Shown: positions 1 through 33,216 of the stretch, piece by piece | How positions within the stretch are numbered: the stretch's first letter is position 1 | Layout: every line of letters starts with the position of its first letter | Assembly (NCBI GenBank): GCA_003599485.1 | Contig: QZKM01000036.1 | Coordinates: 1-33,216, forward strand | Reading direction: 5' to 3' | Length of the DNA stretch: 33,216 nucleotides | Source of the DNA: Gammaproteobacteria bacterium | GTDB taxonomy: Bacteria > Pseudomonadota > Gammaproteobacteria > SURF-13 | Position numbers and translations under genes: made by a program | Notes under the pieces: model-generated | What the model saw: only the letters and a program-made list of their open reading frames with translations | Databases searched by the model: none | What the model was told of the DNA's origin: nothing

Positions 1-470
1 CCAACGGCGCGGAGGACGCCGAATACCTCAAGCGCACGCCGCCCTATCGCACCGCCAACGCGCCGCTGGTGAGCGTAAGCGAACTGCTGCTGGTGAACGG
101 TTACAGCGCGCAGGTTTACACCCGGCTTGCGCCTTACGTGTGCGCGCTGCCCGCCGTCACCGGGATCAACGTCAACACCGCCCCGGCGCAGGTGCTCGCC
201 GCGCTCGCCGACGGCATAGCGTTGAGCGAAGCGGAGAGCGTGGTGAAAACGCGTGAGCAGAAACCCTTCGCCACGGTGCAGGAGTTCGCCGTGCATCCCG
301 CGCTCGCCGGACGCGCCGTCCCGCAGGACAAGCTCAGCGTGCAGAGCAGCTATTTTTTGGTCAACGGAGCGGCCACGGCGGGGCGCGGGCAGGTACAATT
401 ATATAGTCTGCTGTTTCGCAATGATGCGGGCGTGGTCACCACGCTCGCGCGCACGCAAGGGGCTTATTGA
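1..470 (+). CDS. gspK: Type II secretion minor pseudopilin GspK (C-terminal part, cut by window start)
   Basis: GspK caps the tip of the type II secretion pseudopilus in the inner membrane/periplasm, in complex with GspI and GspJ. The reading frame is open from position 3. It starts inside the protein with an NGAEDAEYL stretch, a PPYRTAN segment and then a VSELLLVNGY motif, which are typical of the GspK alpha-helical domain. The helix-hairpin-helix-like segment INVNTAPAQVLAAL follows at about residues 54-67 of the visible part, and the end is LARTQGAY. About 156 residues are visible; the N-terminal prepilin peptidase site and transmembrane helix lie outside the window. The gspL and gspM genes follow on the same strand, which supports the call. 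The stop codon (468-470) lies directly before a 119-nt repeat. Confidence 0.88.
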   Translation, partial: NGAEDAEYLKRTPPYRTANAPLVSVSELLLVNGYSAQVYTRLAPYVCALPAVTGINVNTAPAQVLAALADGIALSEAESVVKTREQKPFATVQEFAVHPALAGRAVPQDKLSVQSSYFLVNGAATAGRGQVQLYSLLFRNDAGVVTTLARTQGAY

Positions 471-471
471 T

Positions 472-590
472 GGCTAAGCCGCGCAGCGGCGAAGGCCGGC
501 ACACGGATGTGCTGGCGGGTGTGCGAGGTGATGTTGAAGTTACGCCAAGGATGGCATCACAGAAGTTCATTAAGAGGCCAGGTAGCTCAG
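472..590 (+). repeat. Dispersed 118-nt repeat, copy A (gspK-gspL junction)
   Basis: This segment aligns end to end with the region upstream of tRNA-Phe on the other strand (3701-3818), with about one base of length difference. The first 50 bases match at 45 positions. The centre is diverged, and the last 15 bases (GGCCAGGTAGCTCAG) are identical to the 5' end of tRNA-Phe. It contains an imperfect hairpin around 493-516 (GGCCGGCACA / TGTGCTGGC). It exactly fills the gspK-gspL gap: gspK stops 1 nt before it and the preferred gspL ATG begins directly after it. The last part (AGGCCAGG) may act as the gspL ribosome binding site. Confidence 0.8.
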
Positions 591-1808
591 ATGGATGACC
601 GGCTGTTTATACGCCTGACCGGAAGCGACAGCGCCGCCTGGCTGCGCGTGGAGCGCTCCGGCCTGATGCACGAAGTGCGCTACGGCGCGTTGACCGAGGC
701 GGCGGCGCAGGCCGCCGAACGGCGCGTGATCGTGCTCGCGCCCGCCGCCGAGGTGCTGCTCACCCAGGCCGCCGTTCCCGCGCAGGGCCGCAAGCAGGCG
801 CAACAAGCCGTCCCTTATGTGCTGGAAGATCAACTGGCCGCGGACGTCGAGTCGCTGCATTTCGCCCTGGGGAAACGCGATGCCTCAGGCCACTACGCCA
901 CGGCCGTGGTGGAGCGCGGGCGCATGGATGGCTGGCTGGAGCGGCTTGAACAGGCGGGCATCCAGCCCGGCCTGCTGGTGAGCGAAGTGCACGCGCTGCC
1001 CTGGCAGGAGGGGCAGTGGACGCTGCTTTATACTCCGTCCGGCGCGCTGCTCCGCACCGGCGCGCACGGCGGTTTTGCGCTGGATGCGGACAATCTGCAT
1101 CCCCTGCTCACTGCGGCGCTGACCGAAGCGGGCGAACGGAAGCCCGCTGTAATGCGCGTCATCGCCTACTCCGCGCACGATCTTGACTTGCAGGAGCTCG
1201 CCGCAACCTGGGGCTTTGAGTTGCAGAAACAAACGCGCCATGACGATCCGCTGGTTTTGTTCGCGCAGCAGTTCGATGAAACCAGCGCCATCAATTTACT
1301 GCAGGGAAGCTATGGCCGCGCCGAACAGTTCGGCAGATTGTGGCGTCCCTGGCGCCTGAGCGCTGCGCTGCTTGGCGCATGGCTTTTGTTCCAGACCGGC
1401 GTCATGGTGTTTGACACGGTGCGCCTTGTTCAGCAAAACCGTCAACTCAAGGCCGAGGCCGAACAAATATTCCGCAGCGCCTTTCCCGACGCGCGCGTGA
1501 CCGGCGACCTGCGCCAGTTGATGGAAAGCAAGCTCAAGGAACTGCGCCGTCACGGGCAGGGTGCGATGTTCCTCGACCTGCTCGCCAAAGCCGCCGTGCC
1601 GCTCAAACAAGGCACTGAGGTCACGTTGCGCGGCGTGAGTTACAAGGAAAACGTACTGAATCTCGACATCGAGATCAAAGACCTGCAGGCGCTGGATCAG
1701 CTCAAGCAACAGCTTGCCGGCGCGGCGCTGGAAGTGGAAATCCTCTCCGCCAGCAGCAGGGAAAACAAGGTGGAAGGGCGCCTGCAAGTGCGCGCCCGGA
1801 AGACATGA
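591..1808 (+). CDS. gspL: Type II secretion system protein GspL
   Basis: GspL is a bitopic inner-membrane protein of the secretion platform. Its cytoplasmic actin-like domain recruits the ATPase GspE, and its periplasmic ferredoxin-like domain pairs with GspM. The cytoplasmic part covers roughly residues 1-245 and ends with INLLQGSYG, a typical GspL sequence. One transmembrane helix (LSAALLGAWLLFQTGVMVF) lies at about 255-273, followed by a periplasmic domain to residue 405. The frame is open back to 507, but that extension (MCWRVCEVM...) is translated repeat sequence. The ATG at 591, giving MDDRLFIRLTGSD, fits the usual GspL N-terminus and length. The gene overlaps gspM by 4 nt (ATGA), which implies translational coupling. 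Confidence 0.9.
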   Translation: MDDRLFIRLTGSDSAAWLRVERSGLMHEVRYGALTEAAAQAAERRVIVLAPAAEVLLTQAAVPAQGRKQAQQAVPYVLEDQLAADVESLHFALGKRDASGHYATAVVERGRMDGWLERLEQAGIQPGLLVSEVHALPWQEGQWTLLYTPSGALLRTGAHGGFALDADNLHPLLTAALTEAGERKPAVMRVIAYSAHDLDLQELAATWGFELQKQTRHDDPLVLFAQQFDETSAINLLQGSYGRAEQFGRLWRPWRLSAALLGAWLLFQTGVMVFDTVRLVQQNRQLKAEAEQIFRSAFPDARVTGDLRQLMESKLKELRRHGQGAMFLDLLAKAAVPLKQGTEVTLRGVSYKENVLNLDIEIKDLQALDQLKQQLAGAALEVEILSASSRENKVEGRLQVRARKT

Positions 1809-2290
1809 AGCAGTGGCTCGCACAACTGAGCCCGCGCGAGCGGCGCACCGTGCTGGGCGGAGCGGCTCTGCTCTCCGTCATCCTCGTTTATTTCCTGGCG
1901 TGGCAGCCATTTACGCACTACCTCAAGCAATTGCGCCTCACCGCGCAGAGCCAGCAGGAGCAACTCGCCTGGATGCGGCAAGCGGCGCGTGATGCGGAGC
2001 AGCTGCGCGCCGCCGTGCCCGCTTCCGGGCGTCTGCCTCCCGGCCAGTCGCTGCTCGGCGTAGCGGACCAGACCGCCAAGAGCGGCAACCTGGGCTCCGC
2101 CATAAAACGTATCGAGCCGGAAGGGCAAAACAGCGCGCGGGTATGGCTGGAACAGGCCGCATTCGACGACGTGATTCAATGGCTGCAAAACCTCAAGCGC
2201 GATTACGGCATACACGCCGCGGACATCGTCATAGAACGCCGGGAAGCGGCGGGGCGCATCAACGCGCGCATTACCCTGGAGGGCGGTTGA
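1805..2290 (+). CDS. gspM: Type II secretion system protein GspM
   Basis: GspM is a small bitopic inner-membrane protein that binds and stabilises GspL in the assembly platform. The 161-residue product has the expected layout: a short cytoplasmic segment with LSPRERRTVL, one transmembrane helix at about residues 15-33 (VLGGAALLSVILVYFLAW), and a periplasmic part with a coiled region (LKQLRLTAQSQQEQLAWM) and an FDDVIQWLQNL segment typical of the family. The start ATG overlaps the gspL stop. GspN, which follows gspM in some operons, is absent; nudE follows instead. Confidence 0.9.
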   Translation: MKQWLAQLSPRERRTVLGGAALLSVILVYFLAWQPFTHYLKQLRLTAQSQQEQLAWMRQAARDAEQLRAAVPASGRLPPGQSLLGVADQTAKSGNLGSAIKRIEPEGQNSARVWLEQAAFDDVIQWLQNLKRDYGIHAADIVIERREAAGRINARITLEGG

Positions 2291-2304
2291 TCCGCGCGGG
2301 CGAG

Positions 2305-2859
2305 ATGGCTGCGCGCAAAAAACCCGACACCCTGCGCACCGCCACGCTGGCCAAAACGCGCATCTTTCACATCGAGCAGGTGGATTTGCGCTTTGCCAAC
2401 GGCGCGGAGGTAAGCTACGAACGTCTGCGCGGTTCGGGGCGCGGCGCGGTGCTGGTCGTGCCGATGCAGGATGACGACACCGTGCTCTTGATCCGCGAAT
2501 ACTGCGCCGGCATGGATCGCTATGAACTCGCTTTGCCCAAGGGCCGCATGGAGCGTGACGAGGCGATAGTGGACGCCGCCAACCGCGAGCTCATGGAAGA
2601 AGTGGGCTACGGCGCGCGCAAACTCACGCACCTTACCACCTGGACCGTGGCGCCGAACTACCTGAGCCACACCATCCACATCGTTCTGGCGCAGGATTTA
2701 TATCCGCAGCGGCAAGCGGGAGACGAGCCGGAGGAAATCGAGGTAGTGCCGTGGAAGCTGTCGAACCTTCCCGCGCTCTTGACGCGCGCCGACGTCACCG
2801 AAGCACGCAGCATCGCGGCGCTGTTTATGACGCGCGAACTTCTGGGAAAAGAAAACTAG
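2305..2859 (+). CDS. nudE: ADP compounds hydrolase NudE (Nudix family)
   Basis: NudE is a cytoplasmic Nudix hydrolase that cleaves ADP-ribose, NADH and Ap3A-type compounds. The 184-residue product carries a complete Nudix box (G-x5-E-x7-RE-x2-EE-x-G), from GRMERDE to RELMEEVGYG at about residues 78-101. It also matches the NudE pattern along its length: TLAKTRIFHIEQVDLRFANG near the N-terminus, LIREYCAG, LAQDLYPQ, and EARSIAALFMTRELL at the end. E. coli NudE is about the same length (186). The start is either ATG 2305 (preceded by GGGCGAG) or TTG 2287, which would overlap the gspM stop. The gene is co-directional with and directly behind gspM, so it is probably cotranscribed. It converges on the next gene with 12 nt between. 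Confidence 0.9.
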   Translation: MAARKKPDTLRTATLAKTRIFHIEQVDLRFANGAEVSYERLRGSGRGAVLVVPMQDDDTVLLIREYCAGMDRYELALPKGRMERDEAIVDAANRELMEEVGYGARKLTHLTTWTVAPNYLSHTIHIVLAQDLYPQRQAGDEPEEIEVVPWKLSNLPALLTRADVTEARSIAALFMTRELLGKEN

Positions 2860-2871
2860 CCGGACTTTCTT

Positions 2872-3567
2872 TCACCAAGGCAGCTCTTGGCCGTCATAGG
2901 CGATGAAACGCCCGCTGTCTTTCAGTTTAAATTTATCCATGACCGCGCGCATGCCGCGCACGCTGGTCTCGGCGCTGATCTCCGCGTCGGGCCCGCCCAT
3001 GTCGGTCTTGACCCAGCCGGGATGCAGCACCAGCACGCCGATCCTGCGCGGCTTCAAATCCACGGCGAGACTCACCATCACCGCGTTCAGCGCCGCCTTG
3101 CTGGAGCGGTACAAGTAACTCCCGCCGCTGCCGTTGTCCGCCATGCTGCCCATCAGGCTGGAGAGCGCCACGATCAGCTTCTTCTCGCCGCACGCCACGT
3201 TGTCCAGAAATACCTCCGCCATCTTCGCCGCCGCCAGGGTGTTGACGCGGAAACTCTTTCCCCACATCTCATAATTGAGCGTGCCGAGGCTTTCGTCGCT
3301 GGCACCCGCGTACACGCCCGCATTGTTGAGCAGAATATCAATCGGCACATCATGCAATTCCCCGGCGAGCGTATCTATCTGCTTGTGATCCGCCACGTCC
3401 AGCGCGTGCAGCGATATATTTTTGTGCTTCTCCGCCAACTGCTGCAACGCACGCGCCTTGTCCGGATGCCTGCAACAGGCATACACACGCCAGCCGTCCT
3501 GCGCGTATTGGCGCGCAAACTCCAGACCGATACCGCGATTTGTGCCGCTGATAAGGATGGTGGGCAT
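2872..3567 (-). CDS. Short-chain dehydrogenase/reductase (SDR)
   Basis: A 231-residue classical-type SDR, a cytoplasmic NAD(P)-dependent oxidoreductase of unknown substrate. The cofactor motif is SGTNRGIGLEFA at about residues 6-17, an S/T-G-x3-G-I-G variant. LLNNAG lies at about 78-83, the catalytic serine region is ALSSLMGSM, and the YRSSK (Y-x3-K) catalytic pair follows. The end (GRFIAYDGQELPW) resembles the SDR subgroup related to C-factor and carbonyl reductases. The ATG at 3567 is preceded by AGAGAGG and gives a normal length; the open frame extends upstream only into non-conserved sequence and the tRNA side. It lies 72 nt downstream of tRNA-Phe on the same strand. No partner genes suggest a pathway. 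Confidence 0.82.
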   Translation of the reverse strand: MPTILISGTNRGIGLEFARQYAQDGWRVYACCRHPDKARALQQLAEKHKNISLHALDVADHKQIDTLAGELHDVPIDILLNNAGVYAGASDESLGTLNYEMWGKSFRVNTLAAAKMAEVFLDNVACGEKKLIVALSSLMGSMADNGSGGSYLYRSSKAALNAVMVSLAVDLKPRRIGVLVLHPGWVKTDMGGPDAEISAETSVRGMRAVMDKFKLKDSGRFIAYDGQELPW

Positions 3568-3639
3568 AATGGCCTCTCTTGCTAGGTGGTGAAACAAGAG
3601 GTTTTTTACCAAACTGAAATGTGCCTGACAAGCACAAAC

Positions 3640-3715
3640 TGGTGGCCAGGGACGGAATCGAACCGCCGACACGGGGATTTTCAGTCCCCTGCTCTACCAA
3701 CTGAGCTACCTGGCC
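3640..3715 (-). tRNA. tRNA-Phe (anticodon GAA)
   Basis: The minus strand reads as a complete 76-nt cloverleaf. The acceptor stem is GGCCAGG / CCTGGCC (3709-3715 with 3644-3650), the discriminator is A, and the 3' CCA is encoded at 3640-3642. The D-arm is AGCTCAGTTGGTAGAGC, the anticodon arm is GGGGACTGAAAATCCCC with anticodon GAA, and the T-arm contains GGTTCGATTCC. No strong T-run terminator is seen directly downstream before the SDR gene. Confidence 0.97.
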
Positions 3716-3818
3716 CTGATAAACTTTTGTGACGCCGTCCATGGCTTTGCTACAGCCAAATCTATAACCACCCGCCAGCACATCCTTGTGCTGGCCTTCG
3801 CCGCTTCACGGCTCAGCC
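3701..3818 (-). repeat. Dispersed 118-nt repeat, copy B (tRNA-Phe upstream region)
   Basis: Read in tRNA orientation, this copy starts GGCTGAGCCGTGAAGCGGCG and contains a near-perfect hairpin (GCCAGCACA-AGGA-TGTGCTGGC). It then holds an AT-richer GGTTATAGATTT segment and ends in the first 15 nt of tRNA-Phe. Copies A (472-590, other strand) and C (3837-3930) align with it. As it lies directly upstream of the tRNA, it must contain or displace the tRNA promoter; the TATAGA hexamer within it is a weak -10 candidate. Confidence 0.82.
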
Positions 3819-3836
3819 CTATCGCTACGCGACCCC

Positions 3837-3930
3837 GCTACCTGGCCCTGATGAACATCTGCGATGCCATCCATGGCTTTGCTGCTGCGAAATCTATAAC
3901 CACCCACCCAGCCCTTCCTGGCCTTCAGCG
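3837..3930 (-). repeat. Dispersed 118-nt repeat, copy C (tandem to copy B, partial)
   Basis: A second copy of the tRNA-Phe upstream region lies about 130 nt further upstream in the same orientation. It shares GGTTATAGATTT, AGCAAAGCCATGGA and ATCAGGGCCAGGTAGC with copy B, including the first 11 nt of the tRNA. It then diverges into GGGGTCGCG instead of continuing as a tRNA. Its hairpin is degenerate (CCAG-GAAGGG-CTGG). The stop codon of the neighbouring dioxygenase gene (3925-3927) lies inside its outer edge. It is either the scar of a duplication that lost a second tRNA, or a tandem insertion. Confidence 0.78.
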
Positions 3931-4746
3931 AAAGGCGCGTATTGTACCGTGTTTGGCGCGGCTGGAGTCAAGTTTAGCTCGTGGAATAACGATCTCAGGC
4001 AGACTTGTCGAGCGCGTGCCGGGCAGGGGGTGATTGTCCGCGCCGTGGTAGGTGAAGACCAGGGAAAACTTGGTATGCGCGGTCTGGTTGCGGCCCGCGG
4101 CGTGCAGGGTGCGGCAGTGGAAAAACACCACGTCGCCCGGCTCCAGTTCGGCCAGACGTGCTGTGGCGATGAGGGCCTGATTTTCCGGGAGATCGGTGCG
4201 GAAAAAGGCCGCGCTATCGAAACGCTCCGGCGCAAACTCCATTTTATGGCTGACGGGTATAAGTTTGAGCGCGCCGTTGTCCTCGCGCTCGGCGCCGAGG
4301 GCGAGCCACACGCTGATGAGTTCCGGCTTCTCAAATGACCAGTAGCGGATATCCTGGTGCCACAGGGTGTCGCTGCTGTAGCACGGCTGTTTGGTCATCA
4401 GGCTGTTATGATGCGCCTGCGACAGCATCAGCACGGGGCCGAGCAGTTGCGTCAGGCGCGCCGTGATTGCGGGCGCCGCCGCCCAATCGCGGAACAGGGC
4501 GTGGCGCGCGTAGACCTGCAACAGGCGGCGCACGGTGCGCCCGCCCGGCGCCTCGCGTGCGGGCGGCGCGCCCGGATAGTGCAGATCGGCCTCGTACTCC
4601 ACCATACCCAGCGCCGCGCCCGGCTCATGCGTCAGCGCCTCCTCGGCGTACGCCGTCATGCGCGCGCACAGCTCGCGCGGGGCGAGTTGACGCACGATGA
4701 GGTAGCCATCCTGATTGAAGCGCGTGATTTCTTCCGGCGTGAACAT
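3925..4746 (-). CDS. Phytanoyl-CoA dioxygenase (PhyH) family protein
   Basis: A 273-residue predicted Fe(II)/2-oxoglutarate-dependent oxygenase of the PhyH family. The metal triad is visible: H-x-D in LWHQDIRYWS at about residues 128-137, and a distal His in VVFFHCRTLHAAGRNQT at about 216-232, followed by SLVFTYHG. The N-terminus FTPEEITRFNQDGYLIV is the usual PhyH opening. Bacterial PhyH proteins hydroxylate varied small molecules, so the substrate cannot be assigned. The ATG at 4746 is the natural start. The last codons (AFR-stop) run into repeat copy C, so the C-terminus may have been altered by the repeat. It is monocistronic, with tRNA-Phe downstream. Confidence 0.82.
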   Translation of the reverse strand: MFTPEEITRFNQDGYLIVRQLAPRELCARMTAYAEEALTHEPGAALGMVEYEADLHYPGAPPAREAPGGRTVRRLLQVYARHALFRDWAAAPAITARLTQLLGPVLMLSQAHHNSLMTKQPCYSSDTLWHQDIRYWSFEKPELISVWLALGAEREDNGALKLIPVSHKMEFAPERFDSAAFFRTDLPENQALIATARLAELEPGDVVFFHCRTLHAAGRNQTAHTKFSLVFTYHGADNHPLPGTRSTSLPEIVIPRAKLDSSRAKHGTIRAFR

Positions 4747-4806
4747 GCCGTCTATTGTAATTTATTTCCCCGCGCTCTTGGCGCGGGCTCCTTAACAATG
4801 GGGTTT

Positions 4807-4855
4807 CCAAAGGGGGAGAGCGCAGCGAGGGGGCCCCGTCAGCTCTCCCCTTTGG
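4807..4855. repeat. Long inverted repeat in the PhyH-uvrD divergent gap
   Basis: The arms CCAAAGGGGGAGAGC (4807-4821) and GCTCTCCCCTTTGG (4842-4855) are complementary except for one extra G, around a 20-nt GC-rich loop. No T-run follows on either strand, and it sits between two divergent 5' ends, so it is not a terminator. It resembles intergenic palindromic repeats spread in bacterial genomes. No second copy is visible in this window. Confidence 0.6.
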
Positions 4856-4861
4856 TCGCCT

Positions 4862-4880
4862 GCGCGGATTCATTCCGCGC
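4862..4880. repeat. Short perfect hairpin upstream of uvrD
   Basis: GCGCGGA-TTCAT-TCCGCGC forms a 7-bp stem with a 5-nt loop, 57 nt upstream of the uvrD start and 6 nt after the larger palindrome. It could be an operator or a leader hairpin. No conserved LexA box (CTG-N10-CAG) was recognised in this gap, although uvrD is LexA-controlled in E. coli. Confidence 0.4.
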
Positions 4881-4937
4881 GGTGCGAAATCAAATTCAAT
4901 CCGCGGAGCCGCGCCCGCGATATGTTAAAATTCATCC

Positions 4938-7112
4938 GTGGACGCTGAACTGCTGCTGGATAATCTGAATGACGCGCAACGCGCCGCGGTGACCGCGCCG
5001 CCCGGCTCGCTCTTGGTGCTGGCCGGCGCGGGCAGCGGCAAGACGCGGGTGCTCACCCAGCGCATCGCCTGGCTGATCCACACCGGGCAGGCCTCGCCCT
5101 ACGGCGTGCTCGCCGTCACCTTCACCAACAAGGCGGCAAGCGAGATGCGCGGGCGCATCGAGGAATTGTTGCAGACGCCCGCGCGCGGGCTGTGGGTGGG
5201 CACGTTTCACGGCCTCGCGCACCGCCTGCTGCGCGCGCACTGGCGCGAAGCGAAACTTCCCGAAACCTTTCAAATCCTGGACAGCGACGACCAGCACCGC
5301 ATCATCCGCCGCGTGCTGAAGGCGCTCGATCTGGATGAGGAGCGCTGGCCGCCGCGCCAGATACAGGGCTTCATCAACGCGCGCAAGGATGAGGGGCAGC
5401 GCCCGCGGCACCTGGAGGATCGTGACGATCCTTACCTGCGCCAGATGCTGCGCGTGTATCGCGCCTATGAGGAAACCTGCGAGCGCGGCGGTCTGGTGGA
5501 TTTCGCCGAACTCCTGCTGCGCGCGTATGAGCTGTGGCGAGATGACCCGGCCGTGCTGGCGCATTACCAGCAGCGCTTCCGGCACATTCTGGTGGACGAG
5601 TTTCAGGACACCAACGCCATTCAATACGCCTGGCTCAGGCTGCTCGCCGGCAGCGACAACAAGCTGTTCGCGGTGGGCGATGACGATCAGTCCATCTACG
5701 GCTGGCGCGGCGCGCGCATCGAAAACATCCAGCGCTTCACCAGGGATTATCCCGGCGCGCAAACCTTCCGCCTGGAACAGAACTACCGCTCCACCGCCAC
5801 CATCCTCTCGGCGGCCAACGCGCTCATCGCGCACAACAGCGGGCGGCTGGGCAAAAACCTGTGGACCTCAGGCAGCCGCGGCGATCCGATCCGCGTGTAC
5901 AACGCGTTCAACGATCTGGAGGAGGCGCGCTTCGTGGTGGAGCGCATCGCGCAATGGCTGGCGCACGGCGGCCGCCGCTCGGAAGCGGCGGTGCTGTACC
6001 GTTCCAACGCACAGTCGCGCGTGCTCGAGGCGGCGCTGTTGCAGGCCGGCATCCCGTATCGCGTGTACGGCGGCCTGCGCTTCTTCGAGCGTGCCGAGAT
6101 CAAGGACGCGCTGGCCTACCTGCGCCTCATCGCCAATACCGGCGACGACGCCTCGTTCGAGCGCGTGGTGAACCTGCCTACGCGCGGCGTCGGCGACACC
6201 ACCCTGGAAACCGTGCGCGGCCTCGCCAAACAGCGCGGCAGCACGCTGTGGAACGCCGCCCAGGCGGCCATCGCGGAAAATGCCTTGAGCGCGCGCGCGG
6301 CGAATGCGCTGGGCGGTTTCCTGAAACTCATCGAAACCCTTACCAAGGAATTGCACAGCCTGCCCTTGTTTGAACAGGTCGAGCAGATGTTGCAGTTGAG
6401 CGGCTTGCTGGAACACTACCGTCAGGGCAAGGGTGAAAAAGATCAGGCGCGGGTGGAAAACCTGGATGAATTGCTCAACGCCGCGCGCGAGTTTGAGAGC
6501 GAAGAGGATGAAGGCTTGACGCCGCTCGCCGCGTTCCTGGCTCACGCCGCGCTGGAGGCGGGCGAAGGCCAGGGCGGGGCGTGGGAGGATTGTGTGCAAC
6601 TCATGACCCTGCACTCGGCCAAGGGCCTGGAGTTTCCTCTGGTGTTTCTGTGCGGCTTGGAGGAAGGGCTGTTCCCGCACGAGCGTTCCATTGCGGACGA
6701 CAGCCGCCTGGAAGAAGAGCGGCGCCTGTGTTACGTCGGCATCACGCGCGCCAAGCGCGAACTGTATCTCACTTATGCCGAGGTGCGCCGCCTGCACGGC
6801 TCGGAAAGCTACCGCCTGCCCTCGCGCTTTATCTCCGAAATCCCCGCCGAGCTGGTGAACGAAATCCGCCCGCGCCTCGCGGTGACACCCGCGCGCCCGG
6901 CCCAGGCCCAATCCGCACGCTCGCGCCCCGCCGCGGATGAGATACCCAACACCCGGTTGCGTATCGGCCAGCAGGTGCTGCACACCAAGTTCGGCGAAGG
7001 GGTGATATTGAACTACGAGGGCGCGGGCGAACAGGCGCGGGTGCAGGTCAATTTCGGCCGCGCCGGGGAAAAATGGCTGATGCTGGCCTATGCCAACCTG
7101 CAACTAAATTGA
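4938..7112 (+). CDS. uvrD: DNA helicase II UvrD
   Basis: UvrD is the superfamily 1A 3'-5' DNA helicase that removes nicked fragments in nucleotide excision repair and methyl-directed mismatch repair. The 724-residue product follows E. coli UvrD almost motif by motif. It has a Q-motif region LNDAQRAAV, Walker A GAGSGKT at 30-36, WVGTFHGLAHRLLRAHW, Walker B LVDEFQDTN at about 218, GDDDQSIYGWRGA, LEQNYRST, LMTLHSAKGLEFP, and YVGITRAK. The C-terminal segment LRIGQQVLHTKFGEG...VQVNFG is the conserved tail that binds partner proteins. The start is GTG 4938 (MDAELLLDNLND), which matches the E. coli N-terminus (MDVSYLLDSLND). It stands alone, divergent from the PhyH gene. Confidence 0.96.
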   Translation: MDAELLLDNLNDAQRAAVTAPPGSLLVLAGAGSGKTRVLTQRIAWLIHTGQASPYGVLAVTFTNKAASEMRGRIEELLQTPARGLWVGTFHGLAHRLLRAHWREAKLPETFQILDSDDQHRIIRRVLKALDLDEERWPPRQIQGFINARKDEGQRPRHLEDRDDPYLRQMLRVYRAYEETCERGGLVDFAELLLRAYELWRDDPAVLAHYQQRFRHILVDEFQDTNAIQYAWLRLLAGSDNKLFAVGDDDQSIYGWRGARIENIQRFTRDYPGAQTFRLEQNYRSTATILSAANALIAHNSGRLGKNLWTSGSRGDPIRVYNAFNDLEEARFVVERIAQWLAHGGRRSEAAVLYRSNAQSRVLEAALLQAGIPYRVYGGLRFFERAEIKDALAYLRLIANTGDDASFERVVNLPTRGVGDTTLETVRGLAKQRGSTLWNAAQAAIAENALSARAANALGGFLKLIETLTKELHSLPLFEQVEQMLQLSGLLEHYRQGKGEKDQARVENLDELLNAAREFESEEDEGLTPLAAFLAHAALEAGEGQGGAWEDCVQLMTLHSAKGLEFPLVFLCGLEEGLFPHERSIADDSRLEEERRLCYVGITRAKRELYLTYAEVRRLHGSESYRLPSRFISEIPAELVNEIRPRLAVTPARPAQAQSARSRPAADEIPNTRLRIGQQVLHTKFGEGVILNYEGAGEQARVQVNFGRAGEKWLMLAYANLQLN

Positions 7113-7143
7113 ACTCCGCCCCTTAACTGAGGTTCTAAACTTC

Positions 7144-7163
7144 AGGCCGGAATTTCCGGGCCT
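7144..7163 (+). terminator. Weak hairpin after uvrD
   Basis: AGGCCGGAA-TT-TCCGGGCCT can fold with one bulged base, 31 nt after the uvrD stop. Only TCATT follows, so it would be a poor intrinsic terminator. The rest of the 290-nt gap to the cytochrome gene is AT-rich near 7350-7390, with a TATAAT hexamer at 7363-7368 but no fitting -35. It shows no gene. Confidence 0.3.
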
Positions 7164-7402
7164 TCATTCGAGGCGCCCTAAAGTTTACGAAACTGCCGCC
7201 GCCAACTATAGCGGTGTCTTTAAATAAGCTCAGGGCGGGCGGGGCATAAATTTTTGTAAAATGACTTGATCTTTAGACAGGGTTTAATGAGAATACTGCC
7301 GGGCCGGTTGTTCCCGGCGTCAAAGCCCAAGGTTAAGACCGCCACCCCTAAAATTTAGCTCTTATAATTTAATTCTTATTTTTTAAAGTAAAGGAGAAGA
7401 AA

Positions 7403-7738
7403 ATGAAGTCACGTTGGTTAATCGGCGCCGGCGCTGCCGCTCTGTTGTTCTCGGCTCAATCCCATGCTGCGCTGGATATGGAAGCGGGCAAGGCGCTCGG
7501 CAAGAAGAGCGGCTGCTTCGCCTGTCATCAGGTGGAAACCAAGCGCGTCGGCCCGTCCTGGAACGACGTCGCCGCCAAGTACAAGGGCAACGCGGACGCC
7601 AAGAAGGTGCTGGTGGAGTGGATCAAGAAAGGCGGCACGGGCCGCTGGCAGATGGGCGTGATGCCGGCCTACTCACCGCGCGTAGCGGACGCGGATATTG
7701 ATCAACTGGCGGACTTTATCATCTCGCTCGCGAAGTAA
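7403..7738 (+). CDS. Periplasmic class I cytochrome c (c551/c552-like)
   Basis: A 111-residue secreted monohaem electron carrier. The N-terminus MKSRWLIGAGAAALLFSAQSHA is a Sec signal peptide with likely cleavage after SHA (residue 22). The mature domain carries one haem site CFACH at about residues 38-42 and a distal methionine in GVMPAYSPRV at about 87-96, with the DADIDQLADFIISLAK C-terminal helix. This is the c551/c552 pattern, probably carrying electrons to a terminal oxidase or reductase; the partner cannot be read here. A strong ribosome binding site (AAGGAGAAG) precedes the ATG. It is closed by a strong terminator at 7768-7797 and appears to be its own transcription unit. Confidence 0.9.
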   Translation: MKSRWLIGAGAAALLFSAQSHAALDMEAGKALGKKSGCFACHQVETKRVGPSWNDVAAKYKGNADAKKVLVEWIKKGGTGRWQMGVMPAYSPRVADADIDQLADFIISLAK

Positions 7739-7767
7739 CAGCCCCTTTAAGGCTACAGCCGCACACC

Positions 7768-7797
7768 GAAGGCCAGCGCAAGCTGGCCTTCTTTTTT
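7768..7797 (+). terminator. Intrinsic terminator after cytochrome c
   Basis: A perfect 10-bp stem GAAGGCCAGC / GCTGGCCTTC around a GCAA tetraloop is followed by six T. It lies 29 nt after the cytochrome stop. Confidence 0.92.
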
Positions 7798-7833
7798 GCA
7801 CCCTTGCACCGGAACCCCCTGAACTAAAACCCC

Positions 7834-7862
7834 TTGACTCTAATAATGAGAATAATTATCAT
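7834..7862 (+). promoter_or_regulatory. Sigma-70 promoter overlapped by a Fur box, upstream of the iron transporter
   Basis: A -35 TTGACT (7834-7839) and a -10 TATCAT (7857-7862) are separated by exactly 17 nt. TGAGAATAATTATCA (7847-7861) matches the 7-1-7 Fur consensus TGATAATNATTATCA at all but one fixed position. It covers the spacer and most of the -10, so Fe-loaded Fur would block RNA polymerase. This predicts derepression of the downstream genes in iron shortage. Confidence 0.85.
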
Positions 7863-7895
7863 TAATATGTAGATTTTATAATGGAGCTTAAGGAC

Positions 7896-8894
7896 ATGAC
7901 CAAGAAATGGTGGCTGGCGGCCGTGCTGGGCCTGAGTTCGATCACACAGGCGCAGGCCGCGGAAGAGGTGGTGGTATATTCCGCGCGCATCGAGAACCTG
8001 ATTAAACCCTTGTTCGATGCTTACACCCGGGAGACCGGCGTCAAGATCACAACCGTCACCGGCAAGGAAGGCCCGTTGCTGGAGCGGCTCAAGGCAGAAG
8101 GCGCGAAGACCCCGGCGGATATCCTGCTTACCGTGGACGCGGGCAATCTGTGGCAGGCCGCCCAACTGGGCCTGCTTGCCAAGGTGGATTCCAAAATTTT
8201 GAACGGCAATATCCCCGCCCACCTGCGCGACCCGGACGGCCAGTGGTACGGGCTTTCGGTGCGCGCGCGCAGCATCATTTACAATACCCGGAAAGTGCAA
8301 CCGGGCGAGCTTTCCACCTATGAAGACCTGGGCAACGCGAAATGGAACAAGCGCCTGTGCCTGCGCAGTTCCAAAAAGGTGTACAACCAGTCGCTGGTGG
8401 CGATGATGATTGCGCGCCACGGCGCGGAGAAAACCGCGGCGATCATCCAATCGTGGGTCGCCAATCTCGCCGCGCCTCCGTTCTCAGATGACGATTCCGT
8501 GATTAAGGCCACGGCGGCGGGACAGTGCGACGTGGGTATCGTGAACAGCTATTATCTGGGCCGCCTCCAGAAGGAGCAGCCCGATCTGCCGGTGGCGATC
8601 TTCTGGCCCAACCAGCAGGACGGCGGCGTGCACGTGAATGTCTCCGGTGCGGGCGTGACGCGTTACGCCAAGCACCCCGGCGCGGCGCTGAAGCTTTTGG
8701 AGTGGCTATCCTCGGACAAGGCCCAAAAGCTGTTTGCCGGCGCCAACCTGGAATTCCCGGCCAACCCCAGGGCGCCCACCGACCCGCTGGTGGCCGCCTG
8801 GGGCGCATTCAAGCAGGACAACATCAACGTCTCCGAAGCCGGCAAACGTCAGGCCGAGGCCGTGATGTTGATGGATCGCGCGGGTTACAAGTAA
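7896..8894 (+). CDS. fbpA: Iron(III) ABC transporter, periplasmic substrate-binding protein (FbpA/FutA/IdiA type)
   Basis: A 332-residue periplasmic ferric-iron-binding protein that delivers Fe3+ to an inner-membrane ABC permease. [21 protein letters not shown] is the signal peptide. The mature protein starts [19 protein letters not shown], the usual opening of the FbpA/FutA family, and carries [16 protein letters not shown]. The SYY tyrosine pair in NSYYLGRLQ at about residues 215-222 corresponds to the family's iron-coordinating tyrosines. The frame extends to ATG 7881, but ATG 7896 has GGAG 9 nt upstream and gives the better signal peptide. The Fur-overlapped promoter directly upstream independently supports the iron role. 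The permease gene follows after 6 nt. Confidence 0.9.
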
Positions 8895-8900
8895 TTCCCG

Positions 8901-10553
8901 GTGGACGCCTTGGCTCAGGCTGAAGGCGGCGCGCTGCGCATCGCAGGCGCTTCCTTTACCGGGCTATGGCGTTGGGCCGCCTGGCTCATCGTAGTCCTGG
9001 CCGGCGCGCATATCCTGCTGCCGTTTGCCGCCTGGCTTGATCCGCAACCAGAGATATGGCGCCACCTCGCTGATACCGTACTCGGCGAACTGCTGCAGAA
9101 CACCCTGATACTCAGCCTCGGCGTAGGGCTGGGCGTGACGATTATAGGCGTGGGACTCGCCTGGCTCACCGCCATGTGCGAGTTTCCGGGCAGGCGCGTG
9201 TTTGACTGGGCGCTGATGCTGCCGCTCGCGCTGCCCGCCTATGTGCTGGCCTTCGTCGCCATTGGCCTGCTGGATTTCAGCGGGCCGCTGCAAACCTCGC
9301 TGCGCTCTGTGTTCGGCGATGACCTGCGCCTGCCGCCGATACGCTCCGCAGGCGGCGCGATCGCGGTCCTGGCGCTGGCGCTTTATCCTTACGTGTACCT
9401 GCTGGCGCGCGCGGCGTTTCTCACCCAGGGGCGGAGTCTCATGGAGAGCGCGCGCATGCTGGGCTTGAGTCCGTGGCAGGCGTTTGCGCGCGTGGCGCTG
9501 CCCACCGCGCGCCCGGCCATCGCCGCGGGCCTGGCGCTCGCGCTCATGGAAACGCTGGCCGACTTCGGCGCGGTGTATATTTTCAACTTCGACACCTTCA
9601 CCACCGCGATCTACAAAACCTGGTTCGGGTTGTTCAATCTCAGCGCGGCCGCGCAGCTTGCTTCACTGTTATTGTTGCTGGTGGGGCTGGCCTTGTTCGC
9701 TGAGCAAAGAAGCCGCGGGCGGGCGCGTTTTTATTCCGGCGGCAAACCCGCCGCGCTGCGGCGTTACCCGTTGCGTGGCGCGCGCGCCTATGCCGCCACC
9801 GGCGCGGCATTGCTGGTGTTGTCCCTGGCCTTCGTGATCCCGCTCGCCCAGCTGGTGATGTGGTCCATGCAAACGATGCGGGGGGACATCAATCCGGCTT
9901 ATCTGGACTATGTGACGCACACCGTGCTGCTCAGCGCCTCTGCCGCGCTGCTCATCGTATCCGTCGCGCTGCTGTTTGGTTTCGTGCACAGACGCTGGCC
10001 CGGCGCCTTGAGCCGCGCCGCAGTGCGCTTCGCCACCCTGGGGTACGCCCTGCCCGGCACGGTGCTGGCGGTGAGCATCATGCTCACTTTCACCGCGCTG
10101 CAAAACCATCTCGACGGCCTCGCGCAAGCCTGGTTGGGCCAGGGCACGGGCTTTTTGCTGAGCAGTTCCGTGGCGGCGCTGCTGTTCGCCTATCTGGTGC
10201 GCTTTCTGGCCGTGGGTCACGGCCCGGTAGAGGGCGCGCTCACGCGCATCACGCCTGCAATGGAGATGGCCGCGCAAAGCCTGGGCGCGACGGCGCGCGA
10301 AACGCTGTGGCGTATTTATCTGCCGCTGCTGCGGCCCGGCCTGCTCGCCGCGGCGCTGCTGGTGTTTGTCGAGGTGATGAAGGAGATGCCCGCGACGTTA
10401 CTGTTGCGTCCCTTCGGCTGGGACACGCTCGCGGTCAATATCTTTGAACTGACCTCCGAAGGCGAATGGGCGCACGCCGCCCTGCCCGCCTTGACGCTGG
10501 TGCTGGCGGGTCTGTTCCCGGTCATGCTGCTGATGAGACAGAGCCGGGTCTAA
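8901..10553 (+). CDS. fbpB: Iron(III) ABC transporter permease, two fused permease domains (FbpB/FutB type)
   Basis: A 550-residue inner-membrane protein with two tandem BinB-type permease halves. Each half ends in an EAA loop that docks the ATPase: [20 protein letters not shown] near residue 180 and [20 protein letters not shown] near 455. Roughly 12 hydrophobic helices are visible, the first at [21 protein letters not shown]. This fused layout is standard for FbpB/FutB/HitB. The start is GTG 8901, 6 nt after the fbpA stop, so the two genes are one unit. No ATPase gene (fbpC) follows. The TAA stop overlaps the stop of the converging terC gene. Confidence 0.9.
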
Positions 10554-11512
10554 GCAGGTTTGCCGGGGCGGGTCTTGATGATGCTCAAGATCACCGAAAT
10601 GGCGAGGATCAGCGCCACCACCGCAAGCGCGGCGAGCACCGGAATCTTGAAGAAGTCCACAATCAGCATCTTGACGCCGATAAAGGCCAGCACCAGCGCC
10701 AGTCCGTATTTAAGGAGATGAAAGCGCGGGGCAATATCGGCCAGCAGGAAATACATGGCGCGCAGGCCCAAAATGGCGAAGATATTCGAGGTGAACACGA
10801 TGAATGGGTCATGGGTAATGGCGAAGATGGCGGGTATGCTGTCCACCGCGAAGATAAGGTCAGATACTTCAATCAACACCAGCACCAGAAACAAGGGGGT
10901 CGCGTAGCGTATCCCATCCTTCCATACAAAAAACCTTTCCCCATGATATTCCCGGGTAATCTTCAAATGTCCGCGCATCCAGCGCAGGATGGGGTTTTTA
11001 TCGAGGTCCGGCTCGTGTCCGGCGAAGATCAGCATCTTGACGCCGGTGATGAGCAGAAACAGTCCGAAGAAATAGAGTATCCAGTGGAACTTGGCGATCA
11101 GCCAGACGCCGAGCAGTATCATCACGGCGCGCATCACGATTGCGCCCAGCACGCCGTACAGCAGCACCCGCCGCTGGTATTCCGCAGGCACCGCGAAATA
11201 ACTGAACAACATCAGAAATACGAAGATGTTATCCACCGCCAGGGACTTCTCGATGAGATAACCGGTGAAGAACTCCAGCGCCTTTTGATTGGCCAGTTCG
11301 CGCCCGAAATTGCCGTCGAGATACCACCATAGTGCCGCGTTAAACAGCAAGGCCATGGTCACCCACACCAGCGACCAGACCGCGGCCTCCCGCGCGGAAA
11401 CCTTGTGCGCGCCTTTGCGTCCCAGCAAAAACATGTCCACCGCCAGCATCACGATGACGAGCAGAATAAAGCCCGTCCACATCCACCAAGTCCCCACGCT
11501 CTCCAGCATCAT
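10550..11512 (-). CDS. TerC family integral membrane protein
   Basis: A 320-residue multi-pass inner-membrane protein of the TerC/Alx family. Alx and MntX-type members have been linked to Mn2+ export, and TerC to tellurite resistance. The two acidic family motifs are present: [12 protein letters not shown] at about residues 88-99 and [18 protein letters not shown] at about 212-229. About eight to nine hydrophobic helices are visible. The start ATG overlaps the purK stop by 4 nt (ATGA), so it is translated from the purine-gene message. It converges on fbpB. A metal-export role next to an iron importer is attractive, but the ion is inferred. Confidence 0.88.
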
Positions 11513-12657
11513 GCGTCCGCCTTTATAGTCTTGCTGCGCTCCAGCAACCGCGCCTTGATTTCCAATGCCGCAGCCAGGGCTTGCTCGACTGATTCATCGA
11601 GACAGGTAAAGTGCCCCATCTTGCGCCCTGCGCGGGGTCCGCTTTTCCCGTAGAGATGGAGTTTCACTTGCGGGTGTTGCAGCACCTCTTCCCAGCGCGG
11701 CTCGCCCTCTGCCCACAGATCGCCGAGCAGATTGACCATCACCGCGGGAGACAGGAGGCGCGCGCCGCCCAGCGGCAAGCCGCACAGCGCGCGCACCTGC
11801 TGTTCAAACTGGCTGGTCACGCAGGCATCGAGCGTGTAGTGCCCGCTGTTGTGCGGGCGCGGGGCGATTTCGTTGACGACGAGTTTGCCGCCGGCCAGCA
11901 GGAAAAACTCCACGGCCAGCACGCCGCAGTAGTCGAGGCGCCGGGCGAGCTGCGCCGCCATCTCCGTCGCCCGGTTGGCGAGTGATGCGCTGATGCGCGC
12001 GGGCACAATGCTGACGTTCAGTATGCCGTTCCGGTGCTGATTTTCGGCCACCGGAAAACACGCCGTCGCGCCATCCGCCCCGCGCGCGAGAATCACCGAA
12101 ATTTCCTGTTGCAGCGCCAGGCGTTGCTCCAGTACGCAGGGCTCCTGATTAAACTCGTTGAAGGCGGCGACGGCCTCTTGCCGGCTGTCCACCTGCGCCT
12201 GGCCTTTGCCGTCATAGCCCAGACGGCTGCGCTTGAGCAGGGCGGGAAAGGGAAAGGGGATGGTAGTTAGCTGCGCTTCATCGCGCAGCGCAATAAATGG
12301 CGCGACAGGAAAACCCTCCTGCTGCAGAAAGGTTTTTTCCGCGCTGCGATCCTGGGCGATGGCCACCGCGCGCGCGGCGGGGCGCACGACGCAACGCGTG
12401 GCGAGAAACTCCAGACTTTGCGCGGGGACGTTTTCAAACTCGACCGTGACCGCGGCGCAGGTTTTGCCGAGATCATTCAGCGCGCCCGGGTCATCGTAGT
12501 TTGCGCACAAGTGACGGTCGGCAAGGCGCGCGGCGGGACAGTGCGGGTCGGGGTCCAGCACGGTAACGCGATAGCCCATGGCGCGCGCGGCCACGGTAAA
12601 CAGGCTCCCAAGCTGTCCGCCGCCCAGGACGCCTAAGGCGCCACCCGGTAATATCAT
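11509..12657 (-). CDS. purK: N5-carboxyaminoimidazole ribonucleotide synthase PurK
   Basis: PurK uses ATP and bicarbonate to convert AIR to N5-CAIR in de novo purine synthesis; PurE then makes CAIR. The 382-residue ATP-grasp protein opens with [13 protein letters not shown] (nucleotide-binding glycine loop). It carries [22 protein letters not shown] in the ATP-grasp region, [27 protein letters not shown], and LHLYGK near the end. All are hallmark PurK segments. The start ATG overlaps the purE stop by 4 nt, and the stop overlaps the terC start by 4 nt. This gene order fits a single translationally coupled message. Confidence 0.96.
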
Positions 12658-13169
12658 GCGCGCGGCGGGAGCATCATGGCGAGCACGGCCTGCTCTTGCG
12701 TTTTGCGAAACGCGCGCAGTTTCGCGGCCAGCGCGGAGTCGTTGCGCGCCAGGAGAGCCACTGCGAACAGCGCCGCGTTCACCGCGCCCGCCTCGCCGAT
12801 GGCGAAGGTCGCCACCGGCACGCCTTTCGGCATTTGCACCATGGACAAAAACGAATCCACGCCCTGCAAGTGTTTGGACGGCACCGGCACGCCCAGCACC
12901 GGCACAACGGTTTTGGCGGCCAGCATGCCGGGCAGGTGCGCCGCGCCCCCCGCGCCGGCGATGATGCAGGTGAGGCCGCGGCCTTCGGCGGACCCGGCGT
13001 AGTCATACAGCAAATCCGGCGTGCGATGCGCGGAGACGACCTTTTTCTCGTAGGCGACGCCAAACTCTTCCAGCGTGGCTGCGGCGTGACGCATGGTTTC
13101 CCAGTCGCTGTCGCTGCCCATGACCACGCCGATCCGCGGCGTTTGCACCGTATCGCCTTTATTCACCAT
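12654..13169 (-). CDS. purE: N5-carboxyaminoimidazole ribonucleotide mutase PurE
   Basis: PurE (class I) interconverts N5-CAIR and CAIR. The 171-residue product has the conserved opening [15 protein letters not shown] and then [11 protein letters not shown] with the catalytic-site His. [37 protein letters not shown], and [14 protein letters not shown] follow. The preferred start is ATG 13169 ([14 protein letters not shown]), which overlaps the end of psiE by 11 nt. No clear Shine-Dalgarno is seen, consistent with coupling to psiE translation. A longer frame to 13211 exists but would add a non-conserved leader. PurK directly follows, as in E. coli. Confidence 0.95.
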
Positions 13170-13557
13170 AAGGCATGCGTATATGGCCGTAGCGGATGGC
13201 GAGCACGGCAAGGGCCAGCACCAAGATGGCCAGCGCGAGCGCCACGATCTCCCAGCCGCTCATGTCCTTCATGCCCATGATGATGAAGCGGGCGATCGCC
13301 ACCATGGCGATGTAGACAGGATAACGCACCGGCAGCTTGCCGCTGGTGAAATACAGGCCCACCATGGTAAGGATTTCCAGATAGATGAACAGCAGCAGGA
13401 TGTCCTGCAGCAGCACCTCGCCGCGCTCCACCATGAGCAGGGTTTCCTGCCCGATGGCGACGATCGTGGCAATGGAGATCAGCAGCAGGCCTGCCCACTC
13501 CACCCCGTACAGAACACGCATCACGCGGCTATCGGGGGGCTGCGCTGCGCGTCTCAT
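13159..13557 (-). CDS. psiE: PsiE family membrane protein
   Basis: A 132-residue inner-membrane protein of the phosphate-starvation-inducible PsiE family, whose biochemical function is not established. Four hydrophobic segments are visible: [50 protein letters not shown], and [19 protein letters not shown] strong GGAGG lies 6 nt before the ATG. Its stop lies inside purE, making it the first gene of a four-gene compressed cluster (psiE, purE, purK, terC). No Pho box was recognised upstream. Confidence 0.8.
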
Positions 13558-13570
13558 GAGAAAACCTCCG

Positions 13571-13587
13571 TAGAATAATCTATTCTA
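13571..13587. promoter_or_regulatory. Perfect palindrome before psiE-purEK-terC
   Basis: TAGAATA-ATC-TATTCTA is a perfect 7-bp inverted repeat with a 3-nt spacer, 14 nt upstream of the psiE ATG and abutting the GGAGG. It may be an operator or an mRNA hairpin near the ribosome binding site. It does not match the PurR consensus I know (ACGCAAACGTTTGCGT). Confidence 0.45.
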
Positions 13588-13669
13588 GCGCAAGCGGGCG
13601 CTTTTGTGCGGTGACTTGTGATGATTGCCCCTACCCACGCACGGGCAAGAAGCGCTTTCTTCCCTCATC

Positions 13670-15076
13670 TCAGGCGGCCCGCCGGGTGGTCAATAACAAC
13701 CAGGCGTAGCCCAGGACGCCCGCCACCAGCGAGGCGCACAAAATCCCCAGCTTGGCCATCAACAGTTGTTCGGCGTGCCCCGCAAAGGCCAGCTCGGCGA
13801 TGAACAATGACATGGTAAAGCCGATCCCCCCCAACAGACTCACCCCGGCGATGTGGCGGAATTCCGTGTGTTCCGGCAGTTGCCCGATATTCAGCTTGAG
13901 GGCCAACCAGCAACTGCCGGAGATGCCGAGAAACTTGCCGAGAACCAGGCCGATCGTTACACCGAGGGTCACGGGATGATGCAAAGCCGCCCAGACCGTA
14001 TCAAACGCAATGGGCACACCGGCATTGGTCAATGCAAAGATCGGGATCACCAATAACGCCACCGGCAGATGATAGAGGTGCTCCAGGCGTTGCAGCGGCG
14101 TGTCCACCAGTTCGATGTTGCGCTCCAGTGTGCGCAGGACAATCCGCTGCGCCTCATTGGTGCGTATATCCATGTCTGGCCGCTGACTGGCGTCAAAACG
14201 CTCCATCAGTTCCCGCATGTGGCGGCTGAATTGCAACGTATCGTATTTAAATCGCGCCGGCACGGTGAAGGCCCCCAACACACCGGCGATGGAAGCGTGC
14301 ACGCCCGATTTCAGCAACATCAGCCAGAGCAACAAGGCGATGATAAAGTACGGCACGGGATGGCGGATCCCGCCCAGGTTGAAGACGATCAGAACAACCA
14401 GCAGCGCCAATGCCGAGGCCAGATAGCCAAGGGCGATCTGCTCGGTATAAAACAATGCGATGATCAACACCGCGCCCAAATCATCTGCGATCGCCAGCGC
14501 CACCAGAAACATCACCAGCGAGCGGGGGATGCGGCTGCCGAGCAACACCAACACCCCTATGGCAAAGGCGATGTCGGTGGCCATGGGGATGCCCCAGCCG
14601 CGCGCCGCGCTGCCTTCCGGATTCATCCAGTAATACAGCAGTGCCGGAACTATCATCCCGCCCAGCGCCGCCACGATGGGCAAAGCAGCCTTGCGGAAAC
14701 TGGACAGCTCCCCGACCAGGATGGCGCGCTTGATTTCGAGCCCTACCACGAAAAAAAACAGCGCCATCAGGCCTTCGTTGACCCAGTGATGCAGGCTTTT
14801 TTCCAGCACGAAATCACCGGCCGTCAGGGCGATCGGCATACTGACGATCTGGTGATAAATACCCGCCAGAGGTGAATTGGCTATCAACAAGGCGATCACC
14901 AGGCAGACCATCAAAATGACGCCGGACGTGGTCTGGTTCTTGATGAACTCCTCGAAAGGAGTGATGACTTTCCTGAAAGGACGCTCCCAAGGCGCGTGGT
15001 GCACGCCCGGACGGGTTTCGTCCGCCTGATTTCCTTGAACCGTCTTGTCCTCCGGTTTGTCGTGCATTTCTACCAT
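13670..15076 (-). CDS. nhaA: Na+/H+ antiporter NhaA
   Basis: NhaA exchanges external H+ for internal Na+ at the inner membrane, giving sodium and alkaline-pH tolerance. The 468-residue form has the family segments ALFFFVVGLEIKR at about 105-117, MATDIAFAIGVL at about 165-176, and ALAIADDLGAVLIIALFYT at about 193-211. The last contains the paired aspartates (about 198-199) that bind the ion. The end has GGIGFTMSLFIAELAF. The protein is longer than E. coli NhaA (388). The extra length is a charged N-terminal tail (residues 1-35) and a central loop (about 285-340, ERFDASQRPDMDI...). ATG 15076 is the preferred start, though ATG 15067 or the upstream frame to 15121 cannot be excluded. It is the last gene of an ion-transport series. 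Confidence 0.93.
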   Translation of the reverse strand: MVEMHDKPEDKTVQGNQADETRPGVHHAPWERPFRKVITPFEEFIKNQTTSGVILMVCLVIALLIANSPLAGIYHQIVSMPIALTAGDFVLEKSLHHWVNEGLMALFFFVVGLEIKRAILVGELSSFRKAALPIVAALGGMIVPALLYYWMNPEGSAARGWGIPMATDIAFAIGVLVLLGSRIPRSLVMFLVALAIADDLGAVLIIALFYTEQIALGYLASALALLVVLIVFNLGGIRHPVPYFIIALLLWLMLLKSGVHASIAGVLGAFTVPARFKYDTLQFSRHMRELMERFDASQRPDMDIRTNEAQRIVLRTLERNIELVDTPLQRLEHLYHLPVALLVIPIFALTNAGVPIAFDTVWAALHHPVTLGVTIGLVLGKFLGISGSCWLALKLNIGQLPEHTEFRHIAGVSLLGGIGFTMSLFIAELAFAGHAEQLLMAKLGILCASLVAGVLGYAWLLLTTRRAA

Positions 15077-15305
15077 GATGGGGTGTTTGAACTGTACCCG
15101 GTCACGCCTTGATCTCCGCACGCGGCGCCGGAGTCACGGCGAACCCGCCTTGTTCTTCCCGCCGGCGGAAAATATGCGGGTGTTCACCGGCCAGACGCGC
15201 CATTATCTTTGGATTGTGACGGGTGTTCATAAGAGCCTGGACTTTCCAATGATTATAATATACCTGATTCGGCGCGGTTGCGGCATCAAGCCCTGCGCTC
15301 CACCG

Positions 15306-18038
15306 CTAAACCACGCGCCAGTTCATGGCGCGAACTATTCCTTTCTCGAACTCCACAATCACGTAGATTGAAAGCGCAATCAGTATAATGCGCAACCAGG
15401 CTTCCGCTCCCAATGATGCGGAGTGAAACAGGGTCTGCATGAACGGCGCGTAGACATAGAGCAGTTGCAGCAACACCACCAGAACTATCGTCAACGCGAT
15501 ATAGGGATTGGTCGCTCCCGGCATCCTGCCTCCCGCGACATTAGTACTTCCGTGTACGTCACCGGAAAACGCCCGCTGCGGCCAGGCGGGGTCAAGCAGG
15601 CGGCGGCTGTTCAGCAAATACACGGCCTCGAACATGACCAGGGTGGTGACCGCCGCGGTGCGCGCCGCTTCCAGGCTGGCGCCCTGAGCCTGTTCCCACA
15701 GAAACATGCCCAGCGTCCCGGTGGTAATGAGAGCGGTGACCAGCAGCGTGCGCCACAAAAAATAACGCGAAAAGAGCGGCGCGCGCGGGTCGCGCGGCGG
15801 GCGGCGCATAGTGTCGGGTTCGGTCGGCTCGAAGGCCAGCGCCAGCGCCAGGGTCACGGCCGTGACCATGTTCGCCCACAGGATCTGCACCGGCAGGATC
15901 GGCAAGGTCAGTCCCAGGGCGATGGCGGTGATCAGGGTGAACGCCTCGCCGCCGTTGGTGGGCATGATAAAGAGCAGGGTCTTGCGCAGGTTGTCATACA
16001 CCGTGCGGCCTTCCTCGATCGCGTTGACGATGGAGGCGAAGTTGTCGTCCGCGAGCACCATCTCCGCCGCCTCCTTGGCCACCTCGGTTCCGCTCACTCC
16101 CATGGCCACGCCCACGTCGGCGCGCTTGAGGGCCGGTGCGTCATTCACGCCGTCGCCGGTCATGGCCACGATCTCGCCCCGGCTTTGCAAGGCCTTCACC
16201 AGACGCAGTTTGTGCTCCGGACTGACGCGCGCGTACACATCCGTTTTGACCGCCGCCTCCGTGAGCGCCGCTTCACTCATGGTTTCAATCTCGGCGCTGG
16301 TGAGGACGCTTTTGCCGTCGCCGATGCCGAGCTGCCCGGCGACGGCGAGCGCGGTCGCGGCGTGATCGCCGGTGATCATCCGCACGCGGATGCCCGCCGC
16401 ACGGCAGTCCGCGACCGCCTGCACCGCCTCCTCGCGCGGCGGGTCCACCATGCCGCACAGGCCAAGCAGCGTGAGCCCGTCGGCAACGTCGCTGAAGCGC
16501 AGCTCGCGTTGCCACGCCTGTGCCGGTTTGCAGGCCAGCGCCAGCACGCGCTGACCCTGCCCGGTCATGGCGCGCAATTGTTGATGCCAGTACTCGATGT
16601 GCAGCGGTTGCTGTGCGCTGTTGGTTCGCTCCCAGCCGCACATTTCCAAGATGCGTTCCGGCGCACCCTTTACATAGATCATCCCATGCCCGGCATGATC
16701 GTGATGGAGGGTCGCCATAAAGCGGTGTTCGGATTCGAACGGGATCACATCGGTGCGCGGCCAGCTCTCGGATTCCAGCATGGATTCAAAGCCGGCCTTG
16801 CGCGCCGCCACCACCAGCGCCGCCTCGGTGGGATCGCCCGTGATATGCCATTGCCCATCGCGCAGGTCGAGTGACGCATCGTTGCACAACAATCCCGCGC
16901 GCAGCAGTTCGAGCACATCAGGATATTCAGCAACATTGACATGCGCATCGTGCAGTAAAAATTCGCCGTGCGGCTCATAGCCCACGCCGCTGACCTGGAA
17001 CAACGCCGTGCGCGTGGCCACGGTCTGCACCGTCATCTCGTTGCGCGTCAAGGTCCCGGTCTTGTCGGAGCAGATGCAGGTTACGCTGCCCAGCGTCTCC
17101 ACCGCGGGCAACAGGCGGATGATGGCGTTGCGCCGCGCCATGCGCTGCACGCCGATGGCGAGCGTGATGGTCATGATGGCGGGCAGACCCTCCGGGATGG
17201 CGGCGACCGCCAGGCCCACAGCGGCCATGAACATGTCCGCGGCGCTGTAGTCTCGCACCCGCACGCCGATGAAGAAGGTGGCCACGGCAATCGTCACTAT
17301 GGCCGCGCTCAACCATTTGCTGAACCCGGCGATGCGCCGCAACAACGGCGTCTCGATGCGTTCCACTTCCGCCAGCAGCTCGGAGATGCGTCCGATCTCG
17401 GTGCGATCGCCGGTGGCCACCACCACGCCGCTGCCCTGGCCGTAGCGCACCAGCGTCCCGGCGTAGGCCATGCAAGCGCGGTCGCCCAAGGGCGCGTGCA
17501 ACGCCACCGGCGCGATGTCTTTCTCCGCCGGGAGCGACTCGCCGGTGAGCGAGGCCTCTTCGATACGCAGATTTTTCACCTGCAACAGGCGCAGGTCCGC
17601 CGGCACGCGGTCGCCGGATTGCAACAGCACCACGTCGCCGGGCACCAGTTGCTCGGCAGGGATCAGCACCTGGCGCTGATCGCGCCACGCCACGGCCTTG
17701 AGCGACAACAGGCGCCGTATCGCCGCCAACGCCTGCTCCGCCTTGCCCTCCTGAATGAAACCAATCAGCGCGTTGATCACCACCACCCCCACGATGACGC
17801 CGGTATCCACCCAGTGCTGCAACAGCGCGGTAATCACGACGGCGCCCAACAGCAAATAAATGAGCAGATTGTGAAACTGCTGCAGCAGGCGTTGCAGCGG
17901 TGAACGGCCGCGATGCAGGGTGAGCCGGTTGGGGCCGTAACGCCTGGCCCGCGCCGCCGCCTCCTCCGAGGTCAGGCCGCCGGCGCCGGTCGCCAGACTG
18001 CGTAGAACCTCGGGGTAATCCAACGCATGAAACTGCAT
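15306..18038 (-). CDS. P2-type cation-transporting ATPase (Pma1-like)
   Basis: A roughly 910-residue P-type ATPase pumping a cation across the inner membrane. Features in order: N-terminal cation ATPase domain (GLTSEEAAARARRYGPN), TGES actuator loop at about 165-168, M4 motif AAIPEGLPA at about 280, and CSDKTGTLT with the phosphorylated Asp at about 325. YVKGAPERIL, MITGDHAATA, and VAMTGDGVNDAPALK follow, then a C-terminal membrane domain. M5 keeps N-x2-E (TNGGEAF). M6 reads WANMVTAVTLALALAFEP, with Ala where Ca2+ pumps have Asp. This resembles Synechocystis Pma1-type ATPases more than SERCA, so the ion is unsettled. ATG 18038 is preferred; GTG 18056 has a better GGAG. It lies 97 nt downstream of the stress-protein gene. 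Confidence 0.88.
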   Translation of the reverse strand: MQFHALDYPEVLRSLATGAGGLTSEEAAARARRYGPNRLTLHRGRSPLQRLLQQFHNLLIYLLLGAVVITALLQHWVDTGVIVGVVVINALIGFIQEGKAEQALAAIRRLLSLKAVAWRDQRQVLIPAEQLVPGDVVLLQSGDRVPADLRLLQVKNLRIEEASLTGESLPAEKDIAPVALHAPLGDRACMAYAGTLVRYGQGSGVVVATGDRTEIGRISELLAEVERIETPLLRRIAGFSKWLSAAIVTIAVATFFIGVRVRDYSAADMFMAAVGLAVAAIPEGLPAIMTITLAIGVQRMARRNAIIRLLPAVETLGSVTCICSDKTGTLTRNEMTVQTVATRTALFQVSGVGYEPHGEFLLHDAHVNVAEYPDVLELLRAGLLCNDASLDLRDGQWHITGDPTEAALVVAARKAGFESMLESESWPRTDVIPFESEHRFMATLHHDHAGHGMIYVKGAPERILEMCGWERTNSAQQPLHIEYWHQQLRAMTGQGQRVLALACKPAQAWQRELRFSDVADGLTLLGLCGMVDPPREEAVQAVADCRAAGIRVRMITGDHAATALAVAGQLGIGDGKSVLTSAEIETMSEAALTEAAVKTDVYARVSPEHKLRLVKALQSRGEIVAMTGDGVNDAPALKRADVGVAMGVSGTEVAKEAAEMVLADDNFASIVNAIEEGRTVYDNLRKTLLFIMPTNGGEAFTLITAIALGLTLPILPVQILWANMVTAVTLALALAFEPTEPDTMRRPPRDPRAPLFSRYFLWRTLLVTALITTGTLGMFLWEQAQGASLEAARTAAVTTLVMFEAVYLLNSRRLLDPAWPQRAFSGDVHGSTNVAGGRMPGATNPYIALTIVLVVLLQLLYVYAPFMQTLFHSASLGAEAWLRIILIALSIYVIVEFEKGIVRAMNWRVV

Positions 18039-18135
18039 GTCCGAAATCTCTTTCACTCCACTCTCCTGATGCCGCTTGTCGCCCTGGCGGCAGGACAACC
18101 GTAAACTCATCGTCCCATGCAATCCGGCCCCGAGA

Positions 18136-19035
18136 CTATATGCCGGGATTCACCACCAACACATCACAGTCCACCTCGTGGATCACATGCTTTGTTACGC
18201 TGCCCAGCAGGGCATCCTCCCACCCGGACTGGCCATGTTTGCCCATGACAATCAGGTCCGGCCGTATCTGTTCCGCTTTTTCCAGAATGACGGAGGGAGG
18301 GTAGCCATGTTCGACACTGTGCGACACCCGGTTTTGCTCAGCCCCGCAGCCGGAAACAAGCTTATGCATCTCCTGATTCGCCGCCTCGCGCGCCCGGGCG
18401 CGATAAGCGTGGATAACGTCCTCGCTCACCCCGGCGAAATGCATGTTGCCCTCGAACGGCGCCTCGAACGCATGCACCAGGGTAATATGGGCCTGCGGGG
18501 CGATGTGCAACGCCATCATCGCCGCCGGCCGCGAAGGTCCGGAAAAATCCACCGGCGCCAGCGCCCGGCGGTATGCGCCTTGCGGCTCGCGCTTGACGAT
18601 CAGCAGCGGGCGGGAGATTTTCCGCAGCACCTTCTCGGCAGTGGCGCCGAGCAGCAGTTCCCGCACATAGCCCCCGCCATGCGCACCCACGACCACGAGG
18701 CCGGCGTCAACCGCGTCGGCGTAAGCGGAAATCTCCGCATGGGGACGGCCGGTCTTGACGCAGGAGTTGACCGGAGGAATACGGTGTTCTCCGGTGAGCC
18801 TCCGTCCGATATCCGCCAGTTGCTCCCTGGCCGAATCCATCAGCCGCCGCTCCATCTCCCCGGACGATTCCATGAGCAGGCGCCTGAGCATTTCCAGCGG
18901 CGCGGCAGCGAGGACGTGCAGCAGATCGAGCGACTCGCAGTCCAGCTCCCGGGCCAGCATGGCGGCCCGCGTTTCGGCGCGCGCCGCGTGAGAAGACAGA
19001 TCGGTGGCGGCGACAATCCTCTTCATGGGCGCCAT
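18136..19035 (-). CDS. Tandem universal stress protein (two UspA domains)
   Basis: A 299-residue cytoplasmic protein made of two UspA domains, each about 145 residues. Domain 1 opens KRIVAATDLSSHA and domain 2 opens RRALAPVDFSGPS. Both keep the ATP-binding pattern G-x2-G-x9-G-S/T: VVGAHGGGYVRELLLGAT in domain 1 and VMGKHGQSGWEDALLGSV in domain 2. It is thus of the nucleotide-binding type. The start ATG 19035 is fixed by AAGGAGG 6 nt upstream, which lies inside the end of the upstream antiporter gene; only 1 nt separates the two genes. Tandem Usp proteins often sit beside antiporters and may gate them according to energy or stress state; this last point is inference. Confidence 0.9.
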   Translation of the reverse strand: MAPMKRIVAATDLSSHAARAETRAAMLARELDCESLDLLHVLAAAPLEMLRRLLMESSGEMERRLMDSAREQLADIGRRLTGEHRIPPVNSCVKTGRPHAEISAYADAVDAGLVVVGAHGGGYVRELLLGATAEKVLRKISRPLLIVKREPQGAYRRALAPVDFSGPSRPAAMMALHIAPQAHITLVHAFEAPFEGNMHFAGVSEDVIHAYRARAREAANQEMHKLVSGCGAEQNRVSHSVEHGYPPSVILEKAEQIRPDLIVMGKHGQSGWEDALLGSVTKHVIHEVDCDVLVVNPGI

Positions 19036-19036
19036 A

Positions 19037-20683
19037 TCAACCCTCCTTTGCAAATGGTTCTTCTGCGATAGTATTTGCCGCGAAATCCGCCGCGTCGTCG
19101 AATGGCATGAGCACTTTGTCTACGCCGGCCTGCGCCAGACGTCCGGCGTCGCGTTCGGAATGGGCGGCCATGGCGATGCGCCCCTCAAATCCATGCCGGC
19201 GCAGTGCGTCCAGCAGCGCCAGATTTATTTCAATCTGGGGCAGGGTGCTCACCACCCAGCGCGCCTGAGACAAGGGAAGCGTTTCCGGAAAGACCGGATC
19301 CTCGGCATCGCCATAGCGCACTGCTATGCCCCGGCGGCTGCACGCCGTCAGCGTCTGCGGATCGAAATCCACTCCCAGCACACCGGCTCCCCGCTCGCGC
19401 AGTTGCTCGGCGAGCCGCCGGCCGTAGCGGCCCATGCCGTACACAATCACGTCCGCCTCCCCGTGCGCCCCGGCCTGGCTCTCCACCTTCATCTCCCGGA
19501 ACGGTTTACGGCGTTCAAATGCGCCGAGCCAGGGCGACACCGCCTGATACAGACGCTGCGAATAGAGGATCATATAGGTGGACAGGGCAATCGTCACCAG
19601 GCCGACCAGTGTCACCAGGCTCAGCGCGTCCTGACCGATATGGCCCAGGCTGATGCCCATGGCGATAAAGATGATGGAAAATTCGCTGATCTGCGCCACC
19701 GTCAGCCCCGCCAGAAACCCGGTGCGTTTGCGGTAACCCATGTAGCCCATGATCGCCATCACGATCAGCGGATTGCCGATCAGCACGAACAGCGACAATA
19801 CCACAGCGGTCATCACCCCTGCGCCGAGGGCGGAAAAATCCAGCTTGGCCCCGAGATCGAGGAAAAAAAACAGCAGCAAAAAATCCCGCAGGCTGACAAG
19901 CCGGGTGCTGATGGCCTCCCGGTAGCTGGTGGAGGCCAGGGAAAACCCGGCCAGGAATGCCCCGACCTCCTTGCTGAAGCCAAGAATCTCCCCGGCGGTG
20001 GCGAGCGAAGTGCCCCAGGCAATGGCGAACAGAAGCAAGAGCTCCGGCGAATGCGCCAGCAAGGGCAGGAGGCGCGGGAAAACATGGCGCATCAACAGGG
20101 CGATGAGCGCCACCGCGGCGGCCACCTTGAACGCGATCGCAGCGGCATCAGCGGCAAGCCCCCCTCCGCCGCCGGCGTGATAGGCGCTGAGCAGCACCAT
20201 CGCCAGCACCACCGCGATATCCTGCACGATCAGGAAGCCCAGCGCGATGCGTCCGTGCAGCGAATCAATTTCGCGCTTGTCGGACAACAGCTTGACGATG
20301 ATGATGGTGCTGGAAAAGGTCAGCGCGATGGCGACATACAGCGCCGTCAGGTGGGACATGCCGAAGGCCAGCGCGATCAGGTAGCCGAATAAAGTGGTGA
20401 AAACGATCTGCCCGATGCCGGTCGCCAACGCCACCGGCCCCAGGTTCTTGACCAGACGCAGGTCAAGCTTCAGGCCCACCACGAACAGCAGCAGCGTCAC
20501 CCCTATTTGGGCCAGCAGGTCAATCTGGTCGTGCGCCGTCACCCAGCCGAGCACGGCGGGACCGGCCACGATCCCCACCGCGATGAACGCCACGATCAAC
20601 GGCTGACGCAGCCTGACCGCGATCCCTCCCGCCAAGGCCGAAATCAGCAGGAGCCCGGTCAATTCGTAGTAGACGCTTCCCAT
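19037..20683 (-). CDS. Kef-type cation/proton antiporter (CPA2) with TrkA-N domain
   Basis: A 548-residue inner-membrane CPA2 antiporter, likely K+/H+ exchange. The Na/H exchanger domain covers about residues 1-375 with roughly a dozen helices, including LTFSSTIIIVKLLSDKRE and GFLIVQDIAVV at about 165-175. A cytosolic RCK/TrkA-N Rossmann domain follows from about 415 (VIVYGMGRYGRRLAEQL), with VDFDPQTL for the nucleotide ribose and a GDAEDP segment. It lacks the glutathione-regulated KefC tail length (KefC is 620). ATG 20683 (MGSVYYELTG) is chosen because the frame extension to 20809 is polar and non-conserved. Its 3' end contains the ribosome binding site of the stress-protein gene, so the two are coupled. 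Confidence 0.88.
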   Translation of the reverse strand: MGSVYYELTGLLLISALAGGIAVRLRQPLIVAFIAVGIVAGPAVLGWVTAHDQIDLLAQIGVTLLLFVVGLKLDLRLVKNLGPVALATGIGQIVFTTLFGYLIALAFGMSHLTALYVAIALTFSSTIIIVKLLSDKREIDSLHGRIALGFLIVQDIAVVLAMVLLSAYHAGGGGGLAADAAAIAFKVAAAVALIALLMRHVFPRLLPLLAHSPELLLLFAIAWGTSLATAGEILGFSKEVGAFLAGFSLASTSYREAISTRLVSLRDFLLLFFFLDLGAKLDFSALGAGVMTAVVLSLFVLIGNPLIVMAIMGYMGYRKRTGFLAGLTVAQISEFSIIFIAMGISLGHIGQDALSLVTLVGLVTIALSTYMILYSQRLYQAVSPWLGAFERRKPFREMKVESQAGAHGEADVIVYGMGRYGRRLAEQLRERGAGVLGVDFDPQTLTACSRRGIAVRYGDAEDPVFPETLPLSQARWVVSTLPQIEINLALLDALRRHGFEGRIAMAAHSERDAGRLAQAGVDKVLMPFDDAADFAANTIAEEPFAKEG

Positions 20684-20790
20684 TTCTTGCGGATACGGTG
20701 TAGAACCACGCCGGCTGGCATCGTGCCACAAGGCGGAAGGAGAAGGAAGCGTTATCTTGATCTTGCGCGCGGTTCTGGAAGCTTGCTCCG

Positions 20791-21222
20791 TTATCCGCCG
20801 CTGAACCACAGGGCGGCTATCCCGAAAGCCGTGGCGGCGAGCCCCGAGGCGAGAATCATCCAGTCGCCGCGGGCCGGGCCAGGTTCGAGCGTGGCCCGCT
20901 CCGGCTGTTCGGGATCGTAGTAGACCCGGATTTTCGCGCCAGTGGGGAATCTCACGACGTAGCTCACGGCCAATTCCGGCGCCGGAGAAATCCCGCCCGG
21001 AAATTCGAGTTCGCGCCGATAGGTTTGGCCGGCCACCGTGTAACTGAAGAGAATGCGCGGAAACAGATCATCGGCGTCCGCCGCGGAGTGTTCGATGACG
21101 CCTTCCGTCGCGGGCCAGCGCAGCGTTTTACGGCCTTTGACGATGATGCTTAAGCCCCACGCGGTGAGGAAAACACCGGCGAGGGCGAAGAGACCGAGGA
21201 TGAGCGCGTAGGGGTTCCACAT
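20791..21222 (-). CDS. DUF3592 domain membrane protein
   Basis: A 143-residue protein of unknown function with the DUF3592 layout. It has an N-terminal transmembrane helix (ALILGLFALAGVFLTAWGLSIIV, about 6-28), a soluble beta-rich segment, and a second helix (WMILASGLAATAFGIAALWF) at the C-terminus. The soluble part holds RWPATEGVIE, ILFSYTVAGQTYRRELEFPG and the hallmark KIRVYYDPEQPERATLEPG. ATG 21222 gives this normal length. No good ribosome binding site is visible, and the upstream frame extension is low-complexity. It lies 107 nt upstream of the antiporter gene on the same strand and could be cotranscribed. Confidence 0.75.
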   Translation of the reverse strand: MWNPYALILGLFALAGVFLTAWGLSIIVKGRKTLRWPATEGVIEHSAADADDLFPRILFSYTVAGQTYRRELEFPGGISPAPELAVSYVVRFPTGAKIRVYYDPEQPERATLEPGPARGDWMILASGLAATAFGIAALWFSGG

Positions 21223-21274
21223 ATATATAACGCCATAAAAATCCGCTACGCGGTTTTGAGAGGGCTGGGCGCGA

Positions 21275-21530
21275 TTACCAGATGCCGCTTGAGAGCGCGA
21301 TGCCGTGCGCGCCATGCTGGATGGCCTCATCCAGGAGTTTGGGCTTCATGCCGCCGAGCGCGTATACCGGCAGCGGGTGACCTCGCGTGAGGGTTTCAAA
21401 CCTCGCCCACCCCAGGGCCGGCATAACTGGGTGGGGGGGCGGGTACAGATCCCGTCCCGCATCGGTGAGCCCGCTATCCACTGCCGACATGATAACCCAG
21501 CATCAGAAAAATGAAGTCCGGGAAGCAGCA
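21275..21530 (-). pseudogene. Remnant of a thiamine-phosphate-synthase-like (MutT/ThiE-type) gene, C-terminal end
   Basis: Reading the minus strand, a DFIFL stretch (21504-21518) is followed in another frame by PALGWARFETLTRGHPLPVY, ALGGMKPKLLDEAIQHGAHG and IALSSGIW-stop. These are the tail of the thiamine phosphate synthase-like domain found behind Nudix domains in some MutT proteins (family pattern FIFLSPV...HPGAP.LGW...PVYALGGM...GAHGIA). The two pieces are in different frames, with a stop in the first frame between them, and nothing upstream encodes the missing Nudix or synthase core. It is most likely a decayed gene left between rhlE and the DUF3592 gene. A functional 71-residue protein is improbable. 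Confidence 0.65.
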
Positions 21531-21547
21531 TAGCGCCTGAACCTCGA

Positions 21548-22843
21548 TCAGCGCGGCCTGCCCCTGTTGCCGGGGCGGCGCGGGCCGGGCTTGGGCGCCG
21601 GGGCGGGGGTTGCGCGGCGTTCGGTCCTGGCCTTGGCGCGGTTGCGTTCTTCGGCCTTCTTGGCGCGTATGGCCGCGATGCGTTCGGCCAGCGGCACTTC
21701 GAGGCGCGCCTCCGGCCTGGCGTGGTAGTCGAAGTCGGGCACGGTCACGCGCGGCAGGCGTTTGCCGAGTACGCGCTCGATGCTTTTCAGTTCGCCTTCT
21801 TCCTGCGGCGAGACGAAGGTGTAGGCGTCGCCGGTCAGTTCCGCGCGTCCGGTCCGGCCGATACGGTGGATGTAATCCTCCGGCGCGAGCGGCACGTCGA
21901 AGTTGACCACGTGGCCGAGCGCGGTGACGTCTATGCCGCGCGCGGCGATGTCGGTCGCCACCAATACGCGGTGCTTTCCGCTCTTGAATCCGGCGAGCGC
22001 GGCGGTGCGTTGCGCCTGGGAGCGGTTGCCGTGGATGCGCTCGGCGCTGATTCCATGTTTCACCAGATATTCCGCAAGGCGGTTGGTGCGGTGCTTGGTG
22101 CGCGTGAACACGAGCACTTCCTTCATGTCGCCGCGCCGTAAAAGCGCGAGCAGCAGCGCTGACTTGAGTTCCTGCGCGACCGGGTATACCGCCTGGGTGA
22201 TACCTACCGCCGGAGTAGACTGGCGTTCGATGTTAATCATGACTGGCTCGCGCAGCATCTCGCGCGTGAGCGCCAATATCGGCGCGGGCAGGGTGGCGCT
22301 GAAAAACAAGGTCTGCCGGCGTGCGGGGATATGGCGCAGCACGCGGCGGATGTCGGGCAGAAAACCCATGTCGAGCATGCGGTCGGCTTCGTCGAGCACC
22401 AGATATTCGAGTCCGTCGAGCTTGGCGTACGCGGCCTTGAAGTGATCGAGCAGACGGCCGGGCGTGGCGATGAGCACGTCCACCCCGCTGCGGAAGGCGT
22501 GCTCCTGCGGCCCCATGCCCACGCCGCCGAACACCGCCGCGCCGGTGATCGGGGTGTGCGGCGCAAGTTCGTTCAGGTCTTCGAGGATTTGCGCCGCGAG
22601 TTCGCGCGTGGGGGTGAGCACCAGGGCACGCGTTGTGCCGCGCGGCTTGTCCATCAGCCGGTGCAGGATCGGCAGCAGGAACGCCGCGGTCTTGCCGCTG
22701 CCGGTCATGGCGCAGGCGAGGATGTCGCGCCCGGCGAGCGCGGGCGGGATGGCGTCGGCCTGGATCGGCGTCGGGCGCGCGTAGCCGAGTTCCTTGACAG
22801 CCTTGAGCAGGTTCGGATGAAGCTTCAGGGCGCTGAACGGCAT
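21548..22843 (-). CDS. rhlE: DEAD-box ATP-dependent RNA helicase RhlE
   Basis: A 431-residue cytoplasmic RNA helicase of the RhlE subgroup, acting in ribosome maturation and RNA turnover. Motifs in order: F-x-L-x-P opening and Q-motif GYARPTPIQ (20-28), Walker A AMTGSGKT (45-52), PTRELAAQI, TPGRLLDHF, VLDEADRMLDMGF (149-161), FSATLP (181-186), VFTRTKHRTNRLAE, DIAARGIDV, and HRIGRTGR. After about residue 370 comes a basic, Pro/Ala/Arg-rich tail (KKAEERNRAKARTERR to the end) typical of RhlE and likely RNA-binding. The ATG at 22843 has AAGGATC upstream. It is monocistronic, 107 nt from the gene before it. Confidence 0.93.
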   Translation of the reverse strand: MPFSALKLHPNLLKAVKELGYARPTPIQADAIPPALAGRDILACAMTGSGKTAAFLLPILHRLMDKPRGTTRALVLTPTRELAAQILEDLNELAPHTPITGAAVFGGVGMGPQEHAFRSGVDVLIATPGRLLDHFKAAYAKLDGLEYLVLDEADRMLDMGFLPDIRRVLRHIPARRQTLFFSATLPAPILALTREMLREPVMINIERQSTPAVGITQAVYPVAQELKSALLLALLRRGDMKEVLVFTRTKHRTNRLAEYLVKHGISAERIHGNRSQAQRTAALAGFKSGKHRVLVATDIAARGIDVTALGHVVNFDVPLAPEDYIHRIGRTGRAELTGDAYTFVSPQEEGELKSIERVLGKRLPRVTVPDFDYHARPEARLEVPLAERIAAIRAKKAEERNRAKARTERRATPAPAPKPGPRRPGNRGRPR

Positions 22844-22950
22844 AGATGATCCTTATTATGGAATGAGGCGGTGGAGCGCCCGGGCATGCGGCGCGCGAAG
22901 TGATACAGAAGATTCTATCAGATCGAAGCCAGAAACTGCGGCGGCAATGC

Positions 22951-24084
22951 TCAGTCCAAGTTGCGGTTCACGATTACTTGCCGTATATCGAGGCCGGACA
23001 ACTCGTTGATGAATTCCTTCAGGGTAAAAAAACCCATGCAGGGATAGGCGCCGCGCTGAGTCAGCTCATCGCGCGCGAGCTTTTTCGCCAGGAGTATGGA
23101 GGGCACGCAGGGGATTTGCGCCCCGTCGCCGCTGTCCGCGATGATGTGCCAAGTGAGGCGGTTAGGCGCACCGGAGTAATCGAGCCCGTCCAGCGCCACA
23201 TGCATCCCGCCGAGACTGCTGCCCATGCCAGAAAACCACCCGCTGATGCGCTTTAACAATGCGGCATGATCGGCCCAGTTCTGCACCCGGTTCCAGCGCG
23301 CGAGCCACGATGCGCCCCACGTGGCGAGATGCAAAAACCCCAGTTCCAGACCGGCATAAAACGCCACCGTCTCCATGCCCGGATAACGCGCCGGAAACAG
23401 TTGCAGATCGGGGATGTCGCAATTGCTCAACCACCTCTTGCCCATCGAACCCGGATAGCGGCGCCGGTGCAACCCTTGCCAGCCGTAGACGGTTTTCCAC
23501 ACGCCGTTTTCGAAACGTTGAAAGGGTTTGCCGCAGTGGCTCAAAATCGCCTTGACCGTGGCCAGGCCGCGTGGCGTTTGATTGCCCGGGCTGATGCCTA
23601 TATTTATCGAGGTAAGCGCCGAAAATTCCGGCATATAGTGATCCGCCACGGCGCTCGACAAGGCGGGCACGGTGCTCGCGCCGCTCACCAGCAGTACATT
23701 TCTGCGCCGCGCGGGGGCGTTGAGGCTGCCGATACCACACACGAATGAGCGGCTGCCGGCAAGATCAATGTAGTGCACACCCGCCTCGATGCATGCGTTG
23801 GCGGCATGGTAATCCTGCTCTTGAAACGGGCCACAGGCGTGAATCAGCACCCTGGCCCCGGATTTTTTTAGCTTGAGCGCGAGATCGGAGGCGCGCATGT
23901 TCAGACTGAGCGCGCGCACTTCGCCGCCCGGAATGGCATCGCGCAGTTCCCCGGCGTAACGCCCGGCCGCTTCGCCATCACGCCCGGCGACAATCACCTC
24001 GATCGCCGGGTCCGCCGCGAGCGCGCGGCAGATGCGGCTGCCGAACGTGCCATAACCGCCTGACACCAGCACCGGATAGCGCAT
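22951..24084 (-). CDS. Saccharopine dehydrogenase-like NAD(P)-binding oxidoreductase
   Basis: A 377-residue protein with an N-terminal Rossmann fold of the saccharopine dehydrogenase NADP-binding type. VLVSGGYGTFGSRICRAL lies at residues 5-22, followed by VIVAGRDGEAAGRYAGEL, VLIHACGPFQEQDY, and CIEAGVHYIDLAGSRSF. The C-terminal half (IGISPGNQTPRGLATVKAIL onward) is not recognisable as true saccharopine reductase. The substrate is unknown. ATG 24084 is chosen because GAGGTG stands 6 nt upstream; a GTG at 24090 is the alternative. It is the sixth and last gene of the RuBisCO operon, 37 nt after the carbonic anhydrase gene. That position suggests, but does not show, a link to carbon fixation. 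Confidence 0.8.
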   Translation of the reverse strand: MRYPVLVSGGYGTFGSRICRALAADPAIEVIVAGRDGEAAGRYAGELRDAIPGGEVRALSLNMRASDLALKLKKSGARVLIHACGPFQEQDYHAANACIEAGVHYIDLAGSRSFVCGIGSLNAPARRRNVLLVSGASTVPALSSAVADHYMPEFSALTSINIGISPGNQTPRGLATVKAILSHCGKPFQRFENGVWKTVYGWQGLHRRRYPGSMGKRWLSNCDIPDLQLFPARYPGMETVAFYAGLELGFLHLATWGASWLARWNRVQNWADHAALLKRISGWFSGMGSSLGGMHVALDGLDYSGAPNRLTWHIIADSGDGAQIPCVPSILLAKKLARDELTQRGAYPCMGFFTLKEFINELSGLDIRQVIVNRNLD

Positions 24085-24121
24085 GTTCACCTCAGTTCCA
24101 CCCGCTTGCCTTTACCGCAGG

Positions 24122-24763
24122 TTACAAGGACGCAGCGTATTCCTCAAAGCGCTCTGTTTTATCGTTATAATGCAGCAATTCACCGCGGTCAATATCGAAA
24201 TACCAGCCGTGCAGATGCAGCGCGCCCTGTTCCACGCGCTCGCGCACCCAGGGGAAGGTGAGCAGGTTGTGCAGCGAAACCTGTATCGCGGCCTGCTCGC
24301 AGGCGCGCTGGCGCACTGCGTCCGGCGCGTGCGCGTGCCGGGCGTTGACCTTGCGGCAGGCCTCTTCGGCGATGGCCATCCAGGGAATAATGAAGTCGCC
24401 CTGCGGGGCCTGTATGCCTTGCAGCAGGGACTGGATGCCGCCGCACTGCGAGTGGCCGAGTACGATGATGTGCATGACATGCAGGCTGCGCACCGCGAAT
24501 TCCAGCGCCGCGCTGGTGCCGTGATAGCCGCCGCCCATTTCGCACGGCGGCACCAGATTGGCGACGTTGCGCACCACGAACAGGTCGCCGGGGTTGGAGT
24601 CGGTGATGATGGCGGGATCCACGCGCGAATCGCAACACGCCACCACCATCAGGCCGGGCGATTGCCCGCGCCGCGCAAGCTGATCGTAGAAATCGGGCTG
24701 GCCGTCAAAATATCGCGCGCGGAAGCGGGAAAATCCTTGCATCAGTTTTTTGATTTCATCCAT
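24122..24763 (-). CDS. Beta-class carbonic anhydrase
   Basis: A 213-residue cytoplasmic beta-carbonic anhydrase interconverting CO2 and bicarbonate. Zinc ligands are visible as C43 in ACCDSRVDP (with the Asp-Arg dyad D45/R47) and H104 and C107 in GHSQCGG. Further family segments are LFVVRNVANLVPP and GTSAALEFAVRSLHV. A C-terminal HGWYFDIDRGELLHYN segment is typical of the bacterial CynT/Can type. ATG 24763 is preferred; the open frame continues 12 codons upstream through the preceding stop region. It starts 19 nt after the aldolase stop in the cbb operon. It probably adjusts CO2/HCO3- supply near the red-type RuBisCO, which is not carboxysomal here. Confidence 0.92.
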   Translation of the reverse strand: MDEIKKLMQGFSRFRARYFDGQPDFYDQLARRGQSPGLMVVACCDSRVDPAIITDSNPGDLFVVRNVANLVPPCEMGGGYHGTSAALEFAVRSLHVMHIIVLGHSQCGGIQSLLQGIQAPQGDFIIPWMAIAEEACRKVNARHAHAPDAVRQRACEQAAIQVSLHNLLTFPWVRERVEQGALHLHGWYFDIDRGELLHYNDKTERFEEYAASL

Positions 24764-24782
24764 ACCGGGACCGGGCGGCTGT

Positions 24783-25964
24783 TTATTCGACCGCCTCAAA
24801 GTCTACGCTGACGCGGTCTTGCGCGACGGGCCGGAACCGGCCGTCGGCGAATTGCCGGTGCGTGGGGTGCGCGCGGTAACTTTCGATTACGTTCTCGCCG
24901 GCGAAGCGTATCAGCCAGCAATACCGGTACGGCGCCTGATCCTGCACGGCGCGCCCGGAAAACACGCGCCGCACGCCGGGCACCGTGGCAAGCGTATCCC
25001 TGCCTTGCGTCATCAGCGCCCGCGCGTCATCTTCGTTCATGTCTTGTCTCAGGTTATAGAGAATAACGTGCTCCACCTCACGCCACGCACGGCATTCATC
25101 AAGCACCTGCGCGGCGCGTCCGGCGCCGCCCCATAGCTTCATGCAGCGTTCCACCTCCGCGCCGATGACTTCGCGTACGCCGCGCAACAGGCTGGTGTAG
25201 CCGCCACCGGGCGCGGCTTGCGCATTTTCACGGATGCGCGCCGCCGCCGTGTCCGACAAGGCGGTGTAGTAATTGATCTTGGCGACGCCGTTTTTGACCA
25301 GTGCGCGGAACTGCTCATCAGTGAGCCCGGTGCCGCCGTGGATGACCAGCGGTATGCGCAGCCGTTCATTGATTTGCCGCAGGCGCACAAAATCCAGTTG
25401 CGGCGCGCCTCTGAGACGGCCATGCACGGTGCCGACGGATACGGCGAGAAAATCCACGCCGGTTTGCTCGACATAAGCCCCTGCTTCTTCAGGCGAGGTG
25501 TAAATGACCTCGCCCGGGTGCTTTTCCGCGTCTTCACCCTCGACGCCGGCGACGTAACCCAGTTCGCCCTCCACCGGCACGCCGCAGGCATGCGCCATGG
25601 CAACGGCCGCGCGCGTGGTTTCGGCATTTTCCGCGAACGCCAATGTGGAGGCGTCCACCATCACGCCGTTGCAACCCAGGGCGATGGCGCGTTTAACGGA
25701 ATCAAGGGACGCGCCGTGGTCGAGATGGATGGCGAGCGGCGCGCTGGCGCGGCGCGCGGCGGCGACCGTGGCCGCCATCGCCAGCTCGAAATCATAGTGT
25801 TCAAAATGAGATTCGGCGAGGCTGAGTATGGCGGGGGCCGAGCAGCGTTCGGCGGCGCCGACTATCGCCTCAAGAAAATCGAGACTGACCAGGTCGAACC
25901 CGCCCACCGCGTAACCGTGGCGATGGGCATGGTTCAGCATATCCACCATGTTGACAAGCGGCAT
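24783..25964 (-). CDS. Class II ketose-bisphosphate aldolase fused to a C-terminal Dabb-like domain
   Basis: Residues 1-285 form a class II (zinc) aldolase of the Fba/GatY type: YAVGGFDLVSLDFLEAI, IHLDHGAS with ligand H83, VEGELGYV with E134, VGTVHG with H181, and VIHGGTGL with H209. AKINYYTAL follows. In the Calvin cycle such enzymes make fructose-1,6- or sedoheptulose-1,7-bisphosphate. Residues 297-390 form a separate ferredoxin-like module with the pattern of stress-responsive A/B barrel (Dabb) proteins: EHVILYNL, then PGVRRVFSGR, WLIRFAGENVIESYRAHPTH and a final VDFE. The usual class II enzyme ends near 285-350 without this module. ATG 25964 has GGGAG 7 nt upstream. It lies 71 nt after cbbX in the form IC cbb operon. 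Confidence 0.87.
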   Translation of the reverse strand: MPLVNMVDMLNHAHRHGYAVGGFDLVSLDFLEAIVGAAERCSAPAILSLAESHFEHYDFELAMAATVAAARRASAPLAIHLDHGASLDSVKRAIALGCNGVMVDASTLAFAENAETTRAAVAMAHACGVPVEGELGYVAGVEGEDAEKHPGEVIYTSPEEAGAYVEQTGVDFLAVSVGTVHGRLRGAPQLDFVRLRQINERLRIPLVIHGGTGLTDEQFRALVKNGVAKINYYTALSDTAAARIRENAQAAPGGGYTSLLRGVREVIGAEVERCMKLWGGAGRAAQVLDECRAWREVEHVILYNLRQDMNEDDARALMTQGRDTLATVPGVRRVFSGRAVQDQAPYRYCWLIRFAGENVIESYRAHPTHRQFADGRFRPVAQDRVSVDFEAVE

Positions 25965-25998
25965 CCGTATCTCCCGTCAAAGCATCAGTCCTGACTCC

Positions 25999-26016
25999 CG
26001 CGCCCCTGCAGGCGCG
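25999..26016 (-). other. GC-rich hairpin between cbbX and aldolase gene
   Basis: CGCGCC-CCTGCA-GGCGCG forms a 6-bp stem 34 nt before the aldolase start. There is no T-run, so it is not an intrinsic terminator. It could influence processing or stability of the operon message. Confidence 0.35.
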
Positions 26017-26035
26017 TAGAGTTTACCTCCGGAGC

Positions 26036-27007
26036 TTACAATATAGAAGGCTTGGGCGTCTCGGTGTCCGGGACGCCATCGCTGAACACCCGGCTCGCCA
26101 GGATATCTTCCGCTTCGATGGTCACCAGGTCTTTCTTGATGAGCTTGACGCTTGGCCTGGCAAACAGGCGATTGGCCTGGCGCAGGCGTGCGCGGTCCAG
26201 CGCGTTGCGCACGCTGCGCGCGTTGGCGAAGTACGGCATCTTCATGCGTTTGACGATATAGTCGGCAAACGCGCGCTCGGCGTCGGGGCTGAAGCAATAC
26301 TGCTGCTCCTCCAGCATCAGCCTGGCGATCGCCACCAGTTCGTCCGGCGCGTAATCGGGGAAATCAATGTGGTGCGCGATGCGCGAGGACATGCCGGGAT
26401 TGCTCTGGAAGAACCGGTCCATCTTGTCTTTGTAGCCGGCCAGGATCACCACCAGGTCTTCACGCTGGTTTTCCATCACCTGCAGCAGAATTTCGATGGA
26501 CTCGGCGCCGTAGTCACGCTCGTTTTCCGGCTTGTACAGGTAATAGGCTTCGTCTATGAACAGCACTCCGCCCATGGCCTTTTTCAAAACCTCCTTGGTC
26601 TTGGGCGCGGTGTGGCCGATATACTGGCCGACCAGGTCGTCGCGCGTGACCGTGACGAGATGTCCCTCGCGCACGTAGCCGAGGCGCTTCAGGATCTCGC
26701 CCATGCGCATCGCCACCGTGGTCTTGCCGGTGCCGGGGTTGCCGGTGAAGCACATATGCAGCGAAGGGGCGCCCGCGGTCAAACCCAGGCCCTTGCGCAG
26801 ACGGTCCACCAGCAGCAGCGCGGCGATTTCGCGGATGCGCGTCTTGACCGGCTTCAAGCCGATCAATTCACGATCCAGCTTGTCCAGCACCTCCTGCACG
26901 TGCGAGTCGCGGAACGCGGCGTCCAAATCCACCGGCGTGGCGTCGGGGACAGCGTGCAGGGCCTTGGGTTCAGGTTTGGCGTCTTGCCCGGCGGCGGGTT
27001 CAGTCAT
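26036..27007 (-). CDS. cbbX: Red-type RuBisCO activase CbbX (AAA+)
   Basis: CbbX is a hexameric AAA+ protein that threads the C-terminal tail of the red-type RuBisCO large subunit to release inhibitory sugar phosphates. It is activated by RuBP. The 323-residue product has Walker A GNPGTGKT at 89-96, pore-loop YIGHT at 129-133, Walker B VLFIDEA at 148-154, and the sensor region [28 protein letters not shown] and [18 protein letters not shown] follow. ATG 27007 has GGAGG 6 nt upstream. The protein matches the form IC CbbL two genes upstream, which is the expected client. An intrinsic terminator lies between cbbS and this gene, so it is probably expressed below cbbLS. Confidence 0.95.
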
Positions 27008-27054
27008 GGACGGCCTCCAAAAAATCCCTCCGTGACGAGGAGAGAATAAAATAG

Positions 27055-27082
27055 AAAAAACGGGGCGGCGTTGCGCCGCCCC
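27055..27082 (-). terminator. Intrinsic terminator (attenuator) between cbbS and cbbX
   Basis: Reading the minus strand, GGGGCGGCG-CAA-CGCCGCCCC is a perfect 9-bp stem, followed by G and six T. It starts 11 nt after the cbbS stop. Since cbbX lies 86 nt downstream of cbbS without an obvious promoter, partial read-through would set the cbbX-to-cbbLS ratio. Confidence 0.9.
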
Positions 27083-27093
27083 TTGAAATAGAG

Positions 27094-27534
27094 CTACTTG
27101 GTGTAACGCTCACCTTCCGGTTTGTCCGTGGCATAAGAGTGCACGGTGTAACGGATGTTACGGCCATGCGACTCCTGACGCGCCAGGCCGAAGCCGGGCT
27201 CGTTCTTGGGACGGTTGACGAGGTAGGACATGCGCGGAGACTCCACGCCGCGCGTGCTGTCGAACGCCGTGACCCGGATGTAATGGTTGGGGAAGGTCTT
27301 GCGGCAGTTGTTGATCTCCAGCAGGATGCCCGCCGGGTCCTTCAGATCGAACATGGGCATGCCGTACATTTCCCAGTAGGTGTTGCGCGGGTGCGGGTCG
27401 TCGGTGTATTCCACGCCCACCGCCCAGTTGTGGTTCAGCGCGTACTTGATCTGCGCGCTGATCTGCTCATCGGTCAGATCAGGCAGGAACGAGAATTGTC
27501 CCTGCGTGAGCCGGTTGCCGGTATTGGTCATCAT
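27094..27534 (-). CDS. cbbS: RuBisCO small subunit, red-type form IC
   Basis: The small subunit caps the L8S8 RuBisCO. The 146-residue product opens [18 protein letters not shown] and has [21 protein letters not shown] and [19 protein letters not shown]. It then has a long C-terminal extension (about residues 112-146, with [18 protein letters not shown] and [14 protein letters not shown]) that forms the beta-hairpin tail of red-type small subunits. This extension separates it from the 112-residue carboxysomal small subunit at 31873. ATG 27534 and ATG 27531 are consecutive, and GGAG stands about 9 nt upstream. It lies 18 nt after cbbL. Confidence 0.95.
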
Positions 27535-27552
27535 AATCGTGTTCTCCTCTGT

Positions 27553-29055
<1,503 letters not shown>

Positions 29056-29087
29056 TCAACAGGGTATGCTGCATGTAGCTGAGGGCC

Positions 29088-29150
29088 ACTATAGGCCGGG
29101 ATAACCATAAATGATATTCACATTTTTTGATTCTTAATATAATATAAAAC
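29088..29150. promoter_or_regulatory. Divergent cbbL(IC)/cbbR promoter region
   Basis: For cbbL on the minus strand, TATAGT at 29088-29093 is a likely -10, 65 nt before the start codon, with no good -35, as expected for an activator-dependent promoter. Upstream of it lies AT-rich sequence with TTATGGTTAT and TTATCATAAG segments containing T-N11-A spacings, the loose signature of LysR-type sites. For cbbR on the plus strand, TATAAT (29138-29143) lies just 9 nt before the ATG. The -10 elements are seen; CbbR binding is inferred from gene order. Confidence 0.5.
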
Positions 29151-29152
29151 TT

Positions 29153-30076
29153 ATGATAAACACGACCCTGCGCCAACTACGCATTTTCAACGCGGTCGCG
29201 CGCCATTTGAGCTACACGCGCGCGGCCAGGGAACTGTTCCTGAGCCAGCCCGCAGTTTCCATGCAAATCAAGCAGTTGGAGGAAAATCTGGGCATTCCCC
29301 TGTTTGAACAGGCGGGCAAGAAAATCTATCTCACCGAGGCGGGAAGGGAATTCAACCATTATAGCAGTGGCGTCGCACAACAGCTGGCCGACGCCGAGGC
29401 GGTGCTGGAGGAGTTGAAGGGGGTCAAGCGCGGCAGACTCAACATTGCGGTGGTGAGCACCGCGAAATACTTCGCGCCCTATCTGCTGGCGCTGTTCAGC
29501 AAGCGCTATGAGCGGGTGACGGTGAACCTGGAGGTCACCAACCGCGAATCCCTGCTTGCGCATCTCGCCGCCAACGACTGCGACATGGTCATCATGGGCG
29601 TGCCGCCACGCGAGCAGGATTTCGTCGCCGAGCCGTTCATGGAAAACCCGCTGGTGGTGATCGCACCCTACGACCATCCGCTCACGCGGCGGCGGCGCAT
29701 TCCTCTGGAACGCTTGCAGCAGGAAACCTTTCTCATCCGTGAACCGGGCTCCGGCACGCGCATCGCGATGGAGCGTTTTTTCGCCGAGCACAACATCCAC
29801 GTCATCACCGGCATGGAGATGAACAGCAACGAGGCGATCAAGCAGGGCGTGCAGGCCGGTCTCGGCCTCGGCATCGTTTCGGTGCACACCGTGGCGCTGG
29901 AGATGGAAGTGCAGCGCCTCGCAGTGCTGGATGTGGCGCACATGCCCATCATCCGTAACTGGTACATTGTACACCGCAGGGATAAACGTCTATCGCCGGT
30001 AGCGCGCGCGTTCAAGGATTTTGTTTTGCACGAGGCAAAAGGCCTGATCGAATCGCTGTCCAAGCATGGCCGGTAG
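29153..30076 (+). CDS. cbbR: LysR-type transcriptional regulator CbbR
   Basis: CbbR activates Calvin-cycle operons and senses metabolites such as RuBP or NADPH. The 307-residue product has an N-terminal winged helix-turn-helix (residues about 5-62: LRQLRIFNAVARHLSYTRAA, LFLSQPAVSMQIKQLE) and the effector-binding domain from about 92 (RLNIAVVSTAKYFAPYLLA). REPGSGTRIAMERFF at about 199-213 and VQAGLGLGIVSVHTV are CbbR-type segments. It stands between, and points from, the form IC operon (divergent, 130 nt between start codons) towards the carboxysomal operon (326 nt downstream), so it may control both. No Shine-Dalgarno is visible before ATG 29153. Confidence 0.92.
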   Translation: MINTTLRQLRIFNAVARHLSYTRAARELFLSQPAVSMQIKQLEENLGIPLFEQAGKKIYLTEAGREFNHYSSGVAQQLADAEAVLEELKGVKRGRLNIAVVSTAKYFAPYLLALFSKRYERVTVNLEVTNRESLLAHLAANDCDMVIMGVPPREQDFVAEPFMENPLVVIAPYDHPLTRRRRIPLERLQQETFLIREPGSGTRIAMERFFAEHNIHVITGMEMNSNEAIKQGVQAGLGLGIVSVHTVALEMEVQRLAVLDVAHMPIIRNWYIVHRRDKRLSPVARAFKDFVLHEAKGLIESLSKHGR

Positions 30077-30211
30077 GCCCGTGAGCCGGCACACAGTGTT
30101 TTCCTGTGCGGCCGGTGATACGGCGCCACCCGCCCCACTCATACCAGCCCCTCCGCTACACCTTGGCTGCATCGGCCCCGCGAGCGGCGGTGCCCACAGC
30201 GCCGCCAGATC

Positions 30212-30227
30212 ATAGATTCAAATCTAT
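30212..30227. promoter_or_regulatory. Perfect palindrome, candidate CbbR operator of the carboxysome operon
   Basis: ATAGATT-CA-AATCTAT is a perfect 7-bp inverted repeat in the AT-rich stretch, 45 nt upstream of the putative -10. Its position around -70 fits the recognition site of a LysR-type activator. The regulator is inferred from the adjacent cbbR gene. Confidence 0.5.
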
Positions 30228-30248
30228 TAAGACGATATTAACAATTGA

Positions 30249-30278
30249 TTAGACCAGGCTCTGGCCTGCTCCTATAGT
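30249..30278 (+). promoter_or_regulatory. Putative promoter of the carboxysomal cbbL operon
   Basis: TTAGAC (30249-30254) and TATAGT (30273-30278) are separated by 18 nt. The -10 hexamer is identical to that proposed for the form IC cbbL promoter, and both are preceded by CC. The predicted transcript would start near 30285, leaving a leader of about 118 nt. Confidence 0.5.
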
Positions 30279-30286
30279 GCGCTTCA

Positions 30287-30309
30287 CAGAGCAGTGCGCT
30301 CTGCGCACT
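30287..30309 (+). promoter_or_regulatory. Two mutually exclusive leader hairpins before cbbL(IA)
   Basis: CAGAGC-AGTGC-GCTCTG (30287-30303) and AGTGCGC-TCT-GCGCACT (30293-30309) are both perfect stems, of 6 and 7 bp, and share bases, so only one can form. They lie at the predicted 5' end of the carboxysome operon transcript. They may stabilise the message or switch its expression. No T-run follows, so they are not intrinsic terminators. Confidence 0.5.
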
Positions 30310-30402
30310 TTGAGTTTGTCGCGTGGAATGCCTTGGGCGATCCCAAGCAAGCACCCGCCGCACGATTATCGCATACACGGTTTACACATTGAGGAGTTGA
30401 TC

Positions 30403-31830
30403 ATGGCAGAAAAAACTTACACAGCCGGTGTTAAAGACTACCGCAAGTCCTACTGGACTCCGGATTATGTGCCGCTCGATACCGACCTGCTGGCGTGCTT
30501 CAAAATCGTGGCGCAGGCCGGTGTACCCCGCGAAGAGGCCGCTGCGGCGGTCGCCGCCGAGTCGTCCACCGGCACCTGGACCACGGTGTGGACCGACCTC
30601 CTTACCGACCTCGATTACTACAAAGGGCGTGCGTACCGCATCGAACCGGTGCCGGGCGATCCGTCGGCGTTCTACGCCTTCGTCGCCTACCCGATCGACC
30701 TGTTCGAGGAAGGCTCGGTCGTCAACGTGCTGACCTCGCTGGTCGGCAATGTGTTCGGCTTCAAGGCGCTGCGCAGCCTGCGTCTGGAAGACGTCCGTTT
30801 CCCGATAGCCTACGTCAAGACCTGCGGCGGTCCACCGAACGGCATCCAGGTGGAGCGCGACCGCCTGAACAAGTACGGCCGCGCACTGCTCGGCTGCACC
30901 ATCAAGCCCAAGCTCGGCCTGTCGGCCAAGAATTACGGCCGCGCCGTGTATGAATGCCTGCGCGGAGGTCTCGACTTCACCAAGGACGACGAGAACATCA
31001 ACAGCCAGCCGTTCATGCGCTGGAATCATCGCTTCGAGTTTGTCATGGAAGCAGTGCACAAGGCCGAGGCCGAAACCGGGGAGCGTAAGGGCCACTACCT
31101 GAACGTCACCGCGCCGACGCCCGAAGAGATGTACAAGCGCGCCGAGTTCGCCAAGAGCCTGGGTGCGCCCATCATCATGCACGACTACCTGACCGGCGGC
31201 TTCACCGCCAACACCGGCCTCGCCAACTGGTGCCGGAACAACGGCATGCTGCTGCACATTCACCGCGCCATGCACGCCGTGCTCGACCGCAACCCCTACC
31301 ACGGCATTCACTTCCGCGTGCTGACCAAGTGCCTGCGGCTGTCCGGCGGCGACCACCTGCATTCCGGCACCGTGGTCGGCAAGCTGGAAGGCGACCGCGA
31401 GGCGACCCTGGGCTGGATTGACATCATGCGCGAGTCGTTCATCCCCGAGAACCGCAACCGCGGCATCTTCTTCGACCAGGACTGGGGCGCGATGCCCGGC
31501 GTCATGCCGGTGGCCTCGGGCGGTATCCACGTGTGGCACATGCCGGCGCTGGTGGCCATTTTCGGCGACGACGCCTGCCTGCAGTTCGGCGGCGGCACGC
31601 TCGGCCATCCCTGGGGTAACGCCGCGGGTGCGGCCGCGAACCGCGTGGCGCTCGAAGCCTGCGTCGAGGCGCGCAACCAGGGCCGCCAGGTGGAGCGCGA
31701 GGGCAAAGAGATCCTCACCGAGGCCGCGCAATCGTCCCCCGAGCTCAAGATCGCCATGGAGACCTGGAAGGAGATCAAGTTCGAGTTCGATACCGTGGAC
31801 AAGCTCGACATCATGAAGCGGACAGCTTGA
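30403..31830 (+). CDS. cbbL: RuBisCO large subunit, carboxysomal form IA
   Basis: This is the large subunit of the green-type form IA RuBisCO packed inside alpha-carboxysomes. The 475-residue product opens AVKDYRKS-like ([20 protein letters not shown]) and has [30 protein letters not shown], and carbamylated K194 with D196/E197 in [14 protein letters not shown]. Loop 6 is [14 protein letters not shown] and the end is [19 protein letters not shown] 30403 has GAGGAG 6 nt upstream; the open frame extends back to 30277 only through the leader. It is followed by its small subunit and csoS2, the standard cso operon order. It is paralogous to, not a copy of, the form IC enzyme at 27553. Confidence 0.97.
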
Positions 31831-31872
31831 GACAGTCACCCCTAAGAGATAAGCGATTCAGGAGATACCGAT

Positions 31873-32211
31873 ATGTCAGAGATCCAACCGTACAAAGCGA
31901 CCGAGCGCAGGGGCGAGACCTTCTCCTACCTGCCGCAACTGTCGCCCGACAAGATCACCAAGCAGATCCAGTACCTCGTGAGCCAGGGCTGGAATCCTTC
32001 GATCGAGCACACCGAGCCCGAGAAGGCGTTCTCGCACTACTGGTACATGTGGAAGTTGCCGTTCTTCGGCGAGACGTCGGTCGCCAAGATCGTCGCCGAG
32101 CTCGAGGCCTGTCATCGCGCCAACCCGGGGCACCACGTGCGCCTGGTCGGCTACGACAACTACGCCCAGAGCCAGGGCACGGCGTTCATCGTGTACCGCG
32201 CGGGGCGCTAG
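31873..32211 (+). CDS. cbbS: RuBisCO small subunit, carboxysomal form IA
   Basis: A 112-residue small subunit completing the form IA L8S8 enzyme. It has [48 protein letters not shown] and [20 protein letters not shown], and ends FIVYRAGR. It lacks the C-terminal extension of the red-type subunit at 27094. The start ATG has AGGAGA 7 nt upstream and lies 42 nt after cbbL. In alpha-carboxysomes the N-terminal repeats of CsoS2 bind at the interface of this subunit with CbbL, and csoS2 follows here. Confidence 0.96.
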
Positions 32212-32228
32212 TTGATGGAATTGGACCC

Positions 32229-32244
32229 GCGGCCAAGCGGCCGC
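32229..32244 (+). other. Hairpin between cbbS and csoS2
   Basis: GCGGCC-AAGC-GGCCGC is a perfect 6-bp GC stem, 17 nt after the cbbS stop and 33 nt before csoS2. There is no T-run. It may protect the upstream cbbLS mRNA from 3' exonucleases, so that RuBisCO is made in excess over shell protein. This is inference. Confidence 0.55.
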
Positions 32245-32277
32245 AGGCCACGATAAACGAGTATCGAGGGTGAAGTC

Positions 32278-33216
32278 ATGAACCAAGCGAACACAACGAT
32301 GAAAGCCACCGGCGGACGTGACGCCTCGCGTGAGCGTCGCGCACAACTGGTGCAAGGCAAGACGGCGCTACCGCCAACCGCCAGCCGTTTGCGTGCTGAT
32401 CAACGCGGGGCGGCTGTTGTTGCGCCACCGGCGGACGCACCGGACGTTGTGCAGAGCGCGCCTGTACCCGTATCGGGTGGTGACGCGTTGACAGGCCGTG
32501 ATGCATCACGCATGCGGCGTGCCGGGCTGGTTCAGGGCAAAAGCGGTCTCAGACAACAGGCATCAGTATCTGCTACCGCGGCATTGAAGCCGCAGGACGT
32601 GTCTGCCGTCACATTACCTGACGTGCCCGTGATGAGCAGCAGCGGCAGGCAGATCGCGCAGGCCTTGCGCGGGTCGCGCGCCAGAAATGGCCGCGGCAAT
32701 GCCGTGGCCGTGCGTCCAAGCGGACGTGTGCGCAACCCGGTCCCGGCAGTGTATCCGCCCAAGGTGGCGGATACCGAAACTTACGCCGGTGGAAAAGTCA
32801 CCGGCATACGCATCGGCCGCGGCGCCAACGTGACCGGCGACGAACCGGGCGCGGACATGCAGGTGACTGGCTCGCAGTACATCGGCAAGGAAACCGGCTT
32901 CAACCCGCGCGAAGGCGGAGTGAAGGTGGGCGCCGCACGCACCTCAGGCGGCCTGATGGTGACCGGCACCCAAGTGCGCAGCAAGGTCATGATTACCGGC
33001 GACGAATCGAACAGCAGTATCCGCATTACCGGCGAAGCCGATCAGGAGATCGCCGACGATCTGCTCAACCGTCGCGAACAGGGTGCTTACACCAGTATGC
33101 AGTTCCAGCGCCAGAACAACCCGCACGGCCATACGGTGTTCGGCGCCAATCTCGGGCGTTCGATCAAAACCATAGGCTCGCGCGAGCGTACGCGTGAGCG
33201 CGTCAGCGAGCAAACC
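32278..33216 (+). CDS. csoS2: Carboxysome assembly protein CsoS2 (N-terminal and first middle region; cut by window end)
   Basis: CsoS2 is the intrinsically disordered scaffold that gathers form IA RuBisCO (N-terminal repeats) and ties it to the shell (middle and C-terminal regions). The visible 313 residues show two clear N-repeats, GRDASRERRAQLVQGK (13-28) and GRDASRMRRAGLVQGK (73-88). A weaker third, GRQIAQALRGSRARNGRG, lies at 123-140. The middle region starts near YPPKVADTETYAGGKVTG (about 159-176), with [VI]TG motifs at 174, 185, 196, 228, 239 and 250. The reading frame is open to the last base. ATG 32278 is used; the upstream ribosome binding site is weak (GAGGGTGAAG). No cysteine occurs in the visible part. 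Confidence 0.9.
   Translation, partial: MNQANTTMKATGGRDASRERRAQLVQGKTALPPTASRLRADQRGAAVVAPPADAPDVVQSAPVPVSGGDALTGRDASRMRRAGLVQGKSGLRQQASVSATAALKPQDVSAVTLPDVPVMSSSGRQIAQALRGSRARNGRGNAVAVRPSGRVRNPVPAVYPPKVADTETYAGGKVTGIRIGRGANVTGDEPGADMQVTGSQYIGKETGFNPREGGVKVGAARTSGGLMVTGTQVRSKVMITGDESNSSIRITGEADQEIADDLLNRREQGAYTSMQFQRQNNPHGHTVFGANLGRSIKTIGSRERTRERVSEQT

Follow-up and report, generated by a model that had tools for sequence, protein, structure and literature searches.

A Probable Non-autonomous Hairpin Element with a Preference for tRNA Genes at the gspK–gspL Junction of a Gammaproteobacterium

In the window (the whole 33,216-nt stretch of DNA analyzed here), the gspK gene (T2SSK family) ends with a TGA codon at 468-470 and the gspL gene (T2SSL/GspL_C) begins with an ATG at 591, leaving an intergenic gap of 120 nt (471-590), one more than the 119 nt counted in a first-pass annotation of this DNA. 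The gap ends with the beginning of tRNA-Phe, which raises the question of how such a sequence came to lie between two protein-coding genes. Our analysis strongly suggests that a non-autonomous hairpin mobile element, one that prefers tRNA genes, has inserted here.

The gspK–gspL Junction and Its Empty Counterpart

DNA search revealed that the gap matches the region upstream of tRNA-Phe (77% over 123 nt, E-value = 3.5e-20). The two had been described as aligning along their whole length; the match is real but not uniform, consisting of three blocks (472-521, 90%; 544-570, 89%; and 576-594, 95%) interrupted by dissimilar sequence, whereas the reported identity with 15 bases of the tRNA itself was exact. 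The tRNA-Phe upstream region comprises one full unit and one older partial unit (table 1). In H1, the outer pairs (474-475/493-494) are formed across an internal loop, which is a tandem G.A in most copies of the element.

Table 1. Features of the gspK–gspL junction and of the tRNA-Phe region in the window.
Feature	Position	Strand	Remark
gspK stop and left flank TGATGG	468-473	+	Predicted empty site TATTGATGG/ATGACC
Inserted unit, 121 nt	474-594	+	ATGG on both sides
Hairpin H1	474-494	+	Stem 478-482/486-490; RNA fold and family structure
Hairpin H2 (GCCGGCACACGGATGTGCTGGC), loop ACGGAT	495-516	+	RNA fold and family structure
Hairpin H3 (GCCAAGGATGGC)	544-555	+	Family alignment/structure
Element 3' part, resembling the tRNA-Phe leader	556-575	+	Closest to the Phe copy
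tRNA-Phe nt 1-15 (GGCCAGGTAGCTCAG), abutting the gspL ATG	576-590	+	Sequence identity
tRNA-Phe (gaa)	3640-3715	-	
Full element copy, with a degraded 5' piece of tRNA-Phe upstream and the intact tRNA-Phe on the other side	3716-3816	-	Model match 3729-3816
Older, degraded unit whose 3' end is the first 11 nt of tRNA-Phe	3837-3943	-	

A short spacing between the two genes was sought in relatives, and in most of them the corresponding junction has gspK and gspL abutting or overlapping (-4 to +3 nt; 17 nt in the same-family genome G005), as exemplified by G038 (CCTATTGATGG) and G039 (TACTGATGG). In silico deletion of 121 nt from the window yields TATTGATGGATGACC, a stop–start overlap as in these two genomes. 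Searches for gspL and gspK found no readable junction in G001-G004; the same-genus genome G001 is 76% complete and lacks both genes, and no same-genus empty gspK–gspL site is readable. Since the genes abut or overlap in most relatives, we conclude from sequence comparison that the gap is a derived insertion splitting a TATTGATGG junction.

The 3' part of the inserted copy, including the tRNA piece, is nearest to the Phe copy (32 of 37 positions identical), and this piece, which lies outside the core, was probably brought along from the tRNA-Phe site. The core itself shares 71 of 83 positions with Met-tRNA cores versus 65 of 84 with the Phe core, as expected if cores are exchanged, but not if the Phe unit had simply been copied in recent time. 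It is plausible that the element provides the start context of gspL, its end coinciding with the gspL start codon.

Structure and Distribution of the Element Family

The element is approximately 105 nt long, contains no gene, and forms three hairpins, the second and third of which (H2 and H3) mostly bear an ANGGA loop (in 83 of the 90 copies, the loop of H2 contains GGA). Thirteen cores were alignable with few gaps. In the three-hairpin structure, 96% of cells are paired, 22 cells have changed on both sides versus 6.6 in shuffles, and the covariation score is 0.339 versus at most 0.085 for slid controls, with covariation present in H1 and H2. Whether treated as RNA or as single-stranded DNA, the core folds (z-scores of -1.7 to -3.8). 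In nearly all copies seen, the element starts with G(T/C)GA after GG; a few start with C(T/C)GA.

At least 31 copies are present in the own genome (G000, 1.69 Mb). A first DNA search detected about ten, at tRNA-Phe, Thr(tgt), Arg(acg), Ser(gct), Arg(cct), Ala(cgc), a CAU tRNA, and non-tRNA places, and reading upstream of tRNA genes added copies at Arg(ccg), Met, Val(cac), and Ser(gga). When further copies were sought with a covariance model, 34 matches (E-value ≤ 1) were obtained in this genome, and 25 of 95 genomes of the class, the own genome included, contained matches. An exact pattern of the D-loop form (see below) was found in 44 stretches of named records, nearly all from Gammaproteobacteria. 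These include isolates of Alcanivorax, Marinobacter, and Marinimicrobium, so the element cannot have arisen as an artefact of a single metagenome assembly. Relatives of the element also occur in Sedimenticola.

Rfam searches assigned the element to no RNA family, returning only tRNAs, a group I intron, and chance-level matches. A hammerhead ribozyme was considered and rejected, because the HH9 match scored 21.7 bits versus the 52 needed and the core reads CAGGUGA instead of CUGAUGA; the GA(A/G)C side varies together with its partner. No published description of the family was found in the literature covered, which lay largely outside subscription journals. If our reading is right, this is an undescribed, hairpin-rich element family often located at gamma-proteobacterial tRNA genes.

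Several other arrangements and repeats were observed. A csrA–tRNA-Ser–tRNA-Arg cluster with copies downstream of csrA is present in G000 (C32:4462-5152), G001 (C110), G003 (C22), and G016 (C104). In a variant subfamily (L118, L123, L137, L142, L143, and L159), H2 and a third hairpin have tandem G.A mismatches (CGAG...CGAG) in place of the GGA loops. On own contig C9, a group I intron (RF00028, E-value = 4.6e-21; L169:901-1142, minus strand) interrupts a CAU tRNA in its anticodon region; this tRNA also bears the element and was missed by ARAGORN. In front of several tRNA genes, a second type of dispersed repeat (CCCTCATCCCCATCCC...GAGCCGAGGCGCTGCGCGC) stops just short of the promoter region (upstream flanks of L022, L023, L027, L008, and L067; also L179 of G001). 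A third repeat type (GGGGTTTCCAAAGGGG...CTCTCCCCTTTGG...CGCGCGGTGCGAAATC) occupies positions 4796-4900 of the window, between PhyH-like and UvrD-like helicase genes, and similar stretches occur at L035, L080, and L015.

The conserved loops allow another explanation, that the element is mainly a functional tRNA-leader RNA whose ANGGA hairpins bind CsrA/RsmA, with tRNA transcription or the gspL mRNA titrating or responding to CsrA and mobility being secondary. The SELEX consensus of CsrA is RUACARGGAUGU; the H2 and H3 loops, with GGA so frequent in H2, fit the known CsrA site, and the Arg(ccg) copy (GUACAAGGAUGU) fits this consensus. Copies at tRNA sites lie between promoter and tRNA and should therefore be transcribed. 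Moreover, csrA was detected in 79 of the 95 genomes, most element carriers among them, and copies lie directly downstream of it in G000, G001, G003, and G016. That proximity, however, is explained by the csrA–tRNA-Ser–tRNA-Arg gene order, and the loops are unchanged in intergenic copies and in copies antisense to tRNA-Pro, Arg, and Ser. Same-genus tRNAs also differ in element presence, Alcanivorax copies lack GGA in H2, and four genomes (G005, G013, G043, and G083; some incomplete, some with weak matches) have matches without a detected csrA. We consider a primarily regulatory role unlikely. Because intergenic and antisense copies conserve the loops, and because some variants lack GGA, CsrA binding is possibly an optional effect and not the reason for the element.

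Insertion at tRNA Genes

Among the 31 strongest copies of the own genome, 19 have a tRNA gene no more than 300 nt away, compared with 1.7% expected (binomial P-value about 1e-26, the copies not being fully independent). The remaining 12 have no tRNA within this distance, which contradicts the claim of the first-pass annotation that the repeat always ends inside a tRNA gene. In resolved cases, sense entry is at nt 19 of the tRNA, within the D-loop (n = 30), at nt 18 (n = 2, Ser tRNAs), or at nt 15 (n = 1, Lys(ttt)), a set partly selected by the search pattern. Antisense entry, in a set not selected in this way, is in the T-arm, 16 nt from the 3' CCA end (n = 4). Rarer entry points, seen once each, are the anticodon stem in G024 (a tandem array) and a position near the variable loop in G040. 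Insertion at the tRNA 5' end, as suggested earlier, is thus one of several modes of entry. GG adjoins the entry point in 133 of 225 structure matches, and in one nested insertion (L083) the H2 loop of another copy is split at AAGG.

The tRNA segment from the terminus to the entry point occurs on both sides of the element, and the tRNA therefore stays whole. The identity between left flank and right end extends over 15–60 nt at tRNA sites, being longest in tandem arrays (15–31 nt at single tRNA sites). Direct repeats at non-tRNA copies do not exceed chance level, which rules out a constant target duplication at all sites; a single mechanism for both kinds of site is therefore not established.

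Insertion by a reverse transcriptase (target-primed and SINE-like) or by a Cas1/casposase-like integrase would likewise duplicate target DNA. The 15–19-nt duplications anchored at tRNA ends, the border GG (CC on the other strand), and the repeat–spacer-like arrays agree with such an enzyme. On the other hand, RVT_1 is absent from G000, G001, G003, G024, G045, G050, and G090, Cas1 is absent from G001, G003, G016, G024, G045, G050, G087, and G090, and the element has no terminal inverted repeats, all of which make this route very improbable.

Tandem units were found at Arg(cct), Met, and Met of G024. They could in principle reflect an ordinary tandem duplication, in which slippage or unequal crossing over copies the leader together with the tRNA 5' end and the hairpins are a by-product. 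One core is common to many unrelated tRNAs and to non-tRNA sites, which rules this process out, and neither the covariation described above nor a same-genus pair of empty and filled sites agrees with it; we give it practically no credence.

This pair is tRNA-Lys(ttt), which is empty in G000 and filled in G001 within the same gene context, the duplication being exactly GGGCCGTTAGCTCAG (nt 1-15). In G001, a hairpin insert of about 58 nt, of uncertain family membership, lies between two copies of CCTCTCTCTCCGCCA at the 3' end of tRNA-Ser(gct), where G000 has a single copy of this sequence; the duplication is 15 nt and ends at CCA. As judged from these comparisons, insertion at tRNA sites is directional and recent.

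At tRNA-Arg(acg), where both genomes carry the element, the flanks are nearly identical (83 of 83 positions upstream and 88 of 89 downstream), whereas the cores share only 60 of 88 positions (Fisher's P-value = 5e-14), with paired changes in H2. Cores at orthologous sites (identity 0.70–0.82) show no greater similarity than do cores at non-orthologous sites (mean 0.72). Such divergence between near-identical flanks argues that cores are exchanged, presumably via reinsertion or gene conversion between copies, two routes that the data do not separate.

Possible Mechanism of Insertion

The preferred reading, an inserted hairpin element with a preference for tRNA genes, agrees with the proposals of the first-pass annotation, namely copying or integration at a tRNA 5' end, or a small non-autonomous element with an internal hairpin; the element data support insertion at tRNA ends by an element of this type. 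As the comparisons show, entry into a tRNA gene occurs at a set position (after nt 19 in the D-loop, after nt 15 or 18 in certain tRNAs, or antisense in the T-arm), and the tRNA end is found on both sides, leaving an intact tRNA and allowing tandem arrays to accumulate. They also show that cores at orthologous tRNA sites are replaced faster than their flanks change. The gspK–gspL copy may have left the tRNA-Phe site as one unit, composed of core, leader, and tRNA nt 1-15 or 1-19; in the latter variant, one change would create the gspL ATG. This unit would have inserted into the TATTGATGG stop–start overlap of gspK and gspL before or after core exchange. A trans-acting protein may recognize the folded single strand (the tandem G.A of H1 and the H2/H3 loops) and join the 5' end beside GG.

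No transposase, integrase, or autonomous copy of the element was found. Two exact-pattern scans of viral contigs gave no element copies, phage matches being tRNAs only, and a distant search of plasmids with the Sedimenticola array was also negative.

One candidate for the acting protein is a RAYT (Y1 HUH transposase), in which case the element would be of REP type. REP hairpins have a tandem G.A at the stem foot, and H1 resembles them. Y1_Tnp is more common in carriers (21 of 25) than in other genomes (38 of 70; P-value = 0.009, uncorrected for kinship or genome size), and inverted dimers are present in G087. However, none of 22 Y1 loci (2 own, 20 from relatives) adjoins an element copy, apart from a lone R1 match at L247 with an E-value of 0.74, the RAYT locus L168 of the own genome has a different inverted repeat (GTAGGATGGGTG), and G016 (97% complete, nine matches) has no Y1 match. 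Mobilization by a RAYT is quite unlikely.

Two related structures deserve mention. At L168:1197-1829 on own contig C1, a Y1 (RAYT-like) gene lies between inverted GTAGGATGGGTG repeats and represents a separate REP system. The G087 dimers (L204, L207, L212, and L216) have ACAGGATTAA(G)CAGG on both sides and form a REPIN-like composite.

A bolder interpretation of the inserted element, offered tentatively, is that tRNA genes serve as renewable docking sites, where an enzyme would insert small folded cassettes of DNA or RNA at set positions of the tRNA, rebuild the tRNA by end duplication, and generate repeat–spacer-like arrays, with cores swapped between sites; this would represent an unrecognized class of mobile elements. 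If our preferred reading is right, many gamma-proteobacterial tRNA genes are flanked by an undescribed mobile element that is invisible to current annotation, having neither an Rfam family nor a gene. It would lengthen pre-tRNA leaders, could introduce CsrA-like hairpins into the transcripts of tRNAs and mRNAs, would alter gene junctions such as gspK–gspL, and imply a recombination activity that preserves tRNAs via duplicated ends.

Comparison with Known Systems

Two hairpins with ANGGAY-like loops are characteristic of the TwoAYGGAY candidate RNA (PMC2864571), which the element resembles in this respect, as it does CsrB/RsmZ RNAs, which bind and titrate CsrA; its loop sequence fits a putative CsrA site. 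The element matches no family of the Rfam library searched, which may not include TwoAYGGAY.

REP elements and REPINs are GTAG- or CGTC-tagged palindromes associated with RAYT transposases (PMC3733652). Like them, the element is short, gene-less, hairpin-forming DNA in many copies, which may form inverted dimers (G087) and whose carriers often have Y1 transposases. It differs in having three hairpins within approximately 105 nt and no GTAG or CGTC tag, in targeting tRNA genes with end duplication, and in not lying beside Y1 genes (22 loci scanned). With bacterial MITEs it shares a non-autonomous nature, an intergenic location, and the ability to supply the stop or start context of neighbors; in contrast to MITEs, it has no terminal inverted repeats (no inverted pair of at least 12 nt bounds 474-594) and no fixed target duplication.

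Family 2 casposons of A. boonei target tRNA genes, producing 14–15-bp duplications and needing CC at the border (PMC6614799). The 15–16-nt duplication ending at the tRNA 3' terminus beside the T-loop and the border CC are similar (PMC6614799), whereas most element carriers lack Cas1, and the element lacks TIRs and also enters tRNA 5' halves.

Integrase islands at tRNA genes likewise have a tRNA target, a partial tRNA on one side and a whole one on the other, and tandem accumulation. If our preferred reading is right, tRNA fragments beside tRNA genes are not necessarily remnants of such islands. Unlike them, the element is only about 0.1 kb long and has no integrase (the 121-nt unit encodes no tyrosine recombinase), has one core at many different tRNAs, and enters via the D-loop and the antisense T-arm.
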